Positions 1 to 64,000 of a stretch of 64,000 nucleotides of DNA are shown piece after piece. This DNA comes from Aliihoeflea aestuarii. GTDB lineage: Bacteria; Pseudomonadota; Alphaproteobacteria; Rhizobiales; Rhizobiaceae. The stretch lies in NCBI RefSeq assembly GCF_024105665.1, contig NZ_JAAAMK010000010.1, forward strand, positions 1-64,000, given 5' to 3'. A program made the position numbers and the translations under genes. The notes under the pieces are model-generated. The model had not been told where the DNA came from. It saw only the letters and a program-made list of their open reading frames with translations, and did no database searches. How positions within the stretch are numbered: position 1 is the first letter of the stretch; each line of letters starts with the position of its first letter.

Positions 1-50
1 GCCACGAAGCGTAGACGTTCTTCCATCACCGAACACTCCATCCACGGCAT
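1..50 (-). CDS. IS481-family transposase, N-terminal fragment (runs off window)
   Basis: The minus strand from 50 down to 1 reads MPWMECSVMEERLRFVA in one open frame. This closely matches the N-terminus of IS481/integrase-core transposases common in Rhizobiales, which continue into a helix-turn-helix and a DDE catalytic core. Only 16 full codons are visible, so it cannot be said whether the element is intact. The ATG at 50-48 is taken as the start because it matches family starts. Confidence 0.7.
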   Translation of the reverse strand, partial: MPWMECSVMEERLRFV

Positions 51-122
51 CAACACCTCCCGGCAAAGCCGAAAAGTGTTACCCATGTGTCCGGTACAAA
101 ACGTCACCTATGTCTCGGGTCG
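1..122 (-). mobile_element. IS481-family insertion sequence, terminal end (partial)
   Basis: The window opens inside an insertion sequence. Read on the minus strand, a transposase start lies at 50-48. Upstream of it is a region with two related motifs, GACATAGGTGACG (about 98-110) and GACACATGGGTAACA (about 78-92). These resemble the ends of rhizobial IS481-like elements. The outer boundary near 122 is an estimate: the other end and the target duplication are outside the window. Confidence 0.6.
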
Positions 123-441
123 TTCTTCAACGACTTAGCTACCACCGTTGATAAGAGTTTCAAGATTTCAACCATATTTTAGCCGCCGCGTTGAGCTTTG
201 GCGCGACTGGTGTTGTGACGATCAACTCCAAAACACCGAGGACACGCACACGCGTCGCTCGGGCTCCCGCGATAATCTGCGCTCGCCCGATAAAAATATG
301 CGAGCCCTTGTTTTTCCAAGATCACATCCAGGCGATGTACAGCGCAGACTTTCGATAAATCACCAAGAACGTGCAATTATAACGTGCTTTTGCAACCAAA
401 ACGAGGAAATGACGTTGCGTTAGTATCGACCTGAAAGGGCC
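123..441. other. Gene-poor spacer between IS end and microprotein gene
   Basis: I see no convincing gene here. The open frames on both strands have arginine/serine-rich compositions unlike the neighbours and no ribosome binding site. The stretch is less GC-rich than the rest of the window, and T/A-rich patches near 140-180 and 350-420 could hold a promoter for the small gene at 463. It may be IS-flanking or decayed DNA. Confidence 0.4.
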
Positions 442-462
442 GACAATCTCGGGAGGATTGTC
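442..462 (+). promoter_or_regulatory. Hairpin presenting the Shine-Dalgarno of the gene at 463
   Basis: GACAATC (442-448) and GATTGTC (456-462) are perfect 7-bp inverted arms around the loop TCGGGAG (449-455). The GGGAGG ribosome binding site lies in the loop and first paired base, and the ATG of the small gene follows directly at 463. The geometry could expose or sequester the ribosome binding site. Function is inferred. Confidence 0.45.
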
Positions 463-558
463 ATGTCTATATTGAGTTACTTTGGGTGGTTCGAGATTCT
501 GCTGGTCAGTGCCGCGATATTCCTGATCTGGGCGACCTGGGATTTTGGCGAGTCTTGA
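463..558 (+). CDS. Predicted 31-residue single-pass membrane microprotein
   Basis: This short frame starts at ATG 463 and stops at TGA 556-558. GGGAGG at 451-456 gives a good ribosome binding site with 6-base spacing. The product starts MSILSYFGWF and has one hydrophobic helix (about residues 8-26, FEILLVSAAIFLIWATW) with an acidic end (DFGES). That is the architecture of bacterial single-pass membrane microproteins. I do not recognise a family. It sits alone between the IS end and a bidirectional terminator at 624-648. The case rests on the ribosome site plus the membrane helix; conservation is untested. Confidence 0.5.
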   Translation: MSILSYFGWFEILLVSAAIFLIWATWDFGES

Positions 559-623
559 ACGCGGACTTGCGCGATCCCTTCGGATCTCGACGCTTACCCA
601 TTTTCGTTTGACTGCCCATGCAG

Positions 624-648
624 AAAGGGCCGGCAATGCCGGCCCTTT
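624..648. terminator. Bidirectional rho-independent terminator
   Basis: AAAGGGCCGGC and GCCGGCCCTTT form a perfect stem around a short loop, with A- and T-runs at the two sides. It lies between the plus-strand microprotein and the minus-strand gene ending at 667, so it can serve both. Confidence 0.8.
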
Positions 649-666
649 CGAAGCTATCTATTTGGA

Positions 667-975
667 TCAGCGGCGCAGAAGCAACGCTGCGGCAAGTCCC
701 ACGACCGCGACACCTGCCAGAACAAGTGCCGGGTGGTCTCGGGCGGTCTGCTCGGCCTGCCGCGCCTGCTTACGCACGACCGGCATCCAGTCGTGGATAC
801 GATCGCTCAATTCCCCATAGGCATCCGACGCGGTGTCGCGCGTATCGCCGTAAAGATGCGAGCCGCGCTTTTGCGCTTCCCGCGTCAGCGCGCTCAGCTC
901 TTTGCTGAGGTGCGAAATCCTGCGCTCCAGCTCGTCATCCCAGGAACGACGTCCGCCGAAAATCGAATATGACAT
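667..975 (-). CDS. Membrane-anchored DUF883/ElaB-like protein
   Basis: The 102-residue product starts MSYSIFGGRR at ATG 975-973, preceded by AGGACC; in-frame codons further upstream lack a ribosome site. Residues about 10-75 are charged and heptad-like (coiled coil), and the C-terminus (HPALVLAGVAVVGLAAALLL) is one membrane helix ending in arginines. This layout matches ElaB/YqjD/DUF883 proteins, tail-anchored inner-membrane proteins that in E. coli bind ribosomes in stationary phase. Family membership is inferred from architecture, and function here is unknown. Its stop is followed by the terminator at 624-648. Confidence 0.6.
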   Translation of the reverse strand: MSYSIFGGRRSWDDELERRISHLSKELSALTREAQKRGSHLYGDTRDTASDAYGELSDRIHDWMPVVRKQARQAEQTARDHPALVLAGVAVVGLAAALLLRR

Positions 976-1043
976 AAGTGGTCCTTCCATCCGCCACAGT
1001 GGTTGTCCATCAACGGCAGCGAATGCGCTTGGTTCCACCGGAT

Positions 1044-1622
1044 TCAGCGCACCTGATCGAGAAGGCGCTTGCATTCCAGAAGATCGAACAGGGCTTCCTG
1101 GAGAAGCGCCCTGTTGTCGCGCGACAGGCGCTCGTCGTCGGCAGCCACGGGACCGTCCTCCTCGGAACGGCCCAGTCCAAAAAACCGCCTTGCAGGTTTG
1201 GCCCTGGCCTGCCCGACGACGATCTCGCCTTCGCCGTCATCACCGGCCGCCGGCAGATCGGCCACCTGCGCTTCGGCCTGCTTGCGCTGCGCAATCGCCT
1301 CGACGGCCGCCAGATCGCCATTGCCAATCGCGATGACGAACTGATTGCCATTGTCGCGCAGCAGTTTCTGAACGCCCTTGATCGTGTAACCCTGATCGTA
1401 GAGCATATGCCGTATGCCCTTGATCAGTTCGACATCCTGTGGTCGGTAATAGCGACGACCACCGCCGCGCTTCATCGGCTTGATCTGGGAAAACCGGGTC
1501 TCCCAGAAGCGCAGAACGTGCTGAGGCAGGTCGAGATCGTCCGCGACCTCGCTGATGGTGCGGAAGGCGTCTGGGGACTTTTCCATGGCGATTTCGCTTT
1601 CGGCTCGCGATTCGCCGCTCAT
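1044..1622 (-). CDS. MerR family transcriptional regulator
   Basis: This 192-residue protein has an N-terminal MerR winged helix-turn-helix (about residues 21-90, with [19 protein letters not shown] and [12 protein letters not shown]). A variable C-terminal half is rich in Ala, Glu and Gln. It lacks the cysteine cluster of metal-sensing MerR proteins, so the ligand is unknown. AGGGA with 6-base spacing supports the ATG at 1622. It lies 79 bases downstream of ihfA in the same direction. The fabH-ihfA-merR order is common in Rhizobiales, suggesting cotranscription. Confidence 0.85.
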
Positions 1623-1701
1623 TACAGTCCCTTAGTCGCGAATATTCAAGCGTATGCCATCAACCGGCCAGCAAATGATGTTGATGGTCTGGGACTTGGC
1701 G

Positions 1702-2043
1702 TCAGCCCTTGGCCGCCTTCGCGGTCACCTCAGGAAGCGAAGCGGCGCGGTGCGCATCGAGGATGCGTTCTTTCAGGACATTCGATGCCTTGAATGTCAT
1801 GACGCGGCGCGGGAGGATGGGGACTTCTTCGCCGGTCTTGGGGTTGCGGCCGACGCGTTCATTCTTCGAGCGAACCTGAAAGGTCGCGAAGGACGACAGT
1901 TTCACCGTCTCGCCGCGAACGATCGCATCGCAAATCTCGTCGAGGACCATCTCGACCAGTTGCGCGGATTCCGTGCGCGAAAGCCCCACCTGCCGGTAGA
2001 CCGTTTCCGCAAGATCGGCACGCGTTAAAGTCGTTCCCCCCAT
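1702..2043 (-). CDS. ihfA: Integration host factor subunit alpha
   Basis: This DNA-bending HU/IHF-family protein (113 residues from [13 protein letters not shown]) pairs with IhfB to bend DNA in recombination, replication and sigma54 promoters. Family hallmarks are [39 protein letters not shown] and the beta-arm [14 protein letters not shown]. The frame extends 26 codons upstream, but the added residues do not look like the family and the MGG start is usual in rhizobial IHF-alpha. It lies between fabH upstream and the merR gene downstream. Confidence 0.95.
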
Positions 2044-2154
2044 AGGTCGTCCCAACCATTCTGGAAAACTGGAAATTCTCAATCCGGTCACGACGTTAGG
2101 AAATTGGGGTGTCGAGGTCAAGAACCCATTGGCACGGCTTGGTTTATCGGCCGC

Positions 2155-3126
2155 TTACCAACGGACAAGCACCGCGCCCCAGGTAAAGCCGCCGCCCATC
2201 GCCTCGAGCAGCACGAGATCGCCCTTTTTGATGCGTCCCGTTTCCACTCCCTCGCACAGAGCGAGCGGCACGGAGGCAGCCGACGTGTTGCCATGCTGGT
2301 CGACGGTGATGACGACTTTCTCGTCCGCGATGCCGAGTTTCTTGGCAGATGCGTCGATGATGCGCTTGTTGGCCTGGTGCGGTACGAACCAATCGATGTC
2401 GTCGGCCGTGATCCCGGCCTGCTCGAAGACGGAAACGACCACGTCGGTGATCATGCCGACCGCATGCTTGAAGACCTCGCGGCCTTCCATGCGAAGGACC
2501 CCGACGGTGCGGGTAGTCGAAGGGCCGCCGTCCACATAGAGCTTCTCGCGGTGCGAACCGTCGGAACGCAGGCTTGCGGCAAGAATGCCGCGGTCGCCAA
2601 TCGTGCCCTCACCTTCCTGCGCTTCGAGAATGACCGCGCCGGCGCCGTCGCCGAACAAGACGCAGGTGGAGCGATCCTCCCAGTCGAGAATGCGCGAGAA
2701 GGTCTCCGAACCGATGACGATCGCCCGTTTGGCCATGCCGCCGCGCAGATAAAGGTCGGCCGTGTTGATCGCGTAGACGAAGCCGGAACAGACCGCCTGC
2801 ATGTCAAAGGCGAAGCCGTGACGCATGCCAAGCCGTTCCTGGATTTCGACGGCCGTCGCGGGAAAGGTGTTGTTTGGCGTCGAGGTCGCCAGCACGATCA
2901 GGTCGATGTCGTCGACCGTCAGACCGGCGGCGTCGAGCGCGGCGCGCGCGGCCGCCTCGCCGAGCGACGCCGTCGTTTCATCGTCGGCCGCGATATAGCG
3001 CTGGCGAATGCCGGTACGCTGGACGATCCAGGCGTCGGAGGTTTCGATCACCCCCTCGAGTTCCGCATTCTTCACCAAGCGGCGCGGCAGGGACTTGCCT
3101 GCCGACAGGACAACCGATCTGATCAT
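2155..3126 (-). CDS. fabH: Beta-ketoacyl-ACP synthase III
   Basis: FabH condenses acetyl-CoA with malonyl-ACP to start type II fatty acid synthesis in the cytoplasm. The 323-residue frame from [10 protein letters not shown] shows the thiolase fold with the triad Cys113 (MQAVCSGF), His250 (PHQANKR) and Asn280 (HGNTSAA), plus the dimer-interface loop near residues 80-90. MIRSV is chosen because it matches family starts and has GATGGG upstream; an in-frame ATG lies 9 bases earlier at 3135, immediately after the plsX stop (3139-3137), so translational coupling is likely. It forms the plsX-fabH lipid-initiation unit. Confidence 0.95.
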
Positions 3127-3136
3127 TGAACCCATC

Positions 3137-4216
3137 TCACTTTCCGGCCGCTGCCTGCTCGTCGTCGGCGTGCAAAGGTCGCAATCGCCCGTGGAACAGC
3201 TTCAGTTCGGCTTCTATCCGGTCCTTCAGGTTGCCCTTAGCCATATCGTAGCCAAGCTCGACAGCCGCCGCGAACCCTTCATCGTCGGTGCCGCCATGGC
3301 TTTTGACGACGATGCCGTTGAGGCCGAGGAACACGCCGCCATTGGCCTTGCGCACGTCCATCTTCTCGCGCAGGAGCGCGAACGCACCTTTAGCGAACAG
3401 ATAGCCCATCTTCGACATGAAGCTGCTGGACATGGCCTCACGCAGATATTGCGCGATTTGGCGCGCCGTTCCCTCCGCCGTCTTCAGGGCGATGTTGCCG
3501 GCAAAGCCTTCCGTCACGACGACGTCGACCGTGCCCTTGCCCAGATCGTCGCCCTCGACGAAACCGCGATAGTCCATCGATTTCAGATCGATCTCGCGCA
3601 GGATGCGTCCGGCTTCCTTGACCTCTTCCTGGCCCTTGATCTCCTCGACGCCGACATTGAGCAGGCCGACAGAGGGACGCTCTATATCGAACAGAGCCCG
3701 TGCCATCGCCGAGCCGAGAATCGCGAAATCGATCAATTGATGGGCGTCCGCGCCGATCGTCGCGCCGACGTCGAGAACCACGCTTTCACCACGCACGGTC
3801 GGCCAGATCGCGGCGATCGCGGGGCGCTCGACGCTGGCCATGGTGCGCAGGCAGAATTTGGACATCGCCATCAGCGCGCCGGTATTGCCGGCCGACACGC
3901 ACACATCGGCTTCGCCGGTCTTGACCGCTTCGATCGCCTTCCACATGGACGATTTCCAGCGCCCCTGCCGCAGGGCCTGGCTCGGCTTGGCGTCCATCTG
4001 AACGGAGATATCGCAATGGTGGAACTGCGCAACCGCTTCCAGCTTCGGCAGGCTGACAAGAACGGGCTTCACCTCGTCTTCGCGCCCATAGATCAGGAAG
4101 CGCACATCCGGTCGGCGCTCCGCAACGCGGGCCAGCCCTGCAAGTGTCGTCTTCGGTCCATGGTCTCCTCCCATGGCGTCGATGGAAATGCGTATCACGC
4201 GGCAACCGTCTTTCAT
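3137..4216 (-). CDS. plsX: Phosphate acyltransferase PlsX
   Basis: PlsX makes acyl-phosphate from acyl-ACP for PlsY in phosphatidic acid synthesis; it is peripheral at the inner membrane. The approximately 359-residue product has the signature [11 protein letters not shown] near the N-terminus, [10 protein letters not shown], and [18 protein letters not shown] 4216 is used; a TTG three codons upstream is possible, and family alignment would also fit a GTG a few codons later. It stands between DUF177 and fabH, the widespread yceD-plsX-fabH order (without rpmF here). Confidence 0.93.
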
Positions 4217-4369
4217 TGACCCCAAAGGGGCGAAATTTCAGCAAAGTGCGGCGAAAATACCGTTTTCGCCTTATCGGGCAACAGGCTTATGCACGGCGAA
4301 GCCGCCGGTGTCACCGTCACAGCCGTTTCGTCAACAAGGAGAAGGGGCTCCATCGACGGCAATGCCGAA

Positions 4370-4915
4370 TCAAGCCCTGCCCTTCAGCGCTTTGAGCTTT
4401 TCGTAAAGCGGCCCGCGCTCCTCGTTGCCATCCGCCACCGCCGGCGACGGACCGGCACCCGCCTTGCGCGGATAAGGATCGATGCCGAGCGCGAAGAACT
4501 CCTCGGCCAGAGCGCCGACGTCGATCGTGTCGCCGGAAAACGGTTCGGGTCCGTCCTCGCCTTCGGCATCGAGCAGCATCTCGCCGCCTTCCAGAACGTC
4601 CGGGCGTGCAAGACGCGAGCCCTCCGGCACGAAAAGCGCATGGATGTCCGCATCCACCACGGCATCGACGGGTTCGAGCGAAACAACGCAGGACTGCACG
4701 ATGGCGGCCCGGACCGTTCCCGTCACCTTGACGCCGTCGCGCTTCCAGTTGGCCACCGAAAGATCAACGCCGAGCGATTTGACCTCGACGAGATCGTGCG
4801 TTTTTGCAAGCGCGAGCCTCTGCTCGTCATCGGCTTCGAATTTGACCGGCATGCCGCTGGCAGGCAGCCGCAGGACGTTTACGGGAAAGGAGATGGGGTT
4901 GTCCGTCGCGGTCAT
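4370..4915 (-). CDS. DUF177 (YceD) family protein
   Basis: This 181-residue protein belongs to the DUF177/YceD family. It has the usual N-terminal IPVSV-like strand region, a central TGTVRAAIVQSCVVSLEPV segment (YceD family members carry C-x-R/V-C-L around here) and the C-terminal GPLYEKLKALKG helix. YceD homologues are tied to 23S rRNA maturation or rRNA accumulation in plants and E. coli, but the biochemical role is unsettled. Its ATG overlaps the stop of the upstream chaperone gene by four bases (ATGA at 4915-4912), indicating coupling. Confidence 0.85.
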   Translation of the reverse strand: MTATDNPISFPVNVLRLPASGMPVKFEADDEQRLALAKTHDLVEVKSLGVDLSVANWKRDGVKVTGTVRAAIVQSCVVSLEPVDAVVDADIHALFVPEGSRLARPDVLEGGEMLLDAEGEDGPEPFSGDTIDVGALAEEFFALGIDPYPRKAGAGPSPAVADGNEERGPLYEKLKALKGRA

Positions 4916-5478
4916 TGCGCCACTCCCTTCTCTTGCGGCACTGTCTCGGCAGGCAGGTAAGCGACCTCGCCTGCGACCAGACTGTCATCGGCCTGGCTTT
5001 TCAATGCGGAAGCCGAAGCCGTGACATAGTCCGCCAGTTGGCCGGCTTGCGGCCATTCCTGTGCGCCGGGGAGAATATTGCGGGCCAGCGCCTGCATCAA
5101 AGCGTCGCGATCACCAGCATCCAGCGCGGTACCGTATGATTCGGCGCGTCCATAAAACATGCGCGCCAGCTTCTTCATGCGCTTGGGAACGCCGACATCG
5201 CCGATGCCGAGTTCGCGCAGCGAATGATCCACGTCCTTGAAGAACTCATCGGTCAGATCCTGGGATAGCGCGGCCAGGCTACCCGTCGCGCCCCGCGTGC
5301 GATGGAGAAAGAGAAACATATGGAGCGCCATCATCTCGTAGCGGCCAAGCGGCGTATCCGGCACGTTCCATTCCGCATAAAACACGGGCTGGCGCGCGGC
5401 GGCCACGATCTTGTCGTAAAGCTTTCCGACGATCTCCGCGTTTTCGTCCCGGCGTGTGCCGAACAGTCGACTGAACAT
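4912..5478 (-). CDS. Ubiquinol-cytochrome c chaperone (CBP3/UQCC1 family)
   Basis: This 188-residue protein matches the CBP3-like family: the start MFSRLFGTRRDE, the core YDKIVAAARQPVFYAEWNVPDT, then LGRYEMMALHMFLFLHRTRG and RELGIGDVGVPKRMKKLARMF. In mitochondria the homologue assembles cytochrome b of the bc1 complex; the same role in the bacterial inner membrane is inferred. An AAGGAG lies about ten bases before the ATG. It is divergent from bamE (start 5598), with about 120 bases between them for both promoters, a pairing common in alphaproteobacteria. Confidence 0.88.
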   Translation of the reverse strand: MFSRLFGTRRDENAEIVGKLYDKIVAAARQPVFYAEWNVPDTPLGRYEMMALHMFLFLHRTRGATGSLAALSQDLTDEFFKDVDHSLRELGIGDVGVPKRMKKLARMFYGRAESYGTALDAGDRDALMQALARNILPGAQEWPQAGQLADYVTASASALKSQADDSLVAGEVAYLPAETVPQEKGVAQ

Positions 5479-5597
5479 CCCGTCGGGGCTCCTTCAAGCG
5501 GGTTCATCGGATGGTTTCGGGGCGGCCCATGTTGCATCGGCGCGCAAGCTGGTTTACCGCTTTTGCCCGCGGGCGCAAGCGGCGTCCGATCCAAGTC

Positions 5598-6116
5598 ATG
5601 GAGTTGTCGTTGCAAGGACGGAATTTCAAGAGCCGTGCACGGCTTGTCACATCGGGGCTCACCCTGATCCTCGCCGCAGGTGTCGCCGGTTGTTCGGTTT
5701 CCGACAATCTGAACCCGCGCCAGACCTTCACTCAAGGCTACGTGATCGACGAGCAGATGCTCGAACTCGTTCCGGTCGGTTCCAGCCGCGAGCAGGTTCA
5801 GCTCGCGCTCGGCACGCCGACGACGACGGCGACGTTCGATAACGAAACCTATTACTACATCTCGCAGACGGCAGTCCGAAACGTCGCGTTCCAGAACCCG
5901 CGCGTGGTCGACCGGCGCATTCTCGCGGTCTATTTCGGCGCGGACAACCGCGTGACCAACATTGCCAATTACGGGTTACAAGACGGACGCGTGTTCGACT
6001 TCATCTCGCGCACCACGCCCACCGGCGGACGCGACCAAGGCTTCATCCAGCAGCTCATCACGGGCGTTGGCGGCGGTCCGACCGCAGGCAATGCGCCGGG
6101 TACTGTCGGCTTCTGA
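5598..6116 (+). CDS. bamE: Outer membrane assembly lipoprotein BamE (SmpA/OmlA)
   Basis: BamE is a lipoprotein of the BAM complex that inserts beta-barrel proteins in the outer membrane. The 172-residue product from MELSLQGRNF has a positively charged start, a hydrophobic segment and the lipobox VAGC (mature Cys near residue 32). The SmpA/OmlA domain follows (QGYVIDEQMLELVPVGSSR, QVQLALGTPT, then ETYYYISQ). The frame is open from 5511, but only the ATG at 5598 places the signal sequence near the start. A strong terminator follows at 6144-6173. Confidence 0.92.
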   Translation: MELSLQGRNFKSRARLVTSGLTLILAAGVAGCSVSDNLNPRQTFTQGYVIDEQMLELVPVGSSREQVQLALGTPTTTATFDNETYYYISQTAVRNVAFQNPRVVDRRILAVYFGADNRVTNIANYGLQDGRVFDFISRTTPTGGRDQGFIQQLITGVGGGPTAGNAPGTVGF

Positions 6117-6143
6117 CAGACCGCCTTACGTTCGAGCCACAAA

Positions 6144-6173
6144 AAAAGCCGCGGGATCACCCCGCGGCTTTTC
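6144..6173. terminator. Bidirectional terminator between bamE and hppA
   Basis: AAAAGCCGCGGG and CCCGCGGCTTTT form a near-perfect GC-rich stem with A- and T-runs on either side. It separates the convergent bamE (+) and hppA (-) genes and can stop both transcripts. Confidence 0.85.
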
Positions 6174-6192
6174 CGTTTGCGGTTATCGCCGA

Positions 6193-8334
6193 TCAGCTAT
6201 GCGCGAGCACGGCGAGCAGCAGCAGAGCCATGATGTTGGTGATCTTGATCGCCGGATTGACGGCCGGACCTGCCGTGTCCTTGTAAGGATCGCCGACCGT
6301 ATCGCCCGTGACGGACGCCTTGTGCGCATCGGACCCCTTCAAATGCCGGGTGCCGTCCTTGTCGATGAAGCCATCTTCGAAAGACTTCTTGGCGTTGTCC
6401 CAGGCACCGCCGCCCGACGTCATCGAGATGGCGACGAACAGGCCGTTGACGATGACACCGAGAAGCGTCGCCCCGAGCGCGGCGAAGGCGGCGGCCTTGG
6501 AGCCCGACACCAGAAGCACGCCGAAATAGACCACCAGCGGCGCCAGAACGGGAAGCAGCGACGGGATGATCATTTCCTTGATCGCGGCCTTGGTCAGAAG
6601 ATCGACCGCACGGGCGTAGTTCGGCTTCGACGTGCCGGCCATGATGCCGGGATCTTCGCGGAACTGACGACGTACCTCTTCCACGATAGCGCCCGCCGCA
6701 CGGCCGACGGCCGTCATCGCGATGCCGCCGAAGAGATAGGGAATGAGCCCACCGAAGAGCAGACCCGCGACCACGTAAGGGTTGGACAGCGAGAAGGACA
6801 CGTCCTCCATGCCCGCGAAATACGGATACTGGTCCGGGTTGGCGATGAAATATTCCAGATCGTAGGAATAGGCTGCGAACAGCACCAGCGCGCCAAGGCC
6901 CGCCGAACCGATGGCATAGCCCTTCGTGACGGCCTTGGTCGTGTTGCCGACCGCATCGAGCGCGTCGGTGGACTGGCGCACTTCCGGCGGCAAGCCCGAC
7001 ATTTCCGCGATGCCGCCCGCATTGTCAGTGACCGGCCCGAACGCATCGAGCGCCACGATCATGCCGGCAAGGCCGAGCATCGTCGTCACGGCGATCGCGG
7101 TTCCGAACAGGCCCGCAAGCTGGAACGTGGAAAGAATGCCGCCAATGATGACGATGGCCGGAAGCGCGGTCGATTCGAGCGAAACCGCAAGTCCCTGGAT
7201 TACGTTCGTACCGTGGCCGGTCACCGATGCCTGCGCGATGGAATTCACCGGCCGCTTGTTCGTGCCGGTATAGTATTCCGTAATGACGACGATCAGCGCC
7301 GTGACGACGAGGCCGATCAGCCCGCAGAAGAAGAGATTCGTACCGGTGATGTCGATGCCGTTGACGACACCGATCGAGCCCCAGCCAATGGTCAGCGAGG
7401 TCGCTGCGGCGACGCCGACGATTGTCAGAAGGCCGGTTACGATCAGCCCGCGATAAAGCGCGCCCATGATCGAGGCATTGGCACCGAGCTTGACGAAGAA
7501 CGTGCCCACGATCGACGTGATGATGCATGCGCCGCAGATCGCGAGCGGATAGATCATGACGCTGGCGAGCACGTCGGAGCCGATGAAGAAGATCGCGGCC
7601 AGAACCATGGTCGCAACGACGGTCACCGCGTAGGTTTCGAACAGATCGGCCGCCATGCCCGCGCAGTCACCGACATTGTCGCCGACATTGTCCGCGATGG
7701 TCGCCGGATTGCGCGGATCGTCCTCGGGAATCCCCGCTTCGACCTTGCCGACGAGATCGCCGCCGACATCAGCACCCTTGGTGAAGATACCGCCGCCCAG
7801 ACGCGCAAAGATCGAAATCAGCGATGCGCCGAAACCGAGTGCGACGAGCGAATCGATGACCACGCGGTCGGACGGTGCCGCGCCCAGCGGGCCGACCAGG
7901 ACCCAGTAATAGACGGCCACCGCGAGGAGGGCGAGGCCGGCGACGAGCATGCCCGTGATCGCGCCCGCCTTGAACGCGATGTCGAGACCGGCCGACAGGC
8001 TGTTCGATGCCGCCTGCGCGGTCCGCACATTGGCACGCACCGAAACGTGCATGCCGATGAAACCCGCGACGCCCGACAGGATGGCGCCGATGAGGAAGCC
8101 GATGGCGGCGGTGCCGGACAGTAGCCACCATGTCAGAAGGAAGACGACGACGCCGACGATGGCGATTGTTGTGTATTGACGAGCGAGGTAAGCCTGCGCG
8201 CCCTCCCGGATCGCGCCCGCGATCTCCTGCATGCGTGCATTGCCCTGATCGGCCGCAAGGACCGACTGGGTCGCCCAGATCGCGTAAACGATGGACAGCA
8301 AACCGCAGGCGATGACGACGTAAAGCATGGTCAT
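6193..8334 (-). CDS. hppA: Membrane-bound proton-translocating pyrophosphatase
   Basis: This 713-residue, multi-helix membrane enzyme hydrolyses pyrophosphate and pumps ions across the inner membrane. The pyrophosphate-binding signature is complete: [20 protein letters not shown] then [18 protein letters not shown]. The later motif reads [11 protein letters not shown] lysine at the site that is alanine in K+-dependent enzymes is the known mark of K+-independent H+-pumping forms. About 16 hydrophobic helices are visible. The gene is monocistronic between the terminator at 6144-6173 and a 157-base gap to nusB. It likely recovers energy from pyrophosphate made by biosynthesis. Confidence 0.96.
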
Positions 8335-8491
8335 GCCGATTTTTCCCTGAATTCTGGCCCGCAGATCCCCTCCCGGGCCTGTTGGATGAGACCGGAATCG
8401 TTACGCATCCAGCCTTCAGGGCCAGCTTATGCGAAGGGTTTCGCCAACATCAAGGAGTTATTGTGACCTTAGGTCAGGCGCGGTTGCCGCC

Positions 8492-8998
8492 TCAGTTTTT
8501 CGGCGTACCGCCTCTGCCTTCATTGCGCAGGCGGCGCGCGACGCGGTCGAGAACCGCATTGACGAGTTTCGGCTCGTCCTCGGTGTAGAACGCCTTGGCG
8601 ATATCGACATATTCGGTGACGATGACCGCTACGGGGACGTCGGCGCGCTTCATCAATTCGTAGACGCCGGCGCGCAGGATCGCACGCAAGGTGGAATCGA
8701 GGCGAGACAGCGGCCAATCGTCGGTCAGCGCCTGACGGATGACGGGGTCGATCGTCTTCTGCTCATCGACGACGCCCGACAAAATGGCGCGGAACCATTG
8801 GGCATCGGCCTCGCGATAGACGGCGCCGTCGACTTCCTTGCCGAGGCGGTGCGCTTCATATTCGGCGGTGATCTCAAGCAGACCGACGCCCGATACGTCC
8901 ATCTGGTAGAGCGCCTGAACGGCCGCGAGCCTTGCCGCGCCGCGCTTGTTTGCGGCGCGGACGGGCGGCGTGTTTCCGGCGTCGTTCGCTTCGCTCAT
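8492..8998 (-). CDS. nusB: Transcription antitermination factor NusB
   Basis: NusB binds boxA RNA with NusE (S10) in rRNA antitermination complexes. The 168-residue all-helical protein starts [12 protein letters not shown] and has the family features [48 protein letters not shown] and [13 protein letters not shown]. The ATG overlaps the ribH stop by four bases (ATGA, 8998-8995), which fixes the start against the longer open frame. The ribH-nusB coupling is widespread. Confidence 0.95.
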
Positions 8999-9459
8999 CG
9001 TGCCGCTCCGGCGAGCCGCTTTCGGATTTTGACCATGGTGAGCGCCGCGCGCGCTGCAAAGCCGCCCTTGTCGCCCTCGGATTTGCGGGCGCGTGCCCAT
9101 GCCTGATCCTCGTTTTCGACGGTCAGGATGCCGTTGCCGATGGCAAGCGATTCGTTCACCGACAGGTCCATCAGCGCACGGGAGGATTCGTTGGCGACGA
9201 TGTCGAAATGATAGGTTTCACCACGGATCACGCACCCCAGAGCGACAAACGCATCGTAATCGGTGCCGCCGCCATCCGCGCCGTCGAGCGCCAGGGAGAT
9301 GACCGCCGGAATTTCAAGCGCGCCGGGCACCGTGACCACGTCGTAGGTCGCCCCGGCTGCGTCGAGCGCCGCCTTGGCGCCGTCGAGAAGCGCATCGGCG
9401 AGATCGTCGTAGAAGCGCGCTTCGACGATCAGAACTTTGAGGGGTTCCTGATTGGGCAT
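8995..9459 (-). CDS. ribH: 6,7-dimethyl-8-ribityllumazine synthase
   Basis: RibH condenses 5-amino-6-ribitylaminouracil with dihydroxybutanone phosphate, the penultimate step to riboflavin. The 154-residue protein shows [10 protein letters not shown] (ribityl/phosphate loop), [20 protein letters not shown] with the catalytic His, and [20 protein letters not shown] with 6-base spacing precedes the ATG. It is upstream of nusB with a four-base overlap and downstream of two small membrane-protein genes that separate it from ribE. Confidence 0.95.
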
Positions 9460-9540
9460 GAACGTCTCCGGGATTGGCCCGGTGACTTAGGCCGATCCTG
9501 CCGCCTTCGCAAGCCGCAGAATTGTGAAAACGACCTTTGG

Positions 9541-9651
9541 TCAGCGCTTGAGCGAACGCTCGTGCAGGCGCACGGCCGTGTAAGCACCGGCGCCGATCAA
9601 TATCGGCAGGCCAACACCCCAAAGAAGCCAGAAAAGATTAGCGTCATTCAT
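9541..9651 (-). CDS. 36-residue single-pass membrane microprotein
   Basis: The ATG at 9651 has AAAGGG eight bases upstream. The product, MNDANLFWLLWGVGLP followed by ILIGAGAYTAV and a basic tail RLHERSLKR, is one transmembrane helix with a positively charged C-terminus. The open frame extends to 9738, but the extra residues lack a ribosome site. It lies between ribH (81 bases downstream) and another small membrane protein. No known family is recognised, and the function is unknown; the position suggests cotranscription with the rib genes. Confidence 0.5.
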   Translation of the reverse strand: MNDANLFWLLWGVGLPILIGAGAYTAVRLHERSLKR

Positions 9652-9710
9652 TGCTTCAACCCTTTCAGCGTCCTGCGCGCCCATAAATGTAGTGCAATCG
9701 CGAGCACCAG

Positions 9711-9878
9711 CTAACCCAGCACCGACACTGCAGGCCAAATGCGCGAAAAAGCGATGCTTAGATCAACCGATCCGTAAATATAGCCGGCGAGCGGTGTGAT
9801 GATGCCAACCGTCAAGCATGCCGTCGATGCGCGATCGAGGGCATTGGCGAGCAGTTTCGTCCGCTCATTGTCTATCAT
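9711..9878 (-). CDS. 55-residue small membrane protein following ribE
   Basis: The ATG at 9878 begins two bases after the ribE stop codon (9883-9881), a spacing typical of coupled genes. The product starts MIDNERTKLLANALDRAS, then has two short hydrophobic segments (ACLTVGIITPLAGYIYG and LSIAFSRIWPAVSVLG), so it is probably a membrane hairpin or one long helix. I believe similar small proteins occur at this position in other Rhizobiales, but I cannot check. Function unknown. Confidence 0.6.
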   Translation of the reverse strand: MIDNERTKLLANALDRASTACLTVGIITPLAGYIYGSVDLSIAFSRIWPAVSVLG

Positions 9879-9880
9879 GC

Positions 9881-10492
9881 TCACCGGCCAGCCACTTCCA
9901 ACAGCCGCGCCGCGTAGCGCGCCATGGTGTCGACTTCGAGATTGACGCTGTCGCCCACCTGACGCGCTCCCCATGTCGTGACCTGCAACGAGTGATGAAT
10001 GAGCAGGACGTCGAATTCGTCGCCATCGACCGCGTTCACGGTCAACGACGTGCCATCGAGCGCGATGGATCCCTTGGGAGCGATGAATTTCGACAGGGAC
10101 GACGGCGCGCGCAGGCGGAACCGCACCGCTTCGCCTTCATCGATCCGCTCTATGATCTCGGCCATGCCGTCGACGTGGCCCGAGACGATGTGCCCGCCGA
10201 GTTCGTCGCCGACTTTCAAGGCGCGCTCCAGATTGAGACGCGTTCCGGCCTGCCAGCTTCCGGCGGAGGTCAGACGCAAAGCCTCTTCCCAAGCCTCGAC
10301 TTCGAACCAGCGCGTATTGGACGAAGCTTCCGGCAGCGCAACGACGGTGAGGCACACGCCCGAACAGGCCATTGACGCGCCGATGTCGATGGTCGCGGGA
10401 TCGTAGATCGTGCGGATACGCAGCCGAATGCCCTTGTCGCGATCCGCGATGCTCTCGACTTCTCCGATATCGGTTACGATGCCTGTAAACAT
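9881..10492 (-). CDS. ribE: Riboflavin synthase, alpha subunit
   Basis: It dismutates two 6,7-dimethyl-8-ribityllumazine molecules to riboflavin. The 203-residue protein contains two lumazine-binding repeats, starting [12 protein letters not shown] and, about residue 100, GGHIVSGHVDGMAEI. The repeat motif SMACSGVCLTVV is echoed by SIALDGTSLTVNAV. GAGG lies eight bases before the ATG. Its ATG shares one base with the ribD stop (TGATG, 10494-10490), so ribD and ribE are translationally coupled. Confidence 0.95.
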   Translation of the reverse strand: MFTGIVTDIGEVESIADRDKGIRLRIRTIYDPATIDIGASMACSGVCLTVVALPEASSNTRWFEVEAWEEALRLTSAGSWQAGTRLNLERALKVGDELGGHIVSGHVDGMAEIIERIDEGEAVRFRLRAPSSLSKFIAPKGSIALDGTSLTVNAVDGDEFDVLLIHHSLQVTTWGARQVGDSVNLEVDTMARYAARLLEVAGR

Positions 10493-11598
10493 CAGAAATG
10501 CCTCACATATTCATGACAGATGTCGTCGCCGAAACTGTCGCGGCGAACGCGGTTGAAACCTTGCGGCACGGTTTCGACGCTGAGCGGCGAAGCGATGCCG
10601 CCGGAACCGATCACGATCTTGCTCTGAAACAGCACCAGCCGGTCGACCAAACCCTCAGCGAGAAAATGACGGGCCGTCGCCGCGCCGCCTTCGACCAGAA
10701 GCGTCAGAATTCCGCGCGCGGCCAGATCGTCGAGCAACTCCGGCAATGCGATGCGATCGTCATGAACATCGCATGCGATGAACCCGACGCCGGCACGTTC
10801 CAGCGCCTCGCGCCTTTGCCCGTCGGATTCAACGCCGGTCGCAAGCAGAACGGGTGTTTCGCGCGCGCTCGTCACCAATTTTGAAGCCAGCGGCAGCCGC
10901 GCATTTCGGTCGAGCACGATGCGGATCGGCGAGCGCTTCTGGAGACCGGGCAGACGGCAGGTCAATTCCGGATCGTCGGCCTTTGCCGTTCCGATGCCGA
11001 CGAGGATCGCGTCGCTTTCCGCGCGTAAGAGATGAGACTGCCGACGGGAAACAGGGCCGGAAATTGCGACTTGCCCCTCATCCCTTCGACCGATCATGCC
11101 ATCGGCCGAAATCGCCAGTTTCAGAGTCACTTCCGGCCGGTTTCTCGTCGCGCGCGTTAGGTAGCCGCGTAAGAGATCGGCTGCTTCATCGGCCAAAACG
11201 TTGCGCGTGACCTCGATGCCGGCAGCTTCGAGGATCGCATAGCCCCTGCCCGCCACACGCGGATCGGGATCGGCGGCCGCACCGACGACACGCCGTATAC
11301 CTGCGCGCGCCAGCGCCTCGGCGCATGGCGGCGTGCGACCGTGATGCGCGCATGGTTCGAGCGTGACATAGGCCGTGGCGCCGCGCGCAAGCGCTTTCGC
11401 CTCGCCCAGCGCTTCCGCTTCCGCGTGCGGCCGGCCGCCCAGCGCCGTGACGCCGCGACCGACGATGCGCGGCCCTTCTCCATCGTCTCGTACGATCAGG
11501 GTTCCAACGGAGGGATTCGTGCCGGTGAGACCGAGATTGCGACGGGACAGCCGGATTGCGGCTGCCATGAAGCGCCGGTCGATGTCGGCCGAAATCAT
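10492..11598 (-). CDS. ribD: Bifunctional riboflavin deaminase/reductase
   Basis: RibD deaminates diaminohydroxyphosphoribosylaminopyrimidine and then reduces the ribose side chain. In this 368-residue protein the N-terminal deaminase has the zinc site H58-A-E60 and C83/C92 ([16 protein letters not shown]). The C-terminal reductase domain starts about residue 155 ([17 protein letters not shown]) and contains [16 protein letters not shown] and [14 protein letters not shown]. It overlaps nrdR by four bases (ATGA, 11598-11595) and ribE by one, forming a tight nrdR-ribD-ribE unit. Confidence 0.95.
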
Positions 11599-12065
11599 TC
11601 CCGCTCCGGGTCTTCGTCGCCCTTCAACTCGCCAAGAAGTTCATGAAAGTCACGGGCTTCGCGGAAGTTGCGGTAGACCGACGCGAAGCGGACATAAGCC
11701 ACATCGTCGATGGATTTCAGCGCATCCATGACAAGGCGACCGATCTCGTCCGAATGGACTTCCGTCTCGCCCGAACTTTCAAGCTGGCGCACGATACCGG
11801 TTACCGCCCGCTCGACGCGTTCGGGCTCGACATTGCGCTTGCGCAGCGCGACCTCGACCGATCGCGCAAGCTTGTCACGATCGAAGGGCACCTTGCGGCC
11901 GGACTTTTTCAAGACCACGAGATCGCGCAACTGTACGCGCTCGAAAGTGGTGAAACGTCCGCCACAAACGGGGCAGACGCGCCGGCGGCGGATGGCCTGC
12001 CCGTCTTCGGCAGGCCGTGAATCCTTCACCTGGGTGTCTTCGGACTGGCAATAGGGGCAGCGCAT
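11595..12065 (-). CDS. nrdR: Transcriptional repressor NrdR
   Basis: NrdR is an ATP/dATP-responsive repressor of ribonucleotide reductase genes. The 156-residue protein has a zinc ribbon with C3, C6, C31 and C34 ([10 protein letters not shown] and [15 protein letters not shown]) and an ATP-cone from about residue 49 ([19 protein letters not shown]). AAGG precedes the ATG by six bases. It is 36 bases downstream of glyA and overlaps ribD by four bases. I saw no obvious NrdR box pair upstream. Confidence 0.96.
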
Positions 12066-12101
12066 GCAAAGCCTTCGCGTTATCGGGTGCTGCCCGTTTC
12101 C

Positions 12102-13415
12102 TTAGCCCATATAAGGGTAGAGCGGAAAGCGATCCGTGAGCGCAACGATCTTCTTCTGCACCGCCTCCTCGACAGCGGCATTGCCCTCGTCCGAATTCAC
12201 AGCCTTGAGGCCGTCGAGTACTTCCGCGATCAGCTTGCCGATCTCGCGGAATTCGGCGACGCCGAAACCGCGCGTGGTGCCGGCCGGCGTGCCGAGGCGA
12301 ATACCGGATGTGACGAACGGCTTTTCGGGATCGAAGGGAATGCCGTTCTTGTTGCAGGTGATGTTCGCACGACCAAGGGCCGCCTCGGCGCGCTTGCCGG
12401 TGGCGTTCTTGGGGCGAAGATCGACCAGCATCAGATGGTTGTCCGTGCCGCCCGAAACTATGTCGAGACCCGTTTCCTTCAGGCTTTCGGCGAGCGCCTT
12501 GGCATTTGCCACGACATCGGCGGCGTAGGATTTAAATTCTGGCTGCAGCGCCTCGCCGAACGCGACGGCCTTGGCGGCGATGACGTGCATCAGCGGGCCG
12601 CCCTGAAGACCGGGGAAGACGGCCGAATTCATCTTCTTGGCGATCGCCTCGTCATTCGACAGGATCATGCCGCCGCGCGGTCCGCGCAGTGACTTGTGCG
12701 TTGTGGTCGTGACCACATGGGCGTGCGGGATCGGCGAGGGATGAACACCGCCCGCGACGAGACCGGCGATATGCGCCATGTCGACCATCAGATAAGCACC
12801 GACCGCATCGGCGATTTCGCGGAAACGCTTCCAGTCCCAGATCCGCGAATAGGCGGTGCCGCCGGCAAGAATCAGCTTCGGCTTCGTCTCGTGGGCAAGG
12901 CGCTCGACCTCCTCCATGTCGAGCAGGTTGTCGTCCTTGCGCACGCCGTAGGAGACGACGTTGAACCACTTGCCCGACATGTTGACCGGCGAGCCGTGCG
13001 TGAGGTGACCGCCCGAATTCAAGTCCAGACCCATGAAGGTGTCGCCCGGCTGGAGCAGCGCGAGGAAGACAGCTTGATTCATCTGCGAGCCGGAGTTCGG
13101 CTGGACGTTCGCGAAGTTGCAACCGAAGAGCTTTTTGGCGCGCTCGATCGCCAGTTCCTCGGCGATATCGACGAACTGGCAGCCGCCGTAATAGCGCTTG
13201 CCCGGATATCCTTCGGCATATTTGTTGGTCATGATCGAACCCTGCGCTTCCAGAACGGCGCGGGAAACGATGTTTTCCGATGCGATCAACTCGATCTCAT
13301 GGCGCTGGCGACCCAGTTCCTTCTCGATGGCATCGAAGATGTCAGGATCGCGCTCGGCGAGCGTTTGCGTGAAGAAGCCGTTTGCATGAACGGAAGCAGC
13401 GGTCGCGGTGGCCAT
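12102..13415 (-). CDS. glyA: Serine hydroxymethyltransferase
   Basis: GlyA interconverts serine and glycine using tetrahydrofolate and PLP, feeding one-carbon metabolism. The 437-residue protein has the PLP lysine K241 in [16 protein letters not shown], the N-terminal [20 protein letters not shown] and [18 protein letters not shown] lies about ten bases upstream of the ATG. It heads the minus-strand glyA-nrdR-ribD-ribE-ribH-nusB series, and its promoter should lie in the roughly 120 bases between it and the terminator at 13539-13560. Confidence 0.97.
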
Positions 13416-13538
13416 GTCAGATCAACCCTTCTGGCGCTGGTATCGAAGATGAAGCGGCGCGATTATCACACTATCGCGACGGCTTCCACGGCTTGCGCGC
13501 GCATTTTCATATCGCAGCCGCGACCGGGCGAAACGAAA

Positions 13539-13560
13539 ACGGCCGCCCGAGGACGGCCGT
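13539..13560 (-). terminator. Rho-independent terminator of the L,D-transpeptidase gene
   Basis: ACGGCCG and CGGCCGT arms enclose a short GC loop and, on the minus strand, are followed by TTTTCGTTT. It lies about 24 bases after the stop of the transpeptidase gene. Confidence 0.75.
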
Positions 13561-13583
13561 GCAAAGCTTCGACGAAGGCGCGA

Positions 13584-14834
13584 TCAGGTCGCGGACGAAA
13601 TCTGCAATTCGGACGAGCCGTCCAGCGCGTAGATATCGTCGCGGAACTGCACGACGCCGTCGCTGTTCGACCAGGCCGACACATAGCTGAAATGCACCTG
13701 CACCGGATTGGTGACGGCAACGGCCACATCGGCGTCGTTGATGATCGTCTGTTCGAAGCGGCTGCGATCCCAGCCCGGCGTCTCGCGCAAAATCCAGGTG
13801 ACGAGGTCGCGCACGTTCTGGACGCGCACGCAGCCCGACGAGTGGAAGCGCTCCTGATCGGCGAAGAGGCTCTGCTGCGGCGTGTCGTGCATGTAGACAG
13901 CGTGCGTATTGTGGAAGTCGATCTTCACCGACGCCATCGCGTTGATGCGGCCCGGATCCTGACGGAAACGAAGCCGGGCGGCCTCTTCCGTCTGCCAGTT
14001 GATCGTGAGCGGATCGACTTCCTGCCCATTGGGGCCGAGAATACGGATGCCGTTTTCTTCCAGATAGTTCGGGTTGCTGCGCACCAGCGGAATGATGTCG
14101 CGGCGCACGATCGATTCGGGCGCGTTCCAGTAGGGATTGACGATGATCTGGTGAATGTTGGACTTCAAAATAGGCGTCTGGCGGTCGATCTTGCCGACGA
14201 CGGCAACATGCCGCGAGACGACACGGCCACCCTCGACCGCCTCGATCGCAGCCGCCGGAATATTGACCATCACGTAGCGGTTGGCCGTCGAGCCGACCGT
14301 TTCGCCCAGCCGGTCGAGATTGCGCTGAAGCTGACCGAGGCGAACGTCAGCCGAGGCGTTCAGCGAGCGGTAAGTATACGGGCCTGTCACACCGTCGGCC
14401 GGAATGCCGTGACGTGTCTGGAAGCGCTTGAGTGCCGCGTCAACATAGGTGTCGAAGGAGGGCGAGATGCCTGCCTGCTCCGACAGGTCGCCGGAGATCA
14501 TCAGGCGGCGACGCATGATTTCGACGTCGGGATGGACGACGCCAAGCTGGAGCTTGTTCTGGTCGGGAACCATTGGCCAACCGCCATTTGCGGCGATATT
14601 CTGATATTGGCCGATTGCATCTTGCACATGAACCAGCGTGTCGGAGCTGAAGATCGGCCGGGTCGTGGCGACCTGCCCACCTGACGAGCCCTGTGCGTCG
14701 AACTGATCGTCCCACCCGCGCCGGCTCGCGCCGATGATCGAGTCGATACCGTTCTGCGCGTGTGCGCTTTGCGAGAGGGCGGCGGCGGCAAGCGCGCCCG
14801 CACCTGTAAGGAAAGTTCTGCGGCTGGTTTTCAT
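13584..14834 (-). CDS. Periplasmic L,D-transpeptidase (YkuD) with peptidoglycan-binding domain
   Basis: It forms 3-3 cross-links or attaches proteins to peptidoglycan. From MKTSRRTFLTGAG (416 residues) there is a Tat-type signal (SRRTFLTG, then a hydrophobic stretch ending SAHAQ). A peptidoglycan-binding helix bundle lies around 120-165 (ALKRFQTRHGIPADGVTGP). The YkuD domain lies around 180-345 with the catalytic motif HSSGCVRV (His331, Cys335). An in-frame ATG eight codons earlier (14858) is possible, but GGGAA favours the chosen start. It lies downstream of the LdtR regulator, matching the ldtR/ldtP pair of Liberibacter and Sinorhizobium. Confidence 0.9.
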   Translation of the reverse strand: MKTSRRTFLTGAGALAAAALSQSAHAQNGIDSIIGASRRGWDDQFDAQGSSGGQVATTRPIFSSDTLVHVQDAIGQYQNIAANGGWPMVPDQNKLQLGVVHPDVEIMRRRLMISGDLSEQAGISPSFDTYVDAALKRFQTRHGIPADGVTGPYTYRSLNASADVRLGQLQRNLDRLGETVGSTANRYVMVNIPAAAIEAVEGGRVVSRHVAVVGKIDRQTPILKSNIHQIIVNPYWNAPESIVRRDIIPLVRSNPNYLEENGIRILGPNGQEVDPLTINWQTEEAARLRFRQDPGRINAMASVKIDFHNTHAVYMHDTPQQSLFADQERFHSSGCVRVQNVRDLVTWILRETPGWDRSRFEQTIINDADVAVAVTNPVQVHFSYVSAWSNSDGVVQFRDDIYALDGSSELQISSAT

Positions 14835-15076
14835 CGTGGTTCCCGACGCTTCAGACATGACGGCGAATGGATACGCGGCACAAGCGGCAAGACTAGACGG
14901 TTAACCTTAACGAAACGCGACCATCCAGCCTGCGGCGCAAGAGCAATCCGCATGCTTCCCGATGTCGCGGCAATATGGCGTCATCGTGACCACATTTCAC
15001 ACCGGCGAGCAGTGTTGCCCGAAGGCGACACCGGCGTATCGCTACGCCGGCGCGGGCACGACATCCGCATGAAGCC

Positions 15077-15592
15077 TTACATGCGGTAGGCGATCGTGTC
15101 GTTCCAGAAGCGGTCGAGGCGCTGGAGAGCCTTGTTCATCTGCTGGAACTCGTCCTCGCCGATGCCGCCGACCTTCTCGATCGAACCGATGTGACGGTCA
15201 TAAAGCGCGCCGACCAGATCGGCGATCTCGCGGCCCTTCGGCGTCAGGCTGACACGAACCGAACGACGGTCGATGCGCGAACGCTGGTGGTGGATGAAGT
15301 CGAGATCGACGAGCTTCTTCAGATTGTAGGAGACGTTCGAGCCGAGATAGTAACCGCGCGAGCGCAGTTCGCCGGCCGTCAGTTCGGAAGAGCCGATATT
15401 GAAGAGCAGCAGCGCCTGGATGGCGTTGATGTCGCTGCGGCCGTTGCGGTCGAACTCATCCTTGATAACGTCAAGAAGACGGCGGTGCAGGCGCTCGACC
15501 AGTTGAAGAGATTCAAGATAAAGCGAACGGATGCTGTCGTTGCCTTCGAGATTTGTCTGGGCGTTCTTCGACGCCGTACGCGAATTGATCAT
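15077..15592 (-). CDS. ldtR: MarR family regulator LdtR
   Basis: This 171-residue winged-helix regulator has AIQALLLFNIGSSELTAGEL, the recognition-helix region RGYYLGSNVSYNLKKLV and the wing DRRSVRVSLTPKGREIADLV. The whole sequence resembles LdtR of Rhizobiales, which activates the neighbouring L,D-transpeptidase gene and affects osmotic tolerance; small aromatic ligands such as phloretin bind the Liberibacter protein. It lies 242 bases upstream of the transpeptidase start, in the same direction, leaving room for a separate regulated promoter. Confidence 0.9.
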   Translation of the reverse strand: MINSRTASKNAQTNLEGNDSIRSLYLESLQLVERLHRRLLDVIKDEFDRNGRSDINAIQALLLFNIGSSELTAGELRSRGYYLGSNVSYNLKKLVDLDFIHHQRSRIDRRSVRVSLTPKGREIADLVGALYDRHIGSIEKVGGIGEDEFQQMNKALQRLDRFWNDTIAYRM

Positions 15593-15751
15593 TGTCGTGC
15601 CTCTCGTTAAACGCCGGTGATTTTGTTTTTGATCTCACCTTGGTCACGACCCTACGCAATGCATCTAAAATTCGACTTAAAACACAGGCTTAACATGTGC
15701 TTACCTGGAACTCGCGCATTTCAGGGTTAAGCAGATGACAAACCGGAAGGT

Positions 15752-16219
15752 TCATTTTTCCTCTCTGCGGCGGCGCACCGCGCGTTGCAGCCGGAAGCCT
15801 ATATAGATGATTGCCGTCAGCGCATGGACGATCAGCACGAGATCGCGGCTGCCGAACATCTGGGGGAAGCCGGCATACATGACCGTTTCAGCGACTGCGC
15901 AAACGAACCAGATCACCGGCCCCCACGAAGCCAGCATCCACAGCCCGCTCGCGGCGAACGGATAAAGAACGGCAAGGCACACAGCCGCGATCTGCCAATG
16001 GACCGGCATCAGGTCGAACCGCCAGGTCAGCCCGTCGTAAAATCCGACCAGGCGCACCCAGTAGAGGAGCCCCAGCCCGGCGCACAAAGCGGCGACCGAT
16101 CGCAGGAACATCTCGAAGAACACGTCGGACGAGGAAATGCCCGATGCGGCGGAATAAAGCGGACGGATCAAATCTGGGTTCCGGGGGCTGCGAATGAATG
16201 GCTTCGAATAGGCGCGCAT
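15752..16219 (-). CDS. Four-helix membrane protein, DUF6163-like
   Basis: The 155-residue product from MRAYSKPFIR has a cytoplasmic-looking start and four hydrophobic helices (around VAALCAGLGLLYWVRLVGF, IAAVCLAVLYPFAASGLWML, PVIWFVCAVAETVMYAGF and LIVHALTAIIYIGF). It ends in a basic tail RRRREEK. It resembles the rhizobial DUF6163 family found next to ldtR and hemB; the family name is from memory. An in-frame ATG at 16249 would extend it by ten residues but leaves almost no room for the divergent hemB promoter. Function unknown. Confidence 0.65.
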   Translation of the reverse strand: MRAYSKPFIRSPRNPDLIRPLYSAASGISSSDVFFEMFLRSVAALCAGLGLLYWVRLVGFYDGLTWRFDLMPVHWQIAAVCLAVLYPFAASGLWMLASWGPVIWFVCAVAETVMYAGFPQMFGSRDLVLIVHALTAIIYIGFRLQRAVRRRREEK

Positions 16220-16272
16220 ATTGGACCGAACCACATGCTCATGATACATCCGCGCTATCTGGAGACGACATT

Positions 16273-17304
16273 ATGAACAAGATGACCCGCCCCGCAACCA
16301 GTGGCCCGCGCACAGTGGACGAAATCACCGGCGGGCGCAGGCTGCGCCGCACGCGCAAGGCGGACTGGTTGCGGCGCATGGTTCAGGAAACGCGGCTGAC
16401 GGTCGACGACCTGATCTGGCCGATCTTCGTCATCGACGGCGAGAACCGGCGCGATCCCCTGCCCTCGATGCCGCATGTCGAGCGGTTCTCGATAGACGTC
16501 GCAGTCAGCGAGGCCAGGCGCGCCGCAAGGCTCGGCATCCCCGCACTGGCGATCTTTCCCAATATCGAGATCGGGCTGCGCGACCAGACCGGATCGCACA
16601 TTCTCGACGCGGACAATCTGATCAACCGCGCCACGCGCGCGATCAAGGAAGCGGTGCCCGAAATCGGCATCATCACCGATGCCGCGCTCGATCCCTTCAC
16701 CAGCCATGGCCATGACGGCATCCTGCGCGAGGGCGTCATCGTCAATGACGAGACGGTGGCGCAGGTAGCCGCAGCCGCCGTTCTCCAAGCGGCGGCCGGC
16801 GCCGACATCGTCGCGCCCTCGGACATGATGGACGGGCGCATCGGCGCGGTGCGAGACGCGCTCGACGCGGCCGGCTTCCAGGATGTGGCGATCATGAGCT
16901 ATGCGGCGAAATTTGCCTCGGCCTTTTACGGCCCGTATCGCGAGGCGATCGGCACCAGCGGGCTCCTGAAAGGCGACAAGAAGACCTATTATCTCGATGC
17001 GGCCAATGCGTCGGAAGCGTTGCGCGAAGCCGAACAGGACGTGATCGAAGGCGCCGACATGCTGATGGTGAAACCCGGCCTGCCCTATCTCGACGTCATC
17101 CGGCAGATGAAGGACGAATTCGACCTGCCGACATTCGCCTATCAGGTGTCGGGCGAATACGCGATGATCGAGGCAGCCGCCGCCAATGGCTGGATCGACG
17201 GCGAGCGGGCGATGCTGGAGAGTCTGCTCTGCTTCAAGCGGGCCGGCTGCGACGGCATCCTCACCTATTTCGCGCCGCGCGTGGCCGAGTTGCTGAAAGG
17301 GTGA
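16273..17304 (+). CDS. hemB: Delta-aminolevulinic acid dehydratase (porphobilinogen synthase)
   Basis: HemB condenses two 5-aminolevulinate molecules to porphobilinogen in heme synthesis. The 343-residue protein has the two active-site lysines K213 (SYAAKFASAFYG) and K267 (MLMVKPGLPYLD). At the metal-binding stretch it reads ITDAALDPFTSHGHDG. The three zinc cysteines of E. coli-type enzymes are absent and an Asp is present, as in the Mg-dependent Bradyrhizobium enzyme. GGAGA at 16261 supports ATG 16273. The RDD gene follows 70 bases later. Confidence 0.97.
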   Translation: MNKMTRPATSGPRTVDEITGGRRLRRTRKADWLRRMVQETRLTVDDLIWPIFVIDGENRRDPLPSMPHVERFSIDVAVSEARRAARLGIPALAIFPNIEIGLRDQTGSHILDADNLINRATRAIKEAVPEIGIITDAALDPFTSHGHDGILREGVIVNDETVAQVAAAAVLQAAAGADIVAPSDMMDGRIGAVRDALDAAGFQDVAIMSYAAKFASAFYGPYREAIGTSGLLKGDKKTYYLDAANASEALREAEQDVIEGADMLMVKPGLPYLDVIRQMKDEFDLPTFAYQVSGEYAMIEAAAANGWIDGERAMLESLLCFKRAGCDGILTYFAPRVAELLKG

Positions 17305-17374
17305 GCGGTTCCCGCAACTTGCAGGAAGGCCATCCGTTTCCCATCTATCGGCCAAGGCAACGAAGGACTGACGG

Positions 17375-17854
17375 ATGACTTCATCGAGCGACCATATCCA
17401 CACGGGCGAAATCCTGAGCGACCGCCTCGACGATGCGCGCGTCTATGAAGGCGTTCGCACGCGCCGCGTCCTTGCATTCTGCATCGATTATCTGATCGTC
17501 GGCCTCCTGATGATCCCGTTCGCGATCGTCATCGCCATTCTCGGCGTGCTGACGCTGGGTCTCGGCTGGGTGCTGTTCGGTGTCCTGTTTCCAGTCGTCG
17601 CGCTTTTCTACATCTGGTACACGCTCGGCAGCCCGAGCCAGGCGACGGTCGGCATGCGCATGATGAATATTCGCCTCGAACGGCTGGACGGCGGGCGCGT
17701 CGAAGGCGCGCTGGCAGTTCTGCACTCCGTCCTGTTCTGGGCCGGCAATGCGCTGTTGACGCCATTCATCCTGCTGGCCACGCTTTTCCTCGATCGCAAA
17801 CGCGCCGTTCACGACCTTCTTCTAGGCACCGTCGTTGCGCGCACCGATCGTTGA
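17375..17854 (+). CDS. RDD family membrane protein
   Basis: This 159-residue inner-membrane protein has the RDD pattern. Helix 1 contains RRVLAFCIDYLIVGLL (Arg and Asp conserved), a second long helix follows (VLTLGLGWVLFGVLFPVVALFY), then the GSPSQATVGMRMMNIRLERLDGG segment and a third helix near 118-138. It ends in RKRAVHDLLLGTVVAR, the last conserved Asp. RDD proteins have been linked to transport of small polar compounds or Na+/H+ exchange in a few bacteria; function here is not assigned. It follows hemB in the same direction. Confidence 0.88.
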   Translation: MTSSSDHIHTGEILSDRLDDARVYEGVRTRRVLAFCIDYLIVGLLMIPFAIVIAILGVLTLGLGWVLFGVLFPVVALFYIWYTLGSPSQATVGMRMMNIRLERLDGGRVEGALAVLHSVLFWAGNALLTPFILLATLFLDRKRAVHDLLLGTVVARTDR

Positions 17855-17941
17855 TCGGATTTCTTTTCGCGACCGCTTGCCAAGTCGCGCGAGTGGAGAT
17901 TTCATAGCTCCAACGCGGCAGACATTCCGACTCGACCGTCC

Positions 17942-18688
17942 ATGACGCACCAGCCCAAGCAGTCGCCCCAGTTTTTCCTGACCGCCCCTTCGCCATGCCC
18001 CTATATCGAAGGCGAATTCGAGCGGAAGGTGTTCACGCATCTCGTCGGCGACAAAGCGCCGGCGCTGAACGATCTTCTGACGCAAGGCGGCTTCCGCCGC
18101 TCCCAGAACATCGCCTATCGCCCGGCCTGCGAGACGTGCCGGGCCTGCGTGTCGGTTCGCATCCTCGCCGGCGAATTCCAACCGACGCGCAACATGAAGC
18201 GGGTGCTTTCCCGCAATGCGGACCTGATCGGCACCGAACACAAGGCTGAACCGTCGAGCGAGCAATATTCGCTTTTCCGTCGCTATCTCGACGCAAGGCA
18301 CAAGCGCGGCGGCATGTCGGACATGACCGTGCTCGACTATGCGATGATGGTTGAAGACACTCATGTCGAGACCCGCGTCATCGAATACAGGAAGCGCGGG
18401 CCGGACAGTTTCATCACCGGCCAAGGTCAGGGCGAACTAATCGCGGTCGCACTTTCCGACCGCATGGCCGACGGGTTGTCGATGGTCTATTCCTTCTTCC
18501 GGCCCGACATGGAGGACCGCTCGCTCGGAACCTTCATGATCCTCGATCACATCGCCCGCACAAAGGCGTTCGGCCTGCCGCATCTTTATCTCGGCTACTG
18601 GGTCAACGGCTCGCGCAAGATGGGATACAAGGTGCGCTTCAAGCCGCAGGAGCATCTCGGCCCGCAAGGCTGGGACCGGGTGGAGTAA
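17942..18688 (+). CDS. bpt: Aspartate/glutamate leucyltransferase (N-degron pathway)
   Basis: Bpt transfers leucine from Leu-tRNA to proteins with N-terminal Asp or Glu, marking them for ClpS/ClpAP. The 248-residue protein matches the ATE/Bpt family. The N-terminal cysteine-rich part reads PCPYIEG and [15 protein letters not shown] (iron-sulfur or haem-binding cysteines in homologues). The C-terminal GNAT-like part has [28 protein letters not shown] and [16 protein letters not shown]. It sits 87 bases after the RDD gene and is convergent with the HerA-like ATPase at 18696. Confidence 0.93.
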
Positions 18689-18695
18689 GCTTTCG

Positions 18696-20204
18696 CTACT
18701 CCGCCGCCTCACGCGGCAGGGTTGCCTCGTCGGCGCGGTCCGGCTGGTCGGGCGCGGTCTCGCAGCCAAGGTCGGGAAAGACGACGATGCGCTTGCCCGT
18801 CAAATCCGTGCGAACGACGATCAGGTCGCGTTCCTCGAAATAGGTCAAAAGCCGGCGTGCGCGGTTCGCCGAATGGCTGCCATAAGCGCGGGCCAGAGCC
18901 AGATTGGCCGGACAGGGCCGCCCCTCCACCGCCGCAAGCGCGATGATGAGGAAGATCGGCTGAATGTCTTCCGCCAGCCCCTTCGACAGGTCGAGCGCAA
19001 TGCGCCAGGTTTCGCCCTGCGCCGTCTCGGGCGAAACACCGGTGCGGGCGATCGCCAGCCGGCGCTTGAAGTCGGGCAGGTCCACCGCGTCGCCCGGCAC
19101 GCGCCGGATGCGGCAGCGCACGAGGAAATCCTGATAAAGCACGGCCGGCGTGCGAAACGGCAGTTCCGGGTCGTCGGCAATTTCGCTCATGACGAGCGTC
19201 AAAAGCCGCTCGCGCTCCACGGTGTCGATCTCGGGAAAGAGCGGCTGGCTCGTTTCCTCGGCCGTTTCGCGCGGCTTTGAAAGCTGCTCCAGAATGTCGG
19301 CGGTCGGCGTCGGCGGCGGAGGCGTGTAGCGGCGTGCCGGCTGGCGGATCTCCTCGGGGCCGCGCTGGAAGATGGCCTCGCGCGCTTCCTCCGAGGTTTC
19401 AGGCAAAGGCATCAGTTTCGGGCTAACGGAACGCGCGGAGGTTTCGACGTCGCCGATCGTCACCGGCATCGGACGACGTGACAAAGCCGGCCCGAGCGCC
19501 ACGAACGATCCGCGCTGAAGGTCGCGGAACTGCTCGGCCTGCCGGCGGTCCATGCCGAGGAGATCGGCGGCGCGCGCCATATCGATGTCGAGGAAGGTGC
19601 GGCCCATCAGAAAGTTCGACGCTTCGGCCGCGACGTTCTTGGCGAGCTTGGCGAGGCGCTGCGTTGCGATGACGCCTGCAAGGCCGCGCTTGCGGCCGCG
19701 GCACATCAGGTTGGTCATCGCGGCCAGCGATACACGACGTGCCTCGTCGGACACCTCGCCGGCGGCGGCGGGCGCGAAAAGCTGCGCTTCGTCAACCACG
19801 ACGAGTACAGGAAACCAGAATTCGCGCTCGGCGTCGAACATGCCGTTCAGAAAAGCGGCCGCTGCTTTCATCTGCTGGTCCGCGTCGAGCCCTTCCAGAT
19901 TGACGACCACGGAGACGCGATGCTGACGGATGCGGCCGGCGATGCGTACCAGTTCCGCCTCGGTGCGGGCGGCATCGACGACGACATGGCCGAACCTGTC
20001 GGCCAGCGTGACGAAGTCGCCCTCGGGATCGATGATGCATTGCTGGACCCACGGCGCGCTCTGTTCGAGCAGCCGTCGCAGAAGATGCGATTTTCCCGAG
20101 CCGGAATTGCCCTGCACGAGCAGGCGCGTGGCAAGCAGTTCCTCAAGGTCCATCATGGCCGGCGCACCGCGCGCGCCCTTGCCGATATCGATGCCGACTT
20201 TCAA
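18696..20204 (-). CDS. HerA-like/DUF87 ATP-binding protein
   Basis: This is a 502-residue P-loop ATPase of the HerA/FtsK superfamily. The Walker A motif is GNSGSGKSHL (residues 32-41) and Walker B is VLVVVDEAQLFAP. A conserved arginine-rich segment reads MCRGRKRGLAGVIATQR. The C-terminal third (from about 330) is specific, with a proline-rich linker and probable winged-helix segments (RRLLTYFEERDLIVV). The best start is TTG 20204, with GGAG seven bases before it; the open frame runs further upstream without a ribosome site. No NurA nuclease partner is next to it. It is probably a DNA translocase or helicase; the role is not established. Confidence 0.8.
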   Translation of the reverse strand: MKVGIDIGKGARGAPAMMDLEELLATRLLVQGNSGSGKSHLLRRLLEQSAPWVQQCIIDPEGDFVTLADRFGHVVVDAARTEAELVRIAGRIRQHRVSVVVNLEGLDADQQMKAAAAFLNGMFDAEREFWFPVLVVVDEAQLFAPAAAGEVSDEARRVSLAAMTNLMCRGRKRGLAGVIATQRLAKLAKNVAAEASNFLMGRTFLDIDMARAADLLGMDRRQAEQFRDLQRGSFVALGPALSRRPMPVTIGDVETSARSVSPKLMPLPETSEEAREAIFQRGPEEIRQPARRYTPPPPTPTADILEQLSKPRETAEETSQPLFPEIDTVERERLLTLVMSEIADDPELPFRTPAVLYQDFLVRCRIRRVPGDAVDLPDFKRRLAIARTGVSPETAQGETWRIALDLSKGLAEDIQPIFLIIALAAVEGRPCPANLALARAYGSHSANRARRLLTYFEERDLIVVRTDLTGKRIVVFPDLGCETAPDQPDRADEATLPREAAE

Positions 20205-20294
20205 TGCACGTCTCCGATCAGAGACGATCCTTCTAGCACCCGCTGGTGAACAAACGCGACCCGGCGAACCGCAATCCACAGGTCCCTTACAATA

Positions 20295-20319
20295 AAAAGC
20301 CCGCACGAGGCGGGCCTTT
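20295..20319 (-). terminator. Rho-independent terminator
   Basis: AAAGCCCGC and GCGGGCCTTT arms around a short loop, followed on the minus strand by ...TTTTTATTG. It lies 20 bases after the stop of the split-barrel protein gene and insulates it from the HerA-like gene. Confidence 0.8.
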
Positions 20320-20338
20320 CATTCATTCTACCGAACGT

Positions 20339-20818
20339 TCAAAGCTTCACTTTTTCGTTGTCGCCCATATCCGGCCGCGAACTCGAAACGGCGGCGCTCA
20401 GCATTTTGATGTAGCTGACCACGGTGCCGGGGCTGTCCCAGTATTGCGCATCGTTGGGCGTGATCTTGAGCACACGGATCGCCGGGTCTTCGGGGTCGTC
20501 CCACCACGCCTTGGCGGGCGTCGACCACAATTCCTTGATCTTCGCACGATCGTTCGAGACCGCTGCGCGGCCGGTCACCGAAACGTATTTCTGGTCGCCC
20601 GCATCCGCAAAGAACAGCCCGACATGCGGGTCGCGCTCGATCTCGTCATCCTTGTGGCTGTCGGCGTCCGTCAGGAAATAGATCGCATGCTCGTCCCGTT
20701 CGAGATGCGCGGCCATCGGGCGACCGCGGATTTCGGCACCGTCCTTCGTGGCCAGCATGCAAAAACCGATCTTCTTCATCAGTTTCCAGACGTGGTCGGT
20801 CTTGTCGTGATCGCTCAT
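20339..20818 (-). CDS. Pyridoxamine 5'-phosphate oxidase-like general stress protein
   Basis: The 159-residue protein starts MSDHDKTDHVWKLM at ATG 20818 with AGGA seven bases upstream. It shows the FMN-binding split-barrel family pattern: GFCMLATKDGAEIRGRPM, AIYFLTDADSHKDDEIERDP, VGLFFADAGDQKYVSVTGRA and ELWSTPAKAWWDDPEDP. This matches general stress protein 26-type proteins (COG3871), which bind flavin; the substrate is unknown. It is transcribed away from the sulfate operon. Confidence 0.85.
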   Translation of the reverse strand: MSDHDKTDHVWKLMKKIGFCMLATKDGAEIRGRPMAAHLERDEHAIYFLTDADSHKDDEIERDPHVGLFFADAGDQKYVSVTGRAAVSNDRAKIKELWSTPAKAWWDDPEDPAIRVLKITPNDAQYWDSPGTVVSYIKMLSAAVSSSRPDMGDNEKVKL

Positions 20819-20953
20819 GATCAATCCTCGTGTGGGTGTAACGTCGATCCTCAAACTCCCGACACCCGCCCCTGTTCCTGCCGATGACGGCCCGTTCGAC
20901 CAAGAATGGAAATAAGTTCTTTCACGACGATCTATTTTGGAATTCTGTTCTAC

Positions 20954-20980
20954 TTCAGCCCAAAGCCGAGTTGGGCTGAA
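20954..20980 (+). promoter_or_regulatory. Perfect inverted repeat in the leader of the sulfate operon
   Basis: TTCAGCCCAA (20954-20963) and TTGGGCTGAA (20971-20980) are perfect 10-bp arms around a 7-base loop, ending 71 bases before the sbp start codon. No T-run follows on the plus strand, so it is more likely an operator or part of a structured leader than a terminator. Alphaproteobacterial sulfate operons are known to carry structured leaders; assignment to a named RNA family was not possible by eye. Confidence 0.45.
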
Positions 20981-21051
20981 CCTTCTTGCCGTTGAGCGCC
21001 CCGATTAGATTGGCATTTCAGATTATGCCCCTTTCGACGAGGATTTTTCCA

Positions 21052-22053
21052 ATGAAGCGCATTTTGCTTGCCGGCGTCGCAGCCGCTCTTCTGTTCAGCG
21101 CGCCTGCGCAAGCCCAGCAGGCCAACTCCATCCTGAACGCTTCCTACGATATCGCGCGCGAGCTTTTCGCATCGGTGAACGCGGCATTCATTCCGGCCTA
21201 CAAGGAGCAGAGCGGGCAGGATGTCACGGTGGATCAGAGCCACGCCGGCACCTCGCGCCAGGCGCGCGCCATCGCAGAAGGTCTCGAAGCCGATGTCGTC
21301 ACCTTCAATCAGGTGACGGACATCGATTTTCTCGTCCAGAACGGCTTCGTCTCGGATGACTGGCAGAGCGAGTTCGCGAATCAGGCGTCGCCCTTCTTCT
21401 CGCTGCCGTCCTTCCTCGTGCGCGAAGGCAACCCGAAAGGCATCGCCGACTGGGATGATCTCGCCCGCGACGACGTGCAGGTCGTTTTCCCCAATCCGAA
21501 GACCTCGGGCAATGCGCGCTACACCTATCTGGCTGCCTATGCCTACGGTCTGGAAGCCTTCGACGGCGACGCGGAGCAGACGCAGGCATTCGTGAAGAAG
21601 ATCTTCGACAATGTCCCGGTCTTCGACACCGGCGGGCGCGCGGCGACCACCACTTTCGTCGAACGCCAGATCGGTGACGTACTGATCACGTTCGAGGCCG
21701 AAACCAAAGGCATCGCAAAGGAATTCGGCGAGGACCAGTTCGATCTCGTGACGCCATCGGTCAGCCTGCTTGCAGAGTTCCCGGTTGCGATCGTGGATCG
21801 CGTGGCCGATGCCCGCGGCTCGCAGGAGCTTTCGAAAGCCTATCTCGACTTCCTCTACACCGAAGAAGGCCAGCGTATCGCGGCCGAACATGGCCATCGC
21901 GTCCATGAAGAGGCGGTGTCCGTCGAATTCGCGGACAACTTCCCCGACGTCCGTCTCGTGACGGTCGAGGACGTGTTCGGCGGCTGGGACCAGATCCAGG
22001 AAGAGCATTTCGCTTCCGGCGCGATCCTCGACCAGCTTTACGGCCAGCGCTAA
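21052..22053 (+). CDS. sbp: Sulfate ABC transporter, periplasmic binding protein
   Basis: It captures sulfate or thiosulfate for CysTWA. The 333-residue precursor starts MKRILLAGVAAALLFSA with cleavage after AQAQ. It shows the Sbp/CysP hallmarks ILNASYDIARELF, DQSHAGTSRQARAI, VVTFNQVTDID and NPKTSGNARYTYLAAY. GAGGA lies nine bases upstream of the ATG; the frame is open earlier but begins outside the signal peptide. A terminator (22075-22100) and a palindromic repeat separate it from cysT, so binding-protein and permease levels may differ. Confidence 0.95.
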   Translation: MKRILLAGVAAALLFSAPAQAQQANSILNASYDIARELFASVNAAFIPAYKEQSGQDVTVDQSHAGTSRQARAIAEGLEADVVTFNQVTDIDFLVQNGFVSDDWQSEFANQASPFFSLPSFLVREGNPKGIADWDDLARDDVQVVFPNPKTSGNARYTYLAAYAYGLEAFDGDAEQTQAFVKKIFDNVPVFDTGGRAATTTFVERQIGDVLITFEAETKGIAKEFGEDQFDLVTPSVSLLAEFPVAIVDRVADARGSQELSKAYLDFLYTEEGQRIAAEHGHRVHEEAVSVEFADNFPDVRLVTVEDVFGGWDQIQEEHFASGAILDQLYGQR

Positions 22054-22074
22054 TTCGCTACACAGTGGCTACCG

Positions 22075-22100
22075 ATCCGACGGACCTCGGTCCGTCGGAT
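22075..22100 (+). terminator. Terminator after sbp
   Basis: ATCCGACGGACC and GGTCCGTCGGAT form a perfect 12-bp stem followed by TTCGTTTT. It lies 22 bases after the sbp stop, inside what would otherwise be the sbp-cysTWA operon, and may partly end the transcript there. Confidence 0.8.
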
Positions 22101-22129
22101 TTCGTTTTATGGATGATGAAATCGTGGCG

Positions 22130-22263
22130 TTCTCCGTTGCCCCCCTCTGTCCTGCCGGACATCTCCCCCGCAAGGAGGGAGATCATGCGCTTCAATATCG
22201 GCGATTAGCTGATCTCCCCACCCGTGGGGGAGATGTCCGGCAGGACAGAGGGGGGCGAGAAGG
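22130..22263. repeat. 134-bp palindromic intergenic repeat (rhizobial RIME/MITE-like)
   Basis: The left arm (TTCTCCGTTGCCCCCCTCTG... to about 22192) is the near-perfect inverse of the right arm (about 22209-22263, ending GACAGAGGGGGGCGAGAA). Both contain TGTCCTGCCGGACATCTCCC or its complement, with a short A/T-rich centre. Such elements are scattered between genes in rhizobia. It can fold as a long RNA hairpin just upstream of cysT (start 22297). No open frame is present, so any mobilisation would be in trans. Confidence 0.85.
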
Positions 22264-22296
22264 ATCGCAGCCGGCTGCATCGATGAGACTGCGCTC

Positions 22297-23121
22297 ATGA
22301 GACGCCGCAACGTCCTGCCCGGCCTGAAGCTGTCGCTCGGCATCACGCTGTTCTATGTCGCGCTGATCGTGGCGCTGCCGCTCGGCGCGCTGATCTTCAA
22401 GGCGGCAAGCCTTGGCCCGGAAGCCTATTGGAACATCGTCTCGTCGGAGCGCGCTGTGGCGAGCTACCGCGTCACGGTGACGGCGGCGGCAATCGCCACC
22501 GCGTTCAACCTCGTCTTCGGCGTCGCGCTCGCCTGGATCCTCGTCCGTTACAAATTTCCCGGCCGCCGGCTCGTCGATGCGATCGTCGATCTGCCCTTCG
22601 CACTGCCGACAGCCGTCGCCGGCATCGCGCTTACCGCGCTGTTCGCGCCTAATGGCTGGCTGGGCGCACCGCTCATGGATGCCGGCATCCGCGTCGCCTA
22701 CACACCTCTCGGCATCATGATCGCCATGGCGTTTACCAGCGTTCCGTTCATCGTGCGAACGGTGCAGCCGGTTCTGGAAGACCTCGATCCCGCTCTGGAG
22801 GAAGCCGCGCAGTCTCTCGGCGCCAGCGATCTTTCGATCTTCATGCGCGTCATCCTGCCGATCCTCGGCCCATCGATCCTCGCAGGCGTGTCGCTGTGCT
22901 TTGCCCGCAGCCTCGGCGAATTCGGTGCGGTCATATTCATCGCCGGCAACCAGCCCTTCCAGACCGAGATCACGGCGCTTTTGACCTATATCCGGCTGGA
23001 GGAATACGACTATGCCGCCGCTGCCGCGATCGCCTCGGTCATTCTCATCGCCGCCTTCGTCATGCTCATCGTGACCAATCTGTTGCAGGCACGCGGCCTC
23101 AGATATACGGCGAGGTCATAA
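22297..23121 (+). CDS. cysT: Sulfate ABC transporter permease CysT (CysU)
   Basis: This inner-membrane permease of 274 residues has six predicted helices. The EAA loop carrying the CysA contact is LEDLDPALEEAAQSLGASDL followed by FMRVILPILGPSIL. It pairs with CysW in the sulfate/thiosulfate importer. The start MRRRNVLPGLKLSLG has no strong ribosome site and lies 34 bases after the palindromic repeat. cysW begins one base after its stop. Confidence 0.94.
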   Translation: MRRRNVLPGLKLSLGITLFYVALIVALPLGALIFKAASLGPEAYWNIVSSERAVASYRVTVTAAAIATAFNLVFGVALAWILVRYKFPGRRLVDAIVDLPFALPTAVAGIALTALFAPNGWLGAPLMDAGIRVAYTPLGIMIAMAFTSVPFIVRTVQPVLEDLDPALEEAAQSLGASDLSIFMRVILPILGPSILAGVSLCFARSLGEFGAVIFIAGNQPFQTEITALLTYIRLEEYDYAAAAAIASVILIAAFVMLIVTNLLQARGLRYTARS

Positions 23122-23122
23122 G

Positions 23123-24010
23123 ATGAGCCGGCAGACCCATACCAAGTCCCCACGCGTCGGCGACGGCGCCCTGTTCCGCCGCACGCTGATCGCACTGACG
23201 CTCATTGCGGGCACGGTCCTTGTCGTCGCTCCGCTCGCCATCATCGCGGTTCAGGCATTCTCGCGCGGCTTCGAATATTTCGCGGCGACCATCACCGATT
23301 CCGACACACGCCACGCGATCTTCCTGACCGTCGTCACGGCGCTGATCGCGGTGCCGATCAACACGATCTTCGGCGTCGCGGCCGCTTGGGCCGTCACCAA
23401 ATTCGATTTCTGGGGCAAGCGCTTCCTGATCGTGGTGATCGAAATTCCGTTCTCGATCTCGCCGATCGTGGCGGGCGTCGCCTATCTTTTCGTCTACGGG
23501 CTACAGGGCATTTTCGGACCGATGTTCCAGGATGCGGGTATCCGCGTGCTCTTTGCCCTGCCCGGCATCGTGCTGGCCTCGATGTTCGTCACCGCGCCCT
23601 TCGTCGCGCGCGAGCTGATCCCGCTGATGCAGGCGCAGGGGCGTGACCTTGAAGAAGCGGCGACCTCGCTCGGTGCGTCGGGCTTTCGCACCTTCTGGTC
23701 GGTGACGCTGCCCAACATCAAATGGGCGCTGCTCTATGGCGTCGTCCTGTGCAACGCTCGCGTGATGGGCGAGTTCGGCGCGGTTTCCGTCGTCTCGGGC
23801 AACATTCGCGGCCAGACAAACACGCTGCCGCTGCACATCGAACTCCTCTACCACGACTACAACACGGTCGGCGCATTCGCCGCTGCCTTCATCCTCGCCG
23901 GCCTTGCCGTCGTCACCATCATCGCCAAGGTGTTCCTTGAACGTCAGGGCGCCGGACGGCGCGCGCGCCCCACCCTTGCCGCCCCCTTCGTCGCGGAGAA
24001 GACACAATGA
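23123..24010 (+). CDS. cysW: Sulfate ABC transporter permease CysW
   Basis: This is the second inner-membrane permease of the sulfate importer, 295 residues and six helices. The EAA motif is [20 protein letters not shown] followed by [13 protein letters not shown]. The segment [17 protein letters not shown] matches CysW proteins. Start ATG 23123 follows cysT by one base; its stop overlaps the cysA start by four bases (ATGA, 24007-24010), so the three genes are coupled. Confidence 0.94.
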
Positions 24011-25029
24011 AAATCCGCCTGAACGACATCGCCAAGACGTTCGACGATTTCCGCGCCGTGCGCGGCGTCTCGCTCGATATCGAAAGCGGCGAACTCGTCG
24101 CGCTGCTCGGCCCCTCCGGTTCGGGCAAGACGACGATCCTGCGCATGGTCGCCGGTCTCGAATATGTCGATGAAGGGCAGATCTTCTTCGGCGACGAGGA
24201 CGCGACGTCGATCCCCGTGCGCGAGCGCGGCGTCGGCTTCGTCTTCCAGCACTACGCGCTTTTTCCGCACATGACAGTCGGCGAGAACATCGCCTTCGGC
24301 ATGAAAGTGTCGAAGACGAAGCGCACCAAGGCGGAAATCACCGCACGCGTCGCCGAATTGCTGCGCCTCGTGCAGCTTGAAGGCTTGGCAGACCGTTTCC
24401 CGAGCCAGATTTCCGGCGGCCAGCGCCAGCGCGTCGCGCTTGCCCGCGCGCTCGCCGTCGACCCGAAAGTGCTTCTGCTCGACGAGCCATTCGGCGCGCT
24501 CGATGCGAATGTGCGCCGCGATCTGCGCCGCTGGCTGCGCGAAATCCATTCCGAACTCGGCATTACGACCCTGTTCGTCACCCACGATCAGGAAGAAGCG
24601 CTGGACCTTGCCGACCGTGTCGTCATTCTCGATCAGGGGCAGATCGTTCAGCAGGGCACGCCGCAGGAGGTGACGCGAAATCCCGATTCGGCGTTCGTGG
24701 TTCGGTTCCTCGGCGATACCAACAAGCTTTCGGCGACCGTCATGGGCGGCACCGCCGATCTGGGCGGGGCATCGCTTGCGGCGCCCGCGCTTCCCGACGG
24801 CAAGGCTGATGCTTATCTGCGCCCCGGCGATCTTTCATGGTCGGCGACGGGCGGCGGCATTCCGGCCATCGTCGAACGTGTCATCGACCGTCCCGGTAAT
24901 CGCCGTATCATCGCGGCGACGGAGCGCGGAGAACCGCTCGAGTTCGACGTGCCGCCGGAAATCGTCGTCAAGGCCGGCGATCGCGGCTTCGTGCAGATCG
25001 AGCGCGCGCAGCTTTTCGCGGCCGAGTAA
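24007..25029 (+). CDS. cysA: Sulfate/thiosulfate import ATP-binding protein CysA
   Basis: This cytoplasmic ATPase powers CysTW. In 340 residues the Walker A is GPSGSGKTT, the Q-loop [11 protein letters not shown], the signature [15 protein letters not shown], Walker [13 protein letters not shown] and the switch His is in [14 protein letters not shown]. The C-terminal about 100 residues form a TOBE-like regulatory domain with [14 protein letters not shown]. It starts inside the cysW stop codon, typical for this operon. No further sulfur genes follow; a DEAD-box helicase gene starts 93 bases later. Confidence 0.95.
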
Positions 25030-25122
25030 GCCGCGCCTGTACATTCGGTACGAACCTCGCTAGGAAGGCGCAAAATTCGCGCCGCCTCCCATGCTTGCGC
25101 GCCCAATCCCGAAAGACGACCG

Positions 25123-26877
25123 ATGAGCGAATTCGAAGGCATCCTGCCGGCGCTGGCCGCCGCACTGACAAAACGTGGCTATACGTCGCTGACCCCCGTG
25201 CAAAAGGCCGTCACCGGACCCGAACTCGGCGATGGCGACGCGCTCGTTTCCGCGCAGACCGGCTCCGGCAAGACCGTCGCCTTCGGCCTCGCGCTCGCGC
25301 CGACGCTCCTCGGCGACAAGCAACGCTTCGGCCCTGCCGCAACCCCGCTGGCGCTCGCCGTCGCACCGACCCGCGAGCTTGCACTCCAGGTGAAGCGCGA
25401 GCTCGAATGGCTCTATGCCGAAGCTGGCGCGACTGTCGCCTCCTGTGTCGGCGGCATGGATATGCGCTCGGAGCGTCGCACGCTCGAACGCGGCGCGCAG
25501 ATCGTCGTCGGCACGCCGGGCCGTCTTCGCGACCACATCACACGCGGCTCGCTGGACATGAGTGACATCCGCGCCGTCGTGCTCGACGAGGCCGACGAGA
25601 TGCTCGATCTCGGCTTCCGCGAAGACCTCGAATTCATCCTCGAAGCCGCACCTGCCGAACGGCGCACGCTGATGTTCTCGGCGACCGTGTCGAAGCCCAT
25701 CGCCGAACTCGCCAAATCCTACCAGCGCGATGCCAAGCGAATTTCGACCGCGTCGAACGAAGCACGCCAGCATGGCGACATCGAGTATCGCGCGTTGAGC
25801 GTGGCCGAGGCCGACCGCGAAAACGCGATCATCAACGTGTTGCGCTATTACGAGCCCACCAACGCGCTCGTCTTCTGCGCCACCCGCGCGGCCGTCAACC
25901 ACATGACGGCCCGCTTCAACAATCGCGGCTTCTCGGTCGTCGCGCTTTCAGGCGAGCTTAGCCAGAACGAGCGCACGCACGCCTTGCAGGCCATGCGCGA
26001 CGGGCGCGCGCAGGTGTGTATCGCGACCGACGTCGCCGCACGCGGCATCGACCTGCCGAACCTCGAACTGGTGGTCCACGCGGACCTTCCGACCAACAAG
26101 GAAACGCTGCTCCACCGCTCGGGACGGACGGGCCGTGCCGGGCGGAAGGGCATGAGCGTGCTCATCGTCCCAAACCGCGCCGGCAAGCGCGCGGGCCGGT
26201 TGCTGCAGGGCGCAGGCATCACCGCGCAGTGGGGCAAGCCGCCGACCGCCGAAGAGGTGATGCAGCGCGACGATGAGCGGCTTCTGGCCGACCCGGCGCT
26301 TTCGGAGGCGGTTGGCGAGGACGAAGCCGACTTCGTGCAGCGCATCCTTGCGACGCACAGCGCCGAACAGGTCGCCGCTGCCTTCGTGCGCGCCTACCGC
26401 GCCGGCCGCTCGGCACCCGAAGACCTGATTGACGTCAAGCCAGGCTCATTCGATGACAGCGCCAAGCCGACGCGCGACCGCGACGATTTCGGCCCGGCGG
26501 TCTGGTTCTCGCTCTCGGTCGGGCGCAAGCAGAATGCCGAGCCGCGCTGGCTGATTCCGATGCTGTGCCGCAATGGCAACCTCACCAAGCGCGACATTGG
26601 CGCGATCAAGATGATGCCGGAAGAGACCTTCGTGGAGATCGCGGAAGGTTCGGCCGAGCGCTTCGCGGCCGTCATCGGCAAGAAGGGCGATCTGGAGCGC
26701 GGCATCCGCGTGAAGCGCGTCGAAGGCACGCCGGACTTTGCGGCTGGCCGAAGCGAAAAGAAACCGCATCGCGGGCAAAAGCCCGACACGAAAGATTGGT
26801 CGAAGAAGCCGGGAAAGCCGAAATTCGACAAGCCGAAAAGCGAAGGCTTCAAAAAGAAGAAGCCGAAGCGGGATTGA
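25123..26877 (+). CDS. DEAD-box RNA helicase with DbpA-type RNA-binding domain
   Basis: The 584-residue ATP-dependent RNA helicase has the Q motif GYTSLTPVQKAV, motif I AQTGSGKT, Ia APTRELALQ, DEAD box VVLDEADEMLDLGF, SAT motif, and the second RecA domain with ATDVAARGIDLPNL and HRSGRTGRAGRKG. A DbpA-type RNA-binding domain follows (about 455-535, VWFSLSVGRKQNAEPRWLIP). A Lys-rich tail from about 540 ends the protein. It likely works in ribosome assembly or RNA turnover; assignment to dbpA, csdA or rhlE is not secure. A hairpin follows at 26881. Confidence 0.92.
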   Translation: MSEFEGILPALAAALTKRGYTSLTPVQKAVTGPELGDGDALVSAQTGSGKTVAFGLALAPTLLGDKQRFGPAATPLALAVAPTRELALQVKRELEWLYAEAGATVASCVGGMDMRSERRTLERGAQIVVGTPGRLRDHITRGSLDMSDIRAVVLDEADEMLDLGFREDLEFILEAAPAERRTLMFSATVSKPIAELAKSYQRDAKRISTASNEARQHGDIEYRALSVAEADRENAIINVLRYYEPTNALVFCATRAAVNHMTARFNNRGFSVVALSGELSQNERTHALQAMRDGRAQVCIATDVAARGIDLPNLELVVHADLPTNKETLLHRSGRTGRAGRKGMSVLIVPNRAGKRAGRLLQGAGITAQWGKPPTAEEVMQRDDERLLADPALSEAVGEDEADFVQRILATHSAEQVAAAFVRAYRAGRSAPEDLIDVKPGSFDDSAKPTRDRDDFGPAVWFSLSVGRKQNAEPRWLIPMLCRNGNLTKRDIGAIKMMPEETFVEIAEGSAERFAAVIGKKGDLERGIRVKRVEGTPDFAAGRSEKKPHRGQKPDTKDWSKKPGKPKFDKPKSEGFKKKKPKRD

Positions 26878-26880
26878 GAA

Positions 26881-26900
26881 AGGGCGCCTCACGGCGCCCT
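26881..26900 (+). terminator. Hairpin after the helicase gene
   Basis: AGGGCGCC and GGCGCCCT form a perfect stem four bases after the helicase stop codon. No clear T-run follows, so it is a weak intrinsic terminator or an mRNA-end stabilising hairpin. Confidence 0.5.
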
Positions 26901-26930
26901 CGACTACCCAGACCGAAGCATCTTTGCACC

Positions 26931-27022
26931 CGCACGCCGCGTCATCCTCCGCCCTGCGCCGAGGATCCACCTCGCTTTTCGCTTGAACGGGCGCAGATGT
27001 TCGGGACAAGCCCGAGCATGAC
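26931..27022. repeat. Intergenic palindromic repeat, copy A
   Basis: This unit starts CGCACGCCGCGTCATCCTC and ends GACAAGCCCGAGCATGACG; the CGTCAT and ATGACG ends are inverted, with an inner ATCC...GGAT stem. It matches the unit at 27102-27187 in the same orientation. The type is a familiar rhizobial intergenic repeat. Together with copy B it fills most of the 334-base gene-free stretch 26878-27211, in which I see no gene. Confidence 0.75.
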
Positions 27023-27101
27023 GGCTTCGGGGCGGGCTCGATATTGGTGTTTTATCCGAGAGCGTCTTGGGACGCGCTTGGACTATCAGCCAAGGACGAT
27101 C

Positions 27102-27187
27102 CGCACGCGGCGTCATCCTCGGCCCTGTGCCGAGGATCTACTGCGCTTCTCGCATGAACGGCTGCTCGGACAAGCCCGAGCATGACG
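27102..27187. repeat. Intergenic palindromic repeat, copy B
   Basis: This is a second copy in direct orientation. It begins CGCACGCGGCGTCATCCTCG and ends CTCGGACAAGCCCGAGCATG followed by ACG. The inner stem ATCCTCGG/CCGAGGAT is perfect here and imperfect in copy A. About 80 unrelated bases separate the copies. Copy B ends 24 bases before the PepSY gene stop. Confidence 0.75.
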
Positions 27188-27211
27188 ATCGCGAATCTCG
27201 CGGCGTTCTTG

Positions 27212-27469
27212 CTATCGCCGGGCCTGACCGGATGCCGGGTCAATATCGATCTCGACCTTCGCGCCGTCGGCGCGGTAATATTCGATCTCCCAATAGCCGT
27301 CGTCGTCCCAGTCGATTTCGTCGAAATAACCGAAACCGGCTTCCGCCTCGATGTTGGCCAGAATTTCCGACAGCGGCATCGAACCCGCCGGCGGTTGCGC
27401 GAATGCGGGAACGGCGAAGGCGGCAGATAAAAAAGCGGCGGCGATCAAGGATTTCACGATAGTCTCCAT
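27212..27469 (-). CDS. Small periplasmic PepSY-domain protein
   Basis: The 85-residue precursor starts METIVKSLIAAAFLSAA with signal cleavage after AFAQ. The mature part, MPLSEILANIEAEAGFGYFD then WDDDGYWEIEYYRADGAKVE and IDIDPASGQ, is the compact PepSY fold. Such single-domain PepSY proteins are thought to act as inhibitors or chaperones in the periplasm; the target is unknown. It lies 27 bases downstream of parC, probably on the same transcript. Confidence 0.82.
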   Translation of the reverse strand: METIVKSLIAAAFLSAAFAVPAFAQPPAGSMPLSEILANIEAEAGFGYFDEIDWDDDGYWEIEYYRADGAKVEIDIDPASGQARR

Positions 27470-27496
27470 GCTGGATCTGGTCCCGTCACCGACAAG

Positions 27497-29782
<2,286 letters not shown>

Positions 29783-29953
29783 GGGGTTGGCTTAGCCCAG
29801 GCCGGGGATTCGCGGCAAGTGCGAGGCCGACACAGCCCCTGTCAATCCACCGAAAAGCATTGCCCCATGAAACCGCGTTGCAGATTGATCGTTTGCCTTT
29901 TCGAGGCGCTTGCGATCATGTGGCGCACAATAAAAATTCTCGGGTAGGAAAAG

Positions 29954-31135
29954 ATGCAGCTCGTCGCGAACCAACTAAAAACGCTGGCGCTTGGCGTCAC
30001 CCTGTCGGCATCGGCTTTTTCCGGTGCCTGGGCGCAGGATGCCGATGCCGCACTCGAACGCTTCAGGGCGCTGATGAGCGAACAGGGCATCGAAATGGCC
30101 TGGGCCAATGCCGACATTTCGGGCGACGATGCGACCATCACCGGCGTGACCGTCAATGCCGAAGGCGGACCGCAGCCGATCGGCGACATCACGTTCACGG
30201 ATATCTCGCAGGTCGATGACGGCTATCGCGTCGAGCGCATTTCCATGCCGAGCTACGAAGCGACCGAGTCCGGCGGCACCGTCACGCTGACCGACGTGGT
30301 GATGGACGCCGTGTTCCTTCCCGACGAAGGCGTCGAAGTCGCCGGCGCGGAAGTCTTTTTCTACGAATACGCATCGCTGGGTGCCGCACGGTTCGAGATG
30401 GAAGGCCGCGAAGTCTTCTCGCTCACCAATCTCAATGCACGGATCACACCTCCCGAGGGCGACGGCGAACTCGCTTTCACGGGCGGCGCCGAGCGATTTA
30501 CGGCAGACCTTACCGCAGCCGACAATCCCGAGCAGCAAGCGGTCATCGAACGTCTCGGCTACGAGCAGATTTCCGGCCAGATGGATTTCGCCGGCAGTTG
30601 GGCGGCGGGCGACGGGCGGTTGAAGCTTTCGCAATATGATTTCATCATCGAGGATGCCGGCACGCTCGGCATCACGGTCGACATCAGCGGCTACACGCCG
30701 GCCTTCATCAAGGCTTTGCGCGAGACAACCGAAAGGATGGCCGCGAACCCGGAAGGCGATCAGTCCGCGCAGGGGCTGGCCCTGCTCGGCCTCATGCAGC
30801 AGATCAACATCCATGGCATGGAGATCCGTTTCGACGACGCCTCGCTCACCAACCGCGTCATCGACTATGCGGCGGAAGATCAGGGCGCGACGCGGGCGGA
30901 TGTCGTCAATCAGACCAAGGCGGTCTTCCCCCTCATCCTGGCACAACTCAACGCACCGCAGCTCATGCAGATGGCGACCGGCGCGGTTTCGGCCTTCCTC
31001 GACGACCCGCAATCGCTGACGATCCGGGCCGCGCCCGCCACCCCCGTTCCGTTCGCCATGGTGCTGGCGGCCGGCGCCGCCTCGCCGGACCTTCTCGTGC
31101 AGCAACTCGGCTTGACCGTGACGGCGAACGACTGA
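29954..31135 (+). CDS. Uncharacterised exported protein, 393 residues
   Basis: The product begins with a signal peptide (MQLVANQLKTLALGVTLSAS, cleavage near AWAQ). The mature protein is acidic and beta-rich, with repeated T/D/G strands such as ITGVTVNAEGG, LTDVVMDAVFLPDEGVEVAG and LNARITPPEGDG. It has no membrane segment near the C-terminus, no cysteine pattern and no catalytic motif that I recognise. I cannot assign a family; the repetitive strands are reminiscent of AsmA- or DUF945-type proteins, but this is weak. It is divergent from parC and convergent with the DUF922 gene. Confidence 0.7.
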   Translation: MQLVANQLKTLALGVTLSASAFSGAWAQDADAALERFRALMSEQGIEMAWANADISGDDATITGVTVNAEGGPQPIGDITFTDISQVDDGYRVERISMPSYEATESGGTVTLTDVVMDAVFLPDEGVEVAGAEVFFYEYASLGAARFEMEGREVFSLTNLNARITPPEGDGELAFTGGAERFTADLTAADNPEQQAVIERLGYEQISGQMDFAGSWAAGDGRLKLSQYDFIIEDAGTLGITVDISGYTPAFIKALRETTERMAANPEGDQSAQGLALLGLMQQINIHGMEIRFDDASLTNRVIDYAAEDQGATRADVVNQTKAVFPLILAQLNAPQLMQMATGAVSAFLDDPQSLTIRAAPATPVPFAMVLAAGAASPDLLVQQLGLTVTAND

Positions 31136-31144
31136 GCGTCTGGT

Positions 31145-31732
31145 TTATTCGCCGTTGACCAGAGACAGGATGAGCTGATGGATATTGCCGCCATCGCTCA
31201 TCTCGACGCGGTCGAAGTCCCGGCTTTTCTGCCGCTGCGCCTGCGAGAGTTCGCCGAGGCGTGTTTGCAGCTTCTGCCGCACCTTCTGGCAGCCGGGGTC
31301 CGCCTCGGCTCTCAGGCCGACTGAATAGGCCTCGATCGCCTCGACCATCTCGATGATATCGCGCCCGTGAACCCGCTCATGGACACGAATACCTTCGATG
31401 AAGGTTTCCCAGTTGCGCTGGAGCGCAGGTGACAGCGGGCCGGACGGCTTCGGCAAGGTATAGGTGATCACCAGACTCGGCCGTGCCGTTGCAAGAACGC
31501 AGGAGCCGTCGGATTGCGGGCGATAGTCCCGCGACCACAAAAGCTCGAAATTGGTATGTGCGATCGCCCTGCCGATGCCGATCTTGGGGCCGCGCTCGCC
31601 GATCGAACGATAAAGATCGATTCCTGTCGTGCCCGAAACCGCATAGGCGTCGATGCGCTCGGTTGCCTGCCAGTTGGCCTGTGCGACGGCGGGCAGGATG
31701 GCGAGGCATGCGGCAATCAAAGGTCGTTTCAT
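31145..31732 (-). CDS. DUF922 putative Zn-dependent protease, exported
   Basis: The 195-residue precursor begins MKRPLIAACLAILPAV with cleavage near AQAN. The mature domain matches DUF922: YAVSGTTGIDLYRSIGERGP, then TYTLP, and the metal-binding HERVHGRD (H118-E-R-V-H122, an HExxH site). GAGGGG six bases before ATG 31732 and overlap of one base with the pcp stop (TGATG, 31734-31730) choose this start over the ATG at 31750. The substrate is unknown. Coupling with a cytoplasmic pyroglutamyl peptidase is notable. Confidence 0.85.
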   Translation of the reverse strand: MKRPLIAACLAILPAVAQANWQATERIDAYAVSGTTGIDLYRSIGERGPKIGIGRAIAHTNFELLWSRDYRPQSDGSCVLATARPSLVITYTLPKPSGPLSPALQRNWETFIEGIRVHERVHGRDIIEMVEAIEAYSVGLRAEADPGCQKVRQKLQTRLGELSQAQRQKSRDFDRVEMSDGGNIHQLILSLVNGE

Positions 31733-32343
31733 CAAATCCCCTCTCGCCATTCAGTGACGCAGGCATCCAAGGCGATCAGCGCGCCGCGGCGAAGATCGGC
31801 AAACTTCATCCTATCGGGCGGCGGTACATGGATAAAGCCGGTCATCGACGGAGCAAGCCCGTCGCAGGCATGGGCAGCGGAGAGCGTGAACACCGTATTG
31901 CACAGATAGCCGCCCGCATCCTCCGACCATTCGACGGGCAGGCCGGCCGCTTCGAAGCGGTGCGCAATGCGTTTCAGAGGCAGTGTCGAGACCAGCGTTT
32001 CAGGCCCGTCGCAGATCGCTTGCGACGACGGAAGATTGCCCAGATTGTCTGGCCGTGCCTGCGCATTCGTGTTGCGCGCGATGCGCTCCAGCCGGAAGCC
32101 GTGGCAGGCTTGGGCAAGCCCGAAATGCAGCGCAATGACCGGCGCGTAGTCTTCGCAAAGCGCAGATAACTGCGCTGCGATCGTCTCGTATTCGACCGAG
32201 AGGACGGCCGCGCGAAACTCGGCATCGATCGTTGGCGGAGTATCGGTCAGGTTTTCGACCAGCGCCTCGGTCGGATTGACCGGCGCGCCGGGAAAGACCG
32301 AAAAGCCTGTCAGGAGAATGCGCGGGCGACGATGGTTCGTCAT
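31732..32343 (-). CDS. pcp: Pyroglutamyl-peptidase I
   Basis: It removes N-terminal pyroglutamate from peptides in the cytoplasm. The 203-residue protein from MTNHRRPRILLTGF has the triad Glu86 (HGFRLERIARN), Cys148 (GGYLCNTVF) and His172 (TGFIHVP). An ATG five codons earlier (32358) is possible; neither has a strong ribosome site. It lies 19 bases after the aspS stop and is translationally coupled to the DUF922 gene downstream. Confidence 0.92.
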   Translation of the reverse strand: MTNHRRPRILLTGFSVFPGAPVNPTEALVENLTDTPPTIDAEFRAAVLSVEYETIAAQLSALCEDYAPVIALHFGLAQACHGFRLERIARNTNAQARPDNLGNLPSSQAICDGPETLVSTLPLKRIAHRFEAAGLPVEWSEDAGGYLCNTVFTLSAAHACDGLAPSMTGFIHVPPPDRMKFADLRRGALIALDACVTEWREGI

Positions 32344-32362
32344 GCCGCCCGCCGCCATGTCG

Positions 32363-34156
32363 TCAGGCGTCTTTCTTCGCCGTCGGCGCGACGCGCAGAT
32401 GAAGCTCGCGCAATTGCTGCGAAGTCGCCTGCGAAGGTGCGTTCATCAACAGATCCTGCGCCTGCTGGTTCATCGGGAACATGGTGACTTCGCGCAAATT
32501 CTTCGCACCGACCAGCAGCATCACGATCCGGTCGATGCCGGCCGCCATGCCGCCATGCGGCGGCGCGCCGTACTGGAACGCGCGGTAGAGGCCGCCGAAA
32601 CGCTCCTCGACCGTCTCGCGGGAAAGGCCGACCATCTCGAACGCCTTGACCATCGTCTCAGGCAGATGGTTGCGGATGCCGCCGGATGCGATCTCGAAGC
32701 CGTTGCAGACCATGTCGTACTGGAACGCCTTGAGTGAAAGCGGCTCGCCGCCTTCAAGCCCCTCCATGCCGCCTTGCGGCATCGAGAACGGATTGTGGGC
32801 GAAGTCGATCTTCTTTTCGTCCTCGTTCCACTCGAAGAAGGGGAAATCGACGATCCAGCACAGTTCGAACCGGTCGCGGTCGACGAGGTTCAGTTCCTCG
32901 CCGGCACGGGTGCGGGCCGCACCTGCGAACGCGACGAACTTTTTCGGATCGCCCGCGACGAAGAAGCAGGCGTCGCCGTCGCCGAGGCCGAGCTGTGCCG
33001 CGATTGCCGCCGTGCGCTCCTCGCCGATATTCTTGGCGATCGGCCCTGCGCCTTCGAGCTTGTCGCCTTCCTTGCGCCAGAAGATATAGCCGAGACCCGG
33101 CTGGCCCTCGCCCTGCGCCCACGAATTCATGCGGTCGCAGAAGGCTCTGGAGCCGCCGGTCCTGGCGGGAATCGCCCAGACTTCCGCTTTCGGGTCGTTG
33201 GCGAGGATGTTTGCGAACACCTTGAAGCCCGATCCGGCGAAATGCTCGGACACAGCTTCCATGACGATCGGGTTGCGCAAATCCGGCTTGTCGGAACCGT
33301 ATTTGCGCATGGCGTCGTCATAGGCGATGCGCGGGAAGGTTTGAGTGACCGGCTTGCCGTCCGCGAAGGTCTCGAAGACGGAGCGCAGCACCGGCTCCAT
33401 GGTCGACAGCACGTCTTCCTGTTCGACGAAGCTCATTTCGAGGTCGAGCTGGTAGAATTCGCCCGGCAGGCGATCGGCGCGCGGGTCCTCATCACGGAAG
33501 CAGGGCGCGATCTGGAAATAACGGTCGAAGCCGGACACCATGATCAACTGCTTGTAGATCTGCGGCGCCTGCGGCAGCGCGTAGAACGAGCCTTCATGCA
33601 AACGCGACGGTACGAGGAAGTCGCGCGCCCCTTCCGGCGACGAGGCCGTCAGGATTGGCGTCGAGAACTCGGTGAAGCCGACATCGCCCATGCGCTTGCG
33701 CATCTCGGCGATGATCTTCGTGCGCTGGACGATGTTCCGGTGCAGCGTTTCGCGGCGTAGGTCGAGAAAGCGGTATTTGAGGCGGATATCCTCGGGATAA
33801 TCCGGCTCGCCGAAGACCGGCAGCGGCAGTTCCTTCGCCTTGGACAGGACTTCCATGCTGCGGGCGAAAATCTCGATTTCGCCGGTCGGAAGGTTCGCGT
33901 TGGCGGTCTCGGCCGTGCGAGCCTTCACTTCACCGTCGACGCGGATGACCCATTCGCCGCGCACGGTCTCGGCCACCTTGAAGCATGGCGAATCGGGATC
34001 GGCGACGATCTGCGTCAGGCCGTAATGGTCGCGCATGTCGATGAAGAGGAGCCCGCCATGATCGCGCACGCGATGCACCCAGCCGGAAAGACGCACATTG
34101 GCGCCGACATCGGATTTGCGAAGTTGCGCGCAAGTGTGGCTGCGATAGGCATGCAT
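32363..34156 (-). CDS. aspS: Aspartyl-tRNA synthetase
   Basis: This class II synthetase charges tRNA-Asp. The 597-residue protein starts [16 protein letters not shown], with GGAAG eight bases upstream; the frame is open for 86 more codons that look non-coding. The N-terminal OB-fold ([20 protein letters not shown]), motif 2 [18 protein letters not shown], the bacterial insertion domain (about 290-420) and motif 3 [14 protein letters not shown] are present. Whether it also charges tRNA-Asn cannot be told from sequence alone. pcp follows in the same direction. Confidence 0.97.
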
Positions 34157-34278
34157 GGGAGGTTCTTCCAGACTGGTTCGATGGTCGCCGGGCTCGCCGT
34201 CGAACAGACCGGCCCGAAATTTCGCGCGAAAAGCGCATGCGGGACCCATTTTGTCAAGATTTTCGACGGCGGGCGCCG

Positions 34279-34650
34279 TCAGCCGGCGATGTCTCCGACC
34301 GTGCTCAGAAAATCGGAACGTATCCACTCGGCGAGTTCGCCGTTGCGGATGCCGTTCTCCGCCGTGCATGCGTCCGATCCGCTGTCGACGAAGGCGGCAT
34401 GGCCATCGAAGCAACCGGCGGTGTAATATTCCGAAACGCGCGACCAGCCATCGACGCTTTCATAGACGACGATGGATTCGCCAAGATGGAAGCGGCCGAC
34501 CACACCGCATTCGAGCGACGGGCAGGTTCTGCGGACATTGGCGTCGTCCGTGACCGACATGCGCGATTGGGCGCCGGCGGGCAACGCCGTCGCGATCGAG
34601 ACCAACATCGCCAGCGTCATCGATATCGTGCCGGGCATGAACTTCACCAT
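34279..34650 (-). CDS. Exported SH3-domain (bacterial SH3b) protein
   Basis: The 123-residue precursor starts [20 protein letters not shown] with cleavage near AGAQS, AGGA upstream. The mature part holds one SH3b domain ([36 protein letters not shown]) and a C-terminal segment with a second cysteine pair ([18 protein letters not shown]). Such domains commonly bind cell wall or peptides; the target is unknown. The frame is open to 35046 but the upstream part is an antisense shadow of the MFS gene. It is upstream of aspS, 122 bases away. Confidence 0.78.
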
Positions 34651-34839
34651 CGATTTCGTTCCTATCCGGGAGACTGCGCCCACACAAAGTTTCGAACTGT
34701 AACAAATCGACACTAACATGATCGACTCCATATTCCTAATCGCCAACCTCCACTGATGTGGGGCTACTCCTCCGGCGTGCTGGATCATGGTCGGCGTGCC
34801 CAAGGCAGAGTATAGAGGACGGGACCGACCCGGATTTTC

Positions 34840-36075
34840 ATGATCTCCATCCGCCCTCTTCTTCCGCTCCTGATCGCCGCCGGCATTTTGCTCGCGGGTA
34901 ACGGCCTGCAGGGAACGCTGATTGCGCTGCGCGGCCAGGAGGAAGGGTTTTCGACCGGGCTGATCGGCGTTATCGGCGCGGCCTATTTCGCCGGCTTCTT
35001 CCTCGGCTGCATGACGATCACGCAGATGCTGCGCTCCGTCGGTCACATCCGCTGTTTCGCAGCCCTCGCGGCAATGGCGGCGAGCGGCACCCTGGCGCTC
35101 GTCCTCTTCATCGATCCCGTCGCATGGATCGTGCTGCGCTTCCTGATCGGCTTCTGCTTCGCCGGTCTTTTCACCGTTATGGAAAGCTGGATCAATTCGA
35201 GCGTGGGCAACGCCACGCGCGGCCGCGCGACATCCGTCTACCGCGTGATCGATCTCGTAGGCACCACGCTGTCCCAGTTCATGATCCCGCTGTTCGGCAC
35301 GAACGGGTTCACGATCTTCGGCGTGATGGCGATCATGATCACGCTGTCGCTGGTGCCGGTCTCACTCGGGGATCGGTCCAATCCCAGCCCGCCGAAGGAA
35401 TTGAAGCTCGACCTGAAAAGCGTGTGGCTGATCTCGCCGCTCGCCTGCATCGGCTCCGCCGTCGCCGGGCTTGCCAACAGCGCGTTCCGGCTCGTCGGGC
35501 CGCTTTATGCGCAGTCGATCGGACTCTCCGTCAGCCAGATCGCCACCTTCATCTCGCTCGGCGTCATCGGCGGCGTCGTCCTGCAATATCCGCTCGGCTC
35601 GCTGTCGGACCGCTGGGACCGGCGCAAGGTGCTTGTCCTGACCTCGGCCGCCGCCATGCTGGCGGCACTTGCGATCGCGCTCATGACGCAAAGCGGCGCA
35701 CTTTCCCATTTCGTTCTGATCTTCATTTTCTCGGCCTTCGCCATGCCGATCTATTCGCTGGCCGCCGCGCACGGAAACGACAATGCGGGCGAAGGCGGCT
35801 ATGTGAAGGTCGCCGCAGCGCTGATGTTCTTCTACGCGATCGGCGCGGTCATCGGCCCGCTCACCTCGTCGCTGCTTTTGACGCAGTTCGGCAACCCGGC
35901 GCTCTTTTATTATCTGGCGGGCGTCTATGCGTTCTTCATCGCCGTCACGCTTTATCGCATGCGTGTGCGGTCCGCACCGCCGCCGGAAGAACGCGGACGG
36001 TTCACCGCGCTCATCCGCACGTCACCCTTCTTCGCACGGCTGGCGCATCGGCCTCGCGACAAAGATAGCGGTTGA
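34840..36075 (+). CDS. MFS transporter (YcaD-like)
   Basis: This 411-residue major facilitator protein has 12 predicted helices. Helix 1 carries LLPLLIAAGILLAGNGLQGT, loop 2-3 GAAYFAGFFLGCMTITQMLR, and the second half repeats this as QYPLGSLSDRWDRRKVLVL (the conserved MFS D-R-x-D-R-R loop). MESWINSSVGNATRGRATSVY resembles the YcaD/arabinose-like MFS group. Substrate unknown. It is followed by rnd after 54 bases in the same direction. Confidence 0.88.
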   Translation: MISIRPLLPLLIAAGILLAGNGLQGTLIALRGQEEGFSTGLIGVIGAAYFAGFFLGCMTITQMLRSVGHIRCFAALAAMAASGTLALVLFIDPVAWIVLRFLIGFCFAGLFTVMESWINSSVGNATRGRATSVYRVIDLVGTTLSQFMIPLFGTNGFTIFGVMAIMITLSLVPVSLGDRSNPSPPKELKLDLKSVWLISPLACIGSAVAGLANSAFRLVGPLYAQSIGLSVSQIATFISLGVIGGVVLQYPLGSLSDRWDRRKVLVLTSAAAMLAALAIALMTQSGALSHFVLIFIFSAFAMPIYSLAAAHGNDNAGEGGYVKVAAALMFFYAIGAVIGPLTSSLLLTQFGNPALFYYLAGVYAFFIAVTLYRMRVRSAPPPEERGRFTALIRTSPFFARLAHRPRDKDSG

Positions 36076-36129
36076 CGTGCCTGCCCCCGGCTGGAATGGA
36101 GAAGCAAAGGACAGGAAACCTCGCAACAC

Positions 36130-37293
36130 ATGCATCTCATCCAGGATCAGGCCGAACTCGAGGCCGCCATCGCCGAATTCGAGAAATCCGACTTCGTCAC
36201 CGTCGATACGGAATTCATCCGCGAGACGACGTTCTGGCCGATCCTGTGCCTGATCCAGATGGCTGCGCCCGGCGTCACGGCGCTGATCGATCCACTCGCC
36301 AAGGGCATCGATCTCAAGCCGTTCTTCCGCCTGATGGCGAACGAGAAGATCACCAAGGTCTTTCACGCCGCGCGGCAGGACATCGAAATCATCTTTCATC
36401 TGGGCGATCTCATCCCTCACCCGGTGTTCGACACGCAGGTCGCCGCCATGGTCTGTGGCTTCGGCGACAGCGTCTCTTACGACCAGCTCGTGCAGAAGGT
36501 GACCGGCCAGCGTCTCGACAAGTCCTCGCGCTTTACCGACTGGCGGCACCGCCCACTTACCGACAAGCAGCTCGAATATGCGCTGGCGGACGTAACCCAC
36601 CTCATCGATGTCTATCGGCATCTGACGGATCAGCTCACCCGCGAGGACCGCGCGCACTGGCTGAACGAGGAAATGGAAATCCTCACCGCACGCGGGACCT
36701 ACGACCCGCACCCCGACGACGCTTGGAAGCGCCTGAAGATGCGCATGCGCAAGCCGCTGGAACTCGCCATCGTGCAGGCAGTGGCCGCGTGGCGCGATCG
36801 CGAGGCGCGCGAACGCGACGTGCCGCGCAACCGGGTCATCAAGGACGACGCGATCTACGAGATCGCCCAGCAGGCCCCGCGCGACCAGACCGCACTCGGC
36901 CGGCTGCGCTCGACGCCGAAGGGCTGGGAGCGCTCCTCCACCGCCGCGTCACTCCTCGAAGTCGTGGGCAAGGTGCTGGACATCCCGAAGGACCAACTGC
37001 CCAAGATGCCCAAGCAGGTTCATCAGCCGGAAGGATCGGGCGCGGCGGTCGAACTCCTGAAGGTTCTGCTCAAGATGATCGCCGAACAGGAAGGCGTCGC
37101 GCCCAAGGTGCTCGCCTCCGGCGACGATCTCGACAAGATCGCCGGCGAAGGCGAGAAGGCCAACGTGCCCGCCCTGTCGGGGTGGCGGCGTGAGGTTTTC
37201 GGCGAGAAAGCGCTCAAGCTCGTTCGCGGCGAAGTCGGCATCAAGTTCGACAAGCGCCGGATCGTCGCGTTCGACATTCGCGACGAGGCTTGA
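36130..37293 (+). CDS. rnd: Ribonuclease D
   Basis: RNase D is a 3'-5' exoribonuclease that trims tRNA and small RNA precursors. The 387-residue protein has the DEDDy exonuclease motifs: D26-T-E28 in VTVDTEFIRETTFWP, FHAARQDIEI, and YALADVTHLIDVY. HRDC-type domains follow (about 215-290, with LAIVQAVAAWRDREARERDV). Its end is 14 bases from the end of the convergent DnaB-like gene, with no clear terminator between. Confidence 0.95.
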   Translation: MHLIQDQAELEAAIAEFEKSDFVTVDTEFIRETTFWPILCLIQMAAPGVTALIDPLAKGIDLKPFFRLMANEKITKVFHAARQDIEIIFHLGDLIPHPVFDTQVAAMVCGFGDSVSYDQLVQKVTGQRLDKSSRFTDWRHRPLTDKQLEYALADVTHLIDVYRHLTDQLTREDRAHWLNEEMEILTARGTYDPHPDDAWKRLKMRMRKPLELAIVQAVAAWRDREARERDVPRNRVIKDDAIYEIAQQAPRDQTALGRLRSTPKGWERSSTAASLLEVVGKVLDIPKDQLPKMPKQVHQPEGSGAAVELLKVLLKMIAEQEGVAPKVLASGDDLDKIAGEGEKANVPALSGWRREVFGEKALKLVRGEVGIKFDKRRIVAFDIRDEA

Positions 37294-37307
37294 AACACCG
37301 TCTTTCG

Positions 37308-38033
37308 TCAGTTCGCCTGATGATTTCGCGGCTGGTGCATCCTGACCTGCCCGTCATGCAGGAACACCGCATGGTCGAACAGGGACAGGTCGAGTTCGTT
37401 CGGCAAGCGAACGTCTCGCAAATCCGGACATGAGCGGCCGGCCATTTCAAACGACCGGTCGATCTGTGAAACGAAGGCGAAAATCAATCCCTGCCGCCTG
37501 GCAAATGCCTTCAAAGACCTGACCTGATCGTCGAGCGGCGGCGTTTCCCGGCGCTGATCCAGTATCTGCAAATAGTCGATAACGGCGAGCGCGCCATTCG
37601 GCGACGTCTGCAATTGCGCTGCGATGTAGTCGGCGCATATGTCGTTCGAGCAATCGATGCGGAACGACTGCTCGCAGCCCTCCGGCATCTGGAGTTGCCT
37701 GACGCGTTCGGCAGCGCTTTTTGCGGAATATTCCAGCGTGAAGAACGTGCTGGTGCTGCCCGATCTCACTGCCCGGGCGGCAAGCTTCATTCCCATCATG
37801 GTCTTTCCCTGTCCGGGACGGCTGCCGATCAGAATGAGGCTTCCGGGGCTGAGTCGGGAATACAGAAAATCCTCGGGCGAGGCCGACGCATGAGCGGCTG
37901 CCAGCAAGCTCCAGCTCTTGTATCCCTCGTCGGCGGCGACGCGATCGAGGGCGCTGTGAAGTGGGATGCCGTGGGCCTTCGAAGCAATGCGGGCATCGCG
38001 TTTCAGGCGGAAGACAGGTCGGGTGAGTTTCAT
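37308..38033 (-). CDS. DnaB-like RecA-fold ATPase, orphan
   Basis: The 241-residue protein has a P-loop GSRPGQGKTMMGMK (residues 70-83), LEYSAKSAAERVR matching the DnaB 'sexM-S' region, Walker B ALAVIDYLQILDQR and a distal SQIDRSFE. These are the order and spacing of the DnaB/RecA helicase core. The DnaB N-terminal primase-binding domain is absent. Residues 1-48 instead form a short helical module (ARIASKAHGIPLHSALD, KSWSLLAAA) seen on some plasmid/phage-related proteins. Too small for a full hexameric replicative helicase; role unknown. It sits alone between rnd and ppx. Confidence 0.75.
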   Translation of the reverse strand: MKLTRPVFRLKRDARIASKAHGIPLHSALDRVAADEGYKSWSLLAAAHASASPEDFLYSRLSPGSLILIGSRPGQGKTMMGMKLAARAVRSGSTSTFFTLEYSAKSAAERVRQLQMPEGCEQSFRIDCSNDICADYIAAQLQTSPNGALAVIDYLQILDQRRETPPLDDQVRSLKAFARRQGLIFAFVSQIDRSFEMAGRSCPDLRDVRLPNELDLSLFDHAVFLHDGQVRMHQPRNHQAN

Positions 38034-38205
38034 CGAAACCTCCTATAACGAGCGATAGTCGCAACCCCTCCTCATGCGCGCGCTCGAATAGTCGGTTCGC
38101 TTGTTGAAAACGCCCTGCATGAATTCTGCTGCCCCGATGGAGGGAGGAGGCGCAGGCGGCACCCGATGCTGAGAATACATGATTCGACGCTCGCGAAAAC
38201 ACGCC

Positions 38206-39714
38206 TCAGCCGACAACCAGTTCCATCGGCCGGCCGAGCACCTTTGCAAGCTGCGCCATGCGCCCTGAGGGACGTTCTCCCCTCAGGCCCGCATGCTCCT
38301 GCGGCACGACGAGGCGCAGCGTTCCGTTGTCGCTCGCCCATTTCAGCCTCGGGATGATGCCCGGCATGGACGCCGACAGGAGATAGACGACGCGCAACAA
38401 TGCGCCGAGAATGCGCGCGCGCTCGACATAATGGGGCGTTGCGAGCGCCCGCATTTCCGGTGAGACGCCGTCGGCGGAAATTCCCTCGTGGCGGAACATG
38501 TTGGCCAGCGCGATGAAGGCGCGGCCGGGATGGTCGACGCCGATGAAGGACGCATGCGCGATGATGTTGAGCGACTGCGTTCCGCGATATTCGGGATGCG
38601 CGCGCCAGCCGATATCGGCCAGAAGGCATGCGGCGTGGCGATAGCGTGCGTCGTCTTCCGTTTCCTCGATGCCGAAGACGCGGAAGGTTTCGCCGACCCA
38701 TTCGGCCAGTTCGCGCGAATGCCTTACCGAGCGCGCGCGCAGCACGGCAAGTTCCTCGGCCGCCGAAATCAACGGATCGTCGAGTTGCTTGTCTTGCGGC
38801 AGCAGCGAATAGAGATAGCCTTCGCGCACGCCCTGCGCCGAGACGACGACCCTGTCCGGCTTCATCGCGCGCAGGACCTCGAGCAGCGTGGTCGCGCCAT
38901 AGGGCAGAAGCGCGCGGCGGCTCTTCGAGATGCGATCAATGCCGCCGGCCTTATCGAGTTCGCCGGCTTCCACCTGCTTCAGGAAATCGGAAAGCCCGTC
39001 CATCGGCATTTCGTAATTGTGCATGACGTTGAGGTCATAGCCGCGAACCAGCATGTGAAGCCGCGCGAGATTCCGCCAGGTGCCGCCGACGCAATAGAAA
39101 GTTCGGCCCTGCCCTGCCCGCAGCAGCTTTGCGCGGATCAGTTCGGTGCGCGCGATGCGCGTTGCGGCCGTCGTCGAATTCTGAGCCATTTCCTGAAGCC
39201 GCAGGCCGCCGAGCGGCAGCGTGATTCCGTCGCCGATCTCGCGATCCCTGACATCCACAAGCTCCAGGCTTCCGCCGCCCAGATCGCCTGCGATCCCGTC
39301 CGGCTTGTGAAAGCCGGAAATGATGCCGAGCGCCGAATAATAGGCTTCCTGCCGGCCGGTCAGCACCTTGATCGGCGTGCCGAGGATTTCCTCGGCGCGG
39401 TGGATGAAATCCGGGCCGTTTTCGGCCTCGCGCGCGGCGGCCGTCGCGATCACATGAAGGCTTTCGGCGCCCGCCTGCTCCGACAGGGCACGGAAGCGGC
39501 CGAATTCCTCAACCGCGCGGCGAACGCCGTCGGGATCGAGCTTGCCGGTCGTCACGATGCCGCGACCGAGACCGGCCAACATCTTTTCGTTGAACAGAAC
39601 GGTCGGCGAGCGGGCAATGCCCTCATAGATCACCAGACGGATCGAGTTCGAGCCGATATCGATGATCGATACCGGACGGCGATCCGGCAGGCGGCCCTGC
39701 GAATTTGCGATCAT
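38206..39714 (-). CDS. ppx: Exopolyphosphatase (Ppx/GppA family)
   Basis: It removes terminal phosphate from polyphosphate or hydrolyses pppGpp. The 502-residue protein from MIANSQGRLPDRRPVS has the phosphate-loop motifs IIDIGSNSIRLVIYEG and IAGDLGGGSLELVDV of the sugar kinase/Hsp70 fold, the middle motif VGGTWRNLARLH, and an HD-like C-terminal part (YRHAACLLADIGWRAHPEYR). The ATG at 39714 is eight bases after the ppk stop; no strong ribosome site, so reading may depend on ppk translation. ppk-ppx pairing is usual. Confidence 0.93.
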   Translation of the reverse strand: MIANSQGRLPDRRPVSIIDIGSNSIRLVIYEGIARSPTVLFNEKMLAGLGRGIVTTGKLDPDGVRRAVEEFGRFRALSEQAGAESLHVIATAAAREAENGPDFIHRAEEILGTPIKVLTGRQEAYYSALGIISGFHKPDGIAGDLGGGSLELVDVRDREIGDGITLPLGGLRLQEMAQNSTTAATRIARTELIRAKLLRAGQGRTFYCVGGTWRNLARLHMLVRGYDLNVMHNYEMPMDGLSDFLKQVEAGELDKAGGIDRISKSRRALLPYGATTLLEVLRAMKPDRVVVSAQGVREGYLYSLLPQDKQLDDPLISAAEELAVLRARSVRHSRELAEWVGETFRVFGIEETEDDARYRHAACLLADIGWRAHPEYRGTQSLNIIAHASFIGVDHPGRAFIALANMFRHEGISADGVSPEMRALATPHYVERARILGALLRVVYLLSASMPGIIPRLKWASDNGTLRLVVPQEHAGLRGERPSGRMAQLAKVLGRPMELVVG

Positions 39715-39721
39715 GCGGGGG

Positions 39722-41920
39722 TCAGCCAGCCTGTTGCTTCTTGCGGCGATGGCGCGCGATGCGCTTGGGCGCATGCGACTTCAGGGCATTTCCGCGACCG
39801 GAAAGCGACGGATTCGTCATGAAATATTCCTGCGCATTGAAGGGTTCCTCCCCCTCCTCGGGCGCCATCCGCCGCGAGGTCCCATCCGGCAATACTTCGA
39901 AACTTTGCTGGTTGTCCATCAGGTTTCCAAGCATGATCTGACCCAGAACCTGTTCGTGGACGGTCGGATTGGTGATGGGAACCATGGTTTCGACCCGCCG
40001 GTCGAGGTTGCGCGGCATGATGTCGGCCGACGAAAAATAGACGATCGCCTCATCGGACGGCAGGCCGTGGCCATTGCCGAAGCAGTAGATTCGCGAATGT
40101 TCGAGGAAACGGCCGACGATGGATTTCGCCCTTATGTTGTCCGACAGACCCGGCACCTGCGGGCGCAGACAGCAGATGCCGCGCACGACGATGTCGATCT
40201 CGACGCCCGCCCGGCTCGCCTCGTAGAGCGCATCGATCACCATCGGATCGACCAGGGAGTTCAGCTTCAGCCAGATCTGCGCGGGCTTGCCCTGCCCGGC
40301 GAAGTCGATCTCGGAGCGAATGTGATCGAGCAGCCTCTGGCGCAGCGTGAACGGCGAAACCGCAAGCTTCATCTGGTCCGTCGGCTCGGCATAGCCGGTG
40401 ATGAAATTGAAAATCTGCGCCACGTCCCGCGCGATCTGCGGGTCGCTCGTGAAGAAAGACAAATCCGTGTAGATGCGTGCGGTGATGGGGTGGTAGTTGC
40501 CGGTGCCCAGATGCACGTAGTTGCGCAGCTTTCCTTCTTCACGGCGCACGACGAGCGACATCTTGGAATGCGTCTTCAACTCGATGAAGCCGAAGACGAC
40601 CTGAACGCCGGCACGCTCCAGATCGCGCGCCCAGCGGATATTCGCCTCTTCGTCGAACCGCGCCTTCAATTCGACCAGCGCCGTGACCGACTTGCCGGCC
40701 TCCGAGGCATCGATCAGCGCGCGCACGATGGGGCTGTCGTTCGAGGTGCGATAGAGCGTCTGCTTGATCGCGACGACTTCGGGATCGAGCGCCGCCTGCC
40801 GCAGAAACTGCACCACGGCGTCGAAGGTCTCGTAGGGATGGTGGACGACGATGTCCTTTTCGCGGATCGCCGCGAAGCAATCCCCGCCATGTTCCCGGAT
40901 GCGCTCGGGAAAACGCGGATTGAAGGGCCGGAACTTCAAATCGTCGCGCGGCAGCGAAACAATCTCCGAAATCTGGCTGATCGCGAGCGGTCCGGTCAGA
41001 ACGCTGATGCGCGAGGGGCCGACATTGAGCTGTGAGGCGACGAAATCGCGCAGCGGCGCGGGCATCTCGTCGTCGAACTCGATGCGGATCACCTGCCCGC
41101 GCCGGCGGCGCTTCAGCGCCGTTTCGAACAGGCGCACGAGATCCTCGGCCTCTTCTTCGACCTCGATATCGCTGTCGCGAATGATGCGGAAGGTGCCCGA
41201 CCCCTTGACCTCATAGCCGGGGAAAAGCTGCCCGATGAACAGCTCGACGACGTCCTCCAGCGCGATGAAGCGGACATGCCCGCGCCTGTCAGGCAGGCGG
41301 ACGAAGCGGTTGAGCGCCTGCGGCAGGCGTAAAAGCGCCGACATTTCCTCCCCCTCCTTTCGGTGACGCAATTGCAGCGCCATCGAGAACCCAAGATTGG
41401 GAATGAAGGGAAAAGGATGCGCCGGATCGACGGAAAGCGGCGTCAAAACCGGAAAGATCGCTTCGAGGAAATGATCCTCGAGCCATGCCTTGTCTTCCTT
41501 CGACAAGGGGGCGGAGCGTACGATCTCGATCCGTTCTTTCCGCAAAAGATCGGCCAGCAATGAAAAGCTTTGCTGCTGATCCGCCTGAAGGCTCGAAACC
41601 TCGAGCAATATCTGTTCGAGCTGTTCTGCGGGCGTGCGGCCGTCCGGGCTCTTGATGGCGATGCCGGCGCGCACCTGCCCGGCAAGACCCGCCACGCGCA
41701 CCATGAAGAATTCGTCGAGATTCGTGGCCGAGATGGACAGGAAACGCAGCCGTTCGAGAAGCGGATGGTTCGGATTGTGCGATTCTTCCAGAACGCGCCG
41801 GTTGAACTGGAGCCAGGAAAACTCGCGATTGACGAACCGATCGGGGTTCGCCTCGGGCGACTTGGCCAGTTGCGCTACCGGGCTGGCGAAACTGCGTTCT
41901 ACCGGCTTCATCTCGTTCAT
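39722..41920 (-). CDS. ppk: Polyphosphate kinase 1
   Basis: Ppk makes long polyphosphate from ATP. The 732-residue protein has the N-terminal [18 protein letters not shown], the phosphorylated His in [18 protein letters not shown] (about residue 460), and [19 protein letters not shown] and [15 protein letters not shown] in the C-terminal PLD-like domains. A C-terminal basic tail [13 protein letters not shown] follows. It is transcribed with ppx downstream; the upstream 140 bases separate it from the divergent zinc-finger gene. Confidence 0.96.
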
Positions 41921-42059
41921 GTGTCCAGACCATTCCTCGAGCGGAGTTTACCCACTCCTGCCAGCCTTTTGCGACAGTTTCATATCGGCCATCTTGCATT
42001 GACCGGGGCAATGCTGCAAACGCTCAAGGCCTGATATCCTGAGATCTTCGGAGTCCGTC

Positions 42060-42305
42060 ATGGCCGGCCACGCAATTCCTCATTTTCAGAACGACGCCGG
42101 ACATGCGGCGATCGAGATCGGCGTGAAGGAATTCATGTGCGTGGGTGCAAACGCACCATTCGATCACCCGCATGTTTTCCTCGACATGGGCGACGGCGAC
42201 GAGAAGGTCTGTCCCTATTGCTCGACGCTCTACCGCTTCAACGCAGCGCTGAAGGCGACCGAAACCGTGCCCGCCGGCGCGCTCTACCGCGAACCCGCCG
42301 TCTGA
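42060..42305 (+). CDS. Zinc-finger protein, zf-CHCC (NDUFS6-like)
   Basis: The 81-residue protein has the Cys/His pattern C27 (FMCVGANAPFDHPHVFLDMG) with His near 36-38, then C51 and C54 (KVCPYCSTLYRF). This matches the zf-CHCC family, homologous to the mitochondrial complex I subunit NDUFS6. A role with complex I is inferred; an NDUFS4-like protein is also in this window (50007). The stop is followed after one base by the GTG start of the monooxygenase. Confidence 0.88.
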   Translation: MAGHAIPHFQNDAGHAAIEIGVKEFMCVGANAPFDHPHVFLDMGDGDEKVCPYCSTLYRFNAALKATETVPAGALYREPAV

Positions 42306-42306
42306 C

Positions 42307-43533
42307 GTGGGGATTGCGGCCGAGGGATTCGAGGATCATCCCGTCGCGATCGTCGGTGGCGGTATTGCCGGGCTGACGGCCGCCCTCGCCTTCGCCGAAC
42401 GCGGCCTGCCCGTCCGGATATTCGAGCGCGCGCCCGAGCTTCACGAGATCGGCGCAGGTTTGCAGATCTCGCCCAATGCGACGCGCATTCTCGATCGTCT
42501 GGGCGTGATCGAGGCGCTCGACGGCCGCTATGCAATTCCCGAAGCCGTCACTATCCGCGATGCGATCAGCCTCAAGGTGATCGCGGAGGTGCGGCTCGGC
42601 GCGTTCGGGCAGGAGCGCTGGGGTGCGCCGTATCTGGTGGCCGCGCGCGGCGCTTTGCAATCGGCGCTGCTGAAGCGCGTCGCGCAGGAACCGCTCATCA
42701 CATTGACGACCGGAGCCGAAGTCAGCGATTTCGATGTCGAAACCGATAACGGCATCCCGCAACTGGCAATCCGCGAAAATGAAGGTGAACGGACGGTCCC
42801 CACGCGGCTTATCGTCGGCGCCGACGGCGTCTGGTCGACGATCCGCGACCATGGTGGGCCTGAAGGGCAGACGCGTCCGATTGGAACCGTTGCCTGGCGT
42901 GCAACCCTTGCGCCCCAAGAAGGCGCGGCATTCCGCCGGATCGCGCCGGACGACCGGGTCACGACATTCGCTTCGCCGAAATTCCATGCTGTCGCCTACC
43001 CGCTTGGCGATGGATCGCTCAATATCGTCATCGTCACGAGCGGCACGCTGTCACGCACCGGCTGGGTGCGCGAAGGCGATCCGGTCCTGCTCGCAAAGCT
43101 CATCGACGGCGCCCATCCGGCGATCGCCGAACTCGCCGCGCTCGTGCCGAACTGGACCATGTGGCCGCTTCACATCGCCAGCCCCAACTGCGGCTGGACG
43201 CACCCGAACGGGCTCGCGCTCATCGGGGACGCAGCACATGCCATGGCTCCCTTCGCAGCGCAGGGCGCGGCGATGGCGATCGAAGATTCGTTCGTGCTTG
43301 TAAAACTGGTGGCCGAAAACGCCCTGCCCGAAGCGCTCGCCCGCTATGTCGCCCTGCGCCGCCCGCGCATTCGCCGCGTGGGCCTGCGCGGTGGCCTCAA
43401 CCAGTTCGCCTGGCACGCGCGCGGGCCAGTCGCCATCGCGCGCAACCTCTTCCTCAAGACCCGCTCGCCCGAAAAGCTCGCGGCCGATCTCGACTGGCTT
43501 TATGGCTGGCAGGTTGACGAATCTATCCGATGA
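42307..43533 (+). CDS. FAD-dependent aromatic-type monooxygenase
   Basis: This 408-residue flavoprotein of the salicylate hydroxylase/UbiH group has the Rossmann GGGIAGLTAALAFAERG, the DG motif LIVGADGVWSTIR and the GD motif LALIGDAAHAMAPFAAQG followed by AMAIEDSFVL. It starts at GTG 42307, one base after the zinc-finger stop, and ends overlapping the GNAT start (ATGA, 43530-43533). The substrate cannot be told; salicylate-type or 6-hydroxynicotinate-type ring hydroxylation is possible. Confidence 0.88.
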   Translation: MGIAAEGFEDHPVAIVGGGIAGLTAALAFAERGLPVRIFERAPELHEIGAGLQISPNATRILDRLGVIEALDGRYAIPEAVTIRDAISLKVIAEVRLGAFGQERWGAPYLVAARGALQSALLKRVAQEPLITLTTGAEVSDFDVETDNGIPQLAIRENEGERTVPTRLIVGADGVWSTIRDHGGPEGQTRPIGTVAWRATLAPQEGAAFRRIAPDDRVTTFASPKFHAVAYPLGDGSLNIVIVTSGTLSRTGWVREGDPVLLAKLIDGAHPAIAELAALVPNWTMWPLHIASPNCGWTHPNGLALIGDAAHAMAPFAAQGAAMAIEDSFVLVKLVAENALPEALARYVALRRPRIRRVGLRGGLNQFAWHARGPVAIARNLFLKTRSPEKLAADLDWLYGWQVDESIR

Positions 43534-43994
43534 TTTTGACCATCGTCACGACAGGCCAAAGACCGGAACTCACTTCGATCACCGGCACATGGCGGTGGGA
43601 AGCGTTCTTCAAGGACGACGGCATCGGTCTCGCCGATGTATTGCGGGAGGAAGAGGCTGCGGCGGCCAGCGCCGATCTTTTTCCTACCGTACTCGTCCTG
43701 CTCGACGGCGAGCGTCCGGTCGGCATGGTGACGCTATGCCTTGACGATCTCGAAGGCCGGCCTGACCTCAACCCCTGGCTGGCGGGCCTCTATGTCGCGC
43801 CCGAGCATCGCGGCAAAGGCCATGCCCTGCGCCTGATCGATGGACTCGAAACGCTCGTGCGCAACGCGAATATCGGTCGGCTGTCGCTGTACACCGCATC
43901 AGCGATGGAACTCTACCGCCAGGTGGGCTGGACGACGATCGAAACGTTCGACCAGGCAGGCGAACGCTTTTCGATCATGCAAAAGCACATCTGA
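43530..43994 (+). CDS. GNAT family N-acetyltransferase
   Basis: The 154-residue protein has the GNAT core: VLVLLDGERPVGMVTLCLDD, then the acetyl-CoA loop AGLYVAPEHRGKGHALRLID and the C-terminal GRLSLYTASAMELYRQVGWTT. It is translationally coupled to the FAD monooxygenase by a four-base overlap. Acceptor unknown; the coupling suggests the two act on related compounds, which is inference. Confidence 0.88.
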   Translation: MILTIVTTGQRPELTSITGTWRWEAFFKDDGIGLADVLREEEAAAASADLFPTVLVLLDGERPVGMVTLCLDDLEGRPDLNPWLAGLYVAPEHRGKGHALRLIDGLETLVRNANIGRLSLYTASAMELYRQVGWTTIETFDQAGERFSIMQKHI

Positions 43995-44050
43995 CCGCAC
44001 CCGCCGCACGCAAAAATGCCACAGGCGGGGATTTCCGCGACCGATGCCCC

Positions 44051-44854
44051 TCAGTGCAGAATCTGGCTGAGGAACAGCTTCGTGCGTTCGTGCTGCGGAT
44101 TATCGAAGAACTTTTCCGGCTCGTTCTGTTCGACGATCTGGCCCTGATCCATGAAGATCACGCGGTTGGCGACCTGGCGCGCGAAACCCATCTCGTGGGT
44201 CACAACAATCATGGTCATGCCTTCCTCGGCCAGCCCGACCATCGTCTCCAGAACTTCCTTGATCATTTCCGGATCGAGCGCGGATGTCGGCTCGTCGAAA
44301 AGCATGATGCGCGGATTCATGCACAGTGAGCGGGCGATCGCCACGCGCTGCTGCTGGCCGCCGGAAAGCTGGCCGGGATATTTCAGCGCCTGTTCAGGAA
44401 TCTTGACGCGCTCGAGATAGTGCATCGCGATTTCCTCGGCCTTCTTCTTGGGCATTTTTCGAACCCAGATCGGCGCAAGCGTGCAGTTTTCCAGGATCGT
44501 CAGATGCGGGAACAGGTTGAAGTGCTGGAACACCATGCCGACTTCGCGCCGCACCTCGTCGATCTTCTTCAAATCGTTGGTGAGTTCCTTGCCGTCAACG
44601 ATGATCTGCCCCTTCTGGTGCTCCTCCAGACGGTTGATGCAGCGGATCATGGTCGATTTTCCAGAGCCCGAGGGGCCGCACACGACGATGCGCTCGCCCT
44701 GCATGACCTTGAGGTTGATGTCCCGCAGGACGTGGAAATCGCCATACCATTTGTGCATGTCGATGATCTCGATCGCGACATCGGTGTCCGACACCTGCAT
44801 CCTGGAGCGATCGATCTCGATCTGGCTGGCCGTTGCGGCATTATCCATAGCCAT
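44051..44854 (-). CDS. aapP: General L-amino acid ABC transporter ATP-binding protein
   Basis: This ATPase of the Aap polar amino acid importer has 267 residues: Walker [11 protein letters not shown]-loop [13 protein letters not shown], signature [15 protein letters not shown], Walker [15 protein letters not shown] and [19 protein letters not shown] lies upstream of the ATG. It is the last gene of aapJ-aapQ-aapM-aapP, 25 bases after aapM. In rhizobia this system takes up many L-amino acids and allows efflux. Confidence 0.95.
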
Positions 44855-44879
44855 TGTTCATTCCCCTTGGCCAGCGGCC

Positions 44880-46037
44880 TTATTTCTTGTGGCCGGTATC
44901 GAGCCGGCGTTCCATGAAAATAGAGTAACGCGACATGCCGAAGCAGAACATCCAGAAGACGAAGCCTGCGAAGATCAGGCCCGACATCGGGGTCTGCGGT
45001 GAGGCCCAGCTCGCATCGGCGAAATTCTGGCGCACGATGCCGAGCAGGTCGAACATGCCGATGATGTAGACCAGGCTTGTATCCTTGAAGAGCCCGATGA
45101 AGGTGTTGACGATGCCCGGAATGACCAGCTTCAGCGCCTGCGGCAGAACGATCAGGCGCATCGACTGCCAATAGCCGAGACCCAGCGAGGATGCGCCTTC
45201 GTACTGGCCCTTAGGAATTGCCTGAAGACCGCCGCGCACCACCTCCGCCATATAGGCGGACGCGAAAATCGAAAGCCCGACCAGAGCGCGCAAAAACCGG
45301 TCGAACGTCATGCCGGCAGGCAGGAACAGCGGCAGCATCACGCTGGCCATGAACAGGACCGACACGAGCGGCACGCCGCGAACGGTCTCGATGATGATCA
45401 CGCTGATCATCTTGATGACCGGCAGTTTCGATCGTCGCCCGAGCGCCAGCAGGATGCCCATCGGCAGCGATATCACGATCGCGACGAAGGACAGGACCAT
45501 GGTGACGAGCAAACCGCCCCACAGCGAGGTCGGCACGTAGCGCAGGCCGAAATGACCGCCGACCAGAAGAAAATAGGCCGCGATCGGGAAGACCAAGAAG
45601 AACAGCGCCGCGTTGATCGCCTTGAACGGAATGCGGGGGATCAGGAGCGGCACCAGAAGGACCACGAAGGCGATCGCCGTGTAGTCGACCCGCCAGCGTT
45701 CGAAGACGGGATAGCGACCGTACATGAATTGCGCGAATTTCGCATTCACGAACGCCCAGCATGCACCCGACCAGCCGTCAGGCTGGATGCCGCCCTGGCT
45801 GACCGTGGCGCAGACCTCGCGGTTGGCGCCCGTCCAGACCGAGTCGACGAAGGCCCAGCGCAGGAAATTCGGCAAAGTGTAGGCGAGCAGCAGGATCGCC
45901 AACAGCGTCAGCACCGTATCGATCGGCGTGGCGAAAAGATTGGTGCGCAGCCACCTCACGACACCGCGATCGCGCTCCGGTGCCGTCTGCGCATTGATCA
46001 TTTCCATGCGGACATAGGAGAGATCATGTTCCTGCAT
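44880..46037 (-). CDS. aapM: General L-amino acid ABC transporter permease
   Basis: The 385-residue inner-membrane permease is longer than HisM-type subunits because it has an N-terminal extension with extra helices, typical of AapM. The transport domain contains [20 protein letters not shown] and the EAA loop [20 protein letters not shown] followed by [36 protein letters not shown] follows. It lies four bases after aapQ and before aapP. Confidence 0.95.
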
Positions 46038-46041
46038 GGTC

Positions 46042-47235
46042 TTACCTTTCCACCAGCGCCATTTTGGCGTTGTACCAGTTCATGAAGCCGGACGTGAGCA
46101 GGCTGAGGCCGAGATAGACCACCATCCAGATCGCAACGACCTCGATCGCCTGACCGGTCTGGTTCATGGTCGTTTGACCGATGGCCACAAGGTCCGCATA
46201 GCCGACCGCGATCGCAAGCGACGAATTCTTCGTCAGGTTGAGATACTGGCTGGTCAGCGGCGGAATGATGATGCGCAGCGCCTGCGGGACGACCACCAAC
46301 CGCAAAGTGCGGCGCGGCGAAAGGCCGAGCGAGTAGGCCGCTTCCGACTGACCCTTCGACACGCCGAGCACGCCTGCGCGAACGATCTCCGCGATGAAGG
46401 AGGCCGTGTAGAAGGAAAGCGCCAGATAGAGCGACAGGAATTCGGGTCGGATCGTCCAGCCGCCGCGAATGTTGAAGGTCGACAATTCGGGAAGTTCGAC
46501 CGTCGCGGGAGAGCCCGCAAGAAAATAGGTTATGACCGGAAGGCCGATGAAAATGGCCAGACCGACGCGGAACATCGGGAAAATCCGTCCCGTTGCGGCC
46601 TGTCTGCGACGCGCCCAGATACCGATCGCAACGATCGCAATGATCGCGGCGGCAATGGAAACGGGGATGACCCAGGCGGCTTGATCCCAGATCACGCGCG
46701 GAAGGAAGAGCCCACGATTGTTCAGGTAGGAGCCGAGAGGGAGATCGACGCTGTCGCGCGGTCCGGGCAGCACCGACAGAACGCCCAGATACCAGAAGAA
46801 GATGACGAGCAGCGGCGGGATGTTGCGGAAGACCTCGACATAGACCGTGCAGATGCGCGCAATCAGCCAGTTCTTCGACAGACGCCCGATGCCGACGATG
46901 AAGCCCACGATGGTGGCGGTGATGATACCGGTCACCGCGACGAGCATCGTGTTCAAAAGACCGACGACAAGCGCCCGACCGAAGGTCGAATTCGATGAAT
47001 AGGCGATCAGAGACTGGCTCAGATCGAAGCCGCTGCGGCCGTTCAGAAAGCCGAAACCTGATGCGATATTCGCACGGCGCAGGTTTTCCGTCGTGTTCCC
47101 GACGATCCACCATACGAATGCGATGATCGCTGCGGCGACGACGAGCTGAAAGAAAATTCCGCGGAATTTCGGATCATTGATCCATGAAGCGCGCGCAGGC
47201 TCCGCGCCGCTCACTTGAGTTTGCGAAGCCATCAT
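46042..47235 (-). CDS. aapQ: General L-amino acid ABC transporter permease
   Basis: The 397-residue permease has the long N-terminal region of AapQ (periplasmic [20 protein letters not shown]) and the EAA loop [20 protein letters not shown] followed by [20 protein letters not shown]. About eight helices are predicted. GGAGGG directly precedes two consecutive ATG codons (47235 and 47232); the second has better spacing. It is separated from aapJ by a stem-loop at 47253-47279 and followed by aapM after four bases. Confidence 0.95.
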
Positions 47236-47252
47236 CCCTCCGGCCGCAAAGG

Positions 47253-47279
47253 CGGAAGGCGGGACAATCCCGCCTTCCG
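47253..47279 (-). terminator. Stem-loop between aapJ and aapQ
   Basis: CGGAAGGCGGGA and TCCCGCCTTCCG are perfect 12-bp arms. It lies 16 bases after the aapJ stop. Only a weak pyrimidine run follows, so it is probably a partial terminator or 3'-end stabiliser that keeps aapJ mRNA more abundant than the permease mRNA, as in other binding-protein operons. Confidence 0.7.
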
Positions 47280-47295
47280 TAACATCACTCGGTGA

Positions 47296-48324
47296 TCAGC
47301 GGATCGGCATTGCGTATTGCAGGCCGCCGTCGGTCCACAGCGCATTAAGGCCGCGGGCGATCGCGAGTGGGCTGCCGGCGCCGATGTTGCGGTCGAAGAC
47401 CTCGCCGTAATTACCGACTTCGCGGATGATGTTGACGACCCAGTCGTTTTCGAGGCCGAGGCCCTCACCGATGGTGGAATCATCTTCCTGACCAAGGATA
47501 CGACGGATTTCCGGGTTCTCCGAGTTCAGCATCTCCTCGAGATTGTCCTGGGTGACGCCCAGTTCCTCGGCCTGAATCATCGCGTAGAGCGACCACTTGA
47601 CGACGTTGAACCACTGATCGTCGCCCTGACGAACGGCAGGCCCGAGCGGCTCCTTGGAAATGATTTCGGGCAGAACGACGTGTTCGTCCGGATTGGCGAG
47701 CGTCAGGCGAAGTGCGTAAAGGCCCGATGCGTCGGTCGTGTAGGCATCGCAACGGCCAGCCTCATAAGCGGCGTTCGTCTCTTCGAAGCCCTGGAAAACA
47801 ACCGGGTTGTACTCCATGTTGTTGGCCGCGAAATAGTCCGCCAGGTTGAGTTCCGTCGTCGTGCCCGACTGAACGCAGACCGCCGCGCCGGAAAGCTGCA
47901 ACGCCGAATTGATGTCCGGCAGGGCCGTCGAATTGATCATGAAGCCCTGGCCGTCATAGTAGTTGACGCCCGCGAAGGTGAGGCCGAGCGTGGTATCGCG
48001 GCTGAGCGTCCACGTCGTGTTGCGCGACAGAAGATCGATTTCGCCGGACTGAAGCGCGGTGAAGCGCTCGGTCGCGTTGGTCGGAACGAAGGTCACCGCT
48101 TCGCCGTCGCCAAAGACCGCAGCCGCCACGGCGCGGCAGAAATCGGCATCGAAGCCGGCCCATTCACCCGCGTCGTTCGGCGCGGCGAAGCCGGCCAGAC
48201 CGGTATGGACGCCGCACTTCACGGAGCCGGCCGACTTGACGTCGTTCAGCGTCTGGGCCGACGCGGCCGAAACGCCCAACGCCATAACCGCACCGCCAAG
48301 AATACCCACCAAAAGCTTGTTCAT
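47296..48324 (-). CDS. aapJ: General L-amino acid-binding periplasmic protein
   Basis: This substrate-binding protein of the Aap importer starts MNKLLVGILGGAVMALGVSA with cleavage after ASAQ, 342 residues. The mature part has VKCGVHTGLAGFAAPNDAGE, WAGFDADFCRAVAAAVFGD, SRNTTWTLSRDTTLGLTFAG and DAYTTDASGLYALRL, typical for AapJ/BztA. The open frame reaches 48495 but the signal peptide fixes the start at 48324. Its promoter lies in the 336-base region shared with metC. Confidence 0.95.
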   Translation of the reverse strand: MNKLLVGILGGAVMALGVSAASAQTLNDVKSAGSVKCGVHTGLAGFAAPNDAGEWAGFDADFCRAVAAAVFGDGEAVTFVPTNATERFTALQSGEIDLLSRNTTWTLSRDTTLGLTFAGVNYYDGQGFMINSTALPDINSALQLSGAAVCVQSGTTTELNLADYFAANNMEYNPVVFQGFEETNAAYEAGRCDAYTTDASGLYALRLTLANPDEHVVLPEIISKEPLGPAVRQGDDQWFNVVKWSLYAMIQAEELGVTQDNLEEMLNSENPEIRRILGQEDDSTIGEGLGLENDWVVNIIREVGNYGEVFDRNIGAGSPLAIARGLNALWTDGGLQYAMPIR

Positions 48325-48660
48325 TTGCCCACTTACCCTCTTTATTTCGAAGCACTTGCAGCGCTTCGGTCTTGTTATATTTCCGGAAGCGGCCGCACGA
48401 CCGCCGGGTCGCCACGACGTCGCCTCATTGTCGGCGACCGACATTGTGCTCCCATCCACAATCGGCATCGAAGGCCATAAATTTTGCTGGGTCAAGCCTG
48501 AATACGTTTGTGGCCCTGTCGGACGGACACGATTTCGCCACGTTCCCCAACGTCGCCTCGATCCGCGTCAATGCCTAGAGGTTGAGCAAATCCTTGCGTT
48601 GCACCAGATCGTGCAGGACGCTAAGGCTGCGCGAAGCAATGCAACAAGTGGTGGAAAAGC
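48325..48660. other. Divergent control region of aapJ and metC
   Basis: This 336-base gene-free region lies between two divergent genes and must hold both promoters. I see no perfect operator palindrome or riboswitch-like leader. A GGTGG ribosome site (about 48650) precedes metC. The short open frames inside lack ribosome sites and look like antisense shadows of the aapJ upstream frame. Confidence 0.5.
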
Positions 48661-49827
48661 ATGACCAAGGATTTCGGTCCCCGTGGGCCCAACACCGTTC
48701 TTACCCATGGCGGCTACGATCCGCGCGACTATCACGGCTTCGTCAATCCGCCCGTAGTCCACGCATCGACCGTCCTGTTCAAGGATGCCGCGACGATGGC
48801 ATCGCGCGGCCAGAAATACACGTACGGAACGCGTGGCACCCCCACGACGGACGCGCTTTGTGAAGCCATCAACGAATTGGAAGGCTCGGTCGGAACGATC
48901 GCGGTTCCCTCGGGGCTTGCCGCCGTCACGATCCCGCTTCTGGGCTTCGTGTCGGCCTGCGACCACATATTGCTGGTCGATTCGATCTACAATCCGACGC
49001 GCCGTTTCGCCGATACGATGCTGAAGCGTCTCGGCGTCGAGGTCGAATATTACGAGCCGGGTCTCGGCGCGGCGATCGCGGATCGCATGAAGCCCAACAC
49101 GTCGGTCGTCTTCACCGAAGCGCCAGGCTCCAACACTTTCGACATGCAGGATATTCCGGCGATCTCCAAGGCCGCGCATGCGGGCGGGGCGGTCGTCATG
49201 ATGGACAACACCTGGGCAACCCCGCTTTACTTCCGCCCGCTCGACCACGGCGTGGACATCTCCATCCATGCCGCGACCAAATATCCAGCCGGCCATTCCG
49301 ACGTGCTTCTCGGCACCGTTTCGGCCAATGAAGCTTGCTGGGAGAGGCTTTGGGACACCTATCTGACGACAGGCGTGTGCGCCGGGCCTGACGATGTCTA
49401 TCAGGTGCTGCGCGGCCTGCGCACCATGGGGCTGCGGCTCGAACGGCACCAGGAAAGCGCGCTTGCGCTCGCAAGATGGCTGGAAGGGCGTGAGGACGTC
49501 GCACAAGTCCTTCATCCGGCGCTTGAAAGCCACCCCGGCAACGCATTGTTCAAACGCGACTTCAAAGGTTCGAGCGGCATTTTCTCGATCGTTTTGGCAA
49601 AGGGCGGCCAGCGCGAGGCGCATGCGTTTCTCGACGCGCTGAAAATCTTCGGGCTCGGCTATTCCTGGGGCGGCTATGAGAGCCTTGCCGTCCATGTCGA
49701 TCTTTCGGACCGTACCGTTTCGAAGAAGGACTATGGGGGACCGGTGATCCGTCTCCAGATCGGGCTCGAGGACGTCGCCGACATCAAGGCGGACATCGAA
49801 CGGGGACTTGCCGCCCTGTCGGCATGA
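48661..49827 (+). CDS. metC: Cystathionine beta-lyase
   Basis: This PLP enzyme of the Cys/Met metabolism family (388 residues) cleaves cystathionine to homocysteine for methionine synthesis. The PLP lysine lies in SIHAATKYPAGHSDVLLG. MMDNTWATPLYFRPLDHGVD and EGSVGTIAVPSGLAAVTIPL are typical of rhizobial MetC rather than MetB or MGL; the distinction is inferred. GGTGG lies upstream of ATG 48661. A terminator follows at 49836. Confidence 0.9.
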   Translation: MTKDFGPRGPNTVLTHGGYDPRDYHGFVNPPVVHASTVLFKDAATMASRGQKYTYGTRGTPTTDALCEAINELEGSVGTIAVPSGLAAVTIPLLGFVSACDHILLVDSIYNPTRRFADTMLKRLGVEVEYYEPGLGAAIADRMKPNTSVVFTEAPGSNTFDMQDIPAISKAAHAGGAVVMMDNTWATPLYFRPLDHGVDISIHAATKYPAGHSDVLLGTVSANEACWERLWDTYLTTGVCAGPDDVYQVLRGLRTMGLRLERHQESALALARWLEGREDVAQVLHPALESHPGNALFKRDFKGSSGIFSIVLAKGGQREAHAFLDALKIFGLGYSWGGYESLAVHVDLSDRTVSKKDYGGPVIRLQIGLEDVADIKADIERGLAALSA

Positions 49828-49835
49828 GCCGTTAC

Positions 49836-49861
49836 AAGGGGCAAAGCGCATTTTGCCCCTT
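49836..49861 (+). terminator. Terminator after metC
   Basis: AAGGGGCAAA (49836-49845) and TTTGCCCCTT (49852-49861) are perfect 10-bp arms with a 6-base loop, nine bases after the metC stop and before tRNA-Pro. Confidence 0.7.
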
Positions 49862-49907
49862 GCGAAGCCGCGCACGACCAACTAGTCAGGCGCATCAGCC
49901 CGGATGT

Positions 49908-49984
<77 letters not shown>

Positions 49985-50006
49985 TCGGGACGGAACGGAG
50001 ACCATG

Positions 50007-50312
50007 ATGTCCGCACGCATTTTCAGCCCTTCCAAGACGGCCATGCAGTCCGGCAAGGCAAAGACCGGCTTCTGGGTGCTCGAATTCGATCCCGAGCAGC
50101 CGCGCAAGATCGATCCCCTGATGGGATACACGACGTCCGGCGACATGAAGAGCCAGATCCGCCTGACCTTCGAGACGAAGGAAGAGGCGGTCGCCTACGC
50201 AACCCGCAACGGTATCGAGTTTCGCGTCCAGGAACCCAAGGACGCCCGTCGCCGCCAGATTTCCTATGCGGAGAACTTCCGCTACGATCGCAAGATTCCC
50301 TGGACGCACTAG
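50007..50312 (+). CDS. ETC complex I subunit-like protein (NDUFS4 family)
   Basis: The 101-residue protein MSARIFSPSKTAMQSGKAKT continues with WVLEFDPEQPRKIDPLMGYT, SGDMKSQIRLTFETKEEAVA and ends YDRKIPWTH. This matches the alphaproteobacterial homologue of the mitochondrial complex I subunit NDUFS4 (18 kDa). GGAG is at 49997-50000; of two adjacent ATGs the second (50007) has better spacing. It lies between two tRNA genes, with 23 bases to tRNA-Pro and 14 to tRNA-Arg, so all may be cotranscribed. Confidence 0.92.
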   Translation: MSARIFSPSKTAMQSGKAKTGFWVLEFDPEQPRKIDPLMGYTTSGDMKSQIRLTFETKEEAVAYATRNGIEFRVQEPKDARRRQISYAENFRYDRKIPWTH

Positions 50313-50325
50313 GTCAGCCGCTTCA

Positions 50326-50402
50326 GGTCCCGTAGCTCAGATGGATAGAGCACCGGCCTTCTAAGCCGATGGTCGCAGGTTCGAATCCTGCCGGGATCGC
50401 CA
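50326..50402 (+). tRNA. tRNA-Arg (anticodon UCU)
   Basis: The 77-base gene has acceptor arms GGTCCCG and CGGGATC (one G-T pair), D-arm TAGCTCAGATGGATAGAGCA, anticodon stem CGGCC/... with loop CTTCTAA and anticodon TCT, T-arm CGCAGGTTCGAATCCTGCC and encoded CCA. It shares its T-arm with the neighbouring tRNA-Pro. Confidence 0.93.
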
Positions 50403-50526
50403 GTTCCCCAAATTTCAACCGATCGCCGTTACAGATCGGTTACAGTTTTCGTTCCCGAGCCTTCGCAAATTATTGCCAGCGTTAGAGTCTCGTGCAAGAA
50501 AATCTGCACGGCAGGGGAGTTTCGCA

Positions 50527-50855
50527 ATGAACAACCGTTGGCTATTTGGCTTGGAGGCGTGTGCGCCATTGCAATCGGCGCGGGCGTTTTCTGGTCCTTT
50601 CTGTGGTCTCCATTGCAATAGGCTCAAGCCGGTGTGCCGACCGTACGATATATATTGAGCGCTTTCGCAATAGTCCCGCTTTGCGTCGTATTCGGCTTGG
50701 TTTTCCTCATCAAGGGCGAGCACATCGACTATCGTAATGCCAAGGGGGACAACCTCACGCCGAAGGGTTGGGCTTTATTCGGCGTGATCTTTATTTTTTC
50801 GGTGTTAGGCTACTGGTGGTTTCATAACCAGTTTTCCTCTCTCGGCTACCGATAG
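50527..50855 (+). pseudogene. Frameshifted small three-helix membrane protein gene
   Basis: GGGGAG (50514-50519) gives a strong ribosome site for ATG 50527, but frame 1 (MNNRWLFG then LEACAPLQS...) loses hydrophobicity after eight codons and stops after 43. The +2 frame from about 50553 reads GGVCAIAIGAGVFWSFLWSP, a membrane helix, then meets TAG at 50619. After the stop the same frame continues AQAGVPTVRYILSAFAIVPL and through two more helices to 50855. One missing base near 50548-50557 plus one stop separate a plausible 104-residue protein. The alternative is that only the GTG-started 73-residue tail (50634-50855) is expressed. Confidence 0.45.
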
Positions 50856-50881
50856 TCGCGGATAGCGCTACACGGTCACAT

Positions 50882-51103
50882 TCACCGCTGGAGCGGCTGT
50901 TTTGCCAGCGTCGTCAGTTCGTTCTCGTCTTCGATGCCAGCCAGATGGTAGCCTAGAATTCGCGACGCGCGCGCCTCGCGTTCGGCATCGCTCTCCCCTG
51001 CCCGCGACGTCGCCTGAAAGACCCGTGACAACAAAGCGAGCTGGGCCGGCTTGATGATTCCGGCTTCCTCAGCCTTTCGATAAAGCGGCACGGCCTTCTC
51101 CAT
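50882..51103 (-). CDS. Small uncharacterised protein (rhizobial type)
   Basis: The 73-residue product from MEKAVPLYRKAEEAGIIKP has a helical, soluble composition (PAQLALLSRVFQATSR, DAEREARASRILGYHLAG, ENELTTLAKQ). The pattern 'GI-x-x-x-x-LALL-x-RVF' followed by an acidic 'EREARA-x-RIL' stretch is familiar from small proteins of Rhizobiales. I cannot name a function. The frame is open 14 codons further upstream, but that part is Cys-rich and unlike the rest. It lies downstream of hdaA in the same direction. Confidence 0.5.
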   Translation of the reverse strand: MEKAVPLYRKAEEAGIIKPAQLALLSRVFQATSRAGESDAEREARASRILGYHLAGIEDENELTTLAKQPLQR

Positions 51104-51166
51104 GGTCACCGCACGAAAGACTATCCTAAAACAGCACGAGCACAACAGACCAAAACTTGCCGCCCG

Positions 51167-51847
51167 TTACGCGTGACGGTCGTCGACCACTTCCGCCGCG
51201 AGCGCGCGCGTGATGCGCGACTTGCGCGCCAGTGCCAGCCTGTCCAGTTCGGCCACCAGCTTGCCTGCCGCCTCCAGCGAGCGCTCCATGCGCTTGACGA
51301 CATATTGCACGACCGATGGCTCGACATCGACCTGCCGGTCGGCAAAAAGCTTGGTCAGCACGCCTTCGAGAAGCATGTCGTCGGGCGCGCCGATCTCCAC
51401 GATCGCCGCCGCCTTGAGCCGCGAGGCGAGATCGAGCAGCGTGATCGGCCAGGCGGCTGGCGATGTGCTCGCGGTCAGCAGAAGATGCGTTCCCGATGAC
51501 CGGACCGCGTTGATCAGATGGAACAGCCCGGCCTCGTCGATCGGCAACGCATCGGCGTCGTCGATCACGACCGGCCCATGCTCGGCAAGATCGAGTGCGG
51601 CGGCCGCCAGATGCCCCGGCCTTGGCGAGACCGCTGCGCTCATATCCTGCCAGACCCGCGCGAGATGTGTCTTTCCCGAGCCGGCCGGGCCTACGAGAAC
51701 CACCACTGGTGCCGGCCAGTCCGGATAATGATCGATCAGGTGAAGCGCCGGCGCGATCGAGGCCGACGGCACGATATCATCGCGGCTCGACGCGGCACGG
51801 TGCGCAAGATCGAGCGGCAGTTGCTGCGGGCGCTTTGGAGCCGACAT
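51167..51847 (-). CDS. hdaA: DnaA regulatory inactivator Hda-like (HdaA)
   Basis: This AAA+ protein with the sliding clamp promotes hydrolysis of DnaA-ATP and prevents re-initiation. In 226 residues it has the N-terminal clamp-binding peptide QQLPLDL (8-14), Walker A GPAGSGKTH (53-61), Walker B VVIDDADALP and sensor segments LLLTASTSPAAW and DLASRLKAA. The ATG at 51847 is seven bases after the stop of the AI-2E family permease gene, so the two are probably one transcript; the longer open frame upstream is a shadow. Confidence 0.92.
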   Translation of the reverse strand: MSAPKRPQQLPLDLAHRAASSRDDIVPSASIAPALHLIDHYPDWPAPVVVLVGPAGSGKTHLARVWQDMSAAVSPRPGHLAAAALDLAEHGPVVIDDADALPIDEAGLFHLINAVRSSGTHLLLTASTSPAAWPITLLDLASRLKAAAIVEIGAPDDMLLEGVLTKLFADRQVDVEPSVVQYVVKRMERSLEAAGKLVAELDRLALARKSRITRALAAEVVDDRHA

Positions 51848-51854
51848 CGCGGCG

Positions 51855-52982
51855 TCAGAGCGGTTTGCGCGGCGTCTGCGTGCCGCCGTAGAGCGCGGAC
51901 GCCTCGTAGCGCTCGATCGCAAAGCGCACCAGCACCGCCACCGCCGCCGCAGCCGGCACCGCGACAAGCAGACCGACGAAGCCGAAGAGATAGCCGAAGG
52001 CGAACAGCGCGAACATCAGCCACACCGGATGCAAACCCACGCTTTTGCCGACGAGATTCGGCTGGAGAATGTTGCCCTCGATGAACTGTCCGGAGAAGAA
52101 GATCGCCGCGACGAGCGCCACCATCTGCCATTCGGGCCAGAACTGAACCAGGGCGACACCGACAGCGAGCACAAGCCCCGTCAGCGATCCGACATAGGGA
52201 ATGAACGAGATCAGCCCCGCGAACATGCCGATCAGCAAGCCGAAATTGAGCCCGGCGAGCGTCAGACCGATCGCATAATAGGTGCCCAGAATGAGGCAGA
52301 GCGTGCCCTGCCCACGCACGAACCCGGCGACGGAATTGTCCACCTCGCGCGCAAGCCGGCGCACCGTGGCGACATTGTCGCGCGGGATCAGTTCGTCGAC
52401 ACGCGCGATCATGCGGTCCCAGTCGACGAGCATGTAGAAGGCGACGACCGGCGTGACGACGAGAAGCCCCACGATATCGATCAGCGCGCGTCCGCCGCTC
52501 CACAAGGAACTGAGAAGACCCGTCATGATGTCCGCGCCGCCGGAGAAGATCGAACTGATGCCCTCCTCGAGGCCTTGCGGCTCGATTCCGACGCGCGAGG
52601 AGAGCCATTCGATGTCGACGGACGTGACGAGACCGCGCAGCCGCGCGAAATAATCGGGCACGTTCGAGATGAAATCCGCAAGCTGGTTGGCCATGATAGG
52701 GCCGACGATGGCAAGCCCTACGACGAGCAGGAGAACGAAGACGATGAGGATCGTCACGGCCGCCCACAGGCGCGAAAATCCGATCCGTTCGAGCCTGTCG
52801 GCCACAGGATCGAGGAAATAGGCGAGGATCATGCCGGCGAGAAACGGCAGCAGCACCGACGAAAAGACGACGAGGAACAGAACGAGGACCAGGATCGCCA
52901 GAATCCAGAACATGACCTGCATGCGCCAGGACATGCGGGGCTGTTCCGCTGCGGGCGGGATGGGAAGCTTGGGCGATTTCAT
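51855..52982 (-). CDS. AI-2E family (PerM-like) membrane protein
   Basis: This permease-like protein has 375 residues and about eight helices. After MKSPKLPIPPAAEQPRMSWR come IILAYFLDPVADRLERIGFS (a conserved PerM segment), long coiled regions, and the C-terminal FIPYVGSLTGLVLAVGVAL and LQPNLVGKSVGLHPVWLMFA. The family exports AI-2 in E. coli (TqsA), or acts as Na+/H+ antiporter in others; the substrate is not set here. An ATG at 53021 is possible. It is divergent from purM and upstream of hdaA. Confidence 0.9.
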   Translation of the reverse strand: MKSPKLPIPPAAEQPRMSWRMQVMFWILAILVLVLFLVVFSSVLLPFLAGMILAYFLDPVADRLERIGFSRLWAAVTILIVFVLLLVVGLAIVGPIMANQLADFISNVPDYFARLRGLVTSVDIEWLSSRVGIEPQGLEEGISSIFSGGADIMTGLLSSLWSGGRALIDIVGLLVVTPVVAFYMLVDWDRMIARVDELIPRDNVATVRRLAREVDNSVAGFVRGQGTLCLILGTYYAIGLTLAGLNFGLLIGMFAGLISFIPYVGSLTGLVLAVGVALVQFWPEWQMVALVAAIFFSGQFIEGNILQPNLVGKSVGLHPVWLMFALFAFGYLFGFVGLLVAVPAAAAVAVLVRFAIERYEASALYGGTQTPRKPL

Positions 52983-53135
52983 GGCGGCGATCCGATCGGC
53001 TCCGGCGCAAAACAACGACATAGGCGCCGCGAGTTGGCGCGGTCAAGTGGGTGCGCCATGAGCGTGGCGCCTTGCAGTTAAGCGCCGCTTCTGCCAAGAG
53101 CGGCACGATCGCGGACGGACAGGCGGAGTTTGACG

Positions 53136-54200
53136 ATGAGCGAGCTGAAAAACGGGCTCACCTATGCCCAGGCGGGTGTCGATATCGACGCCGGCAATGC
53201 GCTGGTCGAGAAGATCAAGCCGATGGTGCGCTCCACCCGCCGGCCGGGCGCCGATGGCGAGATCGGCGGCTTCGGCGGCCTGTTCGACCTGAAGGCTGCG
53301 GGCTTCACCGATCCCGTCCTGGTTGCCGCCAATGACGGCGTCGGCACAAAGCTCAAGGTGGCGATCGAGGCGGGCATCCACGACACGGTCGGCATCGATC
53401 TCGTCGCCATGTGCGTCAACGATCTCGTCGTTCAGGGCGCCGAACCGCTCTTCTTCCTCGACTATTTCGCCACCGGCAAGCTCGATCCCGACCAGGGCGC
53501 AGCGATCGTCTCAGGCATCGCGGAGGGCTGCCGGCAGGCCGGCTGTGCGCTGATCGGCGGCGAAACGGCCGAGATGCCCGGCATGTACCGCGACGGCGAC
53601 TATGACCTTGCGGGCTTCGCGGTCGGCGCGGCCGAGCGCGGCCAGCTTCTGCCGGCCGACGACATTGCCGAAGGGGACGTCATTTTGGGCCTTGCCTCGT
53701 CGGGCGTTCATTCCAACGGGTTTTCGCTCGTGCGCCGCATCGTCGAACTCTCGGGGCTCGACTGGTCGGCCAAGGCACCGTTCGACCAGAACCGCACGCT
53801 GGGCGAAGCGCTGCTCGAGCCGACGCGCATCTATGTGAAGCCGCTCTTGAACGCGATCCGCTCCACGCACGGCATCAAGGCGCTCGCCCACATCACGGGC
53901 GGCGGTTTCCCCGAAAACATACCGCGCGTCCTGCCGAAGGACTTCGCGGCCGAACTCGACCTCGACGCGATCGATCTTCCGCCCGTCTTTTCGTGGCTGG
54001 CCAAGACCGGCGGCGTGTCGGCCGTCGAGATGAAGCGCACCTTCAATTGCGGCATCGGCATGATTCTCGTCGTCGCATCGGGACAGGCCGCACAGGTCGC
54101 CGCCGTTCTTCAAAAGGAAGGCGAGCGCGTCATGACGATCGGCCGCATCATCGCGCGCCGCGAGACCGGCGTCGTCTATCGGGGGCATCTCGGCCTATGA
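53136..54200 (+). CDS. purM: Phosphoribosylformylglycinamidine cyclo-ligase
   Basis: PurM (AIR synthetase) closes the imidazole ring in purine synthesis. The 354-residue protein has [62 protein letters not shown] and [20 protein letters not shown] lies eight bases before ATG 53136; a TTG two codons earlier is less likely. Its stop overlaps the purN start (ATGA, 54197-54200). Confidence 0.97.
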
Positions 54201-54907
54201 ACGGACTGCCGAAAAAGCGCGTCGCCGTCCTGATTTCCGGGCGCGGCTCGAACATGAAGACGCTTGCAGAAGCGGCCGGTGGGGCACGTTCCTCCTATGA
54301 AATCGTCGGCGTCATCGCCGACGTGGCCGATGCTGCCGGGCTCAATCACGCCGCAGCGCTCGATATCGAGGCCAGGGCGCTCCCACGCAAGGATTATTCC
54401 GACAAGGCAACCCATGAAGCCGCGATCGACGCGCAGTTGAAGAGCTGGAATGTGGAGATCGTCGCGCTCGCCGGCTACATGCGACTTCTGTCGCCTGAGT
54501 TCGTTGGCAAATGGACGGGACGGATGATCAATATCCATCCCTCGCTCCTTCCCCTTTTCAAGGGGCTGGACACCCACAAGCGCGCGCTTGACGCCGGCAT
54601 GCGGGTGCACGGATGCACGGTGCATTTCGTGACGGCGGAAATGGATGATGGGCCGATCGTCGCGCAGGCCGCCGTGCCGGTGCTGCCCGACGACAACGAG
54701 GAAAGCCTGACGCGCCGGGTACTTGCCGCCGAACACCAGCTCTACCCGCTCGCGCTCGATCTCGTCGCGACCGGACGCGCCCAACTTGTCGGCAATCGCG
54801 TCGCCTATGACAATCTCGGCACGTCGGGCGGGCGCGGGATCGTCCTCTCGCCGGCCGTCGGCGGCGACGAGCCCGACCTCGAAAGCCTCGCCCGGTTCAC
54901 GCCTTAG
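54197..54907 (+). CDS. purN: Phosphoribosylglycinamide formyltransferase
   Basis: PurN transfers a formyl group from 10-formyl-THF to GAR. The 236-residue protein shows [18 protein letters not shown], the catalytic N112-x-H114 in [16 protein letters not shown], and D150 in [11 protein letters not shown]. It overlaps purM by four bases, which fixes the start against a longer open frame. The ParDE pair starts 56 bases later. Confidence 0.97.
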
Positions 54908-54927
54908 GTCGTTGCGATACCCGAAAT

Positions 54928-54954
54928 CCATGGTAAGATTATTTCCTACCATGG
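54928..54954 (+). promoter_or_regulatory. Palindromic operator upstream of parD
   Basis: CCATGGTA (54928-54935) and TACCATGG (54947-54954) are perfect 8-bp arms around AGATTATTTCC. The site lies 10 bases before the parD start, over the expected promoter and ribosome-binding region. ParD antitoxins of this class bind such palindromes to autorepress; binding here is inferred. Confidence 0.65.
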
Positions 54955-54963
54955 AGAAAATCA

Positions 54964-55239
54964 ATGGCCCCAGTCGAGAAGGTAAGCATTTCTCTGTCGT
55001 CCGAACTTGCCACCAGCGTGCGTGATGCGGTTGACACCGGCCGGTACGGCTCCGCCAGCGAAGTCGTCCGGGAGGCATTGCGCGAATGGAAGCAGCGCGA
55101 GCCTTTGCGCCGACTGGAAGTCGAACGTCTGCAAAAGGCGTGGCAAGAGGGAATCGAAAGCGGTGCTTCGCGGGCACTCGATATTGAAGAGATCAAACGA
55201 ACGGCACAAGCCAGGCTGCACGACGACAATCCCAAATGA
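54964..55239 (+). CDS. parD: ParD-type antitoxin (ribbon-helix-helix)
   Basis: The 91-residue antitoxin begins MAPVEKVSISLSSELATSVR, a ribbon-helix-helix N-terminus, with GRYGSASEVVREALREWKQR (second helix). Its C-terminal half (RLEVERLQKAWQEGIESG, ALDIEEIKRTAQARLHD) should wrap the toxin. GGAGA precedes the ATG by six bases. The stop overlaps the toxin start (ATGA, 55236-55239). Type II toxin-antitoxin module; class assignment to ParD/ParE is from sequence style. Confidence 0.88.
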   Translation: MAPVEKVSISLSSELATSVRDAVDTGRYGSASEVVREALREWKQREPLRRLEVERLQKAWQEGIESGASRALDIEEIKRTAQARLHDDNPK

Positions 55240-55520
55240 GGATTGTCCGTACACCGGCCGCCGAAACGGACCTCATCGACATCTGGATTTACATAGCGGC
55301 GGACAACATACCGGCGGCTGATCGTCTGCTCGATGCGATTGGTAACCGGATCGAGCAGTTGAAGAGCCATCCCTTTTCGGGCGCGGCACGCCCGGATATT
55401 GCGCCGGATGCGCGTCTCTTGCCTATTGGCAATTATGTGGTTCTCTACCGCGTAAGAGCAGACGCCGTAGAGATCGTTCGCGTGGTTCATGGGGCCCGCG
55501 ACGCATCGGCGTTATTTTAA
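55236..55520 (+). CDS. parE: ParE/RelE-superfamily toxin
   Basis: The 94-residue toxin has MRIVRTPAAETDLIDIWIYI, NRIEQLKSHPFSGAARPDIA, LLPIGNYVVLYRVRADAVEI and VRVVHGARDASALF, matching ParE toxins (gyrase poisons in studied cases). It is coupled to the antitoxin by a four-base overlap. Its last nine bases overlap the end of the convergent molybdopterin oxidoreductase gene, so read-through transcription would be antisense to it. Confidence 0.9.
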   Translation: MRIVRTPAAETDLIDIWIYIAADNIPAADRLLDAIGNRIEQLKSHPFSGAARPDIAPDARLLPIGNYVVLYRVRADAVEIVRVVHGARDASALF

Positions 55521-57617
55521 AGGCCTGACCCACACCTTCGTATCGTGGAACGCGGCGCCGCCATAGGGTGCGGCGGCGTCGGCGCCGACGAGGACGTTGA
55601 TCCCCTCGCCGCGCTCATGTGCGCCGTTCGGCCAGATGCCTTCGGCGATGACGACGCCGCGCTTGAGGCCGTCGAACAGCTTGGCGTGGAGTACGATTTC
55701 GCCCCGTCCGTTGCCGATTTCGACCCGGTCGCCGGTCCCCAGACCAAGCTCGGCAGCGTCGTCGGGGTGGAGGAGAAGTTCCGGCCGTCCTTCGCGCTTT
55801 CTCGATGTCGGCATCTCGGTGAACGAGGAATTGAGGAACGAGCGTGCCGGCGACGTCGCAAGCCGGAAAGGGTGCTGCGGATCGGCGCCTTCGATGAGTT
55901 CGACGTGATCGGGAAACTCCGGCAGGTCCGCGTAGCGTCCCATCAGGCCGATCGATTTCGGCGGCTTGGCGGGTGCGACCGTCCCCGTCCAGTCCGGCCT
56001 GAAGCGGAACTTGCCATCCTTGTGGCCAAAACCATTCAGGAAATGGGCGGTCTCGAAATCGGGCTGCATATCCGCCCAGCGTTCTTCGGCGAAGCTTTCG
56101 AACGTGCCGAGACCGCGCTTTTCGAGCATCTTGTCGATATGCTCGCGCTCGGTCAGGCCGAAGCCCGGCAGATCGGCGACGCCGAGGCGCTTTGCCAGTT
56201 CCTCGATGACAAAATGGTTGGTCTTCGGGCCTTCCGGCGCGTCGATCACCTTCGGCCCGAGGATTATGTGCTGCTGGCCTCCGCCGCGATAGATGTCGTC
56301 ATGCTCCAGAAACATGGTCGCCGGGATCACCACGTCGGCGAGCATGGCCGTATCGGTCATGAAATGCTCGTGGACGGCGGTGAAGAGATCGTCGCGCAGG
56401 AGGCCCTGCCGCACCAGACGCTGCTCCGGCGCGACATTGGCGGGGTTCGTGTTCTGGATCAGCATTGCCGTAACCGGCGGGCCACCATTCAGCGCCGACG
56501 CATCGTTGGTCAGGATCGCGCCGATGCGCGACTGGTCGAGATGACGGATCTTCGGGTCGAGGAAGCGCCGGCCTTCCAGATCGGTCTTGTCGAGCTTGAA
56601 GATGTCCGAGTTCGAATGAAATGCGCCGCCGCCCTCATACTGCCACGCGCCTGTGACCGAGGCGACGGACAGGGCCGCGTGCATGTTCACCGCGCCGTTG
56701 CGCGAACGGGTGAAGCCATAGCCGAGGCGGAAGAAGGTGCGCTTCGTCTCGCCGACGAGGCGCGCGAAGGTCTCGATCTCATCCACGGAAAGGCCAGTGA
56801 TCGCCGCCGCCCATTCCGGCGTCTTCGATACCAGATGCGCTTCCAGTCCTTTCGGGTCGTCGGTGTATTTTTCCAGATAGGCGCGGTCGGCGAGACCGTC
56901 GCGGAACAGAACGTGCATGACCGCGCAGGCGAGTGCGCCATCGGTTCCCGGCTTCAAAATCAGCGCCAGATCGGCCTGTTTCATCGTGGCGTTGTCATAG
57001 ACGTCGATGACGACGATCTTCGCGCCGCGTTCCTTGCGCGCCTTGATCGCGTGGGTCATCACATTGACCTGCGTGACCACCGCGTTCGTGCCCCAGATCA
57101 CCACGCAGTCCGACTTGGCCATCTCGCGCGGGTCGGGACCACGCAGCGCGCCCGCGCCCATCACCCAGCCCGTCCAGGCAAGATTGGTGCAGATCGTGTC
57201 GAAGAAGCCGGAATATTTCTTCGCGTGGCGCAGGCGGTGGATGCCGTCGCGCTGCACCAGCCCCATCGTGCCAGCGTAATAGTAAGGCCAGACCGCTTCG
57301 GAGCCGTCCTTTGCCTCGGCCGCCTCGAATTTCTCGGCGATCAGGTCGAGCGCGGCATCCCAGCTCGCCTCTTTCCACTTGCCTTCGCCCTTGGCCCCGG
57401 TGCGTACGAGTGGCTTCAAAAGACGGTCGGGATGATGGATGCGCTCGGCATAACGCGCGACCTTGGCGCAGATGACGCCATCGGTGTAGCTGTTGTCCTT
57501 CGCACCGTGGACACGGCCGATACGGCCATCGATCACCTCGACATCAAGGGCGCAGGTGGACGGGCAATCATGCGGGCAGGCCGAATGGCCGGTGCGGATA
57601 TTGGCGTGCTGGTTCAT
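55512..57617 (-). CDS. Molybdopterin-dependent oxidoreductase with [4Fe-4S] cluster
   Basis: This 701-residue protein of the DMSO reductase superfamily has the N-terminal [4Fe-4S] ligands C14, C18, C22 and C50 (CPHDCPSTCALDV, DGVICAKVARY). The molybdopterin domains include GAGALRGPDPREMAKSDCVV and NPANVAPEQRLV. The C-terminal dinucleotide-binding domain has LHPDDAAELGLGTGDRVEIG. It lacks a Tat signal, so it is probably cytoplasmic. No ferredoxin or membrane subunit is adjacent. Substrate unknown; formate dehydrogenase- or thiosulfate reductase-like subunits are possible. Confidence 0.9.
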   Translation of the reverse strand: MNQHANIRTGHSACPHDCPSTCALDVEVIDGRIGRVHGAKDNSYTDGVICAKVARYAERIHHPDRLLKPLVRTGAKGEGKWKEASWDAALDLIAEKFEAAEAKDGSEAVWPYYYAGTMGLVQRDGIHRLRHAKKYSGFFDTICTNLAWTGWVMGAGALRGPDPREMAKSDCVVIWGTNAVVTQVNVMTHAIKARKERGAKIVVIDVYDNATMKQADLALILKPGTDGALACAVMHVLFRDGLADRAYLEKYTDDPKGLEAHLVSKTPEWAAAITGLSVDEIETFARLVGETKRTFFRLGYGFTRSRNGAVNMHAALSVASVTGAWQYEGGGAFHSNSDIFKLDKTDLEGRRFLDPKIRHLDQSRIGAILTNDASALNGGPPVTAMLIQNTNPANVAPEQRLVRQGLLRDDLFTAVHEHFMTDTAMLADVVIPATMFLEHDDIYRGGGQQHIILGPKVIDAPEGPKTNHFVIEELAKRLGVADLPGFGLTEREHIDKMLEKRGLGTFESFAEERWADMQPDFETAHFLNGFGHKDGKFRFRPDWTGTVAPAKPPKSIGLMGRYADLPEFPDHVELIEGADPQHPFRLATSPARSFLNSSFTEMPTSRKREGRPELLLHPDDAAELGLGTGDRVEIGNGRGEIVLHAKLFDGLKRGVVIAEGIWPNGAHERGEGINVLVGADAAAPYGGAAFHDTKVWVRPLK

Positions 57618-57685
57618 GGCCGGACGCTAGCTCAAAACGCGGCCAGCGTGTAGACCGCATCGATGAAATCGACCGGGCCAGAAAT

Positions 57686-58546
57686 TTGAACTATCGTCAC
57701 ATCTATCACGCCGGCAACTTCGCCGACGTCGTCAAGCATGTCGTGCTTGCGCGCACGATCGAATATCTGAAGCGCAAACCCGGCGCGTTCCGCGTGATCG
57801 ACACGCATGCCGGCATCGGCGTCTACGATCTTTCGTCACCGGAAGCGCAAAAGACCGGCGAATGGCACGGCGGCATCGGCAAATTACTGGACGCCGCTTT
57901 TCCCGCCGAGGTCGCCGCGCTTCTGGCGCCCTATCTGGGTGCGGTGCGCGCGGCCAACCTGAATGGCGGCCTGAAATCCTATCCGGGCTCACCGGCAATC
58001 GCGCGGCATCTGCTTCGCCCGCAGGACCGGCTGACGGCCATCGAAATGCATCCCGCCGACGCCAGAAGGCTGAAAGAGCGGTTCGCCGGCGACTATCAGG
58101 CCCGTATCATCGAACTCGACGGCTGGCTGGCGCTCGGCGCTCATTTGCCTCCGAAGGAAAAGCGCGGGCTCGTCATCGTCGATCCGCCTTTCGAGAAAGA
58201 GGGCGAATTCGAGCGCATCGCGGATGGGCTCATCAAGGCGCATAAGCGCTGGCCGGGCGGCACCTATCTGCTTTGGTATCCGATCAAGAACCGGCGCGCG
58301 GTCGCCGGCTTTCGCGAGACGCTGCGCAAGGCCGGAATTCCCAAGGTGCTGGACATCGCCTTTTCGATCCGCGCGGCCGGCGTAACGGAAAGCTTCGACG
58401 GGACGGGGATGATCGCGGTCAATCCGCCCTACCCGCTCGAAAATGAGCTTGGCGTGATATTGCCCGAGCTTTGCGGCCTTCTGGGCGAAGCGCCGGATGC
58501 TTCGTTCGATCTCGAATGGCTTGCCGGCGAGCATGTGCCATCTTGA
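57686..58546 (+). CDS. rlmJ: 23S rRNA (adenine-2030-N6)-methyltransferase
   Basis: RlmJ methylates A2030 of 23S rRNA. The 286-residue protein MNYRHIYHAGNFADVVKHVV matches the family start. It has FRVIDTHAGIGVYDL (SAM motif I), ARIIELDGWLALG and VIVDPPFEKEGEFE, the DPPY-type catalytic motif with Phe. The start is TTG 57686; an ATG start is not available in frame. The C-terminal part has FDGTGMIAVNPPYPLENELG. It diverges from the molybdopterin gene. Confidence 0.92.
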   Translation: MNYRHIYHAGNFADVVKHVVLARTIEYLKRKPGAFRVIDTHAGIGVYDLSSPEAQKTGEWHGGIGKLLDAAFPAEVAALLAPYLGAVRAANLNGGLKSYPGSPAIARHLLRPQDRLTAIEMHPADARRLKERFAGDYQARIIELDGWLALGAHLPPKEKRGLVIVDPPFEKEGEFERIADGLIKAHKRWPGGTYLLWYPIKNRRAVAGFRETLRKAGIPKVLDIAFSIRAAGVTESFDGTGMIAVNPPYPLENELGVILPELCGLLGEAPDASFDLEWLAGEHVPS

Positions 58547-58604
58547 CCGGATTGCGGCGGTGACAGACATTACCGACTCAAACATTGCCACCGGGGGACC
58601 CCAA

Positions 58605-59054
58605 ATGGCCAATATGCTTCGCCGCACCGGTGCGGCCTTCTTCACGGCAGCGGCCGTTCTCGTCGGCGCGCTGACGCATCAGGCCGCGGCCGCCGATATG
58701 GTGCGCGGCGTCTACGCCGCCGACCCCGGCGTTTGCGGCAATTCGCGCGTGCTCGGCTCGATCAGCTCGAAATTCGGCTATCAGGTGCGCCACGTCCCGA
58801 ACCTGCCGCAGGTCGGCATATCCGAGTTCCTGAACATCCGCGAGAACCGGTTCCAGCCCTCGCAGCCCGACTGGCCGATCGAGCGCCGCTACTGCCAGGC
58901 AAGCGTCTATCTGACCGATGGCTATACGCGTGACGTGTGGTATCTGATCGAGCATCCAATGGGCTTTGCGGGTATCGGCAGCAATGTCGAGTTCTGCGTG
59001 CTCGGTTTCGACCGCTGGAAGGTCTATGGCGGGAACTGCCGCGTCCTGCGCTGA
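58605..59054 (+). CDS. Small exported cysteine protein of unknown function
   Basis: The 149-residue precursor from MANMLRRTGAAFFTAAAVLV has a signal with cleavage near AAAAD. GGGGGA lies upstream. The mature part has four cysteines (PGVCGNSRV, RRYCQASVYL, VEFCVLGF, GNCRVLR), presumably two disulfides, and motifs VPNLPQVGISEF and DVWYLIEHPMGFAG. I do not recognise a family. Its last 29 bases overlap the start of the RNase T2 gene in another frame, implying coupled translation. Confidence 0.75.
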   Translation: MANMLRRTGAAFFTAAAVLVGALTHQAAAADMVRGVYAADPGVCGNSRVLGSISSKFGYQVRHVPNLPQVGISEFLNIRENRFQPSQPDWPIERRYCQASVYLTDGYTRDVWYLIEHPMGFAGIGSNVEFCVLGFDRWKVYGGNCRVLR

Positions 59055-59682
59055 CCGGCAGTTGCGTTTCGGGCCCGCCGCTCTCGTCGCAGCAACGCTG
59101 GCTCTTGCCGCTTGCGGCGATGAATCCGGACAGGACGACAAGCCGTTCGATTTCTACGTGCTCTCGCTCTCATGGTCGCCGAGCTATTGCGCGGCGGAAG
59201 GCACGCGGGCTGACCGCCAGCAATGCGATCAGGATCTGGGTTTCGTCGTTCACGGGCTTTGGCCGCAATTCGAGACCGGCTGGCCGGAATATTGCGACGA
59301 TGACGCGCCCCGCCCATCGCGACGACAGGTCGACGACATCGACGATGTGATCCCGTCTGACGGGCTGATCCGCCACCAATGGCGCAAGCACGGCACCTGT
59401 ACCGGTCTCGACATCGACGCTTATTTCGATGCGACGCGCGCGGCGCTCGACGCCGTCGCCCTTCCCCGACTGTCGCAGGACCGGCTGCCGGCCGCCTCAA
59501 TCCGCAGCGTGTTTCTCGACGCAAATCCCGGACTGCCGGAAGACGGCCTCGCCGTGACATGTTCCGACGGGCTTTTGCGGGAGGTTCGGCTGTGCATGAC
59601 GACGGAGCTGGCGTTTCGGTCCTGTCCCGAAGTCGCGCAACGGTCGTGCCGCCAGTCCGACCTTCGAATTCCGCGCATGTGA
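59026..59682 (+). CDS. Ribonuclease T2 family lipoprotein
   Basis: RNase T2 cleaves single-stranded RNA in the periplasm. The 218-residue protein from ATG 59026 (GGAAGG just upstream) has a lipobox LALAAC (Cys30), so it is predicted to be lipid-anchored. CAS1 is GFVVHGLWPQ (His76) and CAS2 is RHQWRKHGTC (His117, Lys121, His122). The usual glutamate of CAS2 (HEW) is Gln118 here. Four or more cysteines suggest disulfides. Start overlaps the previous gene by 29 bases. Confidence 0.9.
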   Translation: MAGTAASCADRQLRFGPAALVAATLALAACGDESGQDDKPFDFYVLSLSWSPSYCAAEGTRADRQQCDQDLGFVVHGLWPQFETGWPEYCDDDAPRPSRRQVDDIDDVIPSDGLIRHQWRKHGTCTGLDIDAYFDATRAALDAVALPRLSQDRLPAASIRSVFLDANPGLPEDGLAVTCSDGLLREVRLCMTTELAFRSCPEVAQRSCRQSDLRIPRM

Positions 59683-59751
59683 CCGCATGGCGATTGCCGC
59701 TTCGCCATTGCTCGCATAGCTTGTCGCCAACTGATCCACCGGAGGACTTAA

Positions 59752-60348
59752 ATGCCGAGACTGCTCTATTCGCCCGCTTCCCCCTACAGCGCAAAAGTTC
59801 GGATGGCGGCCATCCATACCGGCTATGCGGTCAGCGCCGAAACCGTCGACACGAATGCCGATCCCGACGATCTCATCAAAGCCAATCCGCTCGGCAAGAT
59901 TCCCTGTCTCATCACGGATGACGGTCAGGGAATTTTCGACAGCCGCGTGATCATGCAGCATATCGGGCGGGAGACGGGCAATATTCTTTATCCGCGCAAC
60001 GCAGCCAAGCGGCTCGAGGCCGAGCGTCTCGAAGCGATCACGGACGGCATCTGCGACTGTCTTCTGGCCCATGTCTATGAGCGCCGGTTCCGGCCGGAGG
60101 AAAAAATCCACCTTCCCTGGCTCGAACGCCAATGGTCGAAGGTGACGCGCGCGCTCGACGAGTTGAACGAAAACCCGCCGAAACTGACGAAGAAGACGAC
60201 GGGCGGGCACATCGCGCTGCGCGCGACGCTCGGCTATCTGGCGCTGCGCTTCGACGGACAGTGGGAGCGTGGGCGCTCAAAGCTGACGCGCTGGGCCAAG
60301 CGTTTCGACGAACGCTTTCCCGAACTCGTCGAGGCACTTCCGAAATAA
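59752..60348 (+). CDS. Glutathione S-transferase family protein
   Basis: The 198-residue protein has an N-terminal thioredoxin-like domain, MPRLLYSPASPYSAKVRMAA, LIKANPLGKIPCLITDDGQG (the cis-Pro loop) and IFDSRVIMQHIGRETGN (Ser contacting the glutathione gamma-Glu). A helical C-terminal domain follows (SKVTRALDELNENPPKL, GHIALRATLGYLALRF). The catalytic Ser is likely in the N-terminal PYS stretch. Substrate unknown. A terminator follows at 60364. Confidence 0.9.
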   Translation: MPRLLYSPASPYSAKVRMAAIHTGYAVSAETVDTNADPDDLIKANPLGKIPCLITDDGQGIFDSRVIMQHIGRETGNILYPRNAAKRLEAERLEAITDGICDCLLAHVYERRFRPEEKIHLPWLERQWSKVTRALDELNENPPKLTKKTTGGHIALRATLGYLALRFDGQWERGRSKLTRWAKRFDERFPELVEALPK

Positions 60349-60363
60349 AGCATTCAAGAAAAG

Positions 60364-60392
60364 AAAAAGGCCGGCGAAATCGCCGGCCTTTT
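60364..60392. terminator. Bidirectional terminator between GST and omp genes
   Basis: AAAAGGCCGGCG and CGCCGGCCTTTT form a strong stem around AAAT. T-runs flank both sides, so it serves the GST gene (+) and the outer membrane protein gene (-). Confidence 0.88.
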
Positions 60393-60412
60393 CCGTTCAA
60401 TCCACGAGTGGA

Positions 60413-61087
60413 TTAGAACTTCACACCAAGACCAACCGTAACGCGGTGGTTGTTGGAGTCTGCATCGAACGCCGGCAGACCCGGCAGTTCGTAGGTCTCG
60501 CTGCCGTAGTCCGTGTAGCGGTACTCGGCGCGCGCGAAGACCTGGTCGGTCAGGCGAGCGTCGACACCGGCGCCGACCGTGTAGCCGAGAGCAACGTTGG
60601 TGTCGCGCTCGGAGTAGCCCGGAGCTTCCACACCAATGCGCTGACGCTCGGCTGCAAGACCAGCCGTACCGTAGAGCAGGATGTCTTCGGTGACCGTGAC
60701 GCCGAGACGGCCGCGGATCGAGCCGTCGACAGTCGTGCGCGACGTTACGGTGCCGTCGATGCCTTCAACCGAACCGTCGAGGTTCGAGTAGTTGATGTCG
60801 GCTTCCGCACCATAAACGAGCGAGCCGTTCTGGACCTGGTAACCGCCGAAGGCGCCGCCCATCCAGCCGTCGGTGTCGATGCCGACGCCCGGAAGATCGG
60901 TCTGACCTTCGAAGCCGTAACCGGCGCTGATACCGGCATAAGGACCGGTCCAGGTGTTGACCGGAGCGATTTCCATCGGAGCAGCCGGTGCCGGCGGCTC
61001 CTGATAGACAACGTCGGCTGCGAAAGCCGGAGCCGAGATCATGGCAACGCCGAGAGCGAGAGCGGCGGGACGATAGAAATTCTTCAT
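60413..61087 (-). CDS. Outer membrane beta-barrel protein (Omp25/Omp31 family)
   Basis: The 224-residue precursor starts MKNFYRPAALALGVAMISAP with cleavage at AFAAD. The mature protein is an eight-stranded barrel: WTGPYAGISAGYGFEGQTD, WMGGAFGGYQVQNGSLVYG, DVRLTDQVFARAEYRYTD-like strand, and the terminal VTVGLGVKF with C-terminal Phe. This matches Brucella/rhizobial Omp25/Omp31/RopB surface proteins. It is monocistronic with a strong terminator and a long upstream region. Confidence 0.92.
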   Translation of the reverse strand: MKNFYRPAALALGVAMISAPAFAADVVYQEPPAPAAPMEIAPVNTWTGPYAGISAGYGFEGQTDLPGVGIDTDGWMGGAFGGYQVQNGSLVYGAEADINYSNLDGSVEGIDGTVTSRTTVDGSIRGRLGVTVTEDILLYGTAGLAAERQRIGVEAPGYSERDTNVALGYTVGAGVDARLTDQVFARAEYRYTDYGSETYELPGLPAFDADSNNHRVTVGLGVKF

Positions 61088-61464
61088 TCTTGTTACTCCT
61101 TAGCGGCGAGAACCAGAACACGGTTCCCGACTTCAAGACTGACGCTGAAACACTTACGGGAGGCAAATCGTTCCCAGCGCCGACCGAGGCGAACATCGTG
61201 CCGAAATGCGGCTGAACCCAAACTGAAAAAGGGTGATTACCCGGCTGAAAAATGGCTGGAATGTGACGTTGCAATCATGCCACACTCGCTCCGACCGGTC
61301 TTTTAAGCTACTGTTTACCATAGATTTTCACGGATCGTAAATTTTTGCAACCCGATCGCCTGCCAGGACGTTTTATAGGGTTTTGGAAAAGTAACCCTCG
61401 CCCTTCTGATCAGGCCCTTAAAGGCCTATATCCGGATGGTCTTTTCCCAAGCGATCCTGGTTGA
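61088..61464. other. Divergent control region of omp and the SDR-uvrC unit
   Basis: The 377-base gene-free region holds promoters for the omp gene (-) and the SDR/uvrC genes (+). It becomes A/T-rich between 61300 and 61400. Apart from the CtrA-like site at 61303-61317 I see no other clear element. Short open frames inside lack ribosome sites. Confidence 0.5.
61303..61317. promoter_or_regulatory. Possible CtrA box (TTAA-N7-TTTA)
   Basis: TTAA (61303-61306), seven bases, then TTTA (61314-61317) fits the alphaproteobacterial CtrA consensus TTAA-N7-TTAA with one mismatch. It is 216 bases from the omp start codon and 148 bases from the SDR start. CtrA controls omp25 in Brucella, which makes the site plausible; a chance match is also likely. 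Confidence 0.3.
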
Positions 61465-62232
61465 ATGAAGCATATCGATACAAGGGTGGCGCTTGTCACC
61501 GGTGGTGCCCGGCGCATCGGCAAGGCAATCGTGACGGATCTCGCCGCACACGGCTTCGCCGTTGCGATTCATTGCAACGGCTCACGCACCGATGCGGACG
61601 ACCTTGCGTCCGATCTGATCCGGCAAGGCGGGCGCGCGGCGGTCGTGCAAGCGGACCTCGCCGATAGAAACGCCCTGGCCGGCATATTGGCGCAGGCTCA
61701 AAAGCATCTCGGCCCGGTCCGGCTGCTCGTCAACAATGCCTCGGTCTTCGAAGACGATGCGGCGAGCGATTTCGACTGGGATGTATGGGATCGCCATTTC
61801 GCGGTGCATGTCGAAGCGCCCGCCATGCTTGTCCGCTCCTTCGCGGCGCAATTGCCGAAAGGCGATAAAGGACTTGTCGTCAATCTGATCGATCAGCGGG
61901 TCTGGGCGCTCACGCCTCGCTTCTTCTCCTACACGCTGTCGAAATCGGCTCTCTGGGCAGCGACCCGGACCCTTGCGCAAGCGCTCGGACCGGATATTCG
62001 CGTCAATGCCATCGGCCCCGGCCCGACCTTGCCCAATTCAAGACAGGACGCGCATGATTTCCAGGATCAGATCGACGCGCTTATCTTGAGACGCGGACCG
62101 GACCTTGCCGATTTCGGCGCCACGATCCGTTGGCTTTGGCAGATGGAATCGGTGACCGGCCAGATGATCGCGCTCGATGGCGGGCAGCATCTTGCCTGGG
62201 AAACGCCGGATGTGACGGGAGTTGCCGAGTGA
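61465..62232 (+). CDS. SDR oxidoreductase, pteridine-reductase-like
   Basis: The 255-residue short-chain dehydrogenase has the cofactor motif VTGGARRIG (11-19), with the Arg preceding the second Gly as in NADPH-dependent pteridine reductases. LVNNAS (88-93), D143 in [10 protein letters not shown] at the usual Ser position, and Y156-x3-K160 ([10 protein letters not shown]) follow. The Asp for Ser exchange is known from PTR1 and FolM, which reduce dihydropterins. The activity is inferred. Its stop overlaps the uvrC GTG (GTGA, 62229-62232). Confidence 0.85.
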
Positions 62233-64000
62233 AACCGCCCACACCCGAAAAAGGCATTTCCTCGCTCAAGAGAGCCGAGCGGTCGGGGGGCGATGTCGCG
62301 GGCTACATGCCCAATGGCGACGAGGATGAGAACGACGGCGACGAGACCGAGGCGGAGCCGGTGCCCGCAAGCGCCGATCTCGGCATTTCGTGGGAAAGCG
62401 ACCGAGGCGACGCCGAGGGCATGGTCGGCATCGAGGTCATCCAGACACTCGTCAAGCGGCTGCCCAATGCGCCCGGCGTCTATCGCATGATCAATGCCGC
62501 CGGCGACGTGCTTTATGTCGGCAAGGCGCGCAGCCTGAAAAAGCGCGTGACGAACTATGCGCAGGGACGCGGCCATACCAACCGGATCGGCCGGATGGTG
62601 CGCGAGACGGCGCATATGGAATTCGTCGTCACCCGCACCGAGATCGAGGCGCTGCTGCTCGAAGCGAATCTGATCAAGCGCTTGCGGCCGCGCTTTAACG
62701 TTTTGATGCGGGACGATAAATCGTTCCCCTACATCCTTCTGACACGCGATCACCCTTCGCCCGGCATCTTCAAGCATCGCGGCGCGCGCTCGCGTAAGGG
62801 CGACTATTTCGGCCCCTTCGCTTCGGCCGGCGCAGTCGGGCGGACCATCAATTCGCTGCAGCGGGCCTTTCTCTTGCGCACTTGCACGGATTCGGTGTTC
62901 GAGACGCGCACGCGACCGTGCCTTCTCTACCAGATCAAGCGCTGTTCCGGTCCCTGCACCGGTGAGGTCTCCAAGGAAGACTACGAAGAACTGGTGAACG
63001 AAGCGAAGGCGTTCCTGTCGGGCAAGTCATCGAAGATTGTCGCCGAGATTTCAGGCGCCATGCAGACGGCGTCCGCCGAGCTCGATTTCGAGCGCGCCGC
63101 GATCTATCGCGACCGGCTGTCGGCGCTCAGCCATGTACAAAGCCATCAGGGCATCAACACGCAAAGCACCGAAGAGGCCGACGTTTTCGCCATCCATCAG
63201 GAAGGCGGGCAGAACTGCATCGAGGTCTTCTTCTTCCGCACCGGCCAGAACTGGGGCAACCGCGCCTATTTCCCGAGAGCCGATTCGTCGATCGAGGCAC
63301 CGGAAGTTCTGGGTGCCTTCCTCGCGCAGTTCTACGACGACAAGCCGGTGCCGCGCACGATCCTCCTGTCCCAAGGCGTCGAGGAGCAGCAATTGCTGGC
63401 CGAGGCGCTGGCGACGCGTGCAGGGCGCAAGATCACCGTGATGGTGCCGCAGCGCGGCGAGAAAAAAGACCTGACCGATCACGCGCTTCAAAATGCGCGG
63501 CAGACGCTCGGTCGCCGGCTTGCCGAAACGTCGTCGCAGGCGCGTCTGCTGGCCGGACTGGCCGAGACATTCGGGCTGGAGCGGACGCCGCGCCGCATCG
63601 AGGTGTTCGACAATTCGCACATCATGGGCACGAATGCGGTCGGCGCGATGATCGTCGCGGGGCCGGAAGGCTTCGTGAAGAACCAGTACCGCAAGTTCAA
63701 CATCCGCTCGACGGACATCACCCCCGGCGACGATTTCGGCATGATGCGCGAGGTGATGGAGCGCCGTTTCTCGCGCCTCGTGAAGGAACATGGCGTGCCC
63801 GACCGCGCGGCAGAGCCAAGCGACGCCGAGGACTTTCCAGCCTGGCCCGACCTTCTCCTGATCGATGGCGGACAAGGTCAGCTATCGGCCGTGCGCAAGA
63901 TTCTGACCGATCTCGGACTGGAAAACGCCGTCACCACCATCGGCGTCGCCAAGGGCGTCGACCGGGATGCGGGACGCGAACGCTTCTTCATCCCCGGCCG
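62229..64000 (+). CDS. uvrC: Excinuclease ABC subunit C (C-terminus beyond window)
   Basis: UvrC makes the two incisions in nucleotide excision repair. The frame is open from GTG 62229 (overlapping the SDR stop) to the window end, 590 codons. An acidic linker (about 1-65) precedes the GIY-YIG nuclease ([20 protein letters not shown]). A four-cysteine cluster follows ([22 protein letters not shown]). The UVR domain is [20 protein letters not shown], and the RNase H-like nuclease has [19 protein letters not shown]. An ATG at 62307 is an alternative start. The helix-hairpin-helix end is not in the window. Confidence 0.95.

Follow-up and report, generated by a model that had tools for sequence, protein, structure and literature searches.

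A gene for an apparently secreted four-cysteine protein usually adjoins one for an apparently exported RNase T2 protein in rhizobia and related bacteria

Where root-nodule bacteria and their kin carry the gene for a small, nameless and apparently secreted protein, here called the partner, it usually adjoins the gene for a protein of the RNase T2 family that also looks exported. The pairing is ancient and real, yet dissociable: the two genes have parted repeatedly, and the partner has stayed under constraint where the linked RNase is gone. The reading that we prefer, and to which we give about half of our confidence, is that the partner is a secreted binding protein in its own right, with an operon and a physiological setting in common with RNase T2.

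Results

The window, by which we mean the whole stretch of 64,000 nucleotides of Aliihoeflea aestuarii DNA that was analyzed (contig NZ_JAAAMK010000010.1), was examined by means of its open reading frames and Pfam matches. These place an rlmJ-like gene, the partner, the gene of an RNase T2-family lipoprotein and a GST-like gene one after the other on the plus strand (Table 1). The two central frames, 58605-59054 and 59026-59682, had been described in an initial annotation of this DNA, and both exist as described there. The gaps between the four genes are short, with 58 bases between rlmJ and the partner, about 7 (or an overlap of 29) between the partner and the RNase, and 69 between the RNase and the GST gene, which makes a single transcription unit likely. 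The order rlmJ, partner, RNase T2, gst is thus probably that of a tight unit, and the partner and the RNase T2 would be co-expressed from it. A promoter scan of the region found none. Three hairpins followed by a T tail, the kind of site to which the candidate terminator in Table 1 belongs, were found in the region, where chance alone would give 3.9.

Table 1. Features of the partner-RNase T2 locus, in coordinates of the window.
Feature	Position	Strand	Basis or remark
RlmJ-like 23S rRNA methyltransferase, first gene of the unit	57686..58546	+	PF04378, E 1.8e-66; same neighbor in many relatives
Partner, nameless protein of 149 aa, apparently secreted	58605..59054	+	Open reading frame; Cys 44, 97, 131 and 145; predicted fold cystatin-like
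Putative Sec signal peptide, partner residues 1-30 with QAAAA at its end	58605..58694	+	By eye
ATG first read as the RNase start, probably not the start	59026..59028	+	Inside the Tyr-Gly codons of the partner
RNase T2-family lipoprotein, favored start TTG 59062	59062..59682	+	PF00445
Lipobox LAAC of the RNase	59104..59115	+	By eye
CAS I, FVVHGLWPQ, with the catalytic His	59242..59268	+	RNase translation
CAS II, HQWRKHGTC; Gln (codon 59377-59379) replaces the Glu of active RNases T2	59374..59400	+	Aligned to HEW of RNase NGR3
GST-like (glutathione S-transferase) gene, last of the unit	59752..60348	+	PF13417, E 5.4e-14; neighbor in many relatives
14-bp hairpin with T tail, candidate terminator on the porin side	60363..60394	-	Between the convergent GST and porin genes

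Elsewhere in the window, genes for a ParD-like antitoxin and a ParE-like toxin (54964-55520) adjoin a molybdopterin oxidoreductase gene on the minus strand (55512-57617). Two tRNA genes (49908-49981 and 50326-50399) were the only Rfam matches of the window above the gathering score.

Read from the ATG at 59026, the RNase frame runs to 59682, encodes 218 residues and overlaps the partner frame by 29 bases, and this is the overlap that the initial annotation had reported. The arithmetic is correct for that start codon, but the codon itself is doubtful. It sits in the TAT GGC (Tyr-Gly) codons of the conserved C-terminus of the partner; it is present at this position in the window and in three of four relatives from the genus, and missing in the remaining one (L081). 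All five members of the genus have a TTG at +8 or +5 past the partner stop, which in the window is the TTG at 59062. These observations together suggest that the overlap of 29 bases probably does not exist; it would be an artefact of the choice of start codon, the actual gap being about 7 bases.

We then compared the 50 paired loci found among the best 80 of 397 partner loci. An ATG stands at exactly the equivalent place in 6 of them, and an in-frame start codon lies at +1 to +60 after the partner stop in 40. The RNase frame is closed ahead of the partner stop in 16, so that in these loci an overlap is impossible. In 28, however, a start codon in the RNase frame also occurs at the partner stop or ahead of it, and some loci may have a short overlap. 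The annotated RNase of S. meliloti Ak57 begins 14 bases past the end of the partner. The AAGG that had been taken for the ribosome site of the RNase is only 3 bases from the ATG at 59026, which is a short spacing, and no clear ribosome site was seen by eye ahead of the TTG at 59062 either. Tight coupling of the two genes, in line with the earlier idea that their proteins are made together, is still plausible.

The four cysteines of the partner (residues 44, 97, 131 and 145) do not vary among 54 aligned sequences, and its identity to Aliihoeflea relatives is 77-79%. An N-terminal export signal was seen by eye, over a stretch in which the confidence of the structure model is low. Judged from these sequence features, the partner would be exported and its cysteines may form disulfides. 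With the lipobox of the RNase, also seen by eye, both proteins look exported, in agreement with the initial annotation.

That annotation had recognized no family for the upstream protein, and we found none. Searches of the partner against Pfam, NCBIfam, PHROGs and PADLOC gave no family match, and none of the chaperone or thiol-disulfide families known to Pfam was found in it. When 23 aligned partner rows were scanned with Pfam, six families appeared, each in a single row and with a best E of 0.044, and none was convincing. A profile of the partner run against solved structures returned a single match (E 0.33), which was judged to be due to chance. Among the papers listed by literature searches (at most 20 for each search, and some searches too broad to tell much), none dealt with a pair of this protein and RNase T2, judging by titles and the opening lines of abstracts.

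An AF2 model of the mature partner (pLDDT 80.6, pTM 0.76) shows a short helix and a helix followed by four strands; the model of the full-length protein was poorer (pLDDT 72.3, pTM 0.66). Chains with the cystatin scaffold lead the comparison of the mature model with the PDB, at a Z of 6.9 over 83 residues and an rmsd of 2.8 Å, a Z under 8 being one that may reflect merely a common arrangement. Latexin, fetuin-B, cystatins, monellin and NTF2 are among the lower-ranked matches. Foldseek found nothing in the PDB at an E below 0.001, the best values being 0.57 for the mature model and 0.28 for the first model, and a viral structure library likewise gave no match below 0.001. The likeness to proteins of cystatin-like fold (Affimers, latexin, fetuin-B, cystatin C) consists, in the predicted model, of one helix on a four-stranded sheet, whereas no sequence relation to them was found. 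QxVxG is the inhibitory motif of cystatins. It was not seen when the partner sequence was inspected by eye, and we do not file the partner as a cystatin; the cystatin-like alpha/beta fold is weakly indicated by the model, and we take it as a lead.

The RNase exceeds the PF00445 cut-off (56.2 bits against 26, E 6.4e-15) and scores 52.9 bits with the NCBI RNaseT2Fam model, for which the cut-off is 250. It resembles the RNase T2 family, including E. coli RNase I, in the catalytic His of CAS I (HGLWP), in the His, Lys and Cys of CAS II (KHGTC) and in its apparent export; it differs by the lipobox and by Gln in place of the canonical Glu of CAS II. A lipobox-like motif is present in 37 of the 50 paired RNases from the best 80 of 397 loci. 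The CAS II Glu is described as important in RNase T2 enzymes, as Glu105 in the numbering quoted, in the relevant passage of one paper (PMC7399046), and its role is also taken up in a passage of another (PMC9266746). Given the Gln at this site, the protein is best filed, for now, as a homologue within the family and not as a canonical enzyme. Acinetobacter RnaA, an RNase T2-family protein described as lacking the catalytic histidines altogether and as likely non-catalytic (PMC10249906), is a related precedent, being an exported protein of a Gram-negative bacterium with a departing active site. The window's RNase differs from RnaA as so described in that it keeps the histidines of CAS I and CAS II, and only the Glu is changed.

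The residue at this site is variable among the type-A RNases. The 97 paired ones (L172 being counted as paired) have Gln in 70 cases, Glu in 26 and Met in 1, and the 13 lone ones have Glu in 9 and Gln in 4. On the tree, Glu, Gln and Met replace one another at least 19 times among 110 type-A rows, and such frequent switching between Glu and Gln suggests tolerance rather than loss of function. We considered whether the Gln is tied to the presence of the partner and rejected it, there being only 2-3 independent contrasts and a sign test that was not significant. Some linked RNases (L193, L179, L091, L144, L012 and L145) have Thr or Met at the position of the lysine in CAS II.

The RNase tree was built from 129 distinct rows with recognizable motifs, and it separates two subfamilies. 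In the order survey described below, the profile match begins at 1-2 in the 108 adjacent genomes with a listed range (that of G500 is not among them) and at 3-6 in the RNases of 25 unlinked genomes. The sampled RNases of the 3-6 type form a clade of 19 with a support of 1.0, set apart from the other 110 by a long branch, and CAS II has Glu in all 19 rows.

To follow the pair across genomes, we surveyed 249 genomes of the window's order (Hyphomicrobiales), which we call the order survey. The partner turned up in 134 of them, and 212 carry RNase T2. Genes were called adjacent when they lay within 1.5 kb of each other on one strand, small intervening genes being allowed, and by this definition an RNase T2 gene is adjacent in 109 of the 134 partner genomes. 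Judged by family codes, the adjacent pairs span 21 families, and the largest gap between their matched stretches is 673 bases (G556). In 92 of the partner genomes, the RNase lies downstream in 64, upstream on the same strand in 8 and elsewhere in 20; one of these 20, G500, has a second RNase that adjoins the partner and is counted as adjacent in the 109. The other 42 genomes were searched a second time, with an adjacent RNase in 36 and one elsewhere in 6. The places for four genomes of the order survey came from a second survey, that of relatives. There, 39 of 61 genomes carried the partner and 55 of the 61 had an RNase T2; the RNase was adjacent in 29 of the 39 partner genomes and not in the other 10. 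The conservation of the pair, which the initial annotation had proposed to check, was thus borne out in both surveys. A class-wide sample of 289 genomes yielded the partner in 4, namely in that of the window and in three more from its order, and within these surveys the partner is confined to that order. The order survey, the survey of relatives and the 80 best loci overlap, and their counts are not independent.

Each gene is also found without the other. The 25 remaining partner genomes of the order survey have no RNase at the partner, with G531 ambiguous since its partner lies at a contig edge. Within the best 80 of 397 partner loci, where an RNase T2 within about 3 kb was taken as linked, it is present in 50 and missing in 30. 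Of these 30 lone-partner loci, 28 are labelled Mesorhizobium, and all 30 genomes carry one RNase T2 match each, unlinked. In the opposite direction, 78 of the 249 order-survey genomes have RNase T2 and no partner match, and two genomes (G007 and G021) keep the RNase between RlmJ and GST, with the partner not found. A partner profile run on the first 80 loci detected no diverged partner near lone RNases, and an unfiltered profile run on 15 loci whose type-A RNase lacks a partner reached an E of 0.031 at best. The survey of relatives includes one genome, G009, in which the partner stands without any RNase T2. The initial annotation had offered the partner as a chaperone, inhibitor or partner of the RNase and had named as contrary evidence that either gene should commonly occur alone in relatives. 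This is what these counts show, and they do not support a dedicated or obligate role of that kind. In the order survey as a whole, kinship being ignored, RNase T2 is present in 134 of 134 partner genomes versus 78 of 115 partner-less ones. Where the pair is broken, the linked RNase has been lost or never arrived, an RNase of the other subfamily is found, and the partner has been retained.

In three loci, from genomes of one bacterial family, a lone partner is followed by the gene for a DUF1176 protein (L209:2307-4142, matched by Pfam; L210:1577-3076 and L215:2290-3812, assigned by eye), and in three others (L026, L027 and L064) an unlinked partner lies near purN-like genes, named by eye. In genome G454, a stop interrupts the frame of the linked RNase (L219:1737-2426) while the partner frame is intact.

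We examined whether the partner had changed in the lineages without a linked RNase. Of 40 positions that are at least 95% conserved in 51 paired partners, 39 carry the same residue in at least 95% of the 30 lone copies. The lone partners are under purifying selection, with a median dN/dS of 0.225 over 408 non-independent pairs; this is not comparable with the value of 0.427 for paired copies, as the two sets differ in divergence and their pairs are not independent. Co-variation was assessed from distance matrices for the 41 loci that had all four genes at sufficient length. The partial r between partner and RNase was 0.285, a value reached by 3 of 500 permutations, as compared with 0.573 between partner and GST (0 of 500) and 0.323 between partner and RlmJ (1 of 500); that between RNase and GST was 0.033 (167 of 500). 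Co-variation of partner and RNase exists, but it is not above that of the partner with its GST or RlmJ neighbors. The unchanged positions and the lack of any special co-variation argue against an interface reserved for the linked RNase, but they do not speak against every kind of link.

The flanking genes were compared as well. Neighbors encoding RlmJ, GST, a porin and a molybdopterin enzyme are likewise conserved at partner loci. In Methylobacterium bullatum (L166) and at L162-L164, rlmJ lies downstream, giving the order partner, RNase, rlmJ, and at L066 and L069 the pair is present with neither rlmJ nor gst within the 6 kb fetched. At five of the loci fetched (L201-L205), the RNase gene comes ahead of the partner gene. 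Reverse order was seen in 8 of the 109 adjacent genomes, and some adjacent pairs are without RlmJ or GST flanks.

Discussion

We propose that the partner is an exported four-cysteine protein that would act as a binding protein of the cell envelope, with a conserved job of its own. It would share its operon and its physiological setting with RNase T2, a setting that may be extracytoplasmic RNA or nucleotide turnover, and it would not serve the linked RNase as an obligate subunit, chaperone or inhibitor. The long-standing neighborhood of the two genes argues for such a shared setting. What speaks against a separate protein is the presence of some RNase T2 in every partner genome of the order survey, the partial correlation of partner and RNase, which few permutations reached, and the persistence of the pair through reorderings beyond what independent proteins need.

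That persistence also bears on an alternative in which the partner is a passenger and the linkage reflects only the slow rearrangement of a housekeeping cluster. The likewise conserved RlmJ, GST, porin and molybdopterin-enzyme neighbors fit this, as does a co-variation of the partner with GST and RlmJ that is at least as strong as with the RNase. However, the pair is kept where RlmJ lies downstream, where neither flank was found in the 6 kb fetched and where the order of the two genes is reversed; it outlasts its flanks, which is more than a pure passenger would need, and we consider this explanation unlikely. A role of the partner as a chaperone for the folding or the disulfides of the RNase appears very improbable. 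Both proteins look exported and hold cysteines, and the partner gene comes first, but no known chaperone or thiol-disulfide family of Pfam was found, RNases T2 without a partner are common, and the conservation of the partner continues after the linked RNase is lost.

A modulator of RNase T2 deserves more weight, although we still regard it as rather unlikely. Here the partner would be a periplasmic inhibitor or specificity factor for RNases T2 of either subfamily, and so could survive the replacement of a linked RNase by an unlinked one. The frequency of adjacency agrees with this, and the presence of RNase T2 in every partner genome of the order survey means that the partner may depend on an RNase T2 from one subfamily or the other. 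Many of the top structural matches are cystatin-type inhibitors, and a shared fold proves no function. Against a modulator stand the many genomes with RNase T2 and no partner match, the two units that lack the partner alone, the genome with a partner and no RNase T2, and a co-variation with the RNase that is not special. In addition, a long and supported branch lies between the RNase subfamilies, yet the conserved positions of the partner are constant. In a bolder form of this proposal, the partner would be a periplasmic protein of cystatin-like fold that regulates bacterial RNases T2 of both subfamilies, enzymes in which the catalytic residue has changed many times between Glu and Gln; this seems to us distinctly unlikely. 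We therefore return to a separate secreted binding protein as the preferred reading; a looser functional link to RNase T2 of either subfamily is possible.

Our analysis defines a protein family that belongs to a single bacterial order and is without a model in the four libraries searched. The lineages that keep the partner after loss of the linked RNase provide a natural experiment, and the clade of RNases T2 whose CAS II residue alternates between Glu and Gln (once Met) makes the need for this residue directly testable. The locus is also a corrective to the original idea about the pair, as adjacency here does not equal a dedicated inhibitor.
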